Made by a program: the position numbers and the translations under genes. A DNA stretch of 64,000 bases, taken from assembly GCF_000379765.1 (NCBI RefSeq), contig NZ_KB903445.1, positions 62,001 through 126,000 on the forward strand. Reading direction: 5' to 3'. Below, in pieces: positions 1-64,000 of the stretch. Under the pieces are notes generated by a model, which ran no database searches, had not been told where the DNA came from, and was given only the letters and a program-made list of their open reading frames with translations. The stretch's first letter is position 1. Each line of letters begins with the position of its first letter. The stretch is from Flexithrix dorotheae DSM 6795. Lineage in GTDB: Bacteria; Bacteroidota; Bacteroidia; Cytophagales; Flammeovirgaceae.

Positions 1-1
1 T

Positions 2-151
2 ATTGGACCGGTAAGAATTTATTATATAGGTCAAAACCTGTTTACTGTAAGTAACCTTAAACATATTGATCCTGAATTAGGGCCAGGAATTAGAGAAAAT
101 TCCTACCCAATTATGCAGACTCATATGTTTGGATTAAATGTCTCTTTTTAA
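2..151 (+). CDS. SusC/RagA-type TonB-dependent receptor, C-terminal end (partial)
   Basis: The reading frame is open from the window edge and ends with TAA at 149-151. It encodes about 49 residues that read like the last beta-strands of a SusC receptor: YYIGQNLFTVSNL, then HIDPELG, and a final aromatic residue (GLNVSF). The second SusC in this window (57056-60448) ends with the same arrangement (VTGQNVFTI, IDPELG, final aromatic F). The SusD gene follows 18 bases later, as expected for a susCD operon. The protein would be an outer-membrane beta-barrel importing oligosaccharides or peptides with TonB energy. Only the tail is visible, so the substrate cannot be inferred. Confidence 0.85.
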   Translation: MGPVRIYYIGQNLFTVSNLKHIDPELGPGIRENSYPIMQTHMFGLNVSF

Positions 152-169
152 GGTTTAAAGCTAGAAATC

Positions 170-1996
170 ATGAAAAAAATAATTATGTCTATAAAACAAT
201 TGGTATTATCAGCACTCCTAGTATTGACGGCTATTTCTTGCGATCAGGAAGAATTTTTAGAAAATGTCAACAAGACCAATCTAACCGATGCTACCCAATG
301 GCAAACTGAATCGAATGCGGATATATTTTTAAATGATGTTTACAGTGAGGTACCCAGAAGAAGTAATTTTGCTGAGCAATTAGATTATTATACTGATGAC
401 TATAATATAAGTCATTACTATACCGCTTCAAACTGGAGGCAGGGTGTCTGTCAGGCACCGGCAAATAGTACTGGTAGTAATTGGGGGGGGACACACGGTC
501 CTACCGATGGATTTGACTGGAGTACATTTTATACAAAGGTTAGAAAAGTAAATACCTATATTCAGAAGATAGACGAAAATAAAGAGAATTTTTCGGTGGA
601 ATATTACAACAAGCGTATGGATGAAGCAAGGTTCTTGAGAGCTTACTTCTATAGTGAGTATTTCATGCATGTAGGAGGTATTCCGATCTTAACAGAGCCT
701 TTGGATCGAAATACTATGACTGATGAAGAAATGAGAAAGCCAAGAGCTACTTTTGAAGAAACCTTTAATTTCATAACTGGTGAACTTGGGGAAATAGTAA
801 ATAATGAATATCTCGACATTAAATATGATGCTGGAAACTTAGATGCAGGTCGTGCAACTTTAGGTGCAGCACTTGCGCTGAAAGGTTGGATAGAATTATT
901 CGCAGCCAGTCCATTATTTAATAGTGGAAGTGCTTATTTATCAGATCCAGGCAATTATGTTTCTTTTGGCAACGCTGACCCTACCAGATGGGCAACAGCA
1001 GCAGCAACTAATAAGAAGTTTATTGATGAGTATGGAAATGGCGGACCTTATGGATTATTTCCAGATATGAAAAACCTTTTTAGAGCTTCAAACGAATACA
1101 ACGAGGAGATAATATGGGATAGGCAAATCTTAGCGGATGTTGGTGGAATGGGCAGCAACTACGAACGTAGAGGAGGAGTCACCTACGTTTTAGGTCAATA
1201 TATGACCTGGGGGAATTATAATCCAACCCAGGAAGTAGTCGATGCATTTTTAATGGCTAATGGCTTGCGGATAAATGATCCAGGGTCAGGATACGACCCT
1301 CAGAATCCATATGTTAATAGAGAGCAAAGGTTTTACGAGGCCATTGTATATGATGGAGCGCCCTATAAAATGGATTGGATGCCAACTACTGATACCATTT
1401 ATACAAGAATCAACAAGACATATGCAAACCCTGATAAAACTAATCAAATTGACCTAGCAGGTAAGACCGATGTTGGAGATTCGGGGTATTATCAGAAAAA
1501 GAGGTTGAACCCTGACGCAAAACCAGCAAATGATGCTAGTGGACAAAATTATATCTTTTATCGATATGCTGAAGTTTTACTAAATTTTGCAGAAGCACAA
1601 AATGAAGCGTATGGACCAGATGCTTCGGTTTACGATGCCATTGATCAATTGCGTGAAAGAAGTAATCTTCCAAAACTTAGTATTATAAAGCCTGGATTAT
1701 CGAAGGATGAAATGCGTGAAGAAATCCTCCGGGAAAGACGTGTTGAGCTTTGCTTTGAGAACAAGAGATATTGGGATAACAAGAGGCTAAAGCAGGCCGA
1801 AGTAGTGATGAATCAAGCTCGTCACAATATGGTTATTCGATATACCAATGAAGATGATGCAACAGGACCACTGATCTATAGTGTGGAGCCAGAAGAGAAG
1901 TACGAAGTGGCATTTCATCCCAGAATGTACATGAGTCCTATTCCTCAAGCAGTAATAGGTCAAAATCCTAACGTGGAGCAAAACCCTGGATATTAA
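170..1996 (+). CDS. SusD/RagB family nutrient-binding outer-membrane lipoprotein
   Basis: This is a 608-residue SusD-like surface lipoprotein that pairs with the SusC receptor just upstream to capture substrate. The N-terminus is a lipoprotein signal ending in LTAISC, with lipidation Cys24. The rest has SusD hallmarks: an early 'ATQWQTESNADIFLNDVY' segment, TPR-like helices (DEARFLRAYFYSEYFMHVGGIPILTEPL) and the C-terminal 'LRERRVELCFENKRYWDNKRLK' signature with a PIPQ ending. A second ATG at residue 6 is an equally plausible start. The gene belongs to the susCD operon and is followed by a terminator-like hairpin. It is longer than the second SusD here (about 480 residues), so it probably serves a different substrate. 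Family assignment is firm; the ligand is unknown. Confidence 0.93.
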   Translation: MKKIIMSIKQLVLSALLVLTAISCDQEEFLENVNKTNLTDATQWQTESNADIFLNDVYSEVPRRSNFAEQLDYYTDDYNISHYYTASNWRQGVCQAPANSTGSNWGGTHGPTDGFDWSTFYTKVRKVNTYIQKIDENKENFSVEYYNKRMDEARFLRAYFYSEYFMHVGGIPILTEPLDRNTMTDEEMRKPRATFEETFNFITGELGEIVNNEYLDIKYDAGNLDAGRATLGAALALKGWIELFAASPLFNSGSAYLSDPGNYVSFGNADPTRWATAAATNKKFIDEYGNGGPYGLFPDMKNLFRASNEYNEEIIWDRQILADVGGMGSNYERRGGVTYVLGQYMTWGNYNPTQEVVDAFLMANGLRINDPGSGYDPQNPYVNREQRFYEAIVYDGAPYKMDWMPTTDTIYTRINKTYANPDKTNQIDLAGKTDVGDSGYYQKKRLNPDAKPANDASGQNYIFYRYAEVLLNFAEAQNEAYGPDASVYDAIDQLRERSNLPKLSIIKPGLSKDEMREEILRERRVELCFENKRYWDNKRLKQAEVVMNQARHNMVIRYTNEDDATGPLIYSVEPEEKYEVAFHPRMYMSPIPQAVIGQNPNVEQNPGY

Positions 1997-2087
1997 CTAA
2001 GTTTCAATTTGGGATTAAGACAAATAATCTCATGGTTAATTAAGGCAAACATGGGATAAGAATATTGTATTCTGGTTGAATTGTAAA

Positions 2088-2150
2088 AAAGACTGCTTTT
2101 GAATTTTTAAGTATTGTTACTCAATATTAAATCTTTTAAAGCGGTCTTTT
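2088..2150 (+). terminator. terminator-like stem-loop after susCD
   Basis: AAGACTGCTTT near 2090-2100 pairs with AAAGCGGTCTT near 2138-2148 (one G-U pair), followed by a short T-run. The loop is long (about 37 nt), which is unusual for an intrinsic terminator. It lies about 95 bases beyond the susD stop. Confidence 0.5.
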
Positions 2151-2332
2151 CAATATATCCATGGTTCAAGGATGAATTTATCTCCATTCGTTGGGAGAAA
2201 TATTTTGTTGAAATATTCATTAATTTTCTCGAGAGTGTAAACTGACTTCTGTCTAAGGATTGCTTTGTAAAATACTTTAAGCCAGCTAAAATTTGAATTT
2301 ATCAGTAAAAAAATCTTCTGTCTTTTTATTAT

Positions 2333-3487
2333 TCAATACCCAAACTGAATCCCACGGGTAATAGGCTTTATAGCCAGTTGCAATGCTTTCTTAATCAGCT
2401 GCACTGGCAATCCTGCCGGAGATATGGCCATAGATTTCGCCACTTCATCTATTACTTTGTTCATCACTTTTTGCCTTACCCCTCCAACAGTGGTCGGTAT
2501 ATGCATCAAACTCCTGACTTCCCTGTTCTGCCTCATTGCCTTCTCCAACATGTAACGAGCCAGCCCTTCTGGTGATTTAGGAGTATTGATCACCATATCC
2601 AAATACTTCACTGCATCGTGCTTTCTGGCATGTCGGTAGGCATAGTTGTTTTCATACCCTCTTACATACCCAAATTGTTTATCAAATATTTCCTCTGTCC
2701 TTCCTACAAACTGATGGCGATCAAAACCTATTTTATGCTCCTTTCCATTCAGTTTTACCTTCCCATTCCGGGGTTTGGAAAATGGTGATAACCGCACTTC
2801 TTTCTTCCTGTCCATTCTCGATACAATCACATGTACATGCATCTGAGAACCACCTTTATTCCTTCCGGGTAAAATTACCTCTCCATAATTATCCTTGATA
2901 TAACTCTGGTTTTGATTAAGAATCTGCTGAGACAATGCATTGATCTTTTGCTGATTTCCACCATTATCTTTCAATGTTTCCACTTCCCTTTTCAAGGCAT
3001 TAATTTCTACACTCACCTGATAGTTATGTTTAAATACTTCCCGGTATTTAGCTTCCTCTTTTTTATAGCTCCGTTCATGTTCTACCTTGGCAAAATACAC
3101 CAAATCTTTACCCTGTATTTTTGTACCGTCTTTATAGGTCTGGGCAAAACTATTGGCATATTCTTCCATCACCGCTCTGGTGTAGGCTTTTAACTTTTCC
3201 TTATCATGGCCAATATGTGCCAATTCATCTGCACTGGGGTTAATGGTCAGCATAAAAAACTTGCTCTCCTTGCTTTTCAGCTTCGCCCCTACTCCATTGC
3301 TGTCAATGGCATGCCTGACCTGGAATGAACGATAATCCTGCCCATCGTGGGAAAAGAAATGTTCCTCTTCCCACAGGTCCTTACCCTCATTTTCCTTCTC
3401 CAGGTATTCCACCAATGCACCACAACTCCCACTATTGTTATCGTAGTGGGAATCGTATTTGCCCGTTTGATGGATTTTAACATACAT
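2333..3487 (-). CDS. MobB/DUF5712-type mobilization relaxase
   Basis: This 384-residue protein opens with the pattern of Bacteroidota mobilization proteins of the DUF5712/MobB type (MYVKIHQTGKYD..NNSGSC..LVEYLEKENEG). 'LVYFAKVEHER' follows at residues 129-139. A relaxase-like histidine motif, HVHVIVSRMD, has H217 and H219, in line with the metal-binding HxH of plasmid relaxases. A Lys/Glu/Gln-rich probable coiled coil lies between, at about 157-195. By family it would nick DNA at an origin of transfer and allow mobilization by a helper conjugation system. No coupling protein or mating-pair genes are in the window, so the element looks mobilizable, not self-transmissible. The gene is convergent with susD and in line with rep and par. 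Confidence 0.85.
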   Translation of the reverse strand: MYVKIHQTGKYDSHYDNNSGSCGALVEYLEKENEGKDLWEEEHFFSHDGQDYRSFQVRHAIDSNGVGAKLKSKESKFFMLTINPSADELAHIGHDKEKLKAYTRAVMEEYANSFAQTYKDGTKIQGKDLVYFAKVEHERSYKKEEAKYREVFKHNYQVSVEINALKREVETLKDNGGNQQKINALSQQILNQNQSYIKDNYGEVILPGRNKGGSQMHVHVIVSRMDRKKEVRLSPFSKPRNGKVKLNGKEHKIGFDRHQFVGRTEEIFDKQFGYVRGYENNYAYRHARKHDAVKYLDMVINTPKSPEGLARYMLEKAMRQNREVRSLMHIPTTVGGVRQKVMNKVIDEVAKSMAISPAGLPVQLIKKALQLAIKPITRGIQFGY

Positions 3488-3621
3488 ATCTGATCAAATC
3501 TTGTATAAATGTGGTTGGGTTGAATAAGATCAAGAAAACCACTTCTCAATCTTTTTCTGCTGTTTTTTTTAAAGTAATTACTTACCTGTTTGGGTTATCC
3601 GAAATTATAATCTTTTCCACT

Positions 3622-3743
3622 ATGCAGCAGCTATTTTGGCTTAATATGCTGTATAAAAATAGCTTTTATGACCACTCAAGTCAACTATTTTTGGAAAATG
3701 CTGCAAATAATAATTTATATGCTGCATAATATGCCGCATGTTA
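3622..3743. repeat. cluster of ATGCNGYA repeats upstream of the relaxase, possible oriT region
   Basis: Five related copies of ATGC(A/T/C)G(C/T)A lie within 122 bases: ATGCAGCAGCTA (3622), ATGCTGTATAAAA (3646), ATGCTGCAAATAA (3698), ATGCTGCATAATA (3719) and ATGCCGCATGTTA (3731). The last two are adjacent. The cluster sits between the relaxase start and the replication gene, in a stretch without a convincing gene. Short repeats beside a nic site commonly bind relaxosome proteins. This role is an inference; no nic consensus was identified. Confidence 0.35.
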
Positions 3744-3796
3744 TTTTTACAAGTTACTGAATTACAATATTTTATACGTCACTCAAAAGCACACTA

Positions 3797-3985
3797 TCAT
3801 GCGCTGCGTGATACCATCTTGCTTACAATTTCCCCTCCCCTACTTCCACTTCCTAATTGTAACCAACTTGGAGATACAAATTTAGTTGATGATCCCATGG
3901 GGACAGTTGGAATTTCTCCCTCCTTTGGGCTCGGTTCTACAGGAAAAGCCATTCTTTTCACCTTAAATACTTCCTGATCGATCAA
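3797..3985 (-). CDS. possible small protein or remnant, unknown function
   Basis: A 62-codon frame lies between rep and the relaxase. Its composition is more protein-like than a random frame in this AT-rich DNA: PSPKEGEIPTVPMGSSTKF followed by SPSWLQLGSGSRGGE. This DNA is visibly more GC-rich than its surroundings. I do not recognise the family. It could be a small accessory mobilization gene or the end of a truncated gene. There is no obvious ribosome binding site. Low confidence. Confidence 0.3.
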   Translation of the reverse strand: MIDQEVFKVKRMAFPVEPSPKEGEIPTVPMGSSTKFVSPSWLQLGSGSRGGEIVSKMVSRSA

Positions 3986-4153
3986 ACCTGATATTTTGCA
4001 CCTTTTCCATGATATGCTTATTATTGATGCAGAGATTTTAAGAAAAACTTGAAATGAAAAATACTGAGTGCAACGGGCTCATTTTAAGCCAAATGATCAA
4101 TTCCTTTAAAAGTATAAAAAATTATGAAATCAATTTTGAGGAGTCAATAACCA

Positions 4154-5116
4154 CTAAGCAAAGATGATTACAAACTTCATTTCACCGAATTTTGTCACCT
4201 CCTCTTTTACCTCTGATACTAAACCCAGTTTTTTTGCCATATCCATTCCTTTTTCAATGGTTGGCTTTATTCGCTTGTAATTATTGGAACGCTTGTATTT
4301 GTCAAGTCTCATGATTTCCACTAAGCGGTTGTAACTATATTCTACCTTATTCTCTGAAGTACAGTGCTTGGCCTGATACAAACACTTTATGAAAAGTTCT
4401 ACCCCAACATTAGGGCGACCAGTGGAAATTGCCCTTAATTTTTTATTTATATCAATTGGAAGAGCAAAATAAGTGGATGATTGTTGCTTGTTAGAGGGAA
4501 TATTTAAAAAGGAAGAATCCACACTCACTTTAATAGTTTTACTGCCATTTTCAAACGAAAGGAAGGAGTGAATTTCTAAAAGTCTTCTTATTTCAAATCC
4601 ATGTCCCATACCCTTTGACGGATTATACTTGGTAATGGGAATTAAAAATTCTCTATGATGAAGTTTTTGAAAAGAGGTTTTCACCTGATTACGTTGGGCC
4701 TGACCGGAAGAACGTATTCCCATAAACTTATACAACATACTCAGCTCGATTGTAAAAGATGCCCTGTTAATATTCTCCATATAAGTCAGTTCATTTCTCG
4801 ACTGGGCAAGCTGTGCCAATATCAGCACAGAAGTCAATAACCTTACTTCGTTACCTGTAAGTTGCTTTGCAATTTTATCTCTAATGGTAATATCAAGCCT
4901 ATCCTCTATCTCCTGTGGAAATTCAATTGAATACTCGTCTTTTCCATTCTCATTAAGTTTTAAAATCCTATGAATGGAATTATTTACCTCATTTGCAATA
5001 TCCGGTTTAAGTTGATTTTTATTATCAAAAATTGATAACTGCCTGATTTGTTGCCTGGTCTCAATCTTCAACAATCGGCTCGGGTAATTAACGGTATTTG
5101 AATCTTGTTCTTCCAT
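4154..5116 (-). CDS. plasmid replication initiator (Rep_3/RepB-like, iteron-binding)
   Basis: The 320-residue basic protein resembles theta-type replication initiators with two winged-helix domains: 'NEVRLLTSVLILAQLAQS' and 'SMLYKFMGIRSSGQAQRNQVKTSFQKLHHREFLIPI' in the first half, then 'YNRLVEIMRLDKYKRSNNYKRIKPTIEKGMDMAKKLGLV' as a second DNA-binding module. Its upstream region carries 14-15 direct repeats at 21-bp spacing, the arrangement expected for an iteron-controlled origin. Such proteins bind iterons as monomers to open the origin and repress their own gene as dimers. A GACTCA repeat half also overlaps the start codon region (about 5117), which suggests autoregulation. Exact subfamily is not certain. 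Confidence 0.8.
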   Translation of the reverse strand: MEEQDSNTVNYPSRLLKIETRQQIRQLSIFDNKNQLKPDIANEVNNSIHRILKLNENGKDEYSIEFPQEIEDRLDITIRDKIAKQLTGNEVRLLTSVLILAQLAQSRNELTYMENINRASFTIELSMLYKFMGIRSSGQAQRNQVKTSFQKLHHREFLIPITKYNPSKGMGHGFEIRRLLEIHSFLSFENGSKTIKVSVDSSFLNIPSNKQQSSTYFALPIDINKKLRAISTGRPNVGVELFIKCLYQAKHCTSENKVEYSYNRLVEIMRLDKYKRSNNYKRIKPTIEKGMDMAKKLGLVSEVKEEVTKFGEMKFVIIFA

Positions 5117-5183
5117 GACTCAATAATATTCAAACCAACATTCCTGTACAAGTAAAATTTTCTCTTTTTTACTTGCTTTGGGG

Positions 5184-5490
5184 ATATTATGACTTATCGG
5201 ATGTACATTATGACTTGCTTGATGTTTATTCTGACTTACATTTTGTACATTATGACTTATATGGAGTATATAATGACCAGAATTAGGGATATTTTGACTT
5301 ATTTACTGTCCATTATGACTTAACTGATGTACATTATGACTTATATCGGGATAAAATGACTCAATTATTGGATATTATGACTTATTCCTAATTGATGTAC
5401 ATTCTGACTTAATCTTTATCACATATGACTTGCAGATTGTACATTAAGACTTATCAATTGGCTATTACGACTCAAAAATTGTACATTATG
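5184..5490. repeat. iteron array of a replication origin (21-bp periodic direct repeats)
   Basis: The core (A/T)TTATGACTTA recurs with the G of GACT at 5191, 5212, 5233, 5254, 5275, 5296, 5317, 5338, 5358, 5379, 5406, 5427, 5448 and 5469, plus a degenerate copy at 5490. The spacing is exactly 21 bp except one step of 20 and one of 27. The fuller consensus is about TGTACATTATGACTTAT followed by variable bases. Twenty-one bp is two helical turns, so all bound Rep protomers would face the same side. The array lies between rep and the par operon, and AT-rich DNA that could serve as the unwinding element follows at 5500-5600. Confidence 0.88.
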
Positions 5491-5514
5491 CGGGAAAAAA
5501 GAGTATAACCTATT

Positions 5515-5536
5515 GGTTTTCAATATATTGAAAACC
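5515..5536. promoter_or_regulatory. perfect 22-bp palindrome beside the iterons
   Basis: GGTTTTCAATA is followed immediately by its exact complement TATTGAAAACC, then a T-rich tract on the + strand. It sits between the iteron array and the 3' end of the AntA gene. It could be a dyad at the origin, an operator, or an arrest point for transcription or replication. The sequence alone does not decide. Confidence 0.45.
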
Positions 5537-5606
5537 ATTTTTTCTCTATATAATTAATAAAAGAAATAAATCTTTTATTAGAAAATTTTATTTAGAAAAA
5601 ATTTTT

Positions 5607-6272
5607 CTACTCTTCAATATTTTTATTATTGACAGGTTTTTCAGGATTCATATTTTCCGGTAACATATTCGTATTTTGCTTTATCATCACCCGTACTTCT
5701 TTATGGTTCTTTTTGTTTAGGTTTTCCACTTCCTCCAAATCGGCAATTCCGGCCTTAAAACCCTCATTAGTTAACTCTGTTGCAAAATCTCGACCTTTCA
5801 GTAAAATAAGTGGAAGTTCTACATCCTCCATTGGCTTCCCATTAAAAAGTACCATTTTACCTTCAAAATCAATTTGAATATAATCATTTTCGGTCCCTCC
5901 AATATTTTTTATATTAGATAATAACCTTTCTTTGGAAGCCTCCAATTTAGAAAAGGCTTCCATTCTTTTATTGTTTTTTATGACCTGGAGCGTTTGTTCC
6001 GCTTTAATGAAATATCTCCTGGCCTCCTTCCCTAATTCATTATTTTCTACCATACAAAGCTCCTTTGCCATGGTGATAGACAAAAGAAAATCGTATTGCT
6101 CCTGCCCTCTTACTAACTGTACTAAAATTTTAGTATAGTCGCTCTTTTCCTGAAATTCATATTTCTTAATTCTATTATTAATCCAGTCATTAAACCTAGA
6201 TTTTACTTTTAGAAAAGTATGTAATTCTCGGGCGGAGATGATATTTCCCTGATAAATTTTTATGAGCTCCAT
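5607..6272 (-). CDS. AntA/AntB antirepressor-domain protein, third gene of the par operon
   Basis: Starting at the ATG at 6272 gives MELIKIYQGNIISARELHTFLKVKSRFNDWI, the typical beginning of the AntA/AntB antirepressor domain (residues 1 to about 100, including 'MAKELCMVENNELGKEARRYFI'). The C-terminal half is Lys/Glu-rich with no recognised domain. A frame ten codons longer (from 6302) would overlap the upstream gene; the shorter start begins one base after that gene's stop, so I prefer it. AntA domains are known from phages, where they act in anti-repression, and also occur on plasmids. Its place directly behind parA and its partner suggests a role in control of replication, copy number or partition. 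That is inference. Confidence 0.75.
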   Translation of the reverse strand: MELIKIYQGNIISARELHTFLKVKSRFNDWINNRIKKYEFQEKSDYTKILVQLVRGQEQYDFLLSITMAKELCMVENNELGKEARRYFIKAEQTLQVIKNNKRMEAFSKLEASKERLLSNIKNIGGTENDYIQIDFEGKMVLFNGKPMEDVELPLILLKGRDFATELTNEGFKAGIADLEEVENLNKKNHKEVRVMIKQNTNMLPENMNPEKPVNNKNIEE

Positions 6273-6273
6273 T

Positions 6274-6633
6274 TTACTTTTTTCTGGTTCTTCGCTTGGC
6301 ATTTCTCATTTTTTCCCTTTCCTTTTCTTCTTCAGGCCTTTCGGGAACCTCCCCTATTTGCTCCAGCAAAGCATCAATAGCTTCCTCAATTACTTCCTGT
6401 TGGGTATAATAAATATTGCCTTGAATTTTTTGGAAGTAAACGATATCTTTTATGCGTTCTAATGTCGCCCTGTTTAGTAAAAAGGTTTGCCTCACATTCT
6501 CAGGTGGTTCTTCCTCATAAACTTTTTCCTGTTCTTTTGCTTTATTTACCGCAATGGCATCTAATGGATGCTTTGCTGTTTTTCGTGTGGTACCTCTAAA
6601 GAGATCACTAGTTTTGGCTTTTGATCTTTCCAT
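6274..6633 (-). CDS. small DNA-binding partner of ParA (ParB-like, probable ribbon-helix-helix)
   Basis: This 119-residue, highly charged protein sits five bases after parA. Residues about 45-95 (NVRQTFLLNRATLERIKDIVYFQKIQGNIYYTQQEVIEEAIDALLEQIG) have the strand-helix-helix pattern of ribbon-helix-helix centromere-binding proteins, with a basic N-terminal arm (SKAKTSDLFRGTTRKTAKHP) and a very basic tail (KRRTRKK). In type Ib plasmid partition systems a small protein of this kind binds the centromere and stimulates the ParA ATPase. No classical ParB domain is present. The assignment rests on position and fold pattern. Confidence 0.65.
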   Translation of the reverse strand: MERSKAKTSDLFRGTTRKTAKHPLDAIAVNKAKEQEKVYEEEPPENVRQTFLLNRATLERIKDIVYFQKIQGNIYYTQQEVIEEAIDALLEQIGEVPERPEEEKEREKMRNAKRRTRKK

Positions 6634-6638
6634 AGTTT

Positions 6639-7418
6639 TTATTTAGCAACCATTTCTGATTGATGTAGATTAATTGATTTTCCAATTTCCTGGGATAACT
6701 TGAGATAATCCTTTGCACCATTAGAGTCCGGGGCATATTCAAAAACCGTTTTACCCAATGCATAGGCTTCTTGCAAAGCCACATTAATCCGAATCCTATT
6801 CTTATATAGCAGGTTTTCTCCTATTAATTCAATAACTTCTGTTTCCATGGCCCTTGTCAATAATTTCTGCTTATTGAATTGAGTGAAAAATGCGCCAGAA
6901 AAAGTAATTCCAGGATTAATATCTTCTTTAATTTTTGAAATGGTAATGAGTACTTCATTAAGACCATCAATACTAAATTTCTCGGCATGAATCGGAACGA
7001 TGACATGATCGGAAAATGCCAGGGCATTAACCGTAAGTAACCCAAGAGATGGGGCAGTATCCAAAATAATAATGTCAGCCACTTCCTTAAGAGATTTAGT
7101 TTGTTTTTTGAGGAGATTTTCTCTGCCAATCTCATTCAACATTTCAATCTCGAAACTACCTAAAGATTTAGTACAGGGAATCAGGTATAAATTATCACCT
7201 ATTTCATATACAGCTTCCTCAACTGAGCATTCCCCAAAAAGTACCTTATCTATGGAGGTATCAGGTTCGCTAATCCCTAATCCCGTTGAAAGATTGGCTT
7301 GTGGATCCAGGTCAATCATAATTACTCGTTTTCCCATTTTTGCAAATGCTGCACCTATTGCCCCAACACTGGTAGTCTTACCTACTCCCCCTTTTTGGTT
7401 TGAAATTGCTAATACCAT
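6639..7418 (-). CDS. parA: ParA-family partition ATPase
   Basis: A 259-residue ParA/MinD-type ATPase without an N-terminal DNA-binding extension. The deviant Walker A motif KGGVGKTT is at residues 9-16, the Walker A' region reads DLDPQANLSTG, and the Walker B region reads IIILDTAPSLG. It should move plasmid DNA over the nucleoid by ATP-dependent cycling with its partner. It leads a three-gene operon (parA, small DNA-binding gene, AntA gene) transcribed away from an AT-rich region with palindromes that could be the centromere and promoter. Together with rep and the iterons this is a full plasmid maintenance unit. Chromosomal ParA/Soj proteins look similar, but the neighbours favour a plasmid. 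Confidence 0.92.
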   Translation of the reverse strand: MVLAISNQKGGVGKTTSVGAIGAAFAKMGKRVIMIDLDPQANLSTGLGISEPDTSIDKVLFGECSVEEAVYEIGDNLYLIPCTKSLGSFEIEMLNEIGRENLLKKQTKSLKEVADIIILDTAPSLGLLTVNALAFSDHVIVPIHAEKFSIDGLNEVLITISKIKEDINPGITFSGAFFTQFNKQKLLTRAMETEVIELIGENLLYKNRIRINVALQEAYALGKTVFEYAPDSNGAKDYLKLSQEIGKSINLHQSEMVAK

Positions 7419-8825
7419 TGTTATAATATGAATAATGTTTATAGTATGATTTATATTAAAATATTAACACAATAATAATGAGTTAATTTAATATTTAAAA
7501 TATTTTCAATATTAAAATTATAATATAATACTAATTATATTTAATATTTAATACAGTATTAATAGTATTAAACATATTAATAATTTCAAGGTAATGGATT
7601 TTCATGATTTTTTACTTTGATGAAAGTAACAATGATTTTCAATTTCAAATTTTTTGTGAAAAAAATGCGATTTAAGAAGCTTTCTCTTTCAAAATAAGGA
7701 AAACTATTATTCAATGGTTTTTTTCGCTTAAATCGTAAAAAATCAAAAACCAGGAATATCATAACAAATATATTCATCTTTATTATTCTAAAGATGATAT
7801 TATTAATATTAATAAAAAAATATGATCGATATAGTATTGTTGTTACAATACAGTATTAATAATGTTAATAATATTTATTTAATAATATAATGTTATAAGT
7901 ATTAAATATTTTTAGTTTAATACAAATGAAAATTGAGTAGAAGGAAAACTTTGAAGTTTAAGGGAATCAAGAAGTAGAGATATTTATAAATTTAAAAAAA
8001 CGCATAGGTAAAAATTAACCTTCTCAGAATAAGGATTAGAGGAATCAAGAGCTAATGTTTAAAATGAAAAAAAGGTAGAAATAATGATAGAATGGAATAT
8101 TGAGAAAAACGATTCGACTTAGAGCAACTGCAGGAATAAAACTTGTAATTAACTGCTCTAGCAATTGGTATGGGAATTATTTTTTTACTTTATCAAAAAT
8201 GTAATACTTCCACAGGATAACAAATTTTCCAAAATAATTTAATATTAAGATGATAGTAATCAATATAAAAAGGTGATAAAATTCATAAAAATAGTATAAT
8301 ATCAAGATTTAGACTTGTTAAGTCAAATATTTTTTTTGAAAAAAGTTTAGAGTTTATGATATTTGAATTCTAAGCAGAGATTCTTCCTGAAAAAACTAAT
8401 TAAGGTTGAGTTAACTTCACTTTTACAAATCGATTTTTGCAATTCATAAAGTGATTTTTTTAAACTGTTCAAATAATAATATTACCGTGGGTAACTGGGA
8501 AGGTTATTTCCTAGTGCTAATGGAAAAATTTTAAAATTGGCAAAATATTAAGAATAGAAAATAGCAAGAAATAACACAAGCCAAAATGAATAAAAGAGTA
8601 TTATATGCTACAATTACAATAAATTAAATAGTGATCAAACAGTTCATTTTATAGAAGAAAATAATGTCAAGTGATTGTCTAAATAACAGATAATTTTAAC
8701 TTCAAATAAAATTGCAAGGATAAATTGTACAATAGGGGATTTATATTATTCAAAAAAAAAACTTTTCAACAATTGAAAACCACAAAACAAATAAGAGCTG
8801 TCCTTTTATAAAAAAATAAAAAATT
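7419..8825. other. 1.4-kb AT-rich gene-free region upstream of parA
   Basis: I find no convincing gene. A 63-codon frame on the - strand (7586-7777) has no recognisable features. The part 7430-7930 consists almost entirely of ATTAATA/AATATT-type words, like the flexible DNA around plasmid centromeres. The part 7930-8800 is AT-rich but less repetitive and probably includes the promoter of the lipoprotein gene at 8826. Confidence 0.6.
7834..7862. promoter_or_regulatory. palindromes upstream of parA, candidate centromere/operator
   Basis: GTATTGT (7834-7840), spacer TGTT, and ACAATAC (7845-7851) form a perfect inverted repeat. It runs into the palindromic word TAATACAGTATTA-like AATACAGTATTAATA at 7848-7862. 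The same word recurs at 7550-7564, nearer to parA. Two copies of one palindromic word flanking AT-rich DNA upstream of a partition operon suggest binding sites for the small ParA partner. Inference only. Confidence 0.4.
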
Positions 8826-9332
8826 ATGAGCAAATCAATTTTGGTATTTTGTATTCTATTATTTGGTTGTGTTACAACGAATATAACATCAAATAAATCG
8901 CCAGGTTTTAATGAAAAAATTAGAAGGCTATATGTTATGGAAAGGGGTTCGGAAAGTGCCAAATTATTCTTTAGTTCATTTAATAATTATTTAGGCCAAT
9001 CTTTAAAGAATAGAGGGGTTAAGACTAAATTCCATCATTTTGAGCCACTCTCATTAGAAAGTGAGGATGATATTTTGCAAAAAGTAAATGAATTTGGTCC
9101 CAACCTATTAATGGTTATTCAACAAACTGAAGGAAGAGCTACTGTTAATCAATATGGTTGGGGAACAACAAATACCGGAGCAACCTTTGATATAAAGTTA
9201 TTTAAACCTGACTCAAAAACTCCTGTTTGGAGGGCTAACTTGAAAGTAGATGCTTCATTTGGACTGTCAGAATCAGCAAAAGGTTCATCTGACAAACTTA
9301 TTGAAAAGCTTGTATTTGATAAATTATTATAG
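8826..9332 (+). CDS. small lipoprotein of unknown function
   Basis: This 168-residue protein starts with a short lipoprotein signal (MSKSILVFCILLFGC; lipobox LFGC, Cys15), so it is probably anchored in an envelope membrane. The mature part alternates strands and helices: 'RRLYVMERGSESAKLFFSSFNNYLGQSLKNRG', then 'GPNLLMVIQQTEGR', and a stretch of beta-structure with 'ATFDIKLFKPDSKTPVWRANLKVD'. The pattern of a small lipoprotein carrying strand pairs that end in a TPVWRA-like motif is common in Bacteroidota, but I do not recognise a named family. It may be co-transcribed with the secreted protein 90 bases downstream. Function unknown. Confidence 0.75.
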   Translation: MSKSILVFCILLFGCVTTNITSNKSPGFNEKIRRLYVMERGSESAKLFFSSFNNYLGQSLKNRGVKTKFHHFEPLSLESEDDILQKVNEFGPNLLMVIQQTEGRATVNQYGWGTTNTGATFDIKLFKPDSKTPVWRANLKVDASFGLSESAKGSSDKLIEKLVFDKLL

Positions 9333-9421
9333 ACAAATAATAGATGAAATATATCTATGATTAAGTTAGGCAACAGTAAGACTAGGAATAATTCATAGAA
9401 AATTAAACATTCAAACAAACA

Positions 9422-10495
9422 GTGTGGTCAACCAGTCACCTCAATATTTTATCAATACTCTTTATTTTGATTGTTCAAAATATTTATGGACAAAACAGGA
9501 TAACAAACCCTTCTTTTGAAGGCACTGATATTGGAAAAGCAGCACCTTTTTGGGAGAATTGTGAAATTTCTGAAACCACAAGTAATTTGCAACCTGGACA
9601 TCAAAATGTGAGGCTCTATCCTTCAAATGGTAGAACATATTTAGCCATGGTAACCAGAGGATATATAGGCAGAGATGGTAATGAGTATGTTTCTCAAAAA
9701 TTAAACTTAATTTTCTCCACAGATTCCTGTTATCAGTATTCTATAAAGCTAAGCCATTCGGCAAGAAATAATAGTTATAGCAGAAATGATGAAAAGGTTA
9801 TTCTAAGAATCTGGCTGGGTAACGATGTTTGTTCAAAGGAAGAATTAATATGGGCCTCTCCAACTCCCGAAAGTAATGCCTGGACAAAATTTGATTTTAG
9901 TTTCACTCCAACAAAAGCCTACCACTATATTATTTTAGAAGCCTATTATGAGGATGAAGAGGATACCAGAGAAGGACATATTTTAATTGATGATTTAAGA
10001 GAAGAGGCAGTTTTACCACCAACATTCAATTTTGAATTGGGGATGGATACTACTATTTGCAGAGATGAAAATTTGATACTTACCGCCTATTACCCTCCCC
10101 ACTTACCTACCCCAAAATATTTGTGGAATACCAGGTCTACAGAACCAACCATTGAAGTTACCGAAGAGGGGCTGTATTGGGCTGAGATCAATAATGGCTG
10201 TGGTGTATTCAGAGATTCCATTTATATCACTCACGATAAGTGCATTTTTATACCTAATGTAATTACCCCGAATGGTGATGGGTATAATGAAAGTTTTGTT
10301 GTAAAAGGTTTTGAAAAAGGTCACTGGCATTTAAGAGTATTTAACCGATGGGGAGAAACTGTTTATTCTAAAAAGTATTATAAAAGTGGGGGCTGGAAAG
10401 GAGGGGGAATAGAGTCAGGGACTTATTATTATGATATTAGAAATATGAAGAACGGTGAAGCTTATAATGGTAGCATAAACATAATAAAAGAGTAA
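9422..10495 (+). CDS. secreted protein with T9SS type B (CHU_C) sorting domain
   Basis: The gene starts with GTG at 9422 and has a signal peptide ending near residue 24 (NIYGQ). The N-terminal half resembles carbohydrate-binding-like beta-sandwich domains: 'NRITNPSFEG...', a central 'YQYSIKLSHSARN', and 'HILIDDLR' near residue 190. A PKD/Ig-like segment with 'DTTICRDENLILTA' follows. The last 85 residues (IFIPNVITPNGDGYNESF...FNRWGETVY...GTYYYDI) are the gliding-motility-type C-terminal domain, which directs export by the type IX system. At 357 residues it is short for this class, which usually has many repeats. It is probably surface-attached or secreted; the binding target is unknown. Confidence 0.85.
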   Translation: MWSTSHLNILSILFILIVQNIYGQNRITNPSFEGTDIGKAAPFWENCEISETTSNLQPGHQNVRLYPSNGRTYLAMVTRGYIGRDGNEYVSQKLNLIFSTDSCYQYSIKLSHSARNNSYSRNDEKVILRIWLGNDVCSKEELIWASPTPESNAWTKFDFSFTPTKAYHYIILEAYYEDEEDTREGHILIDDLREEAVLPPTFNFELGMDTTICRDENLILTAYYPPHLPTPKYLWNTRSTEPTIEVTEEGLYWAEINNGCGVFRDSIYITHDKCIFIPNVITPNGDGYNESFVVKGFEKGHWHLRVFNRWGETVYSKKYYKSGGWKGGGIESGTYYYDIRNMKNGEAYNGSINIIKE

Positions 10496-10883
10496 ACATA
10501 TAGGCGATAAGAGAAGCGTGCCAGTGGAAGTTGGGGATTATATTTTTTTGTCAAAAGTTTTCGGAATTAAACGATACTAAATAGTAAGTCTTAGTAAAAA
10601 AAATAGTTGAAATTTATAATACCTGTCAATAAAAATCTTACCAAATGATTTTTTTATTTACTGGTTCATTCATATCGACCCTGCTTTCAAGCTCTGTTGT
10701 AACTAAAATAGAATATCATCCCGAGGGAGGGGATTTAACAAAATATTACATTATTACCAGAATGCTTATTTGTTCAAAAATATGTAAATCAATACATTTA
10801 CACTTATACGTTATATGAAATATCTATTGTATCAGTCAGTTTCATAACAATAAGCAGATTATTAAATACCTTTCATTCAACTA
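10496..10883. other. gene-free intergenic stretch
   Basis: I see no gene, RNA gene or clear hairpin in these 388 bases. The 3' part presumably carries the promoter for the GTG-started gene at 10884. Confidence 0.5.
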
Positions 10884-12713
10884 GTGAAAAAAATATATTT
10901 AAAATTACTGTTCCTTCATATTTTATTTTTAATTCAACTCTATGGGATTGCCCAGGATATTTATATTCATACCAGAAATGAGTATATTCAAATAGAAAAC
11001 GACACCTCATTTACCACTCAAGTAAGTGTTTTATTGAAAAAGAGTGATCATGCCCTAATGTTTCCTATTTATTATGATAGTGAATTGGAAGAGGTAACCG
11101 ATATCAAATTGTTTATTAAAAAAGGGAAAAGGTTTAAACCAGAAAAAAATCCGTATATCAAGGAAGATGATGTGGAATTTGAATTTATAACCAGTAGAAA
11201 AGTTAAAGCCATAATCATTCCACCCGATATAGAAGCCAAAGTTGAATATAGGATAAAATGCAAGGAACTGATGTATTTTACCGGCCTACCTTTATTTAGC
11301 TATTATGATGTAGATACTTTGAAATATCAGGTATCTATTCCTGATCATTTCTGGTTTGCACATAACATTATTCATAAAGATTCACTAGAGTTCCTTTCAA
11401 TAAATTCCAGCAAGTTAGTTGGTTCTACAAATTGGACGCTTGAAGTTGTTCCTTCAAAAATAGCATCTAATCCATTGAGGTATTATGGTATTTATAGAAA
11501 CCTCAAAGTACCTATGATGCGAACAGTTGTTGTTCCGAAGGCTTTTCAAGGGAAAGAGAAGGAGTATATGAATGATTGGTATCTAAAGAAGGTAAAGGAT
11601 AGGAGAGGACTCGACCCCAAAACTATTAGTAAAATTAATGAAATTACAGCGGGAGTTTCAGATCAAAAAGAAATAATGAATATTCTTTATGATTATGTAA
11701 GGACCAATTTTAAGTATGTGGCCATTGAAATAGGAATGGGTGCTTTTATCCCCTCTCAGGCTAATGAAGTATTTAACAGTAAGCAGGGAGATTGCAAAGA
11801 TTTATCAAATTTTCTTTCAGAGGCTTTAAACTATAAAGGAATACAAAGTGAGGTTGCTTTAGCAGCTACTTACAATCATATAAGCGATTGTAATTTTCCA
11901 TCATTGGGATCTGCGAACCACGTGATTTGTGTGGCGTATATTGATGAAAAACCAATATTTTTAGACCCTACCGATCCAATACATCTACCTGAAACCCCTA
12001 TTCAAAGCTTACAGGAGCGTACCATTTTAATTATTACCCAGGATGGTGGTGAATTCTACAAAATGAGCTGTTTTACACCACTTGAAAATGAAATTATCTA
12101 TGAAATAACCTTACGAGTTAATTCAGAAAAAATGCAGATGGATGGGGCATTTAAGGCAAAATATAATGGTATTTCAGGGAACAATTTAAGGTATAAATTC
12201 ATGGATTTTAGTGAAGAGGAAATGAAAAATATTGGAGAAAAATATTATGAATCAGTATTTGGAAATCAGTCAATTACTGATTTTGAAATTAACAACCATG
12301 AATATGTGGTTGATGTAGAAGGTAAGTTAGCAATTTCTGGGAAGTTATTTAGCGATGAAAATAATCACTTTTTGTTCATTGATTTTTTGCCTCGAATTTT
12401 AGAAAATGAGGACCGGGAATCATTACTAGAAGGAACTTATCTTGGGTGTACGGTGGGAAAGAAAGTTAAATTAAGGATCCAAATGGATGAATCTTTTCAG
12501 AATTTTAATCCGATTGAACACTCATTCTCCAATGAGGGTTTATCTCTGAACTTAAAGATTTCAAATCCTTCAGATCTTATTATTGAGTTCATTTATGAAT
12601 TTTCATTTGACAATTTATTTATCGAAAAAGAGAACCTCAATAATATTAATGATATTTTAAAATCATTCAAAAAGATAATCAATGAACCAATTATTCTTAA
12701 AAAGAAGAATTAA
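10884..12713 (+). CDS. DUF3857 / transglutaminase-like exported protein
   Basis: This 609-residue protein uses a GTG start, with a signal peptide to about residue 23 (LYGIAQ). A DUF3857-type beta-rich N-terminal region (about 25-220) precedes a transglutaminase-like core with a visible catalytic triad: Cys304 in QGDCKD, His346 in ANHVI and Asp361 in FLDPTD. A C-terminal beta domain follows. Family members are periplasmic or surface proteins of unknown substrate, thought to act as proteases or transglutaminase-like enzymes. The gene overlaps the next one by 32 bases in a different frame, so the two are translationally coupled and probably work together. Confidence 0.88.
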   Translation: MKKIYLKLLFLHILFLIQLYGIAQDIYIHTRNEYIQIENDTSFTTQVSVLLKKSDHALMFPIYYDSELEEVTDIKLFIKKGKRFKPEKNPYIKEDDVEFEFITSRKVKAIIIPPDIEAKVEYRIKCKELMYFTGLPLFSYYDVDTLKYQVSIPDHFWFAHNIIHKDSLEFLSINSSKLVGSTNWTLEVVPSKIASNPLRYYGIYRNLKVPMMRTVVVPKAFQGKEKEYMNDWYLKKVKDRRGLDPKTISKINEITAGVSDQKEIMNILYDYVRTNFKYVAIEIGMGAFIPSQANEVFNSKQGDCKDLSNFLSEALNYKGIQSEVALAATYNHISDCNFPSLGSANHVICVAYIDEKPIFLDPTDPIHLPETPIQSLQERTILIITQDGGEFYKMSCFTPLENEIIYEITLRVNSEKMQMDGAFKAKYNGISGNNLRYKFMDFSEEEMKNIGEKYYESVFGNQSITDFEINNHEYVVDVEGKLAISGKLFSDENNHFLFIDFLPRILENEDRESLLEGTYLGCTVGKKVKLRIQMDESFQNFNPIEHSFSNEGLSLNLKISNPSDLIIEFIYEFSFDNLFIEKENLNNINDILKSFKKIINEPIILKKKN

Positions 12714-14712
12714 ATATTACTGTATCCTTTGGATATTTTTATTTTTCTGCAATAGTATTTTTGCTAATGACACTATTCCTGATCAGTCTTTTACAGAGCA
12801 TTGTAAAAATGCAGATGCTTTTCTTTTGCATTCGTATACGGATGTGGTAGTTTCAAAATTTTTGTTAGGCTATAAAAGAAAAACTACAATCCAAAATAAA
12901 TTGGTGATTAACAATAGACCAGGAGTTGAAGAATATGCTTTCCTTAATCTAAAGAGTCAGGTTGCCGACCGACTACTAAGTCTAAAAGTTAAGACCTTAA
13001 AAGCAGATGGCACAATGGTGGAATTAGATTCAAATCTGGTTTTTGAACAACTATCACAAAGACAAGATCATGTTGAAATAATTAACTATCCCATCCCAGG
13101 TGTAGAACCAGGCGATACTATTGAGACCATATATTCCTATTCGGAAGGTTTAGACTACGATGAACTTCAGGATTTTGTGAATTTATATAGTGACATTCCA
13201 AGTGTGAATACAGAATTTACGATTAGAACTCCTCCGAATTTAATGGTAAGATATAAATCCTATAATGGATTTCCAGAACCTCAAGTCCTTTCCAATGATA
13301 CTTTGGTTTATTGTTTATTCAAAATGGAACAGGTAGATGGAGTTTCAGAAAACGAATACACCTGCTTACCCTGTGAATTACCCTATATTTATTATTCAGT
13401 AGAAAACAGAGGGAGTGAGTTAAGAACATGGAAAGATGTTTACAATCAGGAATTTAACGTATTTACACAGCCATTTCGAATTGACTATGAAAATTCCTCT
13501 TACTACAAAAAGTGGAAACGAAGAGTAATTGGAGAAGCAAAGGACAGCAGTAAATACTACCAGCTAAGTCTATTACTTGCCGATATTTATAAAAACATTG
13601 AGATAGAGCAACCTTATAGTGAGGAAATGTTCAAAACTACAGGTTATTTTTTGAAAGAAATGCGTTTTGATCCGATTAGTATCAAAAGGCTTTACAGACA
13701 ATTATTAGAAGATCTGGAAATTGATTTTTGGGCAGTTTTTGCAAGGAGCAAGAGGTTGGGAAGGATTGATCCTTTTTACATTAGAAAAGGGGAATATGAT
13801 CATATCTTTTTTGCTTTCGAATCTGAGAACGGTTCTTTACAGTTGCTTTATCCACACAAAATTGCGTTTAAATATCAGGTAAATGAAATTCCAACTTCAT
13901 TATATAATGTAGAGGCGGTAATTGCTAAACCCTTTTTAACTGAAAAAATAAAAAATAAAGATAAGTTTATTAATATGGATTTGGAAATGGCCGAAGTCGA
14001 TTCAGTGATTACCAGAGTTATTAAATTACATGGGATGCACCCAAAATTTAATTATTTAAAACAGGCTTTTTATTGTGATGTGGATATAGATCAACAAGAA
14101 ACTTCTTTTAAATCTAATTTTTCAGTAGCAGGGGGATTGTCAACAGATATAAGAAGCTTTAATGGTTTATTAGACAAGGATAAGGAATTGCATGATTTTT
14201 ATGAAACTATAGCTGAATTTGAAGGGGATGAATCCTCCCTGAGTATAGATTCTATTACCAGTATAGAATTAAAAAATTACAGACCTTTTGTTTATAGTAT
14301 GAATGGACAAGGATCAATTTCTAATAGTATCTCCTTTATTAATGATAGTATTGTAAGTGTAACTTTTGATGATTTAATTCAGCATAGCCAGATTGCCAGT
14401 GAAAAAGATTCTACCAATCTTAATTTTTATCTGGATTATACCTACACCGATTTTTGCATTTTTATTTTGAAATTTCCATGTGATATTGAAATAATAAATA
14501 ATGAAAGAAATAAATGGGAAATCAAGAATAAGTTAGGACAATATATTTTTAATCTTCAACATGTCAGTGATAACCAAATGATTATTCAATCCAACTATAA
14601 AATTATTAAAGATATAGTTGCTAAAACCGAATATAAACAGTTAAAGGAATTAAATGATTTTGTTGATGAAGTACGGAATATGCGTTTTCTTATAAAATTA
14701 AAAAAGGCTTAA
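12682..14712 (+). CDS. DUF3857 protein, paralogue with decayed transglutaminase site
   Basis: This 676-residue exported protein has a signal peptide ending near 'NSIFAND'. It has the same layout as its upstream neighbour: a DUF3857 region (VKTLKADGTMVELDSNLVFE...GVEPGDTIETIYSYSEG) and a transglutaminase-like middle. Aligning by eye, the catalytic Cys position falls in 'FDPISIKRLYRQLLEDLEI' (about residue 331), where there is no Cys. A His is kept at 374 (YDHIFFAF), and the Asp is replaced by Tyr at about 390 (LLYPHK). It therefore looks like a non-catalytic partner or scaffold. It overlaps the upstream gene by 32 bases; the overlap and shared fold suggest a two-protein complex. Confidence 0.82.
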   Translation: MNQLFLKRRIKYYCILWIFLFFCNSIFANDTIPDQSFTEHCKNADAFLLHSYTDVVVSKFLLGYKRKTTIQNKLVINNRPGVEEYAFLNLKSQVADRLLSLKVKTLKADGTMVELDSNLVFEQLSQRQDHVEIINYPIPGVEPGDTIETIYSYSEGLDYDELQDFVNLYSDIPSVNTEFTIRTPPNLMVRYKSYNGFPEPQVLSNDTLVYCLFKMEQVDGVSENEYTCLPCELPYIYYSVENRGSELRTWKDVYNQEFNVFTQPFRIDYENSSYYKKWKRRVIGEAKDSSKYYQLSLLLADIYKNIEIEQPYSEEMFKTTGYFLKEMRFDPISIKRLYRQLLEDLEIDFWAVFARSKRLGRIDPFYIRKGEYDHIFFAFESENGSLQLLYPHKIAFKYQVNEIPTSLYNVEAVIAKPFLTEKIKNKDKFINMDLEMAEVDSVITRVIKLHGMHPKFNYLKQAFYCDVDIDQQETSFKSNFSVAGGLSTDIRSFNGLLDKDKELHDFYETIAEFEGDESSLSIDSITSIELKNYRPFVYSMNGQGSISNSISFINDSIVSVTFDDLIQHSQIASEKDSTNLNFYLDYTYTDFCIFILKFPCDIEIINNERNKWEIKNKLGQYIFNLQHVSDNQMIIQSNYKIIKDIVAKTEYKQLKELNDFVDEVRNMRFLIKLKKA

Positions 14713-14861
14713 TGAGAATAAAGGAAAAGAATAATTGATGCAAAAAGGTAAAATGAAATAAAAAGTAAAGTAGGGTAGAGGAGGCCGTCTGTTTTCTGTT
14801 TAAAAAACTACATATCCTCAAAAAAATAAGCCCACCAGAAGTTAAAATAGCAAAAAGAATT

Positions 14862-15893
14862 ATGTCAGATAGAATATTTAGGATAAAGAATATTAGAAAA
14901 TTATATTTCGGGATCTTCTTTGTTTTAGTTTTTAGCACTTCTTTATTGCCCGAAGTATTAGCCCAGTTCGAGCGTGATGTATCTCTTTACTATATATCCG
15001 AGGAGGATGATAAAAGCTGGGATAAGGTTCATAAAAACTATTTACAAATTAATAAGGCAATTTATACAGACTCTACAATATGTTATATTATCAACAAATC
15101 CATAGAGAAGGCAACTTTTACTAAATACTATCACGGAGGCATTCTACATATAAAAGGAGAAGACTTAGAAATTGATAAAAATGGTATTGTTTTAGGAAGA
15201 TCCGGTCTGTGGAAATTTTATACTAAAGAGGGTAGGTTAAAAAAGGAGATATACTATGGAGATGCAGGTGGTATTCAATACTGGAAAAAGTATGATGAAC
15301 ATGGTAATATTATCAAGAATTATGATGATTTAAGGTATTCTTATGGGTTTGTAGTTGGAACAGGAGCGTATAGGGTATCAATGACAGAAAAACCAGAAGG
15401 ATTCGACCTTGAACCACATTCAGGTACGATTGATCTAGGTTTTTATTTTGGATACAAGCTGACAAAAAAAATTATTTTTAGTGTTATGCCTACCATAATA
15501 ATGAGTATTGATTCATATAGGTCAAAATTTGAATTAAACGAGGAAATTAAGGAAGAAAATTTTTTCCGTTCAGTAATTAAATTGCCTGTGGCTATCCGAT
15601 ATTATCTCACGAGGAATGTTATCTTAACCAGTGGGATTTATGCAGGTTTTGATATTTCTGCTGGTGATGAAGAAAAACTTGATATCATAAACAGTTTGTC
15701 AGGGATAAATTATGGGTTGGATATGGGTATTGGTTATGAAATAAAGATAGGAAATATTTTCAAACTGATACCAGAAATAACCTATTCTCACCAATTGAAC
15801 AATTGGATAAAGGATGGTCAGGACCTACACCTTCCATTTTCAATTAGGGAAAATTGTTTACAATTTAAACTGATCATCAAGGACCTTAAATAA
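14862..15893 (+). CDS. exported protein with antitoxin-like repeats and outer-membrane barrel
   Basis: This 343-residue protein has a signal peptide ending near 'LPEVLAQ'. Residues about 75-140 contain YwqK/MORN-like short repeats (GLWKFYTKEGRLKKEIYYGDAGGIQYWKKYDEHGNIIK). From about 150 to the end, amphipathic strands (YGFVVGTGAYRVSM, GTIDLGFYFGYKLTKKIIFSVMPTI, YYLTRNVILTSGIYAGFDI, YGLDMGIGYEIKIGNIFKLIPEITYSHQLNNW) look like a small porin-type barrel. It probably sits in the outer membrane. It lies on the same strand as the DUF3857 pair, 149 bases away, and could belong to the same envelope function. Confidence 0.7.
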   Translation: MSDRIFRIKNIRKLYFGIFFVLVFSTSLLPEVLAQFERDVSLYYISEEDDKSWDKVHKNYLQINKAIYTDSTICYIINKSIEKATFTKYYHGGILHIKGEDLEIDKNGIVLGRSGLWKFYTKEGRLKKEIYYGDAGGIQYWKKYDEHGNIIKNYDDLRYSYGFVVGTGAYRVSMTEKPEGFDLEPHSGTIDLGFYFGYKLTKKIIFSVMPTIIMSIDSYRSKFELNEEIKEENFFRSVIKLPVAIRYYLTRNVILTSGIYAGFDISAGDEEKLDIINSLSGINYGLDMGIGYEIKIGNIFKLIPEITYSHQLNNWIKDGQDLHLPFSIRENCLQFKLIIKDLK

Positions 15894-16449
15894 CATTGTA
15901 AGGTTGGAAATAAAAATTATTGGAAAGGATATGTTTTCGGAGGTGTGGCTTTCCCTATTTTAGGACATAACTCCAGGCTTAGGTGCAGCATCTTTATTTT
16001 TTAAGTATGGTTAGTCGACCTGTAAAATTCTCACTCCGTAAATCCCTTACGTTGAGTGCCATTACCATTGCTGACATACAATTAAGAAACTCATCAGCAA
16101 ATAAAGACGGAATTATCCTTTAAAATAAAATCATAAAGGGAAAATTCTGAATAAGCAGATAGCACACATTTTTGTAGTGCATCTGGAGAAATGGATTGAA
16201 AGGGTTTGAAAATATTGGTTCATTTCTTTTATACTAAGAAAAGCTTAGTGAAATTTTGAATACTTATATAAAAAAGACTTTATAACAAAGTACTTCATGT
16301 GTTAGTTGCAGAATAATTTTTAAAATTTTAAAAAAAATGAAATTTATTTGATGTCATTTTGTGTAAATAGTCATCTTTTCAGTAAAACATGTTTTTTACC
16401 TTATATCTATTTTTAAAAATGATTATTTACAATACAAAACATCAGGAAG
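15894..16449. other. intergenic region with a possible decayed coding remnant
   Basis: There is no intact gene in 556 bases. On the - strand between about 16012 and 16127 a 40-codon frame reads PSLFADEFLNCMSAMVMALN, then VRDLRSENFTGRLTILKK and a stop. Its composition is protein-like, but it lacks a full start and domain. The 3' part probably holds the promoter of the glycosidase at 16450. Confidence 0.35.
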
Positions 16450-18894
16450 ATGAAAAATTATCTTATCCTTTCAATTTTTACCTTTTGCATCCTTTTCCCA
16501 GAATTTATTTTTTCGCAGATGCGAGGAAGGGTCCAAATTATAAACAATGTAGTAGTTGCTGACAATGGAGAAAACTTAAGAGGGGGACCAATGCCATTAA
16601 GTAAAGGTCATTTAAATGATGAAGTATTATGGATTTCGAATGAAAATAATTGGATCAGAGCAAAATATGACGGGCATTTAAATGCTATGAGAATCGTCTG
16701 TTTTGATGCCTGGGCCAGACATAGGGGTTGTGATTATTTAACTGTAGATGAGCAATTACCATATATTGATTCCTTAGTTCAATATGCAGAAAATAATGGA
16801 ATGTATGCGATTATTAACTTTCATGATGTAGGGAATAAAAATAATAGTATAGATCCAGTAAATTGTTGGTTAACTGAATTTCAGGTGGGATATGAAATGG
16901 ATTTTGCTACCGAATTTTGGAATAAAGTAGCTGATAGATATAAAAATAAAACGCATGTGGTATTTGAGTTATTAAATGAACCAATTTACAACTCAAATAC
17001 AAATGTAAATTATTACCGAAACAATGGTCATTATGCTAACTTTAAACAATTATATGACATTGTCAGAGGAAAAGCACCTAATTCTCATATCATTTTATTT
17101 TCTTTCCAAAACCTGGTTTACAATATCGAAGCTGTAGTGGCAGGATTTTCAAGTGATTATCCTTCTATTGATTGGACAAATGAATCTGTAGGCTTTCATT
17201 TTTATGGTATAAGTCCCAATATAGAAAGCAACTTAATAGCATTAAAAAATAATTATCCAGTAATTTGTACAGAGTGGGATTATCCTGGTACTTATAGTTA
17301 TGTTCCCCAGTTATCGAATGAATTATACAATGGAGAATCATTGGAAAGATTAGGCATATCTTGGCTAGATTGGAGAGCGGGCAGAAGGGAAGTTGATTTT
17401 CAAGGAAAATTCTTAGACCAATTTAAAGTTAACGCAATTAATGAAGGATATTTTTGGCCCTTAGATACTGGAAATACAATTTTAAATCTTCTACCTCCAT
17501 CGAATATAAATGCCATTTCTACTTCCTCTTCAGAAATCCAGTTATCCTGGACTGATGCTCCTTCAGGAGATAATTATACTATTTTCTATGGAACTAATCC
17601 AAACAATTTAAATGACTCCACTACAGTATTATTTAACCAAGAATCTAAGTTATTTAGTGGTTTACAAGGAAGCACAGTTTATTATTTTAAAATGAAAACA
17701 AACCAGGCAGGTGAAAGTTCGTCTTACAGCTCTTTAATCGATGCCCAAACAGGTGGAAGTACCACTAATGATACTACGAGATATGAATTAGAGGATTATT
17801 TTGAAGTGGTAAATGATGTGGGTTCAAAGGGTGTCATTCAGGCAAGTATTGGTGGCTTTTCCATGCTTAGCGGAACAAAAGGTGTTCAGTTTTATGATTC
17901 TGGAGATAAGTTTAAGATATCTTTTAATATTTCTTCGGCTGGTGAGTATTTAATAAAGGTAAGGTTAAGATCTGGAAATTCGGCAAGCTCAACGGCTTAT
18001 TGGCCAGGAGGATATCAATTTAAAATAGACAATAACCTCACCTCTTTTAATGGAGATAATTCCACTATTTCTTCTCAGGATAACAGCTTTGGGATATCAT
18101 ATTGGGGAACAATGGAAGCAAATAACATCAATTTAACAATTGGAAATCATGAATTAGAAATTGGAGCTATTGAAAACTGGTGTGTGGCAGATTATGTAGA
18201 AATTATTAAAACGGATAACTCATCGCCTCCTAATTCAGTAATTTCAATTTTAGCTGCAGGTAAACATGGTAGTGAAAATTTAGCTTTAATTATTAATGGC
18301 AATACTGTTGCTTCATATAATAATATTGGAGGAAATTATTCCAATGGTACTTTTCAGAATATTACTTTCAATCATACCTCTAAAATCTTATCGGGAGATG
18401 AAATAAGAATTCAATACCTAAATGATAACGGTACCCAAAGGGATTTGCGGGTCGATAAAATTGTGGTTGATGGAATAGATTATCAATCGGAAAATGCCTA
18501 TTCCACTGGTTCCTGGACGGGTTCTACTTGCGGAAACATGAATACAGAATATTTACATTGCGGTGGTTATTTTGAATATATTGTAAATTCTCCAGGTAGT
18601 AGAATTAGTAGTAAATTGCAAGCAAATAATATACAGTTCCAGGAAAATTCAACTATTAAAGTATATCCTAACCCTTCCAAGGATATTATAAATATTTCGT
18701 TTAATTCAAAAATCGATATTGAAAGATTTTATATTAGAAGTGTGGATGGGAGATTTATTCACGAAGAGCCTGTTTCTTCCAACCAAAGGGACTTTAAATT
18801 AGATTTAAATAGCCAAAGTGCAGGCTTATACCTTGGTGTTTTTTATCTTTCAAATGGGACCGTAGAATACAAAAAGTTTATCCTGAAAAAGTAA
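16450..18894 (+). CDS. secreted multidomain GH5 glycoside hydrolase with CBMs and T9SS tail
   Basis: This 814-residue enzyme has a signal peptide to about residue 22 (FIFSQ). Residues about 30-340 form a GH5-type (beta/alpha)8 domain: acid/base Glu177 in FELLNEP, nucleophile Glu275 in ICTEWDYPG, and the His250/Tyr252 pair in GFHFYG. A fibronectin-III domain follows (about 350-434), then a CBM6-like domain (about 445-590, starting RYELEDYFEV). Next is a second binding module (about 598-715, ISILAAGKHGSENLALIING...VDGIDYQSE) resembling calcium-dependent CBM36/60-type xylan binders. The last 80 residues (IKVYPNPSKDIINI...AGLYLGVFYLSNGTVEYKKFILKK) are a T9SS type A sorting tail. Substrate is probably cellulose, xylan or mannan; GH5 alone does not decide. 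A strong terminator follows. Confidence 0.9.
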   Translation: MKNYLILSIFTFCILFPEFIFSQMRGRVQIINNVVVADNGENLRGGPMPLSKGHLNDEVLWISNENNWIRAKYDGHLNAMRIVCFDAWARHRGCDYLTVDEQLPYIDSLVQYAENNGMYAIINFHDVGNKNNSIDPVNCWLTEFQVGYEMDFATEFWNKVADRYKNKTHVVFELLNEPIYNSNTNVNYYRNNGHYANFKQLYDIVRGKAPNSHIILFSFQNLVYNIEAVVAGFSSDYPSIDWTNESVGFHFYGISPNIESNLIALKNNYPVICTEWDYPGTYSYVPQLSNELYNGESLERLGISWLDWRAGRREVDFQGKFLDQFKVNAINEGYFWPLDTGNTILNLLPPSNINAISTSSSEIQLSWTDAPSGDNYTIFYGTNPNNLNDSTTVLFNQESKLFSGLQGSTVYYFKMKTNQAGESSSYSSLIDAQTGGSTTNDTTRYELEDYFEVVNDVGSKGVIQASIGGFSMLSGTKGVQFYDSGDKFKISFNISSAGEYLIKVRLRSGNSASSTAYWPGGYQFKIDNNLTSFNGDNSTISSQDNSFGISYWGTMEANNINLTIGNHELEIGAIENWCVADYVEIIKTDNSSPPNSVISILAAGKHGSENLALIINGNTVASYNNIGGNYSNGTFQNITFNHTSKILSGDEIRIQYLNDNGTQRDLRVDKIVVDGIDYQSENAYSTGSWTGSTCGNMNTEYLHCGGYFEYIVNSPGSRISSKLQANNIQFQENSTIKVYPNPSKDIINISFNSKIDIERFYIRSVDGRFIHEEPVSSNQRDFKLDLNSQSAGLYLGVFYLSNGTVEYKKFILKK

Positions 18895-18936
18895 AAAAAT
18901 AACTTCATTGATTTTTTTGCTTCCTAAAGTAAAACC

Positions 18937-18971
18937 ATGGGCTTTTCGGGTTTAAATGCCGAAAAGCCCAT
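18937..18971 (+). terminator. strong stem-loop terminator after the GH5 gene
   Basis: ATGGGCTTTTCGG (18937-18949) pairs perfectly with CCGAAAAGCCCAT (18959-18971) around a 9-nt loop. It lies 43 bases past the stop, with a T-rich tract a few bases beyond. The stem is symmetric enough to act in both directions. Confidence 0.8.
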
Positions 18972-19403
18972 ATCCACAGGTTAATTTTTTATCTCTAGTA
19001 AGTAACCCCATTTTGTCTTAAGGCAATCACTTACATACCCAAATTACAACTCAAATGGGAAAAAATGGAAACCTGAACCAATATGTTAGGGCTAGAAATT
19101 GAGAAGTGGTTTTACAGTTCAGGGAAGCGAAATCAAGAATTAGCCAAAGGGAAAATAGCGAGTAAACAAACCAAAATTTCTTCCATTTTAAAAGCTAGAC
19201 TTGAATAGCAATAGAAAAATTGTCTTCCAATCAGATGGATTTCACGTGTCAGTTTTTCTCTGAATGGTTCTGGTGATCCATTCCAAATACTGAATTGTTG
19301 CTTTTTATCATTTGCATCATCTCAAACCCCATGGTAATTGACAGAACGCCCACAGAAATGAGGTGACTTGAAATTGTTCATTATTTTTTTATTTCAACGA
19401 TAA
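18972..19403. other. gene-free region between convergent genes
   Basis: I find no intact gene or RNA. It separates the convergent glycosidase and hydrolase genes. A short protein-like frame on - (about 19250-19375, SVGVLSITMGFEMMQMIKS...) might be a remnant, but it is too short to claim. Confidence 0.4.
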
Positions 19404-21863
19404 TCATTTCCCCTTTTTTGCAACCGAACCTTTCCATGCAAATTCTCCTTTTTCTACACTCCAGTCATTACCGAAAAAACCGGTACATTCTACAGCATCA
19501 TATTCCTTTTCAAAAATATTTTTTCTAAAAACCGTAAGATCGGGAAAGGCGGAACCTGCAACAAAATATTGGTTGGCATGAGCCCCCTTCATTCCTTCAA
19601 TTCCTGATCCTGCCACTACTCCTACAGATGCAATATCGCTATCTGGCCGTGGTTGGATGAAATAACAGCCCAGATCATCTCCATATATCGATTTATCTCC
19701 AATTTTCACTTCTCCATTTTTTACCTGTACAGGGCTACTATTCAGTAGAAAATTCCATGCTTTATTGTTATCCGCATTTCCATAAATGATTATACCTCTG
19801 TCTTTATATTCATCAGGATGGAATTGTTTGTCTGGAATAATTTCTATAGAACCATTTCCTCTATAGCTAAAAGATTCCGCATCAAATCTGGCTTTATAAT
19901 AATTCCATTGGTTCTCTTCTTTGCTTCCACTGGTTCCATAAACAAAAACCATATTGTGACGAAAAGCATCCTTAAAGTTTCCACTTCTGTGGGGACTTTT
20001 TTCATTCTTTCCAGCGGGTTCACTTACGATCCATTTTCCACTTTCCGCTAATTTCAGATAAATTTCTGTTTTTGAATTATTGATCATAAATTCCTGATCG
20101 TCAATTTTAAGTTTACCTGGAAATTTTAAGGCTGCCTTAGCCAAATCAAATTTTATCAACTTTACATTTTGTGTGGTTCCACTGAGGATTAATGAATCTT
20201 CACTGATTTTAAAATTTCCATTGCTGACTTGGAATGGATGAATTTGTTGGTAAATACTCAGCCAGTTTGAGGTCGCAGAGACTCCCGGGTTGGCTGTAGA
20301 AAATTTTAACGTTCTGACTTCAGCAGTTTCAGGAAGCTTATGGCTTTTCAAAAACTCAAATAAAGGAGGCCAATCCACAGATTCAGCACCATACCAATGA
20401 CTTCCTCCTGGATATTCGTAATAAGCAAAATCTGGATGGAAATTGCCTAAAATGTTCCGCATTTCCCTGGCATGCTCCACAGAAACGACCGGATCTGCAT
20501 CTCCATGATTCACATATACCCCATAATGTAAATAATTACTCGCAAGTAATTTGGTACTTTGAGGATTATTGGCTCTAATAAACATGCGTTGTATTTCAGT
20601 ATTATGCTTTGGTTGGTATTTAATCCATTCATGTAATTCAGCATAGCCAGCACAAGGGGCTATGGCAGACCAGTAATCTGGATAAGTAGCACCAAGATAC
20701 CAGGAGGCATGACCACCCATGGAATGGCCGGTAAGGTATATTTTTTTAGGATTGGGTTTAAAAAGACTTTTTCCTAATTCAAGAACTTCCAGGGCATCAA
20801 GTCTGCCCCAATCTTCCCAGGCAAAACCAAAAGGACCACGATTGGTAGGAGAAACTATATGTCCCCAGTTTTTTGGTTGATAGGCAGCCGCCTGATTCCT
20901 TGCTTCTACTCCAGCACCATGCACTGAAAAAAACAAGGCTGGAGTAATCTTATCATTTATATTGCCAGGCGTCACACTAAAATATTGTACACTGCCATCA
21001 ATTTTACTGATAAAAGTCCTGTCATGCGATTCTATAAAATGCTTGTTTTTAATTTTAAAATGAATAGAATTAAGTTTTTCCCCTTTATTAGTTAAAAGAT
21101 TAAGTTGCACATCAATCTCTTTGTCAGTTACTCCGGTTAATTCACTGATGCCAAAAGGCACCTTTCGAAAAGTAAGTCTTTCGATGGTGGGAATTTCTGT
21201 TATCCGTTTTTGGTCTCCAATGATGCATTCCAAAACATATTTCCTTACGGGTTTATTGGTTGCATTTATTACCATTACAGCGCCTAATTTTTCGCCATTT
21301 TCTTCAATAATCAGGTCAGGTAAAGTCATTTGATCAGTTGATAGTATTACAGGAGAGGAAGGTTTGTACAATTTAGCTTTGATGCGTGGGTTTCTTCCTC
21401 CTGTCAGGTAAATAGAATTGGTCCCTTTTTCAATTTGTACTGGAAGCTTGGTGACATTATAATCAAAGTGATCTCCTTCTCTGGGAATTCCATTGAAATA
21501 TACCTTGGCATTACCAGAGCAATCCAAAATCATGATTTCCTTTTTGTTACTTTCATACTCCAGATACAAACCTCCATAATTGAACTTCTCACTATTAAAA
21601 TAGCTTTTTTCATCCGGACTAATTTCTTCCCAGTTTAAAGAGGTTTGCTTAGATGATTGTTGATAAGGAGAAACAATTGTACCATTTAATAACCCTGCAA
21701 TTACCTTATCCTGAGGAAATTCAGTCCGGGCATATCTTGGATATTTTACAGTCGAAGAAAGTTGTACTGCATAACCCTTATCGAATGTTTGTTGCGCATA
21801 TAATGCCGAGTATTGTAAGAAGATTAAGAAAAAGAAAATAGAAGTTAGCCGGGTTGAAATCAT
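19404..21863 (-). CDS. secreted alpha/beta-hydrolase of the prolyl oligopeptidase/esterase type
   Basis: The ATG at 21863 gives a clean signal peptide (MISTRLTSIFFFLIFLQYSALYAQ); a longer frame from 21923 adds 20 residues that spoil it. The mature protein has a large N-terminal beta region, then a catalytic domain. In the long numbering, the nucleophile is Ser401 in GHSMGGH, the acid is probably Asp477 in HGDADPVV, and His509 lies in PGGSHWYG, a complete triad. A C-terminal accessory region of about 300 residues follows. Relatives act as peptidases or carbohydrate esterases. The neighbouring GH5 enzyme suggests polysaccharide side-chain removal, but that is inference. It is transcribed towards the GH5 gene, so it does not share its operon. 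Confidence 0.85.
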   Translation of the reverse strand: MISTRLTSIFFFLIFLQYSALYAQQTFDKGYAVQLSSTVKYPRYARTEFPQDKVIAGLLNGTIVSPYQQSSKQTSLNWEEISPDEKSYFNSEKFNYGGLYLEYESNKKEIMILDCSGNAKVYFNGIPREGDHFDYNVTKLPVQIEKGTNSIYLTGGRNPRIKAKLYKPSSPVILSTDQMTLPDLIIEENGEKLGAVMVINATNKPVRKYVLECIIGDQKRITEIPTIERLTFRKVPFGISELTGVTDKEIDVQLNLLTNKGEKLNSIHFKIKNKHFIESHDRTFISKIDGSVQYFSVTPGNINDKITPALFFSVHGAGVEARNQAAAYQPKNWGHIVSPTNRGPFGFAWEDWGRLDALEVLELGKSLFKPNPKKIYLTGHSMGGHASWYLGATYPDYWSAIAPCAGYAELHEWIKYQPKHNTEIQRMFIRANNPQSTKLLASNYLHYGVYVNHGDADPVVSVEHAREMRNILGNFHPDFAYYEYPGGSHWYGAESVDWPPLFEFLKSHKLPETAEVRTLKFSTANPGVSATSNWLSIYQQIHPFQVSNGNFKISEDSLILSGTTQNVKLIKFDLAKAALKFPGKLKIDDQEFMINNSKTEIYLKLAESGKWIVSEPAGKNEKSPHRSGNFKDAFRHNMVFVYGTSGSKEENQWNYYKARFDAESFSYRGNGSIEIIPDKQFHPDEYKDRGIIIYGNADNNKAWNFLLNSSPVQVKNGEVKIGDKSIYGDDLGCYFIQPRPDSDIASVGVVAGSGIEGMKGAHANQYFVAGSAFPDLTVFRKNIFEKEYDAVECTGFFGNDWSVEKGEFAWKGSVAKKGK

Positions 21864-22672
21864 TTGTCTGTAATAAATTTGATAGATCAGTTTCTGCGAA
21901 TGTATAATGTAGAGGTTAAACATTTACTGTCTTGAGGGAAAAATAGCCGGATTTATCATTTAGAATTTTACAATTTTATAAAATTCCAATACTTTGATGC
22001 AAAAGGACCTTTATTTTTAGAGTCCTGAAATAAATATTTACTTTTTGCAGTAATGTCTGGATAACACGGATCAAACAGTGCCAGTGAAAACGGACTGAGC
22101 TGGTTTTTCGTTATTTTTGGTGAAGGAGGAAAAAAGTTTTGGTTTAACATGGTGATCTACAGTAATACCACTGAACCTATATTTGTTAAAGAGATCCAGC
22201 TTCTTAAGCATACTATAGTAGAATTAAAATAAGTTTTGGAAGCTTTCTTCCAGACAGATGGTCCTTGGAAACGGGGATACTTGAAATCGTTTAGCTTAAT
22301 TTTTTACCTCAAAGAAAATTAGTGTTTGATTTGGCGCAACCGACCCGGATTTGGGTTAATCTTGTAGGGTTTTTAAAAATGTAACTAGTGAGAAAATACA
22401 ATTTCCTTCCCCTAACCCCCTCACCGAGGGGGAAAGTCAATTTGAGTCTGTTTTTTACCTTGAAAAATGAGCTGAGTTTTAAAATTAAACATATTAAAAT
22501 TTTAAGATGTAAATCAATTTCCCCTTCTGGAAATGGTTCGGTACTCCGCGGATAGGGGAAGATTTTTTTTAATTTTCCATCCCAAAACTATTTGTTCTGG
22601 AACCCCTACAAAATAAGAGATTTGGGGGGGCAGGTTGCTCTGGTATGTCCAACTTGGAACCAACAATGTCCA
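21864..22672. other. intergenic region with repeat-like inverted sequences
   Basis: I find no convincing gene in about 800 bases; a 60-codon - frame (21968-22150) looks spurious. Between 22400 and 22560 the DNA has C-rich and G-rich complementary blocks: CCCCTAACCCCCTCACC then GAGGGGGAAAG at about 22408-22436, and TTTCCCCTTCTGG with ATAGGGGAAG at about 22519-22562. These resemble the CCCCTAA/GGGGGA intergenic repeats of many Bacteroidota genomes. At 22335-22370 'CAACCGACCCGGATTTGGGTT' words form another short dyad. Possibly degenerate REP-type elements. Confidence 0.4.
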
Positions 22673-25291
22673 TTATTCATTTCTTAAACGATTTATAGGA
22701 TTCAATAAAGCCGCTTTAATTGTTTGATAACCAATGGTTAAATAAGCAATTAAAAAGACAATGCAACCTGATAGAATAAAAATCCACCATTCCATTTCAA
22801 TCCTAAAGGCAAAATCCTGAAGCCATTTATCCATTAGATACCAAGCTAAAGGAATAGCCAAAATGAAAGCCACTGCTACCATCCTGATAAAGTTTTTAGC
22901 TATTAAAGAAACAATACTTATTGCTGAGGCTCCCAAAACTTTACGGATTCCAATTTCCTTTCCTCGATGCTCAACTGAAATAGCAGCCAATCCAAACAAA
23001 CCCATTGAGGCAATAACTATGGCAAGAATTGTAAAAAATCCAAAAGTTTCTCCTAAAACTTCTTCTGCTTTATACAGTTGGTTAAATTTTTCATCCAAAA
23101 AACTATACTCAAATGGATATTTTGTGTATTCATTCACATTTCTTTCCATGTAAGAGATGGTTTCAGGTAAATTTTCTGGATGTACTTTGACTGCAATATT
23201 TCCTACCCAACCCTTAGTGAGATGAATCATTAAAGGTTCAATTGAAAGATGCATAGAATGCATATGGAAATCTTTGACTACTCCTAAAACCGTTTCTACA
23301 CCATTATGAGTAAATTGTTTTCCAATGGCCTGTTCAGGAGTCCAGCCAAGGGCAAGAGCTGCTGTCTCATTTATCAGATAGCCTTCTTCTATATCACTTT
23401 TATGCTCTCTGCTAAAATTTCGTCCGGCAATTAATTCTATACCGTAAACATCTAAATAATCATAATCAACTCTTGTCTCATAGATAGACAAATCATTTTC
23501 AGGAATATCATCGTCATCATTGATAATTGTGCTGGATGAAATATTTGTAGGAAGATTGTTTGAATAGGTTACAGATTTAATATTAGGATAACTTAACCAT
23601 TTATTTTTCAGAGTTTGAATGTTATTCACCACTCCCATATCCCTTACAGTAATGGTGATTATGTGTTCTTTGTTATAACCCAATTCTTTTTTTTGAATGA
23701 ATTGAAGTTGCTTATATATCACTATACAAGCAATTATTAGAATAATAGAAACTGCATATTGCCCAATTACAAGGCTTTGTTGTAAATTCGAATTTCTGGA
23801 TTTATTATCAATTTTTCCCTTCAATACCTTAATCGGATGTAGTCCCGATAAATAAAAGGCTGGATAACTTCCTGAAAATGTTCCTACAAAAAATAATAAG
23901 AATAGAATTCCTGGCAACATTAAATTATTACTGAATAAATCCAGTTTAAGTGGTCTTTCAATTAAATAGCCAAAGTAAGGAATAACCAGTTGCACCATAC
24001 CCAGGGCTATTACAAAGGCGATTAGGGTAATCAGGATCGATTCCCCAAGAAATTGGACAATAAGTTGTTGGCGAAAAGCTCCAATCGCTTTTCTCAAACC
24101 AACTTCCCGAGCACGATTAATGGAACGAGCCACTGCCAAATTCATATAATTGATGCAAGCCAGAACCAGGATTAAAATGGCTATTACCGAGAAAAAATAA
24201 ACATATTTCTTATTACCTTTCAAACCAATATCAAATAGGGGACTCATATTCAAATGCAAATCAGCTAAGGAATTCACATAATATTCATCTTTAAATGGAT
24301 ATGTTTTATCTGTTTGATATTTTTGGGGAATACCAGCTTGTTTTATTTTTTGCTCAAGTTGTGCTGGATTGGCACCTTCCTTCAAGAGAAAAAAAGTGAA
24401 ATACGAATTATTATTCCAACTATTTTCTTTCAATGCTTCTGAATAGTGATTGTTAGATTCAAAACTGACAATGTAGTTAAATTTAATTGATGAATTTTCT
24501 GGTAAATCAGGAATCAACCCTGTTATTTTATATTGATTTTCATCCTGGTGAAACTTTAATTTTAACTCTTTTCCTAAAGGATTTAAATTACCGAATATCT
24601 TTTTGGCAAAGGATGCTGTAAGAACAATGCTATATGGTTTTTCCAATACTTTTTGAGGATCACCTGATAAAAGTGGATAATTAAAAACTTCAAAATAATT
24701 CTGATCAGCCCAAAGCCCTTCCTCCCAATAATTATCATCTTCATTGCTGATAAGAGCTGTTAAATAGTTGATTGTAGTTCCCTTGATGACTTCAGGGAAC
24801 TCTCGTTCTAATGTTGAGGCTAAAGGAGTTGGCGTAACAGCAAAATAATCTGATCCTTTATATACATTGCCTGGTTGCCTTTGTGTGATACGATAAATTT
24901 GCTGCTCATTCGGATAAAAATTATCATAAGAAAGCTCATGTTCTACATAAAAGAAAATCATTATAAAACTTGCCAGCCCAATAGCAAGGCCTCCTATATT
25001 AATACTTGAATAGAGTTTTTGCTTTATTAAATTTCTCCAACTTAATTTCAAATAGCTTTTAAACATGCCATTAGAAATTTTTGAGACAGGGACTATATTT
25101 TTTATGGCAAAAGGTCGGAGATAATTCAGTACTTGATACCAATAAAGCCAATTGGCTTTTCGATTTGTATATTTTTCTAAATTCTCAAAATATTGTTCCT
25201 CCAAATCACCAAGAACTTCCTCCACCAAATCAGATTTTAGGAACCAAAGCAGTAATTTATTGGCGATTCTTGGAGGATGGGAATTTTTCAT
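22673..25291 (-). CDS. MacB/FtsX-type ABC transporter permease with prefix domain
   Basis: This 872-residue membrane protein has an N-terminal 'permease prefix domain 2' (about residues 1-70: RIANKLLLWFLKSDLVEEVLGDLEEQYFE). It is followed by two MacB_PCD/FtsX units, each a periplasmic core next to transmembrane helices. TM segments are visible at about residues 95-115, 375-400, 425-445, 460-485, 515-535 and three at the C-terminus. The FtsX hallmark 'SINRAREVGLRKAIGAFRQQLIVQFLGES' recurs near the end as 'EHRGKEIGIRKVLGAS'. Such permeases usually work with a separate ATPase in lipoprotein or peptide export or stress sensing. No ATPase gene is adjacent. It is paired with a PadR-type gene 12 bases upstream, a recurrent combination for the prefix-domain group. 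Confidence 0.9.
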   Translation of the reverse strand: MKNSHPPRIANKLLLWFLKSDLVEEVLGDLEEQYFENLEKYTNRKANWLYWYQVLNYLRPFAIKNIVPVSKISNGMFKSYLKLSWRNLIKQKLYSSINIGGLAIGLASFIMIFFYVEHELSYDNFYPNEQQIYRITQRQPGNVYKGSDYFAVTPTPLASTLEREFPEVIKGTTINYLTALISNEDDNYWEEGLWADQNYFEVFNYPLLSGDPQKVLEKPYSIVLTASFAKKIFGNLNPLGKELKLKFHQDENQYKITGLIPDLPENSSIKFNYIVSFESNNHYSEALKENSWNNNSYFTFFLLKEGANPAQLEQKIKQAGIPQKYQTDKTYPFKDEYYVNSLADLHLNMSPLFDIGLKGNKKYVYFFSVIAILILVLACINYMNLAVARSINRAREVGLRKAIGAFRQQLIVQFLGESILITLIAFVIALGMVQLVIPYFGYLIERPLKLDLFSNNLMLPGILFLLFFVGTFSGSYPAFYLSGLHPIKVLKGKIDNKSRNSNLQQSLVIGQYAVSIILIIACIVIYKQLQFIQKKELGYNKEHIITITVRDMGVVNNIQTLKNKWLSYPNIKSVTYSNNLPTNISSSTIINDDDDIPENDLSIYETRVDYDYLDVYGIELIAGRNFSREHKSDIEEGYLINETAALALGWTPEQAIGKQFTHNGVETVLGVVKDFHMHSMHLSIEPLMIHLTKGWVGNIAVKVHPENLPETISYMERNVNEYTKYPFEYSFLDEKFNQLYKAEEVLGETFGFFTILAIVIASMGLFGLAAISVEHRGKEIGIRKVLGASAISIVSLIAKNFIRMVAVAFILAIPLAWYLMDKWLQDFAFRIEMEWWIFILSGCIVFLIAYLTIGYQTIKAALLNPINRLRNE

Positions 25292-25303
25292 AAAAAGAAT
25301 TCA

Positions 25304-25651
25304 TTAGGTAAATTGTAATCCAAAATCAGTTCCGAAATGGGGAAACTGTTTCCATAAAGAAATTTTAAAATCTCTGGAAATTTCCAATGTCTTTCTACCA
25401 TAAGCTGTGATAGCATAAATACGCTTTCTTCTGCTTCCTCTTTCAGCTGTGGCTTTACCCATCTCAGAAGTTAAAAAACCTTTATCTTCTAGTCTTGAAA
25501 GCGTAGAATGGACAGCCCCAATTGAAACGGACCTTCTTGTTTGGTCTTTAAATTCCTGGGTAATTTTAAAAGAGTAAGCATCTTCTTCTCCCAGAATACC
25601 TACAAGCAGTAAGATTACTTCTTCAAATTCTCCTAATTTTGTTTCTTTCAT
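25304..25651 (-). CDS. PadR-family transcriptional regulator
   Basis: A 115-residue winged-helix protein typical of PadR: 'LGEFEEVILLLVGILGEEDAYSFKITQEF', recognition region 'SIGAVHSTLSRLEDKGFLTSEMG', and the beta-wing 'RGSRRKRIYAITAYGRKTLE'. It is the first gene of a two-gene unit with the FtsX-type permease, and a perfect inverted repeat starts ten bases upstream of its start codon. PadR proteins are usually repressors that respond to small molecules or membrane stress. Here it most likely represses itself and the permease. Confidence 0.92.
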   Translation of the reverse strand: MKETKLGEFEEVILLLVGILGEEDAYSFKITQEFKDQTRRSVSIGAVHSTLSRLEDKGFLTSEMGKATAERGSRRKRIYAITAYGRKTLEISRDFKISLWKQFPHFGTDFGLQFT

Positions 25652-25660
25652 GTTAGTTTC

Positions 25661-25710
25661 TTAATTGTAGAACAAATGTAACTATTAAAATCTATTTGTT
25701 CTACAATTAA
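25661..25710. promoter_or_regulatory. perfect 17-bp inverted repeat, probable PadR operator
   Basis: TTAATTGTAGAACAAAT (25661-25677) is repeated exactly inverted at 25694-25710 with a 16-nt spacer. Each arm contains the pseudo-palindrome TGT-AGA-ACA, so each could hold one dimer. The arrangement lies directly in front of padR. The site is clear; the regulator assignment is inferred from position. Confidence 0.65.
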
Positions 25711-26013
25711 GCAAGAAATTACGTGAATGGTCATTAAAATGATTTGGTTTTTCCATAAACAATTTATTTCCTATAAATATTTATTGTCACAGAAGTGACG
25801 GTTTTGCGCTTAATTTTTAAGGGAAGGAATTACCAAAGTTTCGTCCAATTTTGGGGGAAAACCGCTGCAAGTTAGATGAGAAGTATTTTTCAATACTGAT
25901 TAAGAAAGCCAGCTTCATTGCTCCACAACCAAATATTTTGGAATATTGAGCCAGGAAAAAAGAAAGCAGAGTGAATTGATGGAGTTTTTCTCAAAGGTTA
26001 TTAGCTTTATCCA
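25711..26013. other. gene-free divergent intergenic region
   Basis: This region lies between the divergent padR and Crp-family genes. The only structure seen is a short dyad GTCAC-AGAA-GTGAC at 25786-25799, a possible half-size Crp-type site. No coding potential. Confidence 0.4.
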
Positions 26014-26586
26014 ATGAATTCAGGAGCCCAAAGACTTAGAAGCCATATTGAAGAAATTGTTTCCCTTTCCGATGAGGAATTTGAGCAAATTTTCAGTTAT
26101 TTCAAACCTGTAAAAAAGCGAAAATATCAGTTCATTGTGGAAGAAGGAGAGCTGGTAAATAAGGAATTCTGGGTGGTAAAGGGTTGCCTGAAGTCCTATT
26201 TTTATGATGATCAGGGCAAAGAGCACATTTTGCAGTTTCCCATGGAAAACTGGTGGACAACCGATTATGATGCTTTTATCAATCGATCTTTGGCTAAAAC
26301 TTCGGTTGATTGTATAGAAGATTGTGAGTTGTTGTATATCACTTACGAAGACAAGGAAAAACTCACTTCGGAAAGTCACAAGATGGAAAGGTTTTGGGGT
26401 AAAAAGACCAAGGCCGGCTATGTGGCGCTTCAAAACAGGATTTTATCTCTCCTGAGGAATACTGCTCAGGAACGGTATAATTTATTATTGGCCCAATATC
26501 CGCAATTATTTCAGCGGGTGCCTAAAAAGTTTATAGCGGCTTATCTGGGTGTAACCCGTGAAACCCTCAGTAGATTTCAGAATTAA
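26014..26586 (+). CDS. Crp/Fnr-family transcriptional regulator
   Basis: This 190-residue protein has a cyclic-nucleotide-binding-type beta-roll (about residues 15-125: FSYFKPVKKRKYQFIVEEGELVNKEFWVVKGCLKSYF...DQGKEHILQFPMENWWTTD). A C-terminal helix-turn-helix follows: RVPKKFIAAYLGVTRETLSRF. There is no cysteine cluster for an iron-sulfur centre, so it is not an Fnr-type oxygen sensor. Like many Bacteroidota members it lacks an obvious cAMP-binding motif. The downstream tautomerase/SDR operon on the same strand has a CRP-like palindrome in its leader, so that operon is the probable target. Confidence 0.9.
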   Translation: MNSGAQRLRSHIEEIVSLSDEEFEQIFSYFKPVKKRKYQFIVEEGELVNKEFWVVKGCLKSYFYDDQGKEHILQFPMENWWTTDYDAFINRSLAKTSVDCIEDCELLYITYEDKEKLTSESHKMERFWGKKTKAGYVALQNRILSLLRNTAQERYNLLLAQYPQLFQRVPKKFIAAYLGVTRETLSRFQN

Positions 26587-26623
26587 ATTCCCCGCCAAAT
26601 TTACCCGTTTTGTTTTTTGAAAG

Positions 26624-26639
26624 TGTGATCTACCTCACT
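26624..26639. promoter_or_regulatory. CRP-like palindrome TGTGA-N6-TCACT
   Basis: TGTGA (26624-26628), TCTACC, TCACT (26635-26639) matches the classic TGTGA-N6-TCACA site in nine of ten positions. It is 38 bases after the Crp-family gene and 77 before the tautomerase start. A second dyad, TGATA-N7-TATCA, lies at 26649-26665. Assignment to the adjacent regulator is inferred. Confidence 0.55.
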
Positions 26640-26683
26640 TCATATTGGTGATATACCCCCTATCAGCGCTTTATGTACGGGCT

Positions 26684-26691
26684 TAGCTTTG
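26684..26691 (+). promoter_or_regulatory. Bacteroidota-type -7 promoter element
   Basis: TAGCTTTG fits the TAnnTTTG element of Bacteroidota housekeeping promoters. It lies 24 bases upstream of the tautomerase start, downstream of the CRP-like site. No clear TTTG at -33 is seen, which fits activator dependence. Confidence 0.4.
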
Positions 26692-26715
26692 TAAGCAAAT
26701 CAAATACAAAAAGTT

Positions 26716-26916
26716 ATGCCTTATATCAACATTAAGGTTACAGATGAAAATGTAACCAGAGATCAAAAGAAGAAATTGATCGAAGGAGTGACCGACCTAA
26801 TGGTGGAAGTACTCCAAAAAAACCCTGCTACCACTCATGTTGTCATAGACGAAGTACCGGTTGACAACTGGGGAGTAAATTCAAAAATGTATTCAGAAAA
26901 ATTTAAAAAAAGCTAA
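26716..26916 (+). CDS. 4-oxalocrotonate tautomerase family protein
   Basis: This 66-residue protein begins M-PYINIKVTDENVTRDQKKKLIEG. After removal of Met, Pro1 would be the catalytic base, as in 4-oxalocrotonate tautomerases. The central 'GVTDLMVEVLQKNPATTHVVIDEVPVDNWGVNS' matches the family fold. It probably isomerises keto/enol acids or detoxifies a related metabolite. It is the first gene of a three-gene operon, two bases ahead of the SDR gene. Confidence 0.9.
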   Translation: MPYINIKVTDENVTRDQKKKLIEGVTDLMVEVLQKNPATTHVVIDEVPVDNWGVNSKMYSEKFKKS

Positions 26917-26918
26917 CC

Positions 26919-27665
26919 ATGAAAAAAGAGACAGCTATAATCACCGGAGCATCTACGGGAATAGGGAAGGCTATTACCCAATACTTCCTGGATAAGGGCC
27001 TAAATGTAATTATGAATTCCTCCAATGAATCCAGATTGTTGGAAGCCTTCAATGAATTGGGAGCACCTTATCATGCACACTTGGTAGTAGGTGATATTAC
27101 CAAAAAGGAGACAGGGGAAAAATTGGTGGAGACGGCCATTGAAAAATATGGCAGTGTGGAAGTCTTAGTGAATAATGCGGGAATATTCCAGCCAAAGCCT
27201 TTTTTAGAGGTAGGCGAAAATGATCTTGACCAGTTTTTAGCGGTAAACCTGAAAGGAACTTTTTACACCACACAAGCTGCGATCAGGCAGATGGTAAAAC
27301 AGCCAGAAGGCGGTTCAATAATTAATATCGGGACTGTATTGGTGGAACATGCTATTGCCGGTTTTCCATCCACTGCTCCTCTCACCAGCAAAGGCGCAAT
27401 TCATGCACTTACCAGACAACTGGCTGCTGAGTTTGGTAAAAATAATATTCGTGTAAATACCATTGCTCCGGGAATTATCAGAAGTCCGCTTCAGGGAAAA
27501 ATTGGAGTGGAAGATGCAGATAGCCTGGCTGGTCTTCACTTATTGGAAAGAATTGGGGAACCGGAAGAAGTGGCTGAGGCAGCTTATTATCTGGCCACTT
27601 CAAAATTTGTAACAGGTGAAACTTTAAATATAGCCGGAGGGCATTCGGTTGGTCATGCCATTTAA
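26919..27665 (+). CDS. SDR-family oxidoreductase
   Basis: A 248-residue short-chain dehydrogenase: the NAD(P)-binding TGASTGIG motif starts near residue 9, NNAG is near residue 89, and the C-terminus reads NIAGGHSVGH. The usual catalytic S-Y-K is altered. After 'SIINIGTVLVEHAIAGFPSTAPLTSKGAIHALTRQLAAEFG' the Lys of 'TSKGA' is present, but the Tyr four residues before it (normally YxxxK) is replaced (APLTSK). Activity may therefore be unusual. It lies two bases behind the tautomerase gene and is followed by an NTF2-like gene, an arrangement seen in small redox or detoxification operons. Substrate unknown. Confidence 0.9.
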   Translation: MKKETAIITGASTGIGKAITQYFLDKGLNVIMNSSNESRLLEAFNELGAPYHAHLVVGDITKKETGEKLVETAIEKYGSVEVLVNNAGIFQPKPFLEVGENDLDQFLAVNLKGTFYTTQAAIRQMVKQPEGGSIINIGTVLVEHAIAGFPSTAPLTSKGAIHALTRQLAAEFGKNNIRVNTIAPGIIRSPLQGKIGVEDADSLAGLHLLERIGEPEEVAEAAYYLATSKFVTGETLNIAGGHSVGHAI

Positions 27666-27675
27666 AATTAGAAAA

Positions 27676-28044
27676 ATGTATCAGGAAAAATCAGAACAAA
27701 TATCGGAAGTAATTTCAACTTACTTTGAAGGATTATTCACAGGAAATGTTGAAAAATTACGGGAAAGTTTTCATCCCGACACCATTTTATATGGAGACAT
27801 CAATGGAAATGAATATCAAAAACCATTGGAGGAATATCTCCAAGGGGTACAAAACAGGAAGAGCCCGGCTGAATTGGGAGAAGCAAACCGCATGGAAACT
27901 GTGTCATTGGAAATTTTGGGAAACACTGCCATGGCAAAGTTGCATGTGCCCATGTTGGGTTTCAATTATTATGATTTTTTGTCCCTGGCCATAGTGGAAG
28001 GGAAATGGAAAATAGTAAATAAAGTTTTCACACATGTGGAGTAG
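27676..28044 (+). CDS. NTF2-like (SnoaL-type) nuclear transport factor 2 family protein
   Basis: Starting at the ATG at 27676 (MYQEKSEQISEVISTYFEGLFTG) gives 122 residues, beginning ten bases after the SDR stop. A frame from 27649 would overlap the SDR gene without adding conserved sequence. The pattern is the NTF2/SnoaL cone fold: an N-terminal helix, 'NVEKLRESFHPDTILYGDING', 'LEEYLQGVQNRKSPAE', and C-terminal strands 'NTAMAKLHVPMLGFNYYDFLSLAIVEGKWKIVNKVFTH' typical of DUF4440/lumazine-binding-like members. Probably a small-molecule-binding partner or enzyme of the same pathway. A terminator follows. Confidence 0.88.
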   Translation: MYQEKSEQISEVISTYFEGLFTGNVEKLRESFHPDTILYGDINGNEYQKPLEEYLQGVQNRKSPAELGEANRMETVSLEILGNTAMAKLHVPMLGFNYYDFLSLAIVEGKWKIVNKVFTHVE

Positions 28045-28075
28045 GAGAGGAGGTATGACTACATCAATCAGGGTA

Positions 28076-28116
28076 AATTTGGCGGAGGGTATTCTTCCGT
28101 CAAATTGCTTTTTTTT
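28076..28116 (+). terminator. intrinsic terminator of the tautomerase/SDR operon
   Basis: AATTTGGCGGA (28076-28086) pairs with TCCGTCAAATT (28096-28106) with one G-U pair, followed by GC and a run of eight T. It lies 32 bases past the NTF2-like stop. Confidence 0.85.
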
Positions 28117-28225
28117 GTTTTTAAAAGGAAAAGGTATTCTTTAAACAGAGTCCAATTTTTGTTTTAGTTTTTTTAGATTTACATGGCACTTTGAAATGCA
28201 AATATTTCAATAGTAACCATGTAGT

Positions 28226-28939
28226 ATGAATTCTAAAAGTATATTTTTTATCATTAGTTTCTGTTTTATTTTCTTCTCGGGTTTTTGCCAATACTATGGA
28301 GATGAAAAAATATCATCCGAAAATTTGAAACAATGGGTAGTAGGTTCTACACTTGAATATTCAAAAACTTATCATTTCGGGTTCTCTGAAGGGGAGTGTG
28401 ATGTAAGGGTCATAATTGATAAGGATTTAGTAGTAGTTCAGATAATGGAATCAAGTTTTTCTTCAGATGGGGCTCAATTAATTAACCATTACAGGACTTT
28501 AACCGACACTCGAATCGAAGGGACAAAGTTTTTTTCCAAGGAAACTGATGGAGAATTCATGAAATATAGTAATGGGGATTCCTTCCATGCTGGGCTTTTA
28601 CTATACAAACCTTGGACAGAGGAATTTGCTGAAGGAGGTGAGTTTGGCTCAGTATACCCAGATGATGAAGTTTATTTAAACGGGAAATACCCAGAAGCAT
28701 CACTTAGATTATTACAAGATGAAGATTTTAAAAACCTAACCAAGCAACAACTGAAAATAATGCGAAATGAAATATTTGCCCGTTACGGATATATTTTCAG
28801 AAGTGGTGGTAGTATGGAAAAGTATTTCAATCAACAAAATTGGTATAAACCTCAACATGCAGATGTTAATGGATTTCTGACCATAATTGAAAAAAAAAAT
28901 ATTCAACTTATTCGCAAAAAGGAAAAAGGTAGCGAATAA
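28226..28939 (+). CDS. exported YARHG-domain protein
   Basis: This 237-residue protein has a signal peptide ending near 'GFCQ'. The C-terminal part (about 165-230) reads 'LTKQQLKIMRNEIFARYGYIFRSGGSMEKYFNQQNWYKPQHADVNGFLTIIEKKNIQLIRKKE', which fits the YARHG domain (N-E-I-F-A-R-Y/H-G). That domain is common in exported proteins and of unknown biochemical role, sometimes linked to peptidoglycan or envelope proteins. The middle part has no recognised domain. It is the last + gene before the tRNA-like locus. Confidence 0.8.
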   Translation: MNSKSIFFIISFCFIFFSGFCQYYGDEKISSENLKQWVVGSTLEYSKTYHFGFSEGECDVRVIIDKDLVVVQIMESSFSSDGAQLINHYRTLTDTRIEGTKFFSKETDGEFMKYSNGDSFHAGLLLYKPWTEEFAEGGEFGSVYPDDEVYLNGKYPEASLRLLQDEDFKNLTKQQLKIMRNEIFARYGYIFRSGGSMEKYFNQQNWYKPQHADVNGFLTIIEKKNIQLIRKKEKGSE

Positions 28940-29053
28940 TAAAGAGTTAAAATCCGATAAGATTGGGCTATGGAAGTATAATATCATTAATAACTTTCTA
29001 CGATTTAGTCACAGCTATTCCTTAGATTTATGGGGAAGGTTTTTAGCTAGCAT

Positions 29054-29070
29054 TATATATATATATATAT
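29054..29070. repeat. TA dinucleotide repeat in a promoter region
   Basis: Seventeen bases of uninterrupted alternating T and A lie 23 bases upstream of the gene at 29094, where promoter elements would be expected. Such tracts can change length by slippage. Confidence 0.7.
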
Positions 29071-29093
29071 GTTGTGTATAATTAAAAAGGTAA

Positions 29094-29681
29094 ATGGGTA
29101 CTTTAAGTAGAATATTGATTCAAGGAGTGGAGAGTGCAACCGTGGTTGAACTATTAAAAAACCATTATAAAACAGGAAGAACACAAAATTTTGATTATGA
29201 ATTTAAAGAAGTATTTCTGGACCAGATGAATTATTCTTTTATCGTATTTGATGCATTTCTTAAAAACTGGACGGAGCTTATTGTTGATTTTTATAGTGAT
29301 GTTAGAGAACATGATGAGTTTCTCATAAAGATATCTCTGGATTTTCAGACTAAAGTAATTTTTGGATACGAACAAACAACTTTAGGCGATGCTAAACTAG
29401 CGGTCTGGAAAAATGGAAATGTTGTGAGGTCGATATATCAAAAGTTAAACTTGGAAAAAGATTTAATAGAAATGAAGGAGAATTTTGGGCATCGATTTTT
29501 AAATGAAGCTGGCTTTAAATATCCTGTTATTGGAGGAGATTGTTCAGGATTTAAAGTTCTTGATTTTGATGATATACAGACCCTTTTCCAAGATGCAGGG
29601 TTTACTGGAGAAAAAAGATCTAATAAAGTTAAAGAGTATATTCATTTGGAATATCATAAAAATAAACACACTAAAAATTAA
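29094..29681 (+). CDS. protein of unknown function
   Basis: A 195-residue cytoplasmic-looking protein without a signal peptide or TM segment: MGTLSRILIQGVESATVVELLKNHYKTG, then 'DQMNYSFIVFDAFLKNWTELIVDFYSDVREHDEFLIKISLDFQTKVIFGYEQTT' and 'FDDIQTLFQDAGFTGEKRSNKVKEYIHLEYHKN'. The alternation of short strands and helices with an acidic middle resembles small orphan proteins, possibly immunity-type. I do not recognise a family. The gene stands alone, with a TA repeat in front and the tRNA-like locus 225 bases behind. Confidence 0.65.
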   Translation: MGTLSRILIQGVESATVVELLKNHYKTGRTQNFDYEFKEVFLDQMNYSFIVFDAFLKNWTELIVDFYSDVREHDEFLIKISLDFQTKVIFGYEQTTLGDAKLAVWKNGNVVRSIYQKLNLEKDLIEMKENFGHRFLNEAGFKYPVIGGDCSGFKVLDFDDIQTLFQDAGFTGEKRSNKVKEYIHLEYHKNKHTKN

Positions 29682-29762
29682 GCAATTTAAATCCCCATAG
29701 TCCCACCGATTTTTTTATCATTTTGAACCTGCTCTAAAAAAAAATTTCAATAAAAAATTCAC

Positions 29763-29781
29763 TACGCAAAAAAACTGCGTA
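29763..29781 (+). terminator. small hairpin downstream of the orphan gene
   Basis: TACGCA (29763-29768) and TGCGTA (29776-29781) flank a 7-nt A-rich loop. A T-rich tract follows only loosely, so terminator function is uncertain. Confidence 0.35.
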
Positions 29782-29839
29782 CTTCTCCATCACTTTTGAA
29801 TCATCGATAGATAAAAACGTTCTTTTTGAATAAAAATAA

Positions 29840-29899
29840 CAGGTCAAGCATTAGTTACTTCAATTTAACTACCATTCTAAATACTAATGCAATTACCTG
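29840..29899. promoter_or_regulatory. large inverted repeat just upstream of the tRNA-like gene
   Basis: CAGGT-CAA-GCATTAGT (29840-29855) is mirrored by ACTAATGC-AATT-ACCTG (29883-29899): thirteen paired positions around a small internal loop, with 27 nt between the arms. It ends seven bases before the first base of the acceptor stem. It could be an operator, or the 5' hairpin of a longer RNA that includes the tRNA-like part. Confidence 0.5.
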
Positions 29900-29906
29900 T
29901 TTATTT

Positions 29907-30019
29907 GAGGCAGTAGCTCAGCTGGTTGAGCAGGTTAGCTTTTAATTTCAGTAGGTCAATAAAAGTTTACTTCAGCGCTTCTAACGCCCGGGTCGTGGGT
30001 TCGAATCCCACCTGCCTCA
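29907..30019 (+). tRNA. tRNA-like gene with about 40 extra bases in the anticodon region
   Basis: The acceptor stem is perfect: GAGGCAG (29907-29913) with CTGCCTC (30012-30018), discriminator A, and no encoded CCA. The D-arm is GCTC-AGCTGGTT-GAGC (29916-29931). The T-arm is GTGGG-TTCGAAT-CCCAC (29995-30011), preceded by a normal five-base variable loop (29990-29994). Between D-arm and variable loop there are about 58 nt in place of about 18, making 113 nt in total. Two anticodon-loop-like words occur there: CTTTTAA (29939-29945, Lys UUU type) and CTTCTAA (29978-29984, Arg UCU type, with only three stem pairs). GTTAG (29934-29938) pairs with CTAAC (29981-29985), and CTTTTA pairs with TAAAAG (29960-29965), giving an extended arm. 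It could be an interrupted tRNA, a fusion, or a dedicated tRNA-like RNA. Confidence 0.65.
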
Positions 30020-30035
30020 CAAAAAAGGTCAAAAT

Positions 30036-30085
30036 CAACTTACTACAAATTGGTTATTGCGGTTCGAATCCGCCTTTGAAAGTTG
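30036..30085 (+). ncRNA. second tRNA-like fragment (T-arm with short closing stem)
   Basis: GCGG-TTCGAAT-CCGC (30059-30073) is a textbook T-arm with the invariant TTCGAAT loop. CAACTT (30036-30041) pairs with AAGTTG (30080-30085) around it. This looks like a reduced tRNA-like module, or the tail of a second decayed tRNA, 17 bases after the first. It lies in the leader of the large gene at 30204. Confidence 0.4.
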
Positions 30086-30203
30086 GTTAATTACACTTTA
30101 AAATTTAGGTCAATTGCTTCTTACTTCCGGGGAAATCCCCACCATTTTAAGGTAATGACCAGAAGCAAAATTACCTGATTATTGATTTAAAAATGAAAGA
30201 AAA

Positions 30204-32456
30204 ATGAAAAGGGATTTGTTACGTGTTTCCATTCGACAAAAAGCAGTGTTCATCTCCAAAAATATGGAGGTAAACGGTGGAGTGGCTGAATTAAATGAAA
30301 CAACCGGTGTTTTACTGGCCAATTGTTCAAAGTTGGGGTTTACCTTTTCCGAAGAATTACTCCACAAGATCAATGGGATTTCGCCAAAAGCGAAACTTGG
30401 ATTATTGGACTTGCTTAAGGAAATCACCGGAGTGAATAAAAACTGGACTCCGCTGGTGAAGCAGTGGGATATTCCAACAGGAGAAACTTTGGTAGACCAT
30501 ATCGTGACCTGGTTTGCCAATGTTTTTCAATCAAAAAATGGAACAATACTACCTTGCGGGCATTTAATTCCAAAGCACACTTTTCCGCTGGAAAGGTATA
30601 ATGGATGTCCTTTTTGTGGGACTCCTTTTGAGTTTGAAAAACTGGTATATAAAGGTGGGCAAAACAAATTGAAAACACTGGAATTATGGACCGAAGATGA
30701 TGTAATTCATCACCTAAAAAGTTTGTTGGAGTCTTCTGTAGCCCTGGATGCCACACAGGCGGATAATCTTAAAATATTGTTAGGGCACTATGCCTTACCA
30801 GTTGGTGTGGAAATTAAAATGAAAGAGACTTTAATGCTTGCCATTGATGCCCTGGTGGAACACGATAAGGGCTCAGCAGCAGGCCAGCTCTTCCATACTC
30901 CCAATGATATTCTGAGGTACCTATGGTATAAACATACCGGCTTCCTGCAGATTATTGAGCCTAAAACGATTAAAGCAAGAATGGCCAAAAACGCCCAAAA
31001 CTTCCATCCTCAATTGGATAAAAGTAGTGAGGTGAAAGTTCAGGCCGCTCAGGAGCTGAAATTAAAGTTTGGGAGAACTGCGAGTAGGCGATATGCCACC
31101 TGGCTTAATGACTTGAAAATGGATATTAAAGCTCAGTGTGAAAATATGCATCCTAAGCGGGGAATATGGGTAAGGGTCATCAGGGCATTACGTTTGGCTG
31201 AATATAGCAAAAGGAAAGGCTTTGAACAACTAGCGAGGTTGTTGGATGATTTTTACAATGAAAATTATGAGGTTTGGCAGGGTAAAGTAAATGAGTCCAG
31301 GCTAAAAATGGATGCGGATACCACCTTCAGGTTGTTAAAGCAACGACCAGGATTATTTGCAAGGTCGTTGTTTTCCACCATGCTTTGGTTTGGCCCTGAG
31401 GCTGCAATTAAGGAATTCAGAACAGTGATGGATAAAATTCCAGCTCGTTTAATTTTTACCTTAAACATGTATGCAGAGGTTTATTTTGATAAAAATCAAA
31501 AAAGAACAGCTAAACCTCTTGGGGGGATTAACAAGAGAATTCCGGTTAATCCATTATTGCAATTGTATGAGGAAAAAGACTTGAGACGTATGCAAAAGTT
31601 AGTGCAGGGATTGAGTCTTGAGGTGATTAAAGGGAACTTTGCCAAGGCTGAAAACCCTAACAGGACGATCTTTATAGCGGAAGGATTGGATAAAATTCCA
31701 ATTGCCATAGGGGATAGGAGTGAACAACTGCAGGACTTACCAGAAGTTCCTGTGGGCACAAGGTTCAAAGTGGAAGGTGAAACTGTAAGATTATTCCTAC
31801 AATGGGGAGAAGGTTTGCCCGCTCAACACCTGGATATGGATTTAAGCTGTTGGGTTATTTATGAAAATAAAAATTATCCTATGTTTTGTTCGTATGCGCA
31901 ACTGGATGTTCCGGGGTGCAGCCATAGTGGAGATATCCAATCGATTCCGGATCAGGTAGGAACAGCGGAATATATTGAAATAGACTTTCCTGATTTAACA
32001 ATAGCAGCCGCCAGATATGTGATTTTCACCTGCAATTCGTACACTATTGGGAGTCTTTCTCCAAACCTGGTTGTAGGCTGGATGAATAGTAAGGATAAGA
32101 TGGATATATCTCACAAAGGAGTGGCTTATGATCCTACTGCAGTTCAGCATCAGGTGCGGATTAAGCAGTCTTTAACCAAAGGAATGGTGTTTGGGGTTTT
32201 AGATGTTGAAAAAAAGGAGATTATCTGGATGGAAATGAATTTTGGAGGGCAGGTAGTTCAAAACATGAATCAGGAAACTTTGGAAGGTTTGTTGCAGAAA
32301 CTGGATGCAAAGTTGAAAGTTGGCGATCTTTTAAAATTGAAAGCCGAAGTTCAGCAGCTGGAGGTGGTAACCGAACCAGAACAAGCCGATGAAGTCTATG
32401 ATTTAAATTGGGCTTTAAATACTGCAGAAGTGAGTAAGTTGTTTATGGGTAGTTAA
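30204..32456 (+). CDS. large protein with RING-like zinc site and TerD-like domain
   Basis: This 750-residue cytoplasmic protein has three parts. Near the N-terminus a compact metal site, Cys118-Gly-His120 ... Cys135-x2-Cys138 (LPCGHLIPKHTF...YNGCPFCGTPFE), resembles a prokaryotic RING/zinc-ribbon finger. A helical middle follows (about 190-460, including RVIRALRLAEYSKRKGFEQLARLLDDFYNENYEVW). Residues about 515-690 read like a TerD-type beta-sandwich: VRLFLQWGEGLPAQHLDMDLSCWVIYENK, 'CSHSGDI' near 572-578, and 'AEYIEIDFPDLTIAAARYVIFTCNSY'. TerD domains bind calcium in tellurite/phage-stress systems. The gene follows the tRNA-like locus by 118 bases and has its own terminator, so RNA and protein may form one unit. 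Domain calls are by eye; function unknown. Confidence 0.7.
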   Translation: MKRDLLRVSIRQKAVFISKNMEVNGGVAELNETTGVLLANCSKLGFTFSEELLHKINGISPKAKLGLLDLLKEITGVNKNWTPLVKQWDIPTGETLVDHIVTWFANVFQSKNGTILPCGHLIPKHTFPLERYNGCPFCGTPFEFEKLVYKGGQNKLKTLELWTEDDVIHHLKSLLESSVALDATQADNLKILLGHYALPVGVEIKMKETLMLAIDALVEHDKGSAAGQLFHTPNDILRYLWYKHTGFLQIIEPKTIKARMAKNAQNFHPQLDKSSEVKVQAAQELKLKFGRTASRRYATWLNDLKMDIKAQCENMHPKRGIWVRVIRALRLAEYSKRKGFEQLARLLDDFYNENYEVWQGKVNESRLKMDADTTFRLLKQRPGLFARSLFSTMLWFGPEAAIKEFRTVMDKIPARLIFTLNMYAEVYFDKNQKRTAKPLGGINKRIPVNPLLQLYEEKDLRRMQKLVQGLSLEVIKGNFAKAENPNRTIFIAEGLDKIPIAIGDRSEQLQDLPEVPVGTRFKVEGETVRLFLQWGEGLPAQHLDMDLSCWVIYENKNYPMFCSYAQLDVPGCSHSGDIQSIPDQVGTAEYIEIDFPDLTIAAARYVIFTCNSYTIGSLSPNLVVGWMNSKDKMDISHKGVAYDPTAVQHQVRIKQSLTKGMVFGVLDVEKKEIIWMEMNFGGQVVQNMNQETLEGLLQKLDAKLKVGDLLKLKAEVQQLEVVTEPEQADEVYDLNWALNTAEVSKLFMGS

Positions 32457-32477
32457 TGACAAGTATTTTTAAATGGT

Positions 32478-32501
32478 AAAGCCCTGCATGGTTAGGGCTT
32501 T
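32478..32501 (+). terminator. stem-loop terminator after the TerD-like gene
   Basis: AAAGCCCT (32478-32485) pairs with AGGGCTTT (32494-32501) around an 8-nt loop, 22 bases past the stop. Confidence 0.7.
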
Positions 32502-32868
32502 TAGGTCAAGTTTTCCTGTGGAAAATTTTATTGCCATTTCCCACAAAGTAGCTATGCTTACGAAACAATGATTTTCAGTATTTTCTATATGTAATGTAGC
32601 CGAAGGAGGTTATTGCTTTAAACCAAATTACAGCATGGGTATAAAGGAGTAAATTCATTATTTAATGTTTACGTGTAATATCACATTAATTAGGTATTGA
32701 GAAACTTATATGCATAGATTGGTGCAAAGTATTATTTTAATTAAATAATATCGTATTGTTAAATAGAGTAGAATTTATTTGGTGAACTAAATATTGTACA
32801 GATAATAATAATCAAAAGTGTCACATTTTAAATTATTGCTTGTCTATAAAGTAAAGTAATCATTTAGT
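32502..32868. other. gene-free intergenic stretch
   Basis: I see no gene, RNA or clear repeat in these 367 AT-rich bases. Confidence 0.5.
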
Positions 32869-33279
32869 ATGTTGATATATTCATTTCATGGTCTTCTGAT
32901 CTTATTAATAGGTTTGGTTGGAGGCTTTTTTCAAAGCAAGGCAATTAAATCTAACAATGGCAGAGAGGTTGCCTGGAGAGTTGTTCATTCTGGAGGAAGT
33001 ATGGCTGGTGTAATGCTGATTGCACTTAGCTTAATTGTAGAACGACTTAACTGGGAAGAGTCCGAAAGAATCCTTTATTTATTTTGTCTGTTGGCTGGAA
33101 CATACGCCTTAGTAGTGGGTATGGTGGTTGCGGCCATAACTGGTGCACGGGGAATTGACAAAGAGAGCCGTATAGATTTGAATGGAAAGTTGGTCAGTAT
33201 GCTTTACAAACTGGGGGCAATCCTTACTTTTCTAACCATTACTTATCTTCTATTTAAAGTTTCAATGCGCATTTTTTAA
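32869..33279 (+). CDS. small four-helix membrane protein of unknown function
   Basis: A 136-residue integral membrane protein with TM segments at about residues 3-22 (FHGLLILLIGLVGGFF), 43-63 (SMAGVMLIALSLIVERL), 70-95 (LYLFCLLAGTYALVVGMVVAAI) and 113-133 (LYKLGAILTFLTITYLLF). The loop 'VAWRVVHSGGSMAG' with a conserved-looking His and 'GARGID' near residue 99 recall small bacterial membrane proteins of unknown role. It stands alone between the TerD-like gene and the potassium transporter. Confidence 0.7.
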   Translation: MLIYSFHGLLILLIGLVGGFFQSKAIKSNNGREVAWRVVHSGGSMAGVMLIALSLIVERLNWEESERILYLFCLLAGTYALVVGMVVAAITGARGIDKESRIDLNGKLVSMLYKLGAILTFLTITYLLFKVSMRIF

Positions 33280-33444
33280 CATAAAAATCTGCATATCAAA
33301 ATACTAATAACCGATGCTAAGCCCAATCGGCTTTTAGTTAAAAAATTAAAAATATATTAGATTAGCCAGTATAATTATAATGTGAATATCAACTGCATTA
33401 AGTGGTGGTTGTTAGGGAAACGCTATACCATTTGAAAAGAAATA

Positions 33445-34800
33445 ATGACAGATAAAAGAAACATAATTGAAAAGTTCTTGACTTGGTACAAGAAATTCCA
33501 AGTGAGCAAATCCCCTCAGATGAATTTAGTATGGGGATTTTTTCTTTATACACTAGTTGGTTTTGGGCTTTTGTGTATTCCACTCTTCCACAAAACCAGC
33601 GTTGGGTTTCTTGATAACCTGTTCATATCGACCTCTGCTATTTCTACGACAGGTCTTGTAACAGTTAGTATTTATGACGCATATAATTTCTTTGGTCAGT
33701 TTATTGTAATGGGATTATTTCAAATTGGTGGAATTGGTTATATGACTTTGACTACCTACTATCTGTTACTTACGACCAAAAACATCACGCATTGGCACAA
33801 TAAAATAATCGGAGCAGAATTTACCCTTCCCAAAACCATCAAAATTAATGACTTTATAAAAAGTGTAGTTGTTTTCACTGTGGTAATGGAAATATTAGGT
33901 GCAATCTGTTTTTTCATCGCCTTTAGACAAACAGGAATGGAACCATTAAAAGCATTATGGTTTGCGATATTCCATAGTGTCTCAGCCTTTTGTACTGCAG
34001 GTTTTGGCTTGTTTAATGATAGTTTTGAAAGCTATAGCAACCACAGTTTCATCAATACCATCATTTCTGTTCTTGCCATTGCAGGCTCGTTAGGTTTCAT
34101 TGTGATTACTGATTTATGGTATAGATTAAGACGGAAATCAAAAAGTATTTCATTCACTACCAAAATAGTGACCTATGGTTTTGTATTACTCCTATTCATA
34201 GGTACTACACTTGTCTATTTTATGGAACCGACCGTCCAAAATTCAAATGCTAAATTTTCAGAATCGTTTTTTCAGACAATGACAGCAATGACTACTGTTG
34301 GGTTCAATACCATACCAACAGGAGGTTTAAGCATTCCCATTCTACTTTTCGTAACATTTTTGATGTATATCGGTGCTTCACCTTCGGGTACAGCGGGTGG
34401 AATGAAAATAACGACTCTTACTGCAATGATTTCGGTACTTAAAAGTAGGTTGTTTGGACAAAAACGGATTTCGTTTTTGGGACGTGTCATTCCATTCGAG
34501 CGACTTTATGTTGCAACATCAACATTCATACTCTATACGAGCATAATTTTCCTGTTCACTTTCCTCCTGACGTTTACCGAGAAGTTTGAATTTCAAAGAA
34601 TACTATTTGAAGTTGCTTCTGCACTTGGGACAGTTGGACTTAGTACGGGGATTACAGGCGATTTAACAGCCATTGGTAAAGTTTTGGTTATTATCTTAAT
34701 GTTCCTTGGACGCGTTGGGGTTTTAACATTTGGATTTGCCCTGTTAGAGAGAAAGTCAAAGGAAAATGATGAAGCAAAGGATGATGATTTAGCTGTATAA
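33445..34800 (+). CDS. TrkH/KtrB-family potassium uptake transporter
   Basis: A 451-residue membrane protein with the four-fold repeated P-loop of the TrkH/KtrB family. The four selectivity segments are visible as STTGLVT, CTAGFGL, TTVGFNT and GTVGLST, each between paired TM helices. These proteins carry K+ (often with Na+ or H+) and need a cytoplasmic TrkA/KtrA nucleotide-binding partner. No partner gene lies next to it, so it either uses one encoded elsewhere or works alone. The size is typical of KtrB. Confidence 0.93.
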   Translation: MTDKRNIIEKFLTWYKKFQVSKSPQMNLVWGFFLYTLVGFGLLCIPLFHKTSVGFLDNLFISTSAISTTGLVTVSIYDAYNFFGQFIVMGLFQIGGIGYMTLTTYYLLLTTKNITHWHNKIIGAEFTLPKTIKINDFIKSVVVFTVVMEILGAICFFIAFRQTGMEPLKALWFAIFHSVSAFCTAGFGLFNDSFESYSNHSFINTIISVLAIAGSLGFIVITDLWYRLRRKSKSISFTTKIVTYGFVLLLFIGTTLVYFMEPTVQNSNAKFSESFFQTMTAMTTVGFNTIPTGGLSIPILLFVTFLMYIGASPSGTAGGMKITTLTAMISVLKSRLFGQKRISFLGRVIPFERLYVATSTFILYTSIIFLFTFLLTFTEKFEFQRILFEVASALGTVGLSTGITGDLTAIGKVLVIILMFLGRVGVLTFGFALLERKSKENDEAKDDDLAV

Positions 34801-34973
34801 AAAAGTTGTTGGAGGTCCGGATTGGAAACAGCCTGGCGGAAACTTAAGCTTTATATTTTTGCAGTACCAGATCTAATCCCCACTCAACATATCTGTAAGT
34901 TACCTTCAACCTAAAATACCCTGAATAGATTAAAGTTTTGTACCGAAAACATTTTATTGTTTCTTTGTGAAAA

Positions 34974-34987
34974 ATACTAAACAGTAT
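34974..34987. promoter_or_regulatory. inverted repeat in front of the TetR gene, probable operator
   Basis: ATACT-AAAC-AGTAT (34974-34987) lies seven bases before the ATG at 34994. The same TACT-N4-AGTA core forms the centre of the 26-bp palindrome upstream of the next gene (35596-35621), so both may bind the TetR protein. It also supports 34994 as the start over the GTG at 34967. Confidence 0.55.
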
Positions 34988-34993
34988 CTTATT

Positions 34994-35584
34994 ATGAAAA
35001 AAGCAGAGACAACACGACTTACAATTCTGCAAAAAGCATTTGAACTAATTTACGTTAATGGTTACCAGACAACAAGTATTGATGAAATTATAGCGACCAC
35101 ACAGGTAACTAAAGGTGCATTTTATTACCATTTCAAGACAAAAGACGAAATGGGACTTGCAATCATTAATGAAATCCTAAAACCAACACTCACAAAAAGT
35201 TTTATTGAACCACTACAAAAAGAACAAAATCCGTTAGTGGCAATTTACAACTTAATGGATAATCTTTTAATGAAAAATGAATTTTTGAAAGTTGAGTATG
35301 GTTGCCCAGCTTCGAACTTTACACAAGAAATGACACCCTGGAATGTGGATTTTGGAAAAGCATTAAACGAAATAACCAAAGAATGGACAGAAGTAATGAC
35401 CTCTACAATAGAGAAAGGAAAAGAAAATGGATTTATTCGCAAAGAAGTGAATGCAGAACAAGTAACAATATTTGTACTATCGGGCTACTGGGGCATTCGA
35501 AATTTTGGAAAATTAGAGAACAATAAAAAAACGTATCTCCCTTATTTAAAACAACTCAAAATTTATTTAAAAAGCCTAGAATAA
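34994..35584 (+). CDS. TetR/AcrR-family transcriptional regulator
   Basis: From the ATG at 34994 the protein is 196 residues. The N-terminal TetR helix-turn-helix is clear: TTRLTILQKAFELIYVNGYQTTSIDEIIATTQVTKGAFYYHFKTKDEMGLAIINE. The ligand domain contains 'EYGCPASNFTQEM' and ends 'KLENNKKTYLPYLKQLKIYLKSLE', typical of small stress-responsive repressors. It is followed by a three-gene unit of small membrane and metal-type proteins, which it probably represses through the palindrome at 35596-35621. A matching half-site is in its own leader, suggesting autorepression. Confidence 0.92.
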   Translation: MKKAETTRLTILQKAFELIYVNGYQTTSIDEIIATTQVTKGAFYYHFKTKDEMGLAIINEILKPTLTKSFIEPLQKEQNPLVAIYNLMDNLLMKNEFLKVEYGCPASNFTQEMTPWNVDFGKALNEITKEWTEVMTSTIEKGKENGFIRKEVNAEQVTIFVLSGYWGIRNFGKLENNKKTYLPYLKQLKIYLKSLE

Positions 35585-35595
35585 TTTTTTTGCCC

Positions 35596-35621
35596 AAAAA
35601 CATACTACTTAGTATGTTTTT
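35596..35621. promoter_or_regulatory. 26-bp inverted repeat, probable TetR operator
   Basis: AAAAACATACT (35596-35606) and its exact complement AGTATGTTTTT (35611-35621) flank ACTT. It lies between the TetR stop and the next gene and shares the TACT-N4-AGTA core with the site at 34974-34987. Direct repeats TTTTTGCCCAAAA flank it (about 35587 and 35628). As it is AT-rich and T-ended it could also act as a terminator, but the shared core favours an operator. Confidence 0.6.
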
Positions 35622-35658
35622 GTTTTATTTTTGCCCAAAATAAAAAACATGAAACATA

Positions 35659-36123
35659 ATGTATTCAACCTTATTAGTCTTACACTCTTTAACTCGCTGG
35701 TTTGTATTAGCTTTTTTACTCTACTCCATTTATCGAGCATTCATTGGTTTTACACAAAACAAAACATTTTCAAAAACAGATAATGCATTTCGACATTGGA
35801 CAGCAACCGTTGCTCATATCCAATTAATGATTGGAATAATCCTTTACACTCGAAGTCCTATTGTAATGCACTTTTGGTCAAATTCGAAAACCGCTTTACA
35901 AAATTTAGACTTAACATTTTACGGATTGCTACATATTGTCTTCATGCTCACAGCTATTGTAGTATTAACAATAGGCTCTGCTTTAGCAAAAAGAAAGCTA
36001 ACTGATAAGGAGAAATATAAAACAATGCTTGTTTGGTTTTCCATTGCCCTAATCATCATATTTATCGTAATTCCCTGGCCATTTTCCCCATTGTCTAGCA
36101 GACCAAATTTCAGAACATTTTAA
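35659..36123 (+). CDS. small membrane protein, possibly cytochrome b561-like
   Basis: A 154-residue protein with four TM helices (about 5-25, 45-68, 85-108, 122-142). Histidines lie within or near helices (LHSLTRWF, RHWTATVAHIQLMIG, HIVFMLT), which might hold haem, but the pattern does not prove it. It starts the three-gene unit behind TetR, with stops and starts three to six bases apart: 35659-36123, 36126-36443, 36449-36661. Function unknown; such proteins in TetR units often relate to redox or small-molecule stress. Confidence 0.75.
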   Translation: MYSTLLVLHSLTRWFVLAFLLYSIYRAFIGFTQNKTFSKTDNAFRHWTATVAHIQLMIGIILYTRSPIVMHFWSNSKTALQNLDLTFYGLLHIVFMLTAIVVLTIGSALAKRKLTDKEKYKTMLVWFSIALIIIFIVIPWPFSPLSSRPNFRTF

Positions 36124-36125
36124 TT

Positions 36126-36443
36126 ATGAAAGAGTATTTTACAACAACAATCGGGCGTTTACGCCTTTTCGCTTTTTTAGAAGGTATTTCTTTAATTGCT
36201 TTGATTTTCATAGCGGTTCCATTAAAATATTATTATGACAGTCCTTCGCTCACAAAAAATCTTGGACCAATTCATGGTGCATTATTTCTATTGTTTGTTT
36301 TTAATGCTTTACGTGTTGGTGTAGAGCAACAATGGAAATTCAAAGAAACAACTTTGAAAATCCTCATTGCCTGCCTCATCCCTTTTGGCACTTTCTACAT
36401 TGACTATAAAATCCTTCGTAAAATAAAAACTGATGAAAAATAA
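36126..36443 (+). CDS. DUF3817-family integral membrane protein
   Basis: A 105-residue membrane protein with three TM helices. It contains the DUF3817 pattern 'GRLRLFAFLEGISLIALIFIAVPLKYYY' and 'LGPIHGALFLLFVFNALRVG', then 'IPFGTFYIDYKIL'. The family has no defined biochemical role. It starts two bases after its upstream neighbour's stop and six bases ahead of the next gene, so co-transcription under the TetR operator is likely. Confidence 0.88.
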   Translation: MKEYFTTTIGRLRLFAFLEGISLIALIFIAVPLKYYYDSPSLTKNLGPIHGALFLLFVFNALRVGVEQQWKFKETTLKILIACLIPFGTFYIDYKILRKIKTDEK

Positions 36444-36448
36444 GGGCA

Positions 36449-36661
36449 ATGATTTATGTATTCAAAACATCAATAAACTCTAAAAAATCAATCAAAAAAC
36501 TTACGCCACACTTAAACAAATTATTGGCAGTTGCTAATTGGAACTTTGACCTTGAAGATTGTGACAAAATTTTGCGGATTGACAGCCAAAAGAATATTGT
36601 AAAGAAGACTATTAAAATTTTAAACGACTATGGTTTCGAATGTGAAGAACTACCCGACTAA
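36449..36661 (+). CDS. small HMA-fold-like protein without metal-binding cysteines
   Basis: This 70-residue protein reads MIYVFKTSINSKKSIKKLTPHLNKLL, then 'WNFDLEDCDKILRIDSQKNIVKKTIKILNDYGFECEEL'. The beta-alpha-beta-beta-alpha-beta order matches the ferredoxin-like fold of heavy-metal-associated domains. The CxxC metal motif is absent; the only cysteines (DC and EC) are single. It is the third gene of the TetR unit and is followed within 15 bases by the first copy of the hairpin repeat. Its role may be regulatory or in partner binding. Confidence 0.7.
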   Translation: MIYVFKTSINSKKSIKKLTPHLNKLLAVANWNFDLEDCDKILRIDSQKNIVKKTIKILNDYGFECEELPD

Positions 36662-36675
36662 AAAAGGCCGCAGGT

Positions 36676-36733
36676 AATAATAAGGGATCAAATTCCGGTG
36701 GGGCCTGGGGATCTCACTGAATTTTTCCTTATG
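36676..36733 (+). repeat. hairpin terminator repeat, copy 1
   Basis: This element follows the HMA-like gene. Landmarks: AATAATAAGGG (36676-36686), the GGTGGGGCCTGGGGAT block, then CTCACTGAATTTTT (36713-36726) and CTTATG (36728-36733). The ATTC and ATAAGG blocks pair with GAAT and CCTTAT. Other copies are at 40496, 48137 and 48989. Confidence 0.75.
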
Positions 36734-36871
36734 TTATATAATGTTGTTGAGGGCTAAGGCTAAGCTTGGAGTTATGAAATTTCAAGGTGAAAAGGTTGAT
36801 TGAAAAAGTTTTTAAAATGAAAAACCAATTGCCTCAATAAGTTTTTTGAAAATAATTTTTATATTTGAACC

Positions 36872-36887
36872 ATTGACCATGGTCTAT
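36872..36887. promoter_or_regulatory. palindrome upstream of the MerR gene, probable operator
   Basis: GACCATGGTC (36875-36884) is a perfect 10-bp palindrome extended imperfectly to 16 bp (ATTGACCATGGTCTAT), ending ten bases before the MerR start at 36897. TTGACC and TATAGT words overlap it like promoter elements. MerR regulators bind such dyads within a promoter; assignment by position. Confidence 0.45.
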
Positions 36888-36896
36888 AGTTTTATT

Positions 36897-37250
36897 ATGA
36901 AAATCAAGGAGCTTTCAGAAACATTAAAAATATCTAAAGATGCTATCAGATTATATGAAAGGATGGGATTGCTTATAGATATTACACAACCGCACAAGGA
37001 AAATTCTTATAAGGAATATGGTGTCTCAAACATTGAGCGAATTAATGTAATTAAATATTCTCAGTCTTTGGGTTTTTCATTAAAAGAGTGCAAACATATT
37101 ATAGATTCTTTAATGGACGGAACCTTGAATCAAGCAGAAAAACAAGAGCTGATAGAATTAAAAATGAAGGAAATCGATCAGAAAATCCTATCTCTCAAAA
37201 AAACACGTACCCTACTTGAAGAGGCCCTTAAAAAAACGTGCGAACAATAA
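36897..37250 (+). CDS. MerR-family transcriptional regulator
   Basis: From the ATG at 36897 the protein is 117 residues and begins MKIKELSETLKISKDAIRLYERMGLL, the standard MerR winged-helix start; the frame from 36846 adds 17 residues unlike the family. It continues with 'ERINVIKYSQSLGFSLKECKHIIDSL' and a coiled-coil dimer helix (LKMKEIDQKILSLKKTRTLLEEALK). There is no cysteine array for metal binding. The MBL hydrolase gene starts eight bases later, so the two probably form an operon and the hydrolase may be its target. Confidence 0.9.
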   Translation: MKIKELSETLKISKDAIRLYERMGLLIDITQPHKENSYKEYGVSNIERINVIKYSQSLGFSLKECKHIIDSLMDGTLNQAEKQELIELKMKEIDQKILSLKKTRTLLEEALKKTCEQ

Positions 37251-37258
37251 AGTTAAGG

Positions 37259-38200
37259 ATGAAGAACAAGAAGCATAGTTTAACTATTGTGATTAGTTGT
37301 ATTTTCTTAGGATTAACCGGATGTGCCTCTGAAATGAACAAAGAAAGCAATATTTCAGCGAATAAGAACGAGTCATATACTTGGAATGAAGTTTTCTCAA
37401 TACCCATAAAAATTAAAGTTCAACAGATGATTACAGGAATGGCAATTGGTGATAAGTACTCCGTTCTGAATCCATCGGACACGAATTTACACAAAGTTGA
37501 ACATCGTTATGGTCCAACACCAATTCTAGCTTATTGGATAAATCATCCAAAAGAAGGAAATTTTTTAATAGATGCGGGTTTATCTAAGGCATTCAAAAAA
37601 GAGGGCAACTATAATAAGTTTATGCGCTCAATTCTTTCTTCTATGAATGTAAAAACATCACAATCTGGATATAAAAGTGCCTTTGAATTCATATTAGAAA
37701 AAAATATAACTCTCAATGGAATCTTTTTCACTCACCTTCATGCAGATCATACATCAGGAGCAAGAGACTTTTCAAATAAAGTAACCTTAATTTTTGCTAC
37801 AAATGAGCTTGACTCAATGGCAATTAAGACCACAGGAAATCATTTGGAGGGGAAAAAAAGTAAAAAATTAAATATGACAGAAGGAATAAAAATACCTCCC
37901 TTCGATTACGCTTTGGATATATTTGGAGATCAGTCTTTATGGGCAGTATCGACACCTGGTCATTCACCTGACCATTTATCATATGTAATAAATGCTGAAG
38001 AAGGGCCTGTTTTAATCACCGGAGACGCCATAGCTTACGAAGCTCAATTAAAATATAAAATAAACCCAACACCATTTATCCATAATTACGAAAAGGCCGT
38101 AGAAAGTATTAATAAACTTGAATCTTTTTCAAAAGCCTTTCCCTCATTAAAAATATTTTACGGTCATGATATTAAATATTCAGAAGCGACTTTCAAATGA
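37259..38200 (+). CDS. MBL-fold metallohydrolase, lactonase-like lipoprotein
   Basis: The ATG at 37259 (preceded by AAGTTAAGG) gives a lipoprotein signal MKNKKHSLTIVISCIFLGLTGC; a longer frame from 37238 adds seven residues. The MBL metal site is complete: THLHADH (His166, His168, Asp170, His171 in long numbering), His242 in TPGHSPDH, Asp263 in ITGDA and a final YGHD. The layout is close to N-acyl-homoserine-lactone lactonases of the AttM/AiiA type, which are also 'HxHADH ... TPGH ... GDA'. As a lipoprotein it would act in the periplasm or outside. It lies next to a MerR regulator. Lactonase activity is an inference; other ester or thiolester hydrolases share the fold. Confidence 0.85.
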   Translation: MKNKKHSLTIVISCIFLGLTGCASEMNKESNISANKNESYTWNEVFSIPIKIKVQQMITGMAIGDKYSVLNPSDTNLHKVEHRYGPTPILAYWINHPKEGNFLIDAGLSKAFKKEGNYNKFMRSILSSMNVKTSQSGYKSAFEFILEKNITLNGIFFTHLHADHTSGARDFSNKVTLIFATNELDSMAIKTTGNHLEGKKSKKLNMTEGIKIPPFDYALDIFGDQSLWAVSTPGHSPDHLSYVINAEEGPVLITGDAIAYEAQLKYKINPTPFIHNYEKAVESINKLESFSKAFPSLKIFYGHDIKYSEATFK

Positions 38201-38459
38201 GAAAATCTCATTTCAGCATCTTCAATAAAAACAACTTCTACACCCGTGAGTATGTGGTACCATTTATTAGATCTGAGTTGGCTAAATAGTTTTTTTGTAA
38301 CAGAAATCAAAAGGGATTGGAGGAGAGTTCCTCCATTCTTAAATACAACGAATCATTAGAATGAATTTTAAGAAGAGACACTTTTAAAAATTAACAGACT
38401 AGTTGAAAAATAAACACATGTGGGAACTATTGCCTGCTAACCAAATTAAAAAAGAAAAC

Positions 38460-38849
38460 ATGAGGAAACTAAATAGAATAATGACAAATATCTGTTCGAG
38501 AAATTTAGCAGAAAGTCGGGATTTTTATACCAAACTATTCGACTTCAATGTAGATTATGAAAGTGAATGGTTTGTACATCTTATATCAGAAGATAAAAAA
38601 TTAGAATTAGGAATTATTGATCAAACAAATGAATTAGTGCCAAAAGATTATCAATCCAATCCAAATGGATTTTACATCACATTTGTAGTGTCTGATGCAG
38701 ACGAAATATTCAAAATTGCCTTATCAGAGCATTTTGAAATTGTGAGTGAACCGAGTAATACTTTTTATGGACAAAGAAGATTTTTATTAAAGGACCCTAA
38801 TGGAACTTTAATTGATATTTCTTCACCTATTCCGGATTTTAAGTTTTAA
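38460..38849 (+). CDS. VOC-superfamily (glyoxalase/bleomycin-resistance-like) protein
   Basis: The 129-residue protein from the ATG at 38460 has the VOC pattern 'IMTNICSRNLAESRDFYTKLFDFNVDYESEWFVHLIS' with 'FYITFVVSDADEIFKIA' and the ending 'RRFLLKDPNGTLIDISSPI'. VOC proteins bind metals and often detoxify or bind drugs and thiol conjugates. A longer TTG start exists at 38403. It begins a run of small unrelated enzymes between hairpin repeat copies 1 and 2. Confidence 0.88.
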   Translation: MRKLNRIMTNICSRNLAESRDFYTKLFDFNVDYESEWFVHLISEDKKLELGIIDQTNELVPKDYQSNPNGFYITFVVSDADEIFKIALSEHFEIVSEPSNTFYGQRRFLLKDPNGTLIDISSPIPDFKF

Positions 38850-38885
38850 GGAGAAATCGCCATCAATCTATTTATTGCAAATAAT

Positions 38886-39314
38886 ATGAGTAAAGCACTA
38901 ATTTCGAAATCTACTATAAACATTAATGCTGCTTCAATGGGTATATGGGATGCCCTGATTAAACCTGAAATAGCTAAAGAGTATTTTTTTGGAGCAGAAA
39001 TAGAAACGGATTGGAAAATAGGAAGCCCAATCACCTTCAAAGGAGAATACAATGGAAATCAATACGAGGAAAAAGGAGTTATTCTGAACATTGAAACAAA
39101 TACCCAGCTTCAATATTCCCATTGGAGTCATTTTGACGGACTACCTGACGAACCAGCAAATTATCGCACATGGACTTTTGATATATCAGAAGAGAAGGGT
39201 AACACCCTTTTAACCATTAGTGAGGATAACATACCAACGGAAAAGCAAAAAATTCGCTCGGATGAATTTTGGAGGGAAGTGCTCTTGAAGATTAAATCTT
39301 TAGCTGAAAAATAA
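38886..39314 (+). CDS. SRPBCC / AHSA1-domain protein
   Basis: This 142-residue protein is of the activator-of-Hsp90/START-like type. It contains 'WDALIKPEIAKEYFFGAEIETDWKIGSPITFKGEY' and 'GVILNIETNTQLQYSHWSH', the typical beta-rich hydrophobic-cavity family, ending in a long helix 'EFWREVLLKIKSLAEK'. Members bind hydrophobic ligands or act as stress accessories; no function can be fixed. It lies 36 bases after the VOC gene. Confidence 0.9.
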   Translation: MSKALISKSTININAASMGIWDALIKPEIAKEYFFGAEIETDWKIGSPITFKGEYNGNQYEEKGVILNIETNTQLQYSHWSHFDGLPDEPANYRTWTFDISEEKGNTLLTISEDNIPTEKQKIRSDEFWREVLLKIKSLAEK

Positions 39315-39395
39315 AAATTGCAAAAAGGAATCAGACCCTAGGAAATTGATAGGAATCATACCTTATATCGATAAAAAAGCGCAAAAAAAAGAGGT

Positions 39396-39420
39396 CAAAC
39401 CGTAAGAGATTTACGGTTTG
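39396..39420. promoter_or_regulatory. perfect 10-bp stem-loop between genes
   Basis: CAAACCGTAA (39396-39405) and TTACGGTTTG (39411-39420) flank GAGAT. The T-run needed for termination (TTTTTTTT) is on the - strand side, so it may stop transcription entering from the other side or act on RNA stability. Confidence 0.5.
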
Positions 39421-39565
39421 AAATAAATCAAAAATTTGCAAAAAAACATTTTTGATTCAGAATTTTATTCTGTAACTATCCCATCGAAATTTCATAACTA
39501 TGGGATAATTGGAGTGAAATTTCAAAAATTATATTGGATGGTTACCAAAAGAATATTCAAAACGA

Positions 39566-40099
39566 ATGCGAAAAATATCACTCTTCATTGCAACGAGTTT
39601 AGACGGCTACATTGCAAAACCTAATGATGACCTTAGTTTCTTAACCCTTGTAGAAAAAGAAGGAGAAGACTATGGTTATGCGGAATTTACAGATTCCATT
39701 GACACTTTGATTATTGGTAGGAAGACTTATGATTATGTAGTAAGGGAGATAGGTTCATCTCATTACGATAATGGTAATAGAGATGTTTATGTTATAACCA
39801 GAACTGAGAGACCAAAAGTAGGCAGGACTATCTTTTACACAGGAAGCCTGATTGATTTAGTTACACAACTTAAATCTGAAAACGGAAAGAATATTTATTG
39901 TGATGGGGGCGCAGAAGTAATCAACGAACTTCTAAAAAATGATTTGGTTGATGAGTTTATTATTTCTGTAGTTCCGATATTGTTAGGGAACGGCACAAGA
40001 TTATTTAAAGATGGTCGTCCTGAACAACTTCTTGAGTTTGTGACTGCAAAAACATTTGAAACCGGATTAACTCAATTACATTACAAACGAAAAAAATAA
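39566..40099 (+). CDS. dihydrofolate reductase-like (RibD C-terminal) family protein
   Basis: A 177-residue protein with the RibD-C/DHFR-like fold: start 'MRKISLFIATSLDGYIAKPNDDLSFL', central 'DSIDTLIIGRKTYDYV', 'NIYCDGGAEVINELLKNDLVDEFIISVVPILLGNGTRLFKDG' and end 'TGLTQLHYKRK'. These bind NADPH and reduce unknown substrates. It lies seven bases before the second VOC gene, so the two are probably co-transcribed. Confidence 0.92.
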   Translation: MRKISLFIATSLDGYIAKPNDDLSFLTLVEKEGEDYGYAEFTDSIDTLIIGRKTYDYVVREIGSSHYDNGNRDVYVITRTERPKVGRTIFYTGSLIDLVTQLKSENGKNIYCDGGAEVINELLKNDLVDEFIISVVPILLGNGTRLFKDGRPEQLLEFVTAKTFETGLTQLHYKRKK

Positions 40100-40105
40100 G
40101 ATAAT

Positions 40106-40480
40106 ATGGCTATCAATTTTGAAGCAGGAATCAACATTGCTATAAAAATCCCCAAGAACAAATATGAAAAAACAGTTGCTTTTTACAGAGATATCTTGAA
40201 GTTTAAAGTAGAAGAAAAGCCAATTGATAACCCAACAGTTTCCAGAACACACGAAGTGAAATTCGGGAATAATGTGATATGGTTAGACTGCGTGGACAAT
40301 TATACGCATTCAGAAACCTGGCTACAACTAACGGTTCCTAATGTAGAAAATGCGACAAACTATTTGCAATCAAACGGAGTAGAAACTTGTGATGAAATTG
40401 AAGAACTTCCTGAAAATATGCATTGGATACAGGACCCGGCAGGAACGGTTTTTAACCTGCAACAGAGAGAAACAAAATAA
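40106..40480 (+). CDS. VOC-superfamily protein
   Basis: A 124-residue VOC-type protein: 'EAGINIAIKIPKNKYEKTVAFYRDILKFKVEEK', 'HEVKFGNNVIWLDCVDNYTHSETWLQLTVPNVENATNYLQSNGV', and 'WIQDPAGTVFNLQQR'. It is more divergent at its metal-binding residues than the VOC gene at 38460. It starts seven bases after the reductase-like gene. Copy 2 of the hairpin repeat follows after 16 bases. Confidence 0.88.
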   Translation: MAINFEAGINIAIKIPKNKYEKTVAFYRDILKFKVEEKPIDNPTVSRTHEVKFGNNVIWLDCVDNYTHSETWLQLTVPNVENATNYLQSNGVETCDEIEELPENMHWIQDPAGTVFNLQQRETK

Positions 40481-40495
40481 AAAAGGAGCTTACCC

Positions 40496-40552
40496 AAAAA
40501 TAAGAAATTAAATTCAGTGGGGTCCGGGAAACCTCACTGAATTTTTTGTTTT
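40496..40552 (+). repeat. hairpin terminator repeat, copy 2
   Basis: Here the hairpin is clearest: ATTCAGTGGGGT (40512-40523) pairs with ACCTCACTGAAT (40531-40542, one G-U pair) around CCGGGAA, followed by a run of six T. It is a full intrinsic terminator. Confidence 0.82.
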
Positions 40553-40964
40553 TGAGTGAAAAAAGTTATTGTGGTTTAATACTGCAAAAAGCATAGTATT
40601 CCCGCCAGTTTGCTACGAAGGTTTCCCTTTTTCACAAAATTTTCATCTTTTTGGTGTGATTCTATCAGGTATGGGAAAGACTTCAGGGGAGCAAAATCTC
40701 TCAAAATTGACTAGGCCAATTTTATTACTTTGTAGAAAAAAAGTAATAAAGGATTATATATAAAATAGGGGAGGCAGGATTCCTCAAAATTGCAAACAAA
40801 TTCTAACATATACCCAAATATAAAACTATATGGAGGTTCCTTATCGTAAGGAAATGCTAAATAGACCGTATTTTTTAGTATTTATTAAAAACTGCTTACT
40901 GTCTTACCAAATTCTTATTTGTAAGTAGATCAAAATCAATTTTTTAAACTTAACAAAAATAACT
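40553..40964. other. gene-free intergenic stretch
   Basis: I see no gene, RNA or repeat beyond the hairpin at its left end. A 64-codon frame (40569-40763) has no protein-like pattern. Confidence 0.5.
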
Positions 40965-41282
40965 ATGCCAACAATGACCGGGTCAATTTGGGCCCAAAAC
41001 ATCGGATTTAGAATTGTAAGCGGTGAAAAAATCGATACTGTAACACTTAATTTTAATAACCGGGATATAACCGCAGAAGCCGCACTTACACTTTTGAGTC
41101 ATGGGAAAAAATCTATTTGGGTGGAATGTGGTTTTTCTAGCGTAACCAGTAATGGCCAGACTGAAGAATTTGATCCTCCGCTTCCAAGATTATTGAGAAC
41201 TGGTGTAACCAGTATTACTTTCAGAACAGCCACTTACAATTGCCAGGTACGCTCTCGATGGGCAATTAATGTTTGGGAATAA
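40965..41282 (+). CDS. small beta-rich protein of unknown function
   Basis: A 105-residue protein without signal peptide: MPTMTGSIWAQNIGFRIVSGEKIDTVTLNFNNRDITAEAALTLLSHGKKSIWVECGFSSV, ending 'RSRWAINVWE'. Alternating short strands suggest a small beta-sandwich or lectin-like fold. No family recognised. It is the first of three small unknown genes (40965, 41309, 41749) on one strand. Confidence 0.6.
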   Translation: MPTMTGSIWAQNIGFRIVSGEKIDTVTLNFNNRDITAEAALTLLSHGKKSIWVECGFSSVTSNGQTEEFDPPLPRLLRTGVTSITFRTATYNCQVRSRWAINVWE

Positions 41283-41308
41283 TTTGAAAACCATAAAACA
41301 AAAAATCC

Positions 41309-41650
41309 ATGCCAATTACAAAAAAACGAAGTCTTGAATTAAATACGATCAATTATTTTATTGCTTTCGATGCCAAAAGCGGAGAAATTCTTCACATACA
41401 TGAAACAATGGAAGAACAGGGAAATTATCAAAATGATAAAAATGTTTTAATGAATGAAGAAAAGCTGAAAACACTAACTTCTCATGATTTTGAAAAACGC
41501 AGCGTTGCTGTAATTAAATTACCCCCCAATTTTCAATTAAAACCTGAAAAAAAATATTGGGTTGATCCGATTTCATGTGAGTTAAATGAATTATCTACTC
41601 CAACAGAGTTAAAATTTAGGGATGTGCTTAGACTAAAAGGTGAATTTTGA
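41309..41650 (+). CDS. small protein of unknown function
   Basis: A 113-residue protein starting 26 bases after its neighbour. It has the sections 'NTINYFIAFDAKSGEILHIHETMEEQG', 'SHDFEKRSVAVIKLPPNFQLKPEKKYWVDPIS' and 'TELKFRDVLRLKG'. No recognised domain. The short spacing suggests co-transcription with the 105-residue neighbour. Confidence 0.6.
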   Translation: MPITKKRSLELNTINYFIAFDAKSGEILHIHETMEEQGNYQNDKNVLMNEEKLKTLTSHDFEKRSVAVIKLPPNFQLKPEKKYWVDPISCELNELSTPTELKFRDVLRLKGEF

Positions 41651-41748
41651 ATTAGATATCCCAGGATAATGTTATAGTTACCTCATCAAATTTTGTTTTT
41701 TTTGAATGAAGTTGTTGGGGAACAGATTTTGGATAGGAAAGCATTGAA

Positions 41749-42300
41749 ATGGAAAAATTACTGGAAGAATTAAAACAGATTGAATTCACCACAGGACCTA
41801 ACTTCTGCTATGACCTTGATAGGGAGTTTGTGCTACTTTCTTCTTATCTTGAAATTGTTGAACAAGAAAATTTAAAGGCTGATTTTAACCGGTTTTTTGA
41901 AAAAGGAAGGTTTCTCCTGCTTAATACTTTTGGTGGAGGAATATTATTTCTAAAAGTACCTGAATGGATAGAGAAAATTAAAATTGATTTCAGAACCGTC
42001 TCCAATGACTTTGAGGCCTCAGTGGTATTTGAATCAGAGACCAGAAGATCCGAGAATATAAAATCCAAACCAGGGGCTGGAAAAATTGAATCTATTCGAT
42101 GGAGTGCTGAATTGATGTTCCCAAATATTCACCAGTATCCAAAACTAATTCAAAAAGCATTGCTCATTATTATTGGGAAAATTGTGAAAAGGATTTGTGA
42201 ATATGGTCGGACTAATTTTGCATATATGAAAATCGAAAATGAGTTCGTAATCGAATTACTGATTAATGGCCATATAGAATCAGAACTTGGGGTAGAATAA
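41749..42300 (+). CDS. protein of unknown function
   Basis: This 183-residue protein reads 'MEKLLEELKQIEFTTGPNFCYDLDREFVLLSSYLEIVEQENLKADFNRFF' with a Gly-rich turn 'LLLNTFGGGILFLKVPEW'. The middle is strand-rich and acidic, followed by helices 'HQYPKLIQKALLIIIGKIVKRICEYG'. No family recognised. It is the third of the small unknown genes, 98 bases after the second. Confidence 0.62.
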   Translation: MEKLLEELKQIEFTTGPNFCYDLDREFVLLSSYLEIVEQENLKADFNRFFEKGRFLLLNTFGGGILFLKVPEWIEKIKIDFRTVSNDFEASVVFESETRRSENIKSKPGAGKIESIRWSAELMFPNIHQYPKLIQKALLIIIGKIVKRICEYGRTNFAYMKIENEFVIELLINGHIESELGVE

Positions 42301-42510
42301 TTCTATTATTCCTATCAGGAGAGAAAAATATACCAATAAATGGTGATTACATTATTGAGCGTCTTTCCTAACTTTAATAGCAAAGTATAAGTGCATGTTT
42401 AAATTTTAAACACGCTCTAAAACGGGCATTTTATCCAAATCATTCTACTAATTATCTGGCATCTTTTCTTTTATAAAAGAAAATTTTATTCATCCTATTA
42501 AACTATCCAA

Positions 42511-44031
42511 ATGATAAAAATTAAAAAGGATAAGCTTTGGAAAAATACCATAAAAATTGCCAAGCGGAAAATTCCATTTTATATTATCCCTCAATCTATT
42601 GATGACATTGTTACAGTCATAAAAAAGGCAGAGTCTGAAAACAAGAGAATAAAAGCTGTAGGATCAGGCCATTCTTTCTCTGATGTAGCACTTCCGAAAG
42701 AGTACCTCGTCAATCTGAAAAAGATAAATAAGGCTTTGAAGTTACCCTCCTTTCTTAGGGATACCAATCAATTATTGGTTCATGTAGAAGCCGGTATGAC
42801 CATCCAGAAGTTTAACAAAATAATGGATAAAAAGGAGGGACTTTGCATTACTAACATGGGAGGTATAGATGAACAAACCCTAGCTGGAGCTATATCAACA
42901 GGAACTCATGGTACCGGAATGGACCTTCCTTCTCTTCCAGGGCTGGTTCGCTCTATTTTGTTGGTGACTATAGGTGGTAAAAAGTTAAGGATCGAACCCG
43001 AAAACGGCATTTCCGATCCTAATAAACACGATGAAAAGGATGTGGAGTTAAAGCAGAATGATCAGTTATTTTATAGTGCTTTAGTTAATTTAGGTTGTTT
43101 CGGAATTGTGTATTCCTACATTCTGGGGATGGAGAGAATGTACTATTTAAAGGAGAGTAAGGAGTGTTTTAAATGGAAAGATATAAAACCCAAATTAGAA
43201 GATAGAAGTTTATTTTATGAAGCCGATGGTAAAACTCCAATAAGGGGAGTAATGGTTCAGGTAAATCCTTATAAAAATGAAGAAAAAGGAGACAATACAG
43301 TTATTGTGGTAAAACACAGGATTTTAAAGGGAAAACCAAAAAGAAACCTGAATGATCGCAAAAGAAACTGGCTGAGTACCATTTTTGGTAACCCGCCACT
43401 GGCGCCACTTTCAATAAGATTTATTCGAAAAAAACTGTTAAATAAACCAGAAAAACTTCCACGTCTATTAGATCAATCACTAAGATCTTTAAAAGACTCA
43501 AGTTATGAAAATAAAGGGTATAAAGTGCTTTATCAAGGGATTGAATATGTAAAAGTTAGGGCATATGATAGCGAATTTGCATTTGATATTTCCGGGGATA
43601 AAAATAATTATATAGTGGCCATAGAGAAGATGTTTCAAAGAGCAGAAGAAAATAAACAAAAAGGAATATATCAAAGCTCTCCGATGGGAATAAGATTTGT
43701 GGATAAATCTCCAGCCTATCTTTCACCTGAATTTGGAAAGAAGGTAGCTTATATTGATGTTCCTTTTGTGTTAGGAACCCCAAAGTCCGATGATTTTTTA
43801 ATGGAATATCAGGAAATTATGACAAAAGAAGGAGGTATTCCGCACTGGGGGAAAATCAATACCATCTTGAATGGAAAGCCCGAGTTAATCCGAAAGTATT
43901 ACCCAGAACTTGCCAAATGGGAAGAAGTTTTCCGGGATTTAAATAGAAATCAAACTTTTAGCAATGACTTTTCAGACAGACTTAATTTAGGTTTTATTTC
44001 AATTGATCAGAAAGAGCCGTTGATAATATAG
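42511..44031 (+). CDS. FAD-linked oxidase, D-arabinono-1,4-lactone oxidase/alditol oxidase type
   Basis: A 506-residue flavoprotein with an N-terminal FAD-binding PCMH domain: 'RIKAVGSGHSFSDVALPKEYLVNL' with His54, the usual site of covalent FAD attachment by analogy to alditol oxidases, and 'LAGAISTGTHGTGMDLPSL'. The C-terminal half matches the aldonolactone/alditol oxidase substrate domain, including 'HWGKINTILNGKPELIRKYYPELAKWEEVFRDLN'. It should oxidise a sugar lactone or polyol and make hydrogen peroxide; the exact sugar cannot be read. A terminator hairpin follows. Confidence 0.88.
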   Translation: MIKIKKDKLWKNTIKIAKRKIPFYIIPQSIDDIVTVIKKAESENKRIKAVGSGHSFSDVALPKEYLVNLKKINKALKLPSFLRDTNQLLVHVEAGMTIQKFNKIMDKKEGLCITNMGGIDEQTLAGAISTGTHGTGMDLPSLPGLVRSILLVTIGGKKLRIEPENGISDPNKHDEKDVELKQNDQLFYSALVNLGCFGIVYSYILGMERMYYLKESKECFKWKDIKPKLEDRSLFYEADGKTPIRGVMVQVNPYKNEEKGDNTVIVVKHRILKGKPKRNLNDRKRNWLSTIFGNPPLAPLSIRFIRKKLLNKPEKLPRLLDQSLRSLKDSSYENKGYKVLYQGIEYVKVRAYDSEFAFDISGDKNNYIVAIEKMFQRAEENKQKGIYQSSPMGIRFVDKSPAYLSPEFGKKVAYIDVPFVLGTPKSDDFLMEYQEIMTKEGGIPHWGKINTILNGKPELIRKYYPELAKWEEVFRDLNRNQTFSNDFSDRLNLGFISIDQKEPLII

Positions 44032-44045
44032 AGAAGCAATAACAT

Positions 44046-44070
44046 CCCATAACTTTAAAAAAGTTATGGG
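44046..44070 (+). terminator. intrinsic terminator after the FAD oxidase
   Basis: CCCATAACTT (44046-44055) pairs perfectly with AAGTTATGGG (44061-44070) around five bases, followed by TAC and six T. It is 15 bases past the stop. Confidence 0.85.
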
Positions 44071-44106
44071 TACTTTTTTCTGTTATTAAATGGAAGGTCC
44101 AGTTAA

Positions 44107-44330
44107 TTAAAATAGCAAAGCTTTCACTTTCTGAATGGTTGCAGGGGAAACATCGCATCATTTCGCAGTTCATCGGATAGATTCACCTTTATTCAATGCT
44201 GTAATGATATTGTAATGCTTAGCAAGAAATTGTTCCTTTGTTTTGTAGGATAGCTTTTTTGGTGGGGTGATATTATTGGGAGTGGCCTTTTGCAGTTTTC
44301 AACCAATTTTTCTACCTTTAGTTTGGTTTA
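44107..44330 (-). pseudogene. decayed TrpR-type helix-turn-helix gene
   Basis: Read on the - strand from about 44290 to the TAA at 44107-44109, one frame gives ATPNNITPPKKLSYKTKEQF, then LAKHYNIITALNKGESIR, a stop, TAK, a stop, and CDVSPATIQKVKALLF. The layout 'L..Y.II..L..GES.R..A...VS.ATIQ.V' is that of the Trp-repressor-like HTH family, interrupted by two TGA codons. Upstream, another frame reads KVEKLVENCKR, which would join as the N-terminus after a frameshift. So the gene carries at least two stops and probably one frameshift. It could also be a remnant of a small mobile-element regulator. Confidence 0.55.
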
Positions 44331-44458
44331 ACAAGTGGTAAAAACCCATAGACTTATGAGCTAGCAGATAATTATACTTGAATCAGATACTTTTAATCAA
44401 ATAAATAAGCGATCTGTCTATGGAATTTAGCTAGTTGTTGTAGATAACTAACAGATAA

Positions 44459-45268
44459 TTGGAACGTATCAGCAAATACATAGAATACATTTGGATAGGT
44501 GAAAACCTACCTATCCAGAAGCCTCATTCTTCAAATCTAACATCATACCCAGGTATTACCCCAGAACTGTTGGTCCCATTAGACGGGAATATTGAATACC
44601 AGTATAAAAATGAAATAATAAGAAGTTCAAAGAGTGTGCTTTTCTCTTTTTTGCATGATAAAATTCATAATGACTTTTCCTTGCTCCCAAGATTTGCTAT
44701 CATTTCTTTTAAAAGCAATGCTATCGCAGGATTACTTCCCTTCCTCTCTGTGAAGCCTGCAGACTTGATTAAAAATCCGATCATTGAGGCCGATTTGATT
44801 TTCGGAGATGAGATAAACAGGCTACAAAAGTTTTTGTCTATTCTTCCTAGTGATGAAATACCAGATGAAATACTCGGTTTTCTGAATCAAAGTTTTTCTC
44901 CTGATTATGGCTTTATAGCTGAACAGATGGATGAATGGGGAGATGATTTTTCTTTGGGGAATATCCGAAAGCACACCAAATATTCATACAGTACTATTGA
45001 AAGGAGATTTAAAGCAGAAACCGGGATTAACCCCAAACAGTATTTTATTCTTAGAAGGTTTAAAAATGCTGTGGCCAGCTTGGTTGCCTCAAATAACACA
45101 AACTGGATGGACTATGTGGTGAAATATGGATATTTTGACCAAAGTCACTTCATAAAAGAAGTCAAAAGATATTCAGGATTGACACCCTCTCAAGTTTTAG
45201 TGGAAAAAAATTTACTCACCTATAGGCCTGACACTAATTTTATGACGAGATTTTACAATGAAATCTGA
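44459..45268 (+). CDS. AraC-family transcriptional regulator
   Basis: A 269-residue protein from a TTG start; the first residues (ISKYIEYIWIGENLP) match the family, and no later ATG lies before them. The N-terminal sensing region (about 1-165) resembles the DUF6597 type. The C-terminal double helix-turn-helix is clear: 'FSLGNIRKHTKYSYSTIERRFKAETGINPKQYFILRRFKNAV' and 'NWMDYVVKYGYFDQSHFIKEVKRYSGLTPSQVL'. It leads a same-strand group of serine hydrolase, ABC ATPase and ABC permease, whose expression it may control. Confidence 0.88.
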   Translation: MERISKYIEYIWIGENLPIQKPHSSNLTSYPGITPELLVPLDGNIEYQYKNEIIRSSKSVLFSFLHDKIHNDFSLLPRFAIISFKSNAIAGLLPFLSVKPADLIKNPIIEADLIFGDEINRLQKFLSILPSDEIPDEILGFLNQSFSPDYGFIAEQMDEWGDDFSLGNIRKHTKYSYSTIERRFKAETGINPKQYFILRRFKNAVASLVASNNTNWMDYVVKYGYFDQSHFIKEVKRYSGLTPSQVLVEKNLLTYRPDTNFMTRFYNEI

Positions 45269-45307
45269 TTAGCAAATCTTAAATTTCGAAAAAAACTCAA
45301 ACCCTAT

Positions 45308-46444
45308 ATGAGAATCTGGCATTATGTTTTTATGGCGATAATATGCTTAGGACTGACGAACTGTAAAGAGGATAGCAGATCTATTGATCAACAGCTACAA
45401 AAAGAATTGGATTATATTGTTTCATCTAAGTTTGATTGGGTCCCCGGAGTAAGTCTTACAGTTTATGCCCCTGGGGATTCCATTTTTTGGACAGGTGTTG
45501 CAGGAGTAAGCGATGTGGAAACTTTTTCCAATTTTTCCATTGACCAACCTTTTAGGATTGCCAGCGTCACCAAAACATTTACGGCTACAGCTATTTTGCG
45601 ACTTTACGAAGACCAAAAGTTAAGCCTTGATGACCCTATCGATAAATACCTCTCCCAACCACACCTCCATCTTTTGATTCAAGGGGGTTACCAACCTTCC
45701 AAAATAACTATTCGCCATTGTCTGAACCATACTTCAGGATTATACAATTACATTTTTGGAACAGAAGACCATCCTTCCCCTTTTCTTTCAATGATTAAAG
45801 CTCAACCGCAAAAAGTGTGGACCAGAACTGATATGATTGAGGGTGCTGTAGCTTGGGGAAAGCCTCTTTGGGAACCTGGAAAAGGGTATAATTATGGAGA
45901 TACAGGTTACATCATACTAGGAGAAATAATTGAATCCGTCACCGGAAAAAATCTTGGTAATGCATTGGAAGAAATAATCGGTTACGAAGCATTGGGGATG
46001 AACTCCACCTGGCTTGAATCTGTCCAACCCCAAAAAAGCCAAAAACCTCTGGTATCTTGTTACTACAAAAGAGAAAATTTCACACACTTTGACCCTTCTT
46101 TTGACCTGTTTGGGGGAGGAGGATTGGTATCAACAACTGCTGACCTAAGTAAATTTTATTTTCATTTATTCAACGAAAAAGTATTTAGCAAGCCGGAAAC
46201 CTTGTCTCAAATGTTGTCTCCCAACCTCCAAACAGATGAACTACAAGGCTATAGGTTAGGCATCAACATCTACCGGATTTATGACTATATTATTTATGGA
46301 CATGCAGGATTATGGGACACATTTGTCTACTATTCCCCACAACATGAAGCAGCTATTTCAATGCGCTTTACAGATGGGGCTAACTACTATCTGCTGAAAA
46401 GAGTGCTTACCCTTCTAACTTTATATCAAAAACAACTGAATTAA
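45308..46444 (+). CDS. serine hydrolase of the beta-lactamase/DD-peptidase superfamily (lipoprotein)
   Basis: A 378-residue protein with a lipoprotein signal (IICLGLTNC, Cys19). Active-site motifs: Ser86-x-x-Lys89 in ASVTK, a YGD variant of the usual YxN at about residue 196 (YNYGDTGYIILGEIIE), and a HAG variant of the KTG box (IYGHAGLWDTF). Such proteins are esterases, peptidases or penicillin-recognising enzymes, often not beta-lactamases. It lies 39 bases behind the AraC gene and 10 bases before an ABC ATPase, suggesting a peptide or antibiotic response unit. Confidence 0.88.
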   Translation: MRIWHYVFMAIICLGLTNCKEDSRSIDQQLQKELDYIVSSKFDWVPGVSLTVYAPGDSIFWTGVAGVSDVETFSNFSIDQPFRIASVTKTFTATAILRLYEDQKLSLDDPIDKYLSQPHLHLLIQGGYQPSKITIRHCLNHTSGLYNYIFGTEDHPSPFLSMIKAQPQKVWTRTDMIEGAVAWGKPLWEPGKGYNYGDTGYIILGEIIESVTGKNLGNALEEIIGYEALGMNSTWLESVQPQKSQKPLVSCYYKRENFTHFDPSFDLFGGGGLVSTTADLSKFYFHLFNEKVFSKPETLSQMLSPNLQTDELQGYRLGINIYRIYDYIIYGHAGLWDTFVYYSPQHEAAISMRFTDGANYYLLKRVLTLLTLYQKQLN

Positions 46445-46454
46445 CAAATAAGCA

Positions 46455-47360
46455 ATGGTTGAAATCAGGAACTTAAATTTTTCTTACAAACGAAAGCAAC
46501 ATACACTACGAGACCTGAGTTTGAGTATTCCTGCAGGGTCTATCTTTGCTTTTGTAGGGGAGAATGGTGCAGGTAAATCTACTACGCTCAAGCACATTGT
46601 GGGACTCATTCCCGAACTAAACCACAAGATTGAGGTCTTCGGGAAATCGCTTCGAACCCACCGAAAAGAAATCGTGCAAAAGGTTGGGGTAATGATAGAG
46701 TCTCCTTCCTTCTATCCTTTTCTCTCAGGATATGATAACCTGAAAATCCATTGCCTGTACCGCAAGTTACCCCTCGAAAGAATAGAGAAAGTTACCAGAA
46801 AGGTGGGGCTCTCCGAACATTTGCGAAAAAAATACAAAGCTTATTCCATGGGAATGAAGCAACAATTGGGACTTGCACTTACACTTTTGGCGGACCCAGA
46901 CCTCTACGTGCTCGATGAACCAATGAACGGTCTTGATCCAACCAGAAGGATTGCATTCAGGAACCTCTTGCTTGACTTACATAAAAAAGGCAAAACTATT
47001 TTGTTGTCAAGCCATCATCTGCCGGAAGTCGAGTTAATTGCCACAGATATTGGGATTATAAAAAACGGCTCTATTCTTTTTCAAGGTAGTATGGAAAGTT
47101 TGCGAAGCTTGAAGCAAAAAAATCAATCCTTACACATGGAAGTATCGGATGTTGGACAAACCACCAGCCTATTGGAAAAAGAATTCGAAATATTATTGGC
47201 GAATACTAAATCAGGGAAGTTGGAAATAGGCATTAAAGACCGTGAAAATATTCCTTTAATCGTTCAGAGACTGACTGCAAATGGAATAGCGATCTATAAA
47301 CTCAATGGCAATGAAAAGAGCCTTGAGGAACTATTCATGGATTCAATATCAACAAATTAA
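46455..47360 (+). CDS. ABC transporter ATP-binding protein, BcrA-like
   Basis: A 301-residue ATPase with Walker A GENGAGKST (about 35-43), signature YSMGMKQQ (about 130-137) and Walker B YVLDEP (151-156). The C-terminal extension of about 75 residues resembles BcrA/lantibiotic-immunity ATPases. It starts ten bases after the serine hydrolase and three bases before the permease, so these are one transcript. Confidence 0.92.
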   Translation: MVEIRNLNFSYKRKQHTLRDLSLSIPAGSIFAFVGENGAGKSTTLKHIVGLIPELNHKIEVFGKSLRTHRKEIVQKVGVMIESPSFYPFLSGYDNLKIHCLYRKLPLERIEKVTRKVGLSEHLRKKYKAYSMGMKQQLGLALTLLADPDLYVLDEPMNGLDPTRRIAFRNLLLDLHKKGKTILLSSHHLPEVELIATDIGIIKNGSILFQGSMESLRSLKQKNQSLHMEVSDVGQTTSLLEKEFEILLANTKSGKLEIGIKDRENIPLIVQRLTANGIAIYKLNGNEKSLEELFMDSISTN

Positions 47361-47363
47361 TAT

Positions 47364-48128
47364 ATGTGGAATACGATTGCTGCTGAGTGGGTAAAGTTAA
47401 ATAATTCATCTGTTTGGATTTGGGTAATTCTAGGTGGGCTTGGAGTAAGTCTTACGAGGTTGGTTTTGTATGCCATTGGGCCGGAAGCTTATACTTTGTT
47501 GGCCCAGAACCCATGGGAAAGCTACCTTAATATGAACCTAACCTATTTTTCATTGCTGATTTTTCCGTTGGTAATCTTGGCAGTGATAAGCATCGTCAAC
47601 AATCAGGAACACCGCATAGACAGCTGGAAGGTAATATTGACCCTTCCTAATCCCAGATGGGAATTATTGGGCAGTAAACTTTTAACTATTCTAATCCTAC
47701 TGGCCACTATCTTTCTATTATTTGTGATTTCTACGATTCTTTTCGCCTATCCAATTTACTGGATTCATCCTGAAACTGAATTCGCGTATTTTCAACCGTT
47801 ATTTTTTGAGTTTGCTTCAGATTGTGTGAAAGTCTTTGGCTATTCTCTTGGCATTGTTGGTCTTCAGTTCTTTTTTTCAATTGCATTCAAAAATTCTACC
47901 TTCCCTATTATATTAGGAATTGCTTTTTACTTGGTCGGGTTTTTACTTTTTATGGCACTCCCAAATGTTGCTGTTAACTTTCCCTATTCACTTCCCTTTC
48001 TTTACAAGGACATAGGGATTTCACAATCTATTGATGTCAATAATTTTTCAGGGATGGGTATCAGGAGTTGCCTGGTATTTGCCTGTTCGGTTCCAATTAG
48101 TTATATGATTTTTATAACGAGGAGATAA
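47364..48128 (+). CDS. ABC-2-type transporter permease
   Basis: A 254-residue membrane protein with six TM segments (about 15-37, 60-78, 102-126, 146-170, 178-199, 228-248). The N-terminal WNTIAAEWVKLNNS, with 'NNQEHRIDSWKVILTLPNPRWELLGSKLLTILIL' in the first loop, is typical of BcrB/lantibiotic-immunity permeases. With the ATPase it should export or exclude a peptide or other toxic compound. Copy 3 of the hairpin repeat lies nine bases after the stop. Confidence 0.88.
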   Translation: MWNTIAAEWVKLNNSSVWIWVILGGLGVSLTRLVLYAIGPEAYTLLAQNPWESYLNMNLTYFSLLIFPLVILAVISIVNNQEHRIDSWKVILTLPNPRWELLGSKLLTILILLATIFLLFVISTILFAYPIYWIHPETEFAYFQPLFFEFASDCVKVFGYSLGIVGLQFFFSIAFKNSTFPIILGIAFYLVGFLLFMALPNVAVNFPYSLPFLYKDIGISQSIDVNNFSGMGIRSCLVFACSVPISYMIFITRR

Positions 48129-48136
48129 CTATCTAT

Positions 48137-48195
48137 AATCATAAGGGACCAAATTCAGGTGTGTCCGGGGGGAGGGCAATGAAATTTTACTTATG
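48137..48195 (+). repeat. hairpin terminator repeat, copy 3
   Basis: Related to copies 1, 2 and 4, but its right half is divergent: ATAAGGGACCAAATTCAGGTGT, then a GGGGGGAGGGC block, AATGAAATTTTA and CTTATGG. ATAAG still pairs with CTTAT at the outer end. It follows the ABC permease gene. Confidence 0.65.
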
Positions 48196-48499
48196 GAGAA
48201 GGAACCTAATGGGGTTTAGGTCTGGAATAACCCTTGTGTAATTTCATTTTTTTTCTTGTTCGTGTAGCCTTCAAATATACGTCCATAAAAATTTTTGCAA
48301 AAGCGCAATAAAGCACTTCATTAGTAAGCGGAATACCGCCCAGCCGTATAAAGGAAAACTTCATTTACAGTCTGATAAGGGCACCATGGAAAGGGGTACT
48401 GATAGTCTGAAAAGTTTCATTATATTCGTGATTAAACTTGAGAGCTATCAGGCTTTATTTTACGCTGTAATGGAAAACGACATTTTTGAAACAAAGAAA

Positions 48500-48967
48500 A
48501 TGACTCAATCTGAACTCATAATTTTAAATTTTACAGAAATAAGGAGAAGAAGCATAGAACTTTGGAATGCGCTTCCTGAGTGCTATTATAATTGGAAACC
48601 TGACGAAAAAGCAATGACTGCTATAGAAATGGTTCGCCATGTTTTAGAGGCTGATTATGGATGGAATATTATTATCAATAATGAGAGTATGGCGAATTAT
48701 AAAACGCCTTGGAAAAATCGACCGTTCATTAGCATTACTGATGAACTTGAATTTGCCGAACCCCATAGAAATACATTTTTAGAAAGTGTGCGAAGGTTTT
48801 CAGATACAGAATTAAACGAAAAAGAAATCGTTCACCCCGGAAATGGAGAAAAGAAAAACCTTGGAAAATATTTATTACGGATTGGATATCATGAATCTGT
48901 TCACGCAGGACAATTTCTTTCGTATTTAAGAGCAATGAAAATTAATCGCCCAATAATCTGGGACTAA
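48500..48967 (+). CDS. DinB-family (YfiT-like) putative metal-dependent protein
   Basis: From the ATG at 48500 the protein is 155 residues (MTQSELIILNFTEIRRRSIELWNALPECYYNWKPDEKAMTAIEMVRHVLEADYGW), the normal DinB length; the open frame extends to 48386. Candidate metal histidines lie in 'EMVRHVLEADYGW' and 'YHESVHAGQFLSYL', as in the family (one near residue 49 and two near the C-terminus). DinB proteins are thiol S-transferases or stress proteins. The gene lies exactly between hairpin repeat copies 3 and 4. Confidence 0.85.
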   Translation: MTQSELIILNFTEIRRRSIELWNALPECYYNWKPDEKAMTAIEMVRHVLEADYGWNIIINNESMANYKTPWKNRPFISITDELEFAEPHRNTFLESVRRFSDTELNEKEIVHPGNGEKKNLGKYLLRIGYHESVHAGQFLSYLRAMKINRPIIWD

Positions 48968-48988
48968 AAAATAAAAAACACAACAGCC

Positions 48989-49046
48989 AATAATAAGGGC
49001 CCAAAATCAGGTGGGGCCTGGGGATTTCACTGAATTTTTTCTTGTG
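48989..49046 (+). repeat. hairpin terminator repeat, copy 4
   Basis: Nearly identical to copy 1: AATAATAAGGGCCC, the GGTGGGGCCTGGGGAT block, TTCACTGAATTTTTT and CTTGTG. Outside it AACACAA (48977-48983) pairs with TTGTGTT (49042-49048), extending the structure. It follows dinB. Confidence 0.8.
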
Positions 49047-49535
49047 TTGGACAATATAGTTCCCTTCATCTATAATATTTTAATTCTCTTTGCAGGAGAA
49101 TACTATGACAAATAAAAAAACCACATGAATAAACTTTAAGGTTTTCATAAAAATTAATGGATTAAAAATTTTTGAAAATTATAGGAATTGAATCCGGTAG
49201 TTGTTATTCAATTGGGTAATTAAAATTATGGTTTTCTAATTGGGTATTTCGATGAGATTGTTTGGAATAACCCATTAATTATTAAGTGAGAAAATAAGGA
49301 ATAATCACTTTATTGCTGGTCATGCTGCATTTTGGTTGACTGTTCCTAAAAATAAAAAACCTCACTCTCTTGTCCTTAAATCCTGCTAAACAAAAAGGCA
49401 ATAGGCATTTTCAACTTAAATTGGGCTATGTCATCTTTTACTTATATTCTTAACCACACTGATGTATCTCCGAATCCAAAACCTCCCCAAAAAGCCAATG
49501 GAACAGAAAAAATATTTACTATTAAAACAACTTAT
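49047..49535. other. gene-free region between convergent genes
   Basis: I find no gene, RNA or convincing hairpin in about 490 bases separating dinB (+) from the FG-GAP lipoprotein (-). Confidence 0.45.
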
Positions 49536-52500
49536 TTAATTCTCCAAATGCCCAATTATTTCCACTTTTTCAATATCTGCTTTTGGATAGAGTAGTTTTC
49601 TCGAAGATTGGGATAAATAACCATTTCCATATGGAAATTCCATTTTTAACTGATTCCCATTTTTAAAATAGATTTTGGCATCATTCCCGGTTTTTGGAAT
49701 AGGGAAGAGGTGTAAACTTGGGTTTTCAGTGTGCTTAAATATCTTTAGCTTTCCATTATTTTGAGCTGATAGAATAATTTCCTCCTGATTGCCTAAAGTC
49801 AGTCTTACAAGACTTTTAGCATCGCCATTTACATAAAACCCACTGTCTTCTGGTTTTAAAGGCTGGAAATTTCCAGTTCCATTTCCTATTAATACCATTC
49901 CTGAAAAAGCATCATATCTTCCAGTGAAAACATCCGGAGAATAAGAATTCCCAGTGGTTACTAAATCCAAAAATCCATCGTAATTCACATCTATAGGCAT
50001 CATCCCGAAAAGTGGAGCAACCTGCATTTCAACGGGCAATGGTTTCCAGGAAAATTTCCCACCTCCCAGGTTTTCAATATAAATACTTTGGAAAAAATTC
50101 GCTTCTGAAATTTTTAAATCAGGACTTTTCAGGTCAATTACATCTTCTAACCGGGCATTTGCATAATCTTCATATCGCAAAAATTTCTTTTTAAAAGCGC
50201 TAACCTGGCTAATCAGATCATCTTTGGAATGAACAGGATAATTAATCCCATTTATATGCCGGGAAATGATCCCCTCAATATCTCCATTGTTATCAAAATC
50301 GGCAGTATGCAACATTACAGGTTCATTTTCTGAAGCCGTATATCTTGAATTTAAACCTAAGTTCCCAGCTATGTAATCTATATCTCCATCATTGTCAAAA
50401 TCTCCACTGGATATACTATTCCACCAGCCTTTTAAATTTTCAAGACCGGTAGTACTGGTTACTTCTTCAAAAGTATTTCCTTTATTTTTAAAGAATCTGA
50501 TTGGTATCCATTCCCCTACAAGGATTAGATCTATTTTCAAATCATTATCAAAATCTGTCCAGATTGAAGATGTAATTATTCCTGTATTCTCAATTTCAGG
50601 GCTAACTTCAAAAGTTACATCCTTAAACTTTCCTCCATCATTTCGGAGCACCTGATTTTTTTGTGAAAGTGGGTAATTCGCTGGAATGACACCACCTCCC
50701 ACAAATAAGTCCAGATCTCCATCCTGATCATAATCTGCACCTACTACACAAGTGCTGGAGATCAAATTATCCGGAAGTGCATCTGGTTGCAATGTAAAAT
50801 TTCCTGATCCGTCATTGTAAAATAACTTATCCTGATAATGGGTCGATTTTTTCTCAAATTCATTTCCTCCATTAGATATGTATAAATCCAGGTCTCCATC
50901 TGAATCGGCATCAAACAAAAGAGTCCCCTGCTCTTCAGGCGTAGGATCGGTGGCGGTAAAAGGTTGTTTTTTAAATTGTCCGGAAGGAGTTTGTATAAAA
51001 AAATTTCCATTAAATGAATAGGCTCCAGTAATGTAAAAGTCTTCAAGACCATCATTATTGATATCGCCCACTGCCAGGCCCGGACCATTTTGGGAAAACT
51101 GATGTGGTAAAAGAGATTGTACTTTAAAATCAGGATAAAGTTTATCCTGGTGTTGATAATCAATACCTAATTCTGAAGCTACTTCCTTATATAAAGAAGC
51201 CTTCCTAACCGGATACCGGCTGACCTCCAATTTTTCTTCTACATTTTCATAGTTCACAAATAAGTTTTGTTCATCCTTAATATTTCTCAAATGCTGGATA
51301 ATTCCATCAGGCCAGATAATACGGATGGAGTCCACCAGCTGATTTTTACCTAAACCAAAATGGATTTTTGAATCTACAGTGGACTGAAATCCCCGGTAGG
51401 GAGAATGGTAATATTCCTGAATCTTATCACCTGAGTATACTGTTATTTCCGAGCCGATTGCATTTATATTGCCCTGTGGGCCTTGAAGCACAATTTCCAA
51501 AAAATTGTTTTCTCCGAAATTTTCCGAATGATTTTGAATAAGAAAAGCTTTTTCATCAATATTATTGATGACTAAATCCAGATCCCCATCATTATCGAAA
51601 TCGGCATAAGCTGCTCCTGAGGAATATGAGGGTTTTTCCGGTATCCATTTTCCTCCTTCGTCATTAAAGTGGATTCCATCTTTATTGCTGAAAATATAAT
51701 TTGACAGATAAGCTCCTTCAATTTGATTTATTTCCTTAATTAACTGAAGTTTGATATCCCGATTAAACCCTTTTGAAAAAATTTCCTGAGCCTTAAAAGA
51801 TGCAAAATCCCGATTGGTAATATCTCTGGGATAGCCGTTTGTAACATATAAATCCCGAAGACCATCATTGTCGAAATCTGCTAGTAACGGGGCCCAGGAC
51901 CAGTCCGTGGCTGAAATTCCACTTAATTGCCCAATTTCACTGAAAAATATCTCTCCGTCTGGGTTTTTGCCTTGATGCAATTGGAATGTATTCCGCATAT
52001 ACTGCGGTTCATAACCTCTTCGTAATTCCAAATGGAATCTATCAAAATTGGTTGATCCAAACATCAATTTTTTCCGCTTGTTGTCTGGAGGTAACATGTC
52101 CAGGGTAATTATATCAGGCAAGCCGTCATTGTTTACATCTGCTACATCATTGCCCATAGCGGAATAACTGGTATGTCGAAAATATTCACCTGCTTTATTT
52201 GTAAAAGTCCCATTCTGGTTGTTGATGTAAAGCAAATCATTGGAAAGGTAATCATTGGAAACATAAATATCAGGCCATCCATCCAGGTTGATATCAGTTA
52301 TTGAAACCCCCAAACCATAACCTTCTATAGTCATCCCAGCCTGTTCTGAAACATCTTCATACTGAAAAATGCCATTGACATTTTTCCCATTGTTTCTATA
52401 TAACCTGTCAGTATTCAGCATTTCCCCTTTCACCCTCTTGGGCCGGATAATATTTGGACCGGTTTCATCTGTCATATTAGACAACATATACATATCCAAA

Positions 52501-53069
52501 TCTCCATCTTTATCATAATCGAAAAATGTTGCCTGAATGGAATATCCAGAATCTGCCAACCCATACTCATCCGCCATTTCCTCAAATGTTCCATCCTGAT
52601 TATTGATGTACAATTCGTTTATCCTTTTCAATGAATCCTGATAAGGACCTGAAAAAGAAACGTATATATCCAACCACCCATCCTGATTAATATCTACCAG
52701 GGAAACCCCGGTAGCCCATTTTCCATTGGTAGATATTCCTGCCTTTTCGGTAGCATCCTCAAATTTAAAATTACCTTTATTTAGGTAAAGTCTACAATTA
52801 GTCATATTCCCAGCGAAAAAAATATCGCATAGGCCATCATTATTCAGATCTCCGGTTCCCACACCTGCCCCATTATAGAAATATTCAAAAGTGATGATAT
52901 TCAGATTTTCATCCTCAAAAAGGGTATTAGAAAAATCAATACCGGAGTATTCGGCAGGTATATAACTAAAGCGTTTATCTTCCGGGTTTTCCATCTGCAG
53001 ACAGCTAAAAATAGTAAGTGCTATTAGGCCTGAAATCAGATAATTCAAAATGGTTTTTGAGGTAATCAA
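49536..53069 (-). CDS. FG-GAP/VCBS-repeat lipoprotein with ASPIC/UnbV domain
   Basis: A 1177-residue exported protein with a lipoprotein signal (LTIFSC, Cys23). It is built of many FG-GAP/VCBS beta-propeller repeats with calcium-type DxDxDG loops, for example 'GDLNNDGLCDIFF', 'FDYDKDGDLDMYM', 'ADFDNDGLRDLYV' and 'GDFDNDGDIDYIA'. In the middle (about 525-610) is an ASPIC/UnbV domain, 'GSEITVYSGDKIQEYYHSPYRGFQSTVDSKIHFGLGKNQLVDSIRIIWPDG'. This CRTAC1-like architecture is frequent in Bacteroidota SusCD loci. Its role is probably binding at the surface. It is the last gene of the SusCD locus, 35 bases after the phosphoesterase. Confidence 0.88.
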   Translation of the reverse strand: MITSKTILNYLISGLIALTIFSCLQMENPEDKRFSYIPAEYSGIDFSNTLFEDENLNIITFEYFYNGAGVGTGDLNNDGLCDIFFAGNMTNCRLYLNKGNFKFEDATEKAGISTNGKWATGVSLVDINQDGWLDIYVSFSGPYQDSLKRINELYINNQDGTFEEMADEYGLADSGYSIQATFFDYDKDGDLDMYMLSNMTDETGPNIIRPKRVKGEMLNTDRLYRNNGKNVNGIFQYEDVSEQAGMTIEGYGLGVSITDINLDGWPDIYVSNDYLSNDLLYINNQNGTFTNKAGEYFRHTSYSAMGNDVADVNNDGLPDIITLDMLPPDNKRKKLMFGSTNFDRFHLELRRGYEPQYMRNTFQLHQGKNPDGEIFFSEIGQLSGISATDWSWAPLLADFDNDGLRDLYVTNGYPRDITNRDFASFKAQEIFSKGFNRDIKLQLIKEINQIEGAYLSNYIFSNKDGIHFNDEGGKWIPEKPSYSSGAAYADFDNDGDLDLVINNIDEKAFLIQNHSENFGENNFLEIVLQGPQGNINAIGSEITVYSGDKIQEYYHSPYRGFQSTVDSKIHFGLGKNQLVDSIRIIWPDGIIQHLRNIKDEQNLFVNYENVEEKLEVSRYPVRKASLYKEVASELGIDYQHQDKLYPDFKVQSLLPHQFSQNGPGLAVGDINNDGLEDFYITGAYSFNGNFFIQTPSGQFKKQPFTATDPTPEEQGTLLFDADSDGDLDLYISNGGNEFEKKSTHYQDKLFYNDGSGNFTLQPDALPDNLISSTCVVGADYDQDGDLDLFVGGGVIPANYPLSQKNQVLRNDGGKFKDVTFEVSPEIENTGIITSSIWTDFDNDLKIDLILVGEWIPIRFFKNKGNTFEEVTSTTGLENLKGWWNSISSGDFDNDGDIDYIAGNLGLNSRYTASENEPVMLHTADFDNNGDIEGIISRHINGINYPVHSKDDLISQVSAFKKKFLRYEDYANARLEDVIDLKSPDLKISEANFFQSIYIENLGGGKFSWKPLPVEMQVAPLFGMMPIDVNYDGFLDLVTTGNSYSPDVFTGRYDAFSGMVLIGNGTGNFQPLKPEDSGFYVNGDAKSLVRLTLGNQEEIILSAQNNGKLKIFKHTENPSLHLFPIPKTGNDAKIYFKNGNQLKMEFPYGNGYLSQSSRKLLYPKADIEKVEIIGHLEN

Positions 53070-53104
53070 AATTAATGATTGATTATGGTTAAAAAGATTT
53101 CCGA

Positions 53105-55051
53105 TTATTGAGAAAAATTATCGAATGAAATATATTCTTTTTCTAATGAGGGACCTTCCCAACTTATTTTTAGTGTTTGGCCTAAAAAATCTTCAAAGTA
53201 ACTGAGTTTGAGTGGATGCTTTCCTTTAGCCAGTGCAATCTGACCGGATTTTGGTTTTGCACTATGGGAGCCATCATTATCTACAACCAAATCATTCCCT
53301 ATTGAAAGTTTGCTTCCATCATCCGAATATAGGTAAAAAGTATAAACTCCATCCTCAGGAACATCCACATATCCCTCAAATAGAAACGCGTAATGATTTT
53401 CCCGATTCCCGGAAAGGGAATCTACATTTAAACTGTACGTTACTCCAGATTTCACCGCTTTAAGTTCTGAAAAGTCAGGAATCTCTGTAAATTCCCCTTC
53501 ATAATAAGAGTATTTTAAACCAGGTTTACTTTTCTTTTTGACAGCCTTTTTTGGAGTAGCTTTATGAAAGTCTTTATCAACTACTTCAGTATAAGCTCCA
53601 TTTTCTGCGAATAATTTTACTTTTACTTTTGTAGTTTTTTCCAATGTTACAGGACCTTGGTATATCGAAGATTGCCTGGTAGGTTCGGTTCCATCGAGTG
53701 TATAATGAATATTTATTCCCTGAAATGGCTGGACTATTTCTAATTTCTGTCTTTCCATAAATATATCATCAGCCTTAAAAGTAACAGCCTCAGGCTGAGG
53801 GTTTATTTCAATTTTATGGATTCCTTCCATTTCAAAAGGATGATCCAGCTTTTCCGTTTTATACCCAATAGTCCAATCTAATTCTAAAGGATCGAGGTCA
53901 TTACAGGGTATTTTCTTTAAGGCAGATAAATTGATATTATATTCCTTGGTAGAATTTGGTGGTATTTCTTCCTCAATTTTTATAATATCCACTGCTACAT
54001 GATGGTTATGGAAAAATTGCCCTTTGAAGATTAAAGGTTTATTCGCAGTATTTTCAACTCTAAGTTTTAGTAAACCTCCTGAAAAAATATTGGAAAAAGA
54101 GTTACGGCTTTTCCCTCCATCAGCTGAATTTAGGAAAACCTGATTTTCAAATTTTGTACTTTTCATCAATGCCCAGGCCATCTGGCTGGTTTCTTCATTT
54201 GAAATATCGTGATTGATAATACCATCCAGCTTTAAATTGACCACAGTGGGCTCTTTTTCTGTCATGGTCACCCAGGTGAAATGATCAAATTGTCCAAATT
54301 TAGGTCCCTGCAGTCGGCTTCCTCCTCCTGTGCTTGCAAGTATATAATAATTTCTTCCTTTTCTTTTTTCATATAAATACCGGTGAGTATGACCAGCAAA
54401 AACAGTAAATTGTCTTCCCTGAAGTGCCTCTTCAATTTCAGTAAAATTATTAACTCCACCATAACTCCAGATAGGATGATGCATAAAAATGAACGTATGA
54501 CGAACCTCCTTAAATTCCGCTAACACTTTTTTGGTGTATTCAATTTGTTCCGGACTGAAAATTACGCCATCACCATCATTAGTGTTGAGAGTAATGAATA
54601 ATACATCTTTATAGATAAAATAGTAATAATCTCTGCCATATCGTTTTAACCATTGATTTTTCATCATAGCATTAGAAAAATCGTGATTTCCCGGAAGGTA
54701 GAAAAAAGGCATCTCTAGCGGTTTTAATATCTCGTGAAATTCATCCCACTCTTCATTAACAACTGCTGAATCCTTAGTATATCCTTCAATAAGATCTCCA
54801 ACACAAATTACGAATTCAGGTTGAAGTAAATTGAGTTTTTCCACTGCTTTGCCAAAAACTCCTTCCCGATGGCCCCCTGTTCGGTCACTTACAATTGCAA
54901 ATTGGAAATTATCCGGATTATTGTGAAAGTTTAAGTGAGTCCAGGGAACTGCTTTTTCAAACTTTTCGGATTTAAATATGGTAATGTCTTTTTGTTGGCT
55001 ATACCCAACATTCCAAATGAGAAGAAACAGTAATAGAATATGGTATTTCAT
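53105..55051 (-). CDS. exported metallophosphoesterase with PA14 domain
   Basis: A 648-residue secreted protein with a signal peptide ending near 'NVGYSQ'. The calcineurin-like metallophosphoesterase domain (about 45-290) shows the motif order VSDRTGG, VGDLIEG, PGNHDF, MHHPIWS and GHTHRY. After a linker with a chitobiase/fn3-like segment (IHYTLDGTEPTRQSSIYQGPV), the C-terminal 130 residues form a PA14-type carbohydrate-binding domain with 'YAFLFEGYVDVPEDGVYTFYLYSDDGSKLSIG'. Combined with SusCD it may remove phosphate from a sugar ligand or bind glycans. Its place between SusD and the FG-GAP gene marks it as part of the locus. Confidence 0.87.
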   Translation of the reverse strand: MKYHILLLFLLIWNVGYSQQKDITIFKSEKFEKAVPWTHLNFHNNPDNFQFAIVSDRTGGHREGVFGKAVEKLNLLQPEFVICVGDLIEGYTKDSAVVNEEWDEFHEILKPLEMPFFYLPGNHDFSNAMMKNQWLKRYGRDYYYFIYKDVLFITLNTNDGDGVIFSPEQIEYTKKVLAEFKEVRHTFIFMHHPIWSYGGVNNFTEIEEALQGRQFTVFAGHTHRYLYEKRKGRNYYILASTGGGSRLQGPKFGQFDHFTWVTMTEKEPTVVNLKLDGIINHDISNEETSQMAWALMKSTKFENQVFLNSADGGKSRNSFSNIFSGGLLKLRVENTANKPLIFKGQFFHNHHVAVDIIKIEEEIPPNSTKEYNINLSALKKIPCNDLDPLELDWTIGYKTEKLDHPFEMEGIHKIEINPQPEAVTFKADDIFMERQKLEIVQPFQGINIHYTLDGTEPTRQSSIYQGPVTLEKTTKVKVKLFAENGAYTEVVDKDFHKATPKKAVKKKSKPGLKYSYYEGEFTEIPDFSELKAVKSGVTYSLNVDSLSGNRENHYAFLFEGYVDVPEDGVYTFYLYSDDGSKLSIGNDLVVDNDGSHSAKPKSGQIALAKGKHPLKLSYFEDFLGQTLKISWEGPSLEKEYISFDNFSQ

Positions 55052-55117
55052 TAAAAGAAAATAATTAAATTATCGAATAATTAGGTTGGATTAAATAAAT
55101 GCTGGAATCCTTATGGG

Positions 55118-55534
55118 TTAATTTTTAGAAAAAAATCTCACCTCATAACTCTGTTGATTGGGGCCTTTTATTAAAGGTTGGAGGTTCTTTTTTAAGACCA
55201 ACACTTTATCATTTAGCTTCATAATTTTAAAGGTGGCCAGAGGTTTTTGATCCGGAGATTTGTAAACTAAAGAATCCGGAGCAATTACTTCAAAAAGAAA
55301 TTCTCTTTTATTTTCCATTTTATGTTCCGAGATTTTTCCGGAATTATGGTATTGGTAAGATCCCCAGTTTGTTCCACCTCTGCGCATGAAATCAAATCCA
55401 TTTTGGTAAGTATAAATGGAATCAACCTGCCAATTTCCAATGAGGAGGGCAGGATTGATTACATTTTCTTCCTTGCATTTGATAAAGGCGATTAAAATTA
55501 GAAACTTAAGGGTTAAGGTTAAAATTCGCATCAT
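55118..55534 (-). CDS. small lipocalin-like lipoprotein
   Basis: This 138-residue protein has a lipoprotein signal (FLILIAFIKC, Cys20). The mature part starts 'LIGNWQVDSIYTYQNGFDFMRRGG' and continues with short strands 'GKISEHKMENKREFLFEVIAPDSLVYKS', 'LATFKIMKLNDKVLVLKK', the pattern of lipocalin-like proteins (GxWxxxS). It lies 33 bases behind SusD, separated by a strong hairpin that overlaps the SusD stop. Confidence 0.72.
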   Translation of the reverse strand: MMRILTLTLKFLILIAFIKCKEENVINPALLIGNWQVDSIYTYQNGFDFMRRGGTNWGSYQYHNSGKISEHKMENKREFLFEVIAPDSLVYKSPDQKPLATFKIMKLNDKVLVLKKNLQPLIKGPNQQSYEVRFFSKN

Positions 55535-55551
55535 TTTATTTTAAGTAATCT

Positions 55552-55584
55552 AAAATGATGGGTATAATTAATACCCATCATTTT
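55552..55584 (-). promoter_or_regulatory. hairpin overlapping the susD stop codon
   Basis: A 14-bp perfect stem (55552-55565 with 55571-55584) around five bases covers the final codons and stop of SusD. No T-run follows in the - direction, so it is more likely an RNA-processing or stability element that separates high susCD expression from the genes behind it than a terminator. Confidence 0.6.
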
Positions 55585-57016
55585 GAAGAAGGACACCATT
55601 ACTTAAATCAATTTCCCTTTGGGGAATGGCAAAGTAATAATGTTTATTTCTATCAAAAAACCTAGGAGGATCAAATTGCCCTCGATCCTCTCCGTATATT
55701 TCCACAATATCAACTATTCCGGCTTTATCCCATCGCATTAAGTCAAAATGCCTTTGGTTTTCTCCGGCAAGTTCAACCCTTCTCTCATGGATAATATCCT
55801 CCATTGTAACATTCGTTTTAGGAGAAAGGTCACTTCTGGTTCTTACAGCATTAAACTCTGTATCTCCATTTCCCCCTAACCGGATTTTTGCCTCTGCCAC
55901 TAATAAATAAATATCGGCCGATCGGAGAATAGGTATATTTTGCCCTCCGTCTAAGCCTCCAGACGATCTCCATGAAGCAAATTTCTGGAAATGATATCCA
56001 GTTTGAGATAAGTCGGTAGTATATTCTGTAAGGCCTGCATCTCCTCCAAGATCAACCATTTCTCCTGGTAAAAATACACTGGCATCCAATCTGGGATCAT
56101 CCTCTTCAAATTCATTAATTAAATTTTGAGTAGGCTCTTGAAAATCCCAGCCTCCCCATGGTCTTGGTGTTGTATAAATATTATGAGTGGATCCTGCCCA
56201 ACCATCCAGAGCCTGTACAGAAAATAGCATTTCTGGATTATTTTCAGTGGAAATAGTAAAGTTATCGGAAAAGTTTTCAGCTAATTCATATGGCCCGTTC
56301 ACTACCATATTCCCTGCCTCAATTGCATCATCAAACCTTTCCATATACATATACAATTTACATAATAAACCATAGGCACTTCCTTTATTGACCCTGCCCA
56401 GATTATCCGCATCTGCCTGATAACTTTGAGGTAAAAGGTCAGCTGCCTGAATAAGATCACTCTCAATTTGGGCCTGCATTTCTGCAATGGTAGGTTTGGC
56501 TTTATTAAATTCACCAGCCAAAACATCTTCTTCCAGAATAATAGGAGTTGCTCCATAAATAACATGCAACCTCCAGTAGGAAAAACCTCTCAGAAAATAA
56601 GCTTCTCCAAGACTTCTGTTTTTTATGTCATCATCCATTACCACTTCCGGAGCATTGATTAAAACGGCATTGGCTCTTGAGATCATTTCATATTTATATC
56701 GCCAGCTAAACCTTAATTGGGCATTATCAGGATCAAAAGTTAATTCTTCAATGGCCTGGTCCTCACCGTGATCTCCAGCTCTCCACTGATCATCTTCAGG
56801 GATGGAGAAAGTATGTTCTGCATGTCCATAATAGTCTTCCTCCCTCAATGGTTCATAGATGGCATTTACAGCAGAAACTACATCACTCTCATTTTTCCAA
56901 AAATCTGCAGAAGTCGATTGTCCATAAGGCACTGATTCCAGTAAATCATCCTTACATCCGATAATAAAAGTAATTATTAGGCAAGTAATTAAACTTACTA
57001 TTTTTATAGATTTCAT
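55568..57016 (-). CDS. SusD/RagB family nutrient-binding lipoprotein
   Basis: From the ATG at 57016 (MKSIKIVSLITCLIITFIIGC) the protein is 482 residues with lipidation Cys21; a longer frame from 57049 adds a Lys-rich stretch before the signal and is less likely. SusD hallmarks: 'TSADFWKNESDVVSAVNAIYEPLRE', TPR-like 'LGEAYFLRGFSYWRLHVIYGATPIIL', and the C-terminal 'IIHERRVELAGENQRHFDLMRWDKA' with 'YYFAIPQREIDLSNG'. Partner of the SusC directly upstream, seven bases after its stop in the long frame. Substrate unknown. Confidence 0.93.
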   Translation of the reverse strand: MKSIKIVSLITCLIITFIIGCKDDLLESVPYGQSTSADFWKNESDVVSAVNAIYEPLREEDYYGHAEHTFSIPEDDQWRAGDHGEDQAIEELTFDPDNAQLRFSWRYKYEMISRANAVLINAPEVVMDDDIKNRSLGEAYFLRGFSYWRLHVIYGATPIILEEDVLAGEFNKAKPTIAEMQAQIESDLIQAADLLPQSYQADADNLGRVNKGSAYGLLCKLYMYMERFDDAIEAGNMVVNGPYELAENFSDNFTISTENNPEMLFSVQALDGWAGSTHNIYTTPRPWGGWDFQEPTQNLINEFEEDDPRLDASVFLPGEMVDLGGDAGLTEYTTDLSQTGYHFQKFASWRSSGGLDGGQNIPILRSADIYLLVAEAKIRLGGNGDTEFNAVRTRSDLSPKTNVTMEDIIHERRVELAGENQRHFDLMRWDKAGIVDIVEIYGEDRGQFDPPRFFDRNKHYYFAIPQREIDLSNGVLLQNDGY

Positions 57017-57055
57017 ATCTTTTGCTTTTCTTTTAATTTTTTTCACCATTTTCCA

Positions 57056-60000
57056 TTAAAAATCCAGAGTAGCACCGAATAACCAGGTTCTTGCCTGTGG
57101 ATATTGCGCATAGTCCACACCAAGCTGTTTGTTACCATCGATATAACCGAGTTCAGGGTCAATCCCTGAATAATCTGTAATGGTGAACACATTTTGGCCG
57201 GTTACATAAAATCGTGCTTTCGAAACTCCTACCTTCTCACTAATAGCACCCGGAATTGTATAGCCCAGCGTTAAATTTTTAAGTCTGAAAAAACCTCCTT
57301 TTTCAATGAATAAGGTTGAAGTTCGGTGATTGAGATTATCTCTTGCAGTAGTCATCCTTGGAATGGAGTTGCTGGTACCCTCTCCACGCCACCGGTTAGC
57401 AGTTTCGGCATACATATTATAGGGGTAGGTAGGATCCAAGCCCTGCATGCGGTCCCCGTTATAAATATCCTTACCAGCCTCTCCGAGGAAAAACATATTC
57501 AAATCAAATCCCTTAAAAGCAAATGCAGCATTTAAACCATAGGTGATATCAGGGAAAGCATCACCAATAATCTGCCTGTCATTATCGTCAATAATGCCAT
57601 CATTGTTTAAATCTACAAATTTTGTGTCTCCAGGCTGGATCAAACCATCCTCTCGTCTACTATCGTTGGAAATGGAAGGATCACTATCAATTTCTCCCTG
57701 GTTTTGGTATAAACCATCGGCAACCCAACCATAAAACACACCAATAGGATGACCTACATAAGTTCTGGCAATTTCCTGATTAGGTCTTCCATACCTTTGG
57801 GATTCAAGAAAAGGAACATTCAATTTGGTAACCTCATTGGTAATAAAAGAGGCATTTCCATTAATGTTGTAGGTAAATTCTCCAGAACTGTTCCTATATC
57901 CCAACTCAAGCTCCAAGCCCTGATTCCGCAATTCACCAGCATTTCTATCTGGAACATCAGTATTTCCCTGTGAACCAATGGAAGGAACAGGAAGTAACAT
58001 ATTCTTGGTATCCTTGATGAAATAATTAATATTGGTTATAACCTTTCCTTCGAATAAAGAGGCTTCCAAACCAAAGTTTGTCATTTCTGCCGTTTCCCAG
58101 GCAATATCCGGGTTAGGAATTCTGCTTAAGGATGAACCAACTGCTTCATTTCCTCCAAAAGAATATCTTTTTCCTGTGGAGATAAGACTATAGTATTGTA
58201 ATGCAGGTACTTTTTCATTTCCCAATTGGCCCCAACCCCCAGTAAGTTTTAGCTCATCAATTAATGAGACATTCCAAAAGTTTTCTTCAGATATTCTCCA
58301 TCCTAGTGAAAAAGCAGGAAAATTCCCCCATCGATTGCCTTCAGCAAATTTTGACGAACCATCTGCACGAAAGGTCGCTGTTAACAAATAACGGTCTTTA
58401 TAGGCATAATTGGCTCTACCAAACCAGGATTCCAGGGCATTGTAACTTTTTCCACCTCCAGCTCCCGTAATGCTTTCCCCTGCGTCCAAAAAGCGTTGGT
58501 TAAATGACTCATTTGGGAAATCTCGTCTTTCTCCACTAAAATATTCGGTATTAAATGTCTGAGCAGTGTAACCTCCAACAAAATTAAGGTTATGGTCATC
58601 ACCAAATTTTTTATTATAAGACAGGAAATATTCTGTTAGAATAGAATAGTATTCCGAATAATCTCTTTGCAAACGATTCCTTGAATTTGTTCTGGTTTGA
58701 TTATTAACTATAATTTCAAAATTATCCCTGTCATAAATTTCAGCATCAAGACCGAAATTTGCTTTTAATGATAATCCTTCCAGAATTTCCAATTCTCCTG
58801 AAATTGATCCTAACAACCTATGCCTTGTAGTTTGTTTATCCTCATTATCAACCGTAAATATGGGGTTATTTATATCTCCAAATTCACTGCTTATTTGAGA
58901 AGAACTATAAGTACCATCTGGGTATTGTACTGGTAGACCTGGGTGGAATCTGATCGCACTCCAAAGCACTCCGGTTTGGGCAGAGGAAGTATTTAGGAAA
59001 TTTCCTTTTTTGCTAGTAAGTTGCAAATTCTGACCAATTTTAAATCTTTTACCTACTTTGTGATCAGAATTAACTCTGAATGTATATCGTTGATAGTAAG
59101 AGTTTTTCATCATTCCTTCTTCATCATAATAGCCTAAAGAAATTCCATATGATGATTTTTCCCCACCTCCCCTTAGCATAGCATCAATGTTTTTTATCAG
59201 CCCGTTACCTAAAAGTTCTTCCTGCCAATTTGTTCTTTGTGTCTGGTATTCAGGATCCTCCCAAATTGGATTAATGTCAATTCCATCATTGGTGTACCGT
59301 TCGCGCTTTAATTGGGCCAGAGTAGGGGCATCCAACACGTCAATTGTATTAATAGATGAGGATGTTCCAATGTATGAATTCAAAGTGAATTTCATGGATT
59401 CTCCATAATTTCCTTTTTTGGTAGTTATAATGATTACTCCATTTGCCGCTCTGGTTCCATAAATAGCAGAAGATGAAGCATCCTTTAAGACTTCGATTGA
59501 AGCAATATCATTGGTATTAACTGAATTAATATCTCCTCCTGGAAAACCATCGATAATAACCAGAGGATCAGCATTATTTAAGGTGCCTGTACCCCGAATA
59601 CGTATTGAACTTTCAGATCCTGGTGCCCCCCCATTTCGAACCACCTGGATTCCAGATGCTCTTCCCTGGAGAACATCGGAAGCTCCAGAAACTGGTAAAT
59701 TTTGAAAATCCTCTCCTTTAACAGAAGATATTGCTCCTGTTACATCCCGTTTTTCTTGTTGTCCGTATCCCACAACCACCAGTTCATCAAGTTGAGCAAC
59801 ATCAGGTTGCAAAGTCATGTTTATTTCAGTTTGGTTTTCAATGACCACTTCCTGAGTCACAAAACCAATATAGCTAAATTGAAGGGTGGATCCTTCGGGA
59901 GCATCAATTCTATATTTACCATCAATATCTGTTACCGTTCCTGAATTTGTTCCTTTTATCAAAATACTTACCCCTGGCAAAGGTTCATTATCTTCAGCTG

Positions 60001-60448
60001 AAGTAACAGTACCAGAAATCATCATATAAATTTCTTCTTTTTCAATTACTTCGGAGATAGCTTGTGAAAAAAATGAACTTTTCCGGACATGAATGTTTTC
60101 ATCTATTCTTTTGAACCGTAGGCCGGAATTTTTGGCAATTTGTCGGAGTAAATTGGCCAAAGACAAAGACTTATAATTGTTATCAGCAATATAACTAACC
60201 TCCTGACCTTTATTAAAGGTATGTGTATCATATACAAATCCAAATCCAGTTTCATTTTCAATTTCTTTAAAGATTTCTTCTAGATTGGTGTGCTTTAAAT
60301 TCAAAGAAAGATAAATATCTTCAATACTTTTTTTTTGGGCATTACCCTGTTCGGCAATTAATAATGTACAAAAAAGGCATTGCAAAAAAATGCCTAACAT
60401 ACCGTATTTTGACATGAGGAAAATTTGTCTGAGTAAATTAAACTTCAT
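57056..60448 (-). CDS. SusC/RagA TonB-dependent receptor with STN signalling domain
   Basis: An 1130-residue outer-membrane receptor with a signal peptide to about residue 38. Residues about 40-120 form an STN (secretin/TonB N-terminal) domain, '[30 protein letters not shown]', used to signal to FecR-type anti-sigma factors. A carboxypeptidase-regulatory-like domain follows (about 143-215, [29 protein letters not shown]), then the plug with '[20 protein letters not shown]' and '[29 protein letters not shown]', and a barrel to a C-terminal Phe. The presence of STN and an adjacent FecR/ECF pair indicates ligand-dependent induction. Confidence 0.95.
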   Translation of the reverse strand: [1130 protein letters not shown]

Positions 60449-60606
60449 AAATTGAAAAGTTTTTGGTGGACAATCATCAAGGACACAATTTACCAGGGAT
60501 TACTTATCAATTGCTCCTACACAATTTTGGTCAAGTAATCTTTGGTTTTTTTTATATTTTCCAGAAGTCCTTAATATTCTGGAACTAATGTTTCAGCTTG
60601 TATTTT

Positions 60607-61692
60607 TCATTTTTTCAGTTGTTTTGTTTTAAAGGTTATTTCATTTCGATTAATTTCATAATCAATATTGGTAGTATATTTTATGCCTTCCAAAACATGC
60701 TCAAGGCTCTTTTGAGTATAGCTCCCACTAACAGAGCATTCAACTTCACCCAATATTTTCACCTTTACACCATACCACCCTTCTATTTGATGCTTTATTT
60801 CCTCAATATCCGCATTTTCAAAAAATAGGATTCCATCTTTCCATGATATCCATTCTTGTTTAAAATTTCCTTTCTCTGCTTTTTCACTTTTTGTAAAGTA
60901 AGTAAGTTGTTCACTTGGGTTTAGGAAAAATTTTTGAGTGGAATCATTTAAGTTTTCCACCTTTACTTTTCCAGTAGCCAGCATGATTTTCACGTTGTTA
61001 TCATTAGGGAATTTTCGTATATTGAAAGAGGTACCTAAAGCTGTAGTCCGAATACCTCCGGCATCTACTGTGAAAGGTTTTAGAGGGTTTTTACTCACTT
61101 CAAAAAAAGCTTCTCCCTGTAAAAAAATTTCTCTTTTGTTTATAAAATCTTTTCTAAACCTTACTTGACTATTTGCATTAAGTTTTACAATTGATTTATC
61201 TGGTAAAGTCAGGGTTAGTTTCTGGCCTTTTTCAGTTGATTTGGTGATAAAAGCCTCTTCCTCCAAAATCTCTTTCTGGTGTGAAAGCATATCACCTTCC
61301 TGGAAAACATAAAATAACCATGCAGTACCCAAAGCCAGGGTTATCATGGCGGCATATTTCATGAGAAAAAAAGTATTGGCCTTAGTTTTACCTGAAATAT
61401 TTTCCTTTTGAATTCCAATCACCTTTTTATCATCAGCTGGCAAGTTTTCCTTTCCGGCAGCATTTATATTTTCTTCCTCTCTCGATATTTTAGCCATGGT
61501 TTTATAAAACCATAAGTCAGTATCCAGACTGTTTTGTTCTTTCTCGGAATTTTGGAGGTCCATTATTGCCTTATATTTCAGTGCCTTTGACTTATCGTTT
61601 CCGATTATTTGTTCCAGCTCTTCCAATTCTGCAGGAGTAATTTTATTTACTAGCTTCCTGCTCAATAAAAGACCAAACCGATCATTATCCAT
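60607..61692 (-). CDS. FecR-family anti-sigma factor
   Basis: A 361-residue single-pass inner-membrane protein. Residues 1 to about 110 are cytoplasmic, beginning MDNDRFGLLLSRKLVNKITPAELEELEQII. One TM segment lies near 128-150 (KYAAMITLALGTAWLFYVF). The periplasmic FecR domain follows with 'STEKGQKLTLTLPDKSIVKLNANSQVRFRKDF' and 'REIFLQGEAFFEVSKNPLKPFTVDAGGIRTTALGTSFNI'. A C-terminal STN-like end 'ILFFENADIEEIKHQIEGWYGVKV' fits contact with the SusC STN domain. It should hold the ECF sigma inactive until SusC is loaded. Confidence 0.93.
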   Translation of the reverse strand: MDNDRFGLLLSRKLVNKITPAELEELEQIIGNDKSKALKYKAIMDLQNSEKEQNSLDTDLWFYKTMAKISREEENINAAGKENLPADDKKVIGIQKENISGKTKANTFFLMKYAAMITLALGTAWLFYVFQEGDMLSHQKEILEEEAFITKSTEKGQKLTLTLPDKSIVKLNANSQVRFRKDFINKREIFLQGEAFFEVSKNPLKPFTVDAGGIRTTALGTSFNIRKFPNDNNVKIMLATGKVKVENLNDSTQKFFLNPSEQLTYFTKSEKAEKGNFKQEWISWKDGILFFENADIEEIKHQIEGWYGVKVKILGEVECSVSGSYTQKSLEHVLEGIKYTTNIDYEINRNEITFKTKQLKK

Positions 61693-61738
61693 TTCCTATG
61701 CTTTTTTTAACTATAGACAGGAGGAATTGATAAATTAC

Positions 61739-62374
61739 TTACAAGGGAATGAAAAAAATTAAAAAAAATAAAAGAGAGAGGGTAATTGTGGATTTTTTCA
61801 AACCTTTATCATTTTCAAAATAACGATCTACAGCTTTTTCTAATTTTTTAATCGCTCTTACTAATTGGGTTTCTACAGTTCGCACAGATATATTTAATAT
61901 TTCTGCTACCTGTTTGTATTTTAATCCATCCTCTCTGATTAGTTTGAAAACCATTTTTGATTGGAAAGGTAATTTTTCCACTTCCTTGCTGAGCACATTT
62001 TGTAATTCACGGTATTCTACCTCCATTAATGGATTAGAACCAGAAGTGAAAGAGTGAGATGAATATCCATTAATGGAATAATGCGGATTTTTAGTCTTTT
62101 GACTAATTGTGTTTAAAGCTTGATTTTTTGTTGCTACGAACAAATAGGATTCAATATTTTTTATTTTACTAAGTTGAGTTCTGTTTTTCCAAACCTTTAC
62201 AAAGACTTCTGATACGATTTCTTCAGCAGACTCTTCTTCAGAAACATAATTTTTTGAAAAATAAACAAGCTTTTTAAAGTACGTTTTGAATAAAATTTCA
62301 AAAGCTTTCTGATCATTATGATTAGAAATTTTATTGATTAAAACCTTCAGAAAAGCATTTTCTTTTGTATCCAA
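61739..62374 (-). CDS. ECF-type RNA polymerase sigma factor
   Basis: A 211-residue ECF sigma with region 2 'AFEILFKTYFKKLVYFSKNYVSEEESAEEIVSEVFVKVWKN' and region 4 'LPFQSKMVFKLIREDGLKYKQVAEILNISVRTVETQLVRAIKKLE'. Unusually it ends with a strongly hydrophobic segment (STITLSLLFFLIFFIPL), a possible membrane tail. It is the first gene of the SusCD locus, 46 bases upstream of FecR. It should direct transcription of the susCD genes when released. Confidence 0.93.
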   Translation of the reverse strand: MDTKENAFLKVLINKISNHNDQKAFEILFKTYFKKLVYFSKNYVSEEESAEEIVSEVFVKVWKNRTQLSKIKNIESYLFVATKNQALNTISQKTKNPHYSINGYSSHSFTSGSNPLMEVEYRELQNVLSKEVEKLPFQSKMVFKLIREDGLKYKQVAEILNISVRTVETQLVRAIKKLEKAVDRYFENDKGLKKSTITLSLLFFLIFFIPL

Positions 62375-62890
62375 AACTGACCAGAATTATTAAATTTTTT
62401 TAATACTTTGTCAAGGTACAAATATTCCCAATAAGATAAAAATGTGGAATTGAGGATAAAAATAAGGGTATTAAAAATTAGTCTATAGTACTACTAATAT
62501 TTTATTTATGTAAAGTTTTGCCCAAAACTTTTATTCCAAACTAAATTTTATTGTTTGATAAATATTTAGGAATTTAAAATTCGTTGAAAACTTTAAATTT
62601 CAATTTGAAACTAAATACTTAATTAGTAATTCATGATTAATTATTAAATGTTTAACTAGTTGAGTTTTAAAATTTCAAAAAGATTCAATGAGCTTTTATC
62701 CCAGGGACGTTTGAGTTGTACCCAAATGGTAGAGGTTTTAAAATACTTTTGATTAACATTATATTACAGCTTAATCAGGATTTGACTTGCAGTTATTATA
62801 AAAATTTAATCATCTGTAAATGAGTGATTTATAAAAAAACCATAACTTTGATTATGTAGTCCGTTAATTGGTCTTAATCGACGAATTGAA
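62375..62890. other. gene-free upstream region of the sigma gene
   Basis: About 515 AT-rich bases without a gene. The part next to 62374 should carry the promoter of the sigma-led locus. An 11-bp word TAATCGACGAA (62875-62885), repeated at 63470-63480, lies at the left end of the next gene. Confidence 0.45.
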
Positions 62891-63463
62891 CTACTTAAAA
62901 CTAGCCTTTACATTAGCCTTTCTGACCAATTGCATTCTAGCATTGATCTTATGAGAAAGGATTGAAATTGCTACAGGAATAAATATAGATAATACATAAA
63001 TAGGAATCAAATAGGGGAGGCGTTCCGCCTCTGGTAACATGTTTATTTCGGCAATTCTACGAGCAAATGAAGAATAACACATAAAAACAGAAACAACCGT
63101 AAAAACATAACTGCTAAAGAGCCACCCAGACACCGCAGAAATGAAAACCATAGATTCCAACACCAACGCGGTAAAAGCACCAAGCAAATACCCAAAATCA
63201 CCCAAACCGTTAACATTTTTCATTAAATCGTGAAACAATAAAGCATTAAGCACGGTCAATGGAATTGTAAGAAGGAACGCTAATAAAACCCATGTGCCCA
63301 GGGAGTTCAAACTATTGATAATCTGATTTACGGGTTTTGCCGTTCTAATCGTCTGAAACGTTCCATTGTCCGCCTGTATTGATTCGAAATTGTATGATTG
63401 CCCCAAAGGGGGGATATATTCCGAACCGTTTTTTTGTGGGTTTAAAAGGTCTAATATTTTCAT
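62891..63463 (-). CDS. integral membrane protein of unknown function
   Basis: A 190-residue membrane protein with four TM helices (about 55-78, 84-106, 108-128 and 148-168). The N-terminal 45 residues are soluble: 'LNPQKNGSEYIPPLGQSYNFESI...'. The C-terminal tail 'HKINARMQLVRKANVKASFK' is basic. No family recognised. The gene is flanked by 11-bp direct repeats (62875-62885 and 63470-63480). Confidence 0.65.
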   Translation of the reverse strand: MKILDLLNPQKNGSEYIPPLGQSYNFESIQADNGTFQTIRTAKPVNQIINSLNSLGTWVLLAFLLTIPLTVLNALLFHDLMKNVNGLGDFGYLLGAFTALVLESMVFISAVSGWLFSSYVFTVVSVFMCYSSFARRIAEINMLPEAERLPYLIPIYVLSIFIPVAISILSHKINARMQLVRKANVKASFK

Positions 63464-63538
63464 AATTTCTAATCGACGAAGTTAAACTATAATCAAGTAC
63501 ATAGAGGATTTTTGCAAAATCCTATCTAAACGTAATTC

Positions 63539-63823
63539 TTACTTTATTTCTGGATTTTCGAAACCACATGTATTACATTTTATTCTTGAATTACTATAAA
63601 TTTTGGACTTTAAGGCAATCATTTCTTTACATTTTTGACATCTTCTTATATTTTTCTCATCCTCTAAATAATCAATTAATATATATTCAGTAATCTCTCC
63701 TATACTTCCATTTCCTGTAGAACTACCCCAAAAACCTGAAAGCTTTTTCATACCTTCTATTTTATTTAAAATTTCATCACTTGGATTTATAATATTAATT
63801 ACTATCCTCTCTTTTTTCTTCAT
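63539..63823 (-). CDS. small protein with C-terminal zinc ribbon
   Basis: A 94-residue protein with two CxxC pairs near the C-terminus, 'IRRCQKCKEMIALKSKIYSNSRIKCNTCGFENPEIK', a rubredoxin-knuckle-type zinc ribbon. The N-terminal part, 'NIINPSDEILNKIEGMKKLSGFWGSSTGNGSIGEITEYILIDYLEDEK', has no recognised domain. It starts 29 bases before the end of the upstream gene, so the two are translationally coupled. Confidence 0.65.
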   Translation of the reverse strand: MKKKERIVINIINPSDEILNKIEGMKKLSGFWGSSTGNGSIGEITEYILIDYLEDEKNIRRCQKCKEMIALKSKIYSNSRIKCNTCGFENPEIK

Positions 63824-63995
63824 TCCTATTATTTTTTATTGGATATGTACGCAGATAAATCCATTCATTTTCCTCACCTACATTATTTAAATCAATAGAA
63901 TCAACAATATTTTTTTCATAAAACCTACCTGAGTGATCTTGAATTCTTAACAATTCACTGCATAATAAGGCAGAAAACTTCTCCTCATTCTCCAT
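63795..63995 (-). CDS. small acidic protein of unknown function
   Basis: A 66-residue frame with ATG near the window edge: MENEEKFSALLCSELLRIQD, then 'GRFYEKNIVDSIDLNNVGEENEWIYLRTYPIKNNRNEEKRED'. The overlap of 29 bases with the zinc-ribbon gene and its protein-like composition suggest it is real. The start may lie upstream, outside the window. Unknown function. Confidence 0.5.
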   Translation of the reverse strand: MENEEKFSALLCSELLRIQDHSGRFYEKNIVDSIDLNNVGEENEWIYLRTYPIKNNRNEEKREDSN

Positions 63996-64000
63996 CCATT

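Follow-up and report, generated by a model that had tools for sequence, protein, structure and literature searches.

A module-bearing tRNA-like RNA encoded beside a RING protein gene in Flexithrix dorotheae and its possible kinship with bacterial Y RNAs

Bacterial Y RNA is described as a circular permutation of tRNA (PMC11472068), the Ro60 RNPs of Bacteroides thetaiotaomicron are stated to include Y RNAs (PMC11277228), and TROVE proteins paired with tRNA-like partners are already presented as RNA-repair platforms (PMC7824862). A further report describes an RtcR-controlled operon composed of Rsr, Y RNA, and RtcBA that responds to damaged tRNA (PMC7790460). YrlA (RF02553), the partner of Ro60/Rsr, contains the D, T, and acceptor helices of a tRNA and, where the anticodon would be, an additional stem. 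A system built from Band-7/SPFH, a tRNA-like element, and RtcB was reportedly described by Burroughs and Aravind in 2016.

Described here is a locus in a 64,000-nt stretch of the genome of Flexithrix dorotheae DSM 6795 (hereafter referred to as the window), in which a 113-nt tRNA-like element precedes the gene for a RING/TROVE-like/TerD-like protein. As in YrlA, the helices of a tRNA are accompanied by an additional stem at the anticodon position. Unlike YrlA, however, the window RNA is un-permuted with free acceptor ends, its module has another sequence, and no RF02553 match was found up to E 10 within positions 29680-30210. Whereas the Ro60/TROVE RNPs contain Ro60 proper (TROVE plus vWA), the RING/TROVE-like/TerD-like protein of the window locus is paired with an RNA module that is distinct and repeated. 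The Band-7/SPFH-RtcB system likewise places a tRNA-like element beside the gene for an RNA-repair scaffold, and the F. dorotheae genome itself contains one such set with the same palindrome as that of the window locus. The partner in that system is Band-7, whereas a GGTCAA/TTACTTC module marks the RING-linked RNA. A module-bearing tRNA-like RNA was not found described in the titles and opening lines of abstracts that were surveyed, which is no proof of its absence. On balance, we consider it likely that the 113-nt element is the tRNA-mimicking part of a noncoding RNA locus that acts like a bacterial Y RNA, in an RNA-damage regulon with a Ro60-like RING protein.

Architecture of the tRNA-like element and its module

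The features of the locus are listed in Table 1. The sequence-only reading had described perfect acceptor, D, and T arms and had suggested a covariance search tolerant of an insert. A covariance search bears out the description. The Rfam tRNA model RF00005 matches the plus strand with 44.9 bits (E 2.5e-6), spans the entire 113-nt element, and provides the sole gathering-level Rfam match in the window. ARAGORN made zero tRNA calls across the same stretch. Pairing is complete in the acceptor (7/7), D (4/4), and T (5/5) stems, the conserved loop bases are present, and the order of the parts (acceptor, D, anticodon, T, acceptor) is that of a normal tRNA.

Table 1 Features of the F. dorotheae locus and of a second locus in the same genome (window positions unless a contig is given)
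Feature	Location	Strand	Remarks
Palindrome	29763-29781		TACGCA-N7-TGCGTA; putative operator; before the module array
Module 1	29842-29897	+	order GGTCAA-N7-TTACTTC...N7'-AATTACC; 7/7 Watson-Crick stem pairs; exact pattern match
tRNA-like RNA	29907-30019	+	acceptor 29907-29913/30012-30018; D arm 29916-29931; T arm 29995-30011
Split 5-bp anticodon stem and loop	29933-29989	+	GG (29933-29934) and GCG (29975-29977) pair with CGCCC (29985-29989)
Module 2	29935-29974	+	40-nt hairpin set between the two parts of the anticodon stem's 5' strand
Module 3	30027-30095	+	T-arm-like hairpin (GCGGTTCGAATCCGC) in the loop; 7 pairs, 6 Watson-Crick
Module 4	30108-30175	+	7/7 Watson-Crick pairs
Protein P0001, 750 aa	30204-32456	+	RING/TROVE-like/TerD-like, from Prok-RING_4 and structure comparison
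Second RNA-repair locus (L274)	genome G000, C2:162500-169500		palindrome, YrlA-like/tRNA-like array, Band-7/SPFH, RtcB, divergent WYL gene

The anticodon arm had been read as replaced. It is, instead, interrupted: a 5-bp stem and a 7-nt loop persist around the 40-nt hairpin. Two anticodon-loop words had been pointed out, one of which, CTTCTAA (29978-29984), is the anticodon-like loop, with UCU at 29980-29982; the other, CTTTTAA, lies in the stem of the module. In the minimum free energy fold (z of -2.1 versus shuffled sequences), the module hairpin and the anticodon hairpin with its inner 3 bp and 7-nt loop are observed, and the outer GG-CC pairs of the split stem are absent.

The inserted hairpin belongs to a family of modules that can be written as GGTCAA-N7-TTACTTC paired with N7'-AATTA[C/T]C, where N7 and N7' are complementary. 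The module is found in two orders, being closed at one end or the other. Four copies precede the protein gene, the second of which lies inside the tRNA-like element. This second copy follows the order N7'...GGTCAA-N7-TTACTTC, with GGTCAA at 29954-29959, the stem strands at 29938-29944 and 29960-29966, and TTACTTC at 29967-29973. Six of its seven stem pairs are of the Watson-Crick type, and its ATTA[CT]C word is poor, with three of seven letters retained. The words of the third copy also deviate, namely TTACTAC for TTACTTC and AATTACA for AATTACC.

The F. dorotheae genome encodes at least two ordinary tRNA-Lys(UUU) genes and one ordinary tRNA-Arg(UCU) gene, the count that the sequence-only reading had proposed to make, and the tRNA-like element is therefore dispensable for the decoding of these codons. 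When the insert is disregarded, all five pairs of the anticodon stem are perfect, as expected if the element were simply a tRNA-Arg(UCU) in decay that contains an intron or has undergone a single insertion. No intron family matches it up to E 10, however, an ordinary tRNA-Arg(UCU) is present, and inserts of the same family are found in 39 of 50 homologous loci and also outside of tRNA bodies. The decayed-gene explanation is close to untenable.

Recurrence of the module and the tRNA-like element

Modules were counted upstream of the protein homologues in 50 Bacteroidota loci, among them the window locus (L013). Three duplicates (L001, L045, and L035, of L013, L005, and L004, respectively) and two loci lacking upstream sequence (L009 and L019) had been removed. 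With the 7-nt spacer fixed in the search pattern, 209 copies were found, ranging from 1 to 9 per locus, of which 201 have the exact word GGTCAA and 177 the exact word TTACTTC. In a separate test the spacer was freed to vary from 3 to 14 nt, and all 172 exact GGTCAA...TTACTTC pairs proved to have precisely 7 nt between the words. With the partner strand located solely by its ATTA[CT]C anchor, 146 of 202 modules form six or seven stem pairs, the seven copies without an ATTA[CT]C candidate having been omitted. When the stems were dealt out among the copies in 500 trials, the mean was 30 and the maximum 46. The copies selected by pairing contain 1090 Watson-Crick pairs, 96 G-U pairs, and 67 others. 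A pattern scan of IMG/VR returned at least 120 stretches, with one match in each of the 80 that were listed, and these were judged to be chance occurrences.

All 172 of the exact copies lie upstream of the gene on the sense strand; none are antisense, within the gene, or downstream of it in the same loci. The last module begins 60-130 nt ahead of the start codon in 42 of the 50 loci. Such a placement would suit a cis-acting 5' leader, whereby the RING protein, by binding the copies in its mRNA, would hold down its production, with the tRNA body serving as a processing signal. This purely cis-regulatory reading is the main rival to a Y-type RNA, and we regard it as unlikely. Speaking against a leader are the as many as nine copies per locus, the complete tRNA bodies with compensatory changes, the copies in two genomes (G113 and G018) that are distant from the RING gene or on another contig, and the related tRNA-like arrays that accompany Ro60 and RtcB genes.

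Under a strict scan, 39 of the 50 loci have module-bearing tRNA bodies, 53 in all, and some of the bodies contain two modules. The 11 loci without a complete body, including four of the five Bacteroides loci (L006, L008, L010, and L011), weigh against the Y RNA reading. A covariance model, referred to as R1, was built from 29 sequences, namely the window copy and 28 of the other 33 among 34 non-redundant, single-module tRNA-likes. The window copy, itself one of the 29 rows, scores 96.9 bits with this model (E 4.2e-20). Two-sided changes occur in 22 of the 28 pairs of the alignment, and 96.9% of its cells are paired, as compared with 33-51% when the partners are slid. By this comparison of homologous loci, the recurrence of the tRNA-like element with its module exceeds chance. 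A small one-off insertion or decay, as the sequence-only reading had entertained, is thereby set aside, and so is the notion of an ordinary tRNA in the relatives with an insert unique to the window: module and split stem recur together with compensatory changes. Simple decay, an intron, and a one-off insertion were all ruled out by this conservation.

A perfect 5-bp split anticodon stem with a 7-nt loop is observed in 34 of the 53 bodies (null maxima of 14 and 21), and 26 of the 53 additionally have U33 and a purine at position 37 (null maxima of 13 and 6). The remaining 19 bodies, without a perfect 5-bp split stem, count on the other side, and their anticodon loops are less clear. The anticodons in the split-stem loops differ by species and include UUU, UCU, GUU, GUA, GUC, GUG, UUG, and UCC. 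In two loci, L002 and L003, ARAGORN finds 2 and 11 ordinary tRNA genes, respectively, upstream of the module array.

The distribution of the protein is patchy: it is encoded in 43 of 241 genomes of the order and in 11 of 395 genomes sampled across the phylum, with the F. dorotheae genome belonging to both sets. An R1 hit of at least 63 bits is present in 35 of the 241 genomes, and all 35 carry the protein. No such hit occurs in the 198 genomes without it, where scoring covered no more than 14 candidates per genome under strict filters. The 63-bit line was chosen after the scores had been viewed, and the best ordinary 73-nt tRNA reaches 61.4 bits. Eight protein-bearing genomes fall under the line (G001, G003, G093, G101, G142, G159, G220, and G233), and one genome without the protein (G216) has a related tRNA-like at 59.1 bits, just below it. 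Likewise, all 29 genomes with at least three exact matches to the module pattern encode the protein. On the strength of this distribution, the tRNA-like element and its module are co-inherited with the RING protein. That a functional tRNA mimic is tied to the downstream protein had been proposed earlier; the tie holds across the genomes, and the word functional is argued from conservation.

Some module-bearing tRNA-likes stand apart from the RING gene. One in genome G018 (L265, C21:30458-30582) scores 74.8 bits, with the RING gene on another contig, and those of L218-L220 in genome G113 (contigs C9 and C45) lie away from the RING gene. In genome G092 (L216/L217, C1:331300-378200), ∼45 kb of DNA splits the array between the tRNA-like element and the last module. 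A 20-bp direct repeat identical to the 3' end of the tRNA-like accompanies the insertion, and an adjoining ORF gives a match to PF00589, the phage integrase family (5.9e-8). In G113, integrase arm DNA-binding domains (PF17293) come after two isolated tRNA-likes (L219 and L220). As judged from these arrangements, integrases exploit the tRNA-like genes as they do tRNA genes, which accounts for some of the separated copies. The earlier suggestion of an integrating element is thus apt for the 3' end of the tRNA-like in a relative and does not apply to the anticodon arm, the insert of which is unexplained by integration. The integrated element, and inverted repeats with hypervariable stems, might also be expected if the repeats acted as folded DNA, in the form of cruciforms or recombination sites, and not as RNA. 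The toleration of G-U pairs, the complete tRNA bodies with their T loops, and the restriction to the sense strand speak against folded DNA, which we hold to be very improbable.

The partner protein and its genomic neighborhood

The RING assignment of P0001 is based on PF14447 (Prok-RING_4), which matches residues 113-139 with 27.8 bits against a gathering cut-off of 27. The MXAN_6230/SCO0854 RING family (NF041916) matches residues 11-687 with 142.6 bits, far under its cut-off of 600. The predicted structure has a pLDDT of 68.8 and a pTM of 0.44. The TerD structures 3ibz, 2qz7, and 2kxt align to residues 524-699 with Z-scores of 10.7-12.8. Pfam detects neither TROVE (PF05731) nor a vWA domain in P0001 up to E 10, and the TerD-like fold occupies the place of the latter. 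PF05731 matches nothing in the entire F. dorotheae genome at E 0.001.

When residues 150-491 were folded alone (pLDDT of 71.5), the six best rows in the structure comparison were all Ro60, with Z-scores of 6.7-8.1 over 242-263 of the 342 residues and rmsd values of 8.2-9.8. The first row that was not Ro60 had a Z-score of 6.5 over 88 residues. Z-scores in this range at such rmsd values can reflect a common helical arrangement and not Ro60 kinship. Given the moderate model confidence and the large rmsd, the relation of the helical domain to Ro60 is probable, albeit unproven. A Foldseek search of the PDB with the whole protein gave no row at E of 0.001 or less; the five best had rmsd values of 27-36, and a TerD structure was sixth. 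A sequence search of solved structures returned three rows with a best E of 0.21, PADLOC gave zero matches for the four proteins examined, and the protein scan of IMG/VR revealed no relative.

The 9.5-Mb F. dorotheae genome has the palindrome in the form TRCGCA-N7-TGCGYA twice, once at 29763-29781 of the window and once at C2:166808-166826. In a scan of 46 loci allowing for up to two mismatches and an arm gap of 4-10, 29 have it no more than 125 nt before the first module, as compared with one of 46 in the reversed control. The 17 loci without it count against the overall reading. The second genomic site divides a WYL-domain gene (PF13280) from an oppositely oriented set composed of a tRNA-like array, Band-7, and RtcB. 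Two RF02553 matches, with E-values of 7.7e-6 and 2.5e-5 and below gathering, fall in this array. The divergent gene matches WYL, WCX, and PhyH. By eye, a further long tRNA-like can be seen between the Band-7 and RtcB genes, for which there is no Rfam hit up to E 1.

Twenty palindrome regions of relatives, away from RING genes, were hand-picked among the matches listed, mostly for an A-rich spacer. In 13 of these, WYL, Ro60, RtcB, or Band-7 homologues are encoded, as compared with 0 of 17 non-RING control loci, a contrast that arises in part from length, given that the controls measure 2.3-3 kb and the test regions mostly 9 kb. The seven regions without a repair gene are L277, L278, L280, L282 (which has only a RING fragment), L284, L286, and L287. 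RtcB, WYL, or Band-7 homologues also flank 9 of 54 RING loci, a set that still includes the duplicates L001, L045, and L035. From these gene orders, a WYL-domain gene in Bacteroidota may occupy the place held elsewhere by rtcR. When R1 was applied to 11 loci at the palindromes of Ro60, RtcB, or Band-7 genes, the 21 resulting hits scored 22-50.5 bits, and several were 127-159 nt in length. As these scores lie in the range of ordinary tRNAs, the arrays are at best loosely related to the RING-linked RNA.

Genome G216 contains tandem, insert-bearing tRNA-likes between a Ro60 gene (TROVE, 3e-29) and an RtcB gene (4e-83) in the region C10:316000-327000 (L270). One sub-gathering YrlA match straddles two successive tRNA-likes, beginning within the first and ending within the second. 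Note that two readings of these tandem units are possible, namely permuted YrlA and tRNA-likes in the un-permuted order.

Homologues elsewhere also have RNA-repair genes as neighbors. In Variovorax (L209, NZ_LR594667.1, 3950-6735), a RING_4 homologue is divergent from rtcR, and in Vibrio an RNA ligase gene lies ∼3 kb downstream of the homologue. A distant homologue in Rhodococcus phage Weasels2 (L215) is situated among tRNA genes with RtcB ∼3 kb downstream. No module-bearing tRNA-like was found at the single homologue loci of Variovorax, Streptomyces, Deinococcus, Vibrio, and two phage contigs. Downstream of the Variovorax homologue, two hairpins with TTCCTTCTAA loops resemble the TTACTTC loop by eye. 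Another phage record (MT835874.1, L210) has a distant homologue near tRNA genes and a tmRNA.

The homologues in tRNA-rich phage contigs, the RNA-repair setting of the locus, and the U33/R37 loops atop perfect split stems would be in keeping with a role of the tRNA-like as a bait or competitive decoy, in which the intact anticodon loop would engage incoming anticodon nucleases, their attack being sensed or buffered by the bound protein. The authors of the report that covers YrlA suggest that its tRNA-like domain may competitively inhibit the nuclease, and YrlA itself is said not to be cut by the Salmonella nuclease (PMC7790460). The latter observation, and the approximately one-half of copies without a clear anticodon loop, count against a bait, which strikes us as quite improbable as the principal role.

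Proposed role of the tRNA-like RNA

Viewed together with its relatives, the 113-nt RNA is most likely an un-permuted relation of the Ro60-Y RNA systems placed within an RNA-repair regulon. The module array would be transcribed, and the Ro60-like domain of the RING protein would bind the module. The tRNA body may be matured in the manner of a tRNA, with processing, stability, or tRNA imitation as its possible uses, and it would allow the complex to imitate or to recognize tRNA, perhaps damaged tRNA. A WYL-domain regulator could read the palindrome and induce the locus upon RNA damage, probably of tRNA, and the resulting RNP would then join in surveillance or repair together with RtcB. In a tentative extension, to which we give limited credence, the un-permuted, tRNA-mimicking Y RNAs would form a class not described before, bind the RING/Ro60-like/TerD-like protein through the strict module, present their anticodon loops as baits for nucleases, and feed a WYL-controlled RtcB regulon.

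If correct, the RNA would represent a second architecture for a tRNA-mimicking Y RNA, un-permuted and with the extra stem inside the anticodon stem, and the tandem units of genome G216 may reveal how permuted YrlA relates to the un-permuted mimic or how the permutation arose. On the extended reading, the anticodon loops would serve as baits particular to each lineage, through which the RNP detects an attack by anticodon nucleases. With a defined repeated motif and a defined palindrome in hand, both the role of bacterial Y-type RNAs in RNA repair and the switch for RtcB operons in Bacteroidota would become testable, and the RING/TROVE-like/TerD-like family would gain an RNA partner and a regulon.
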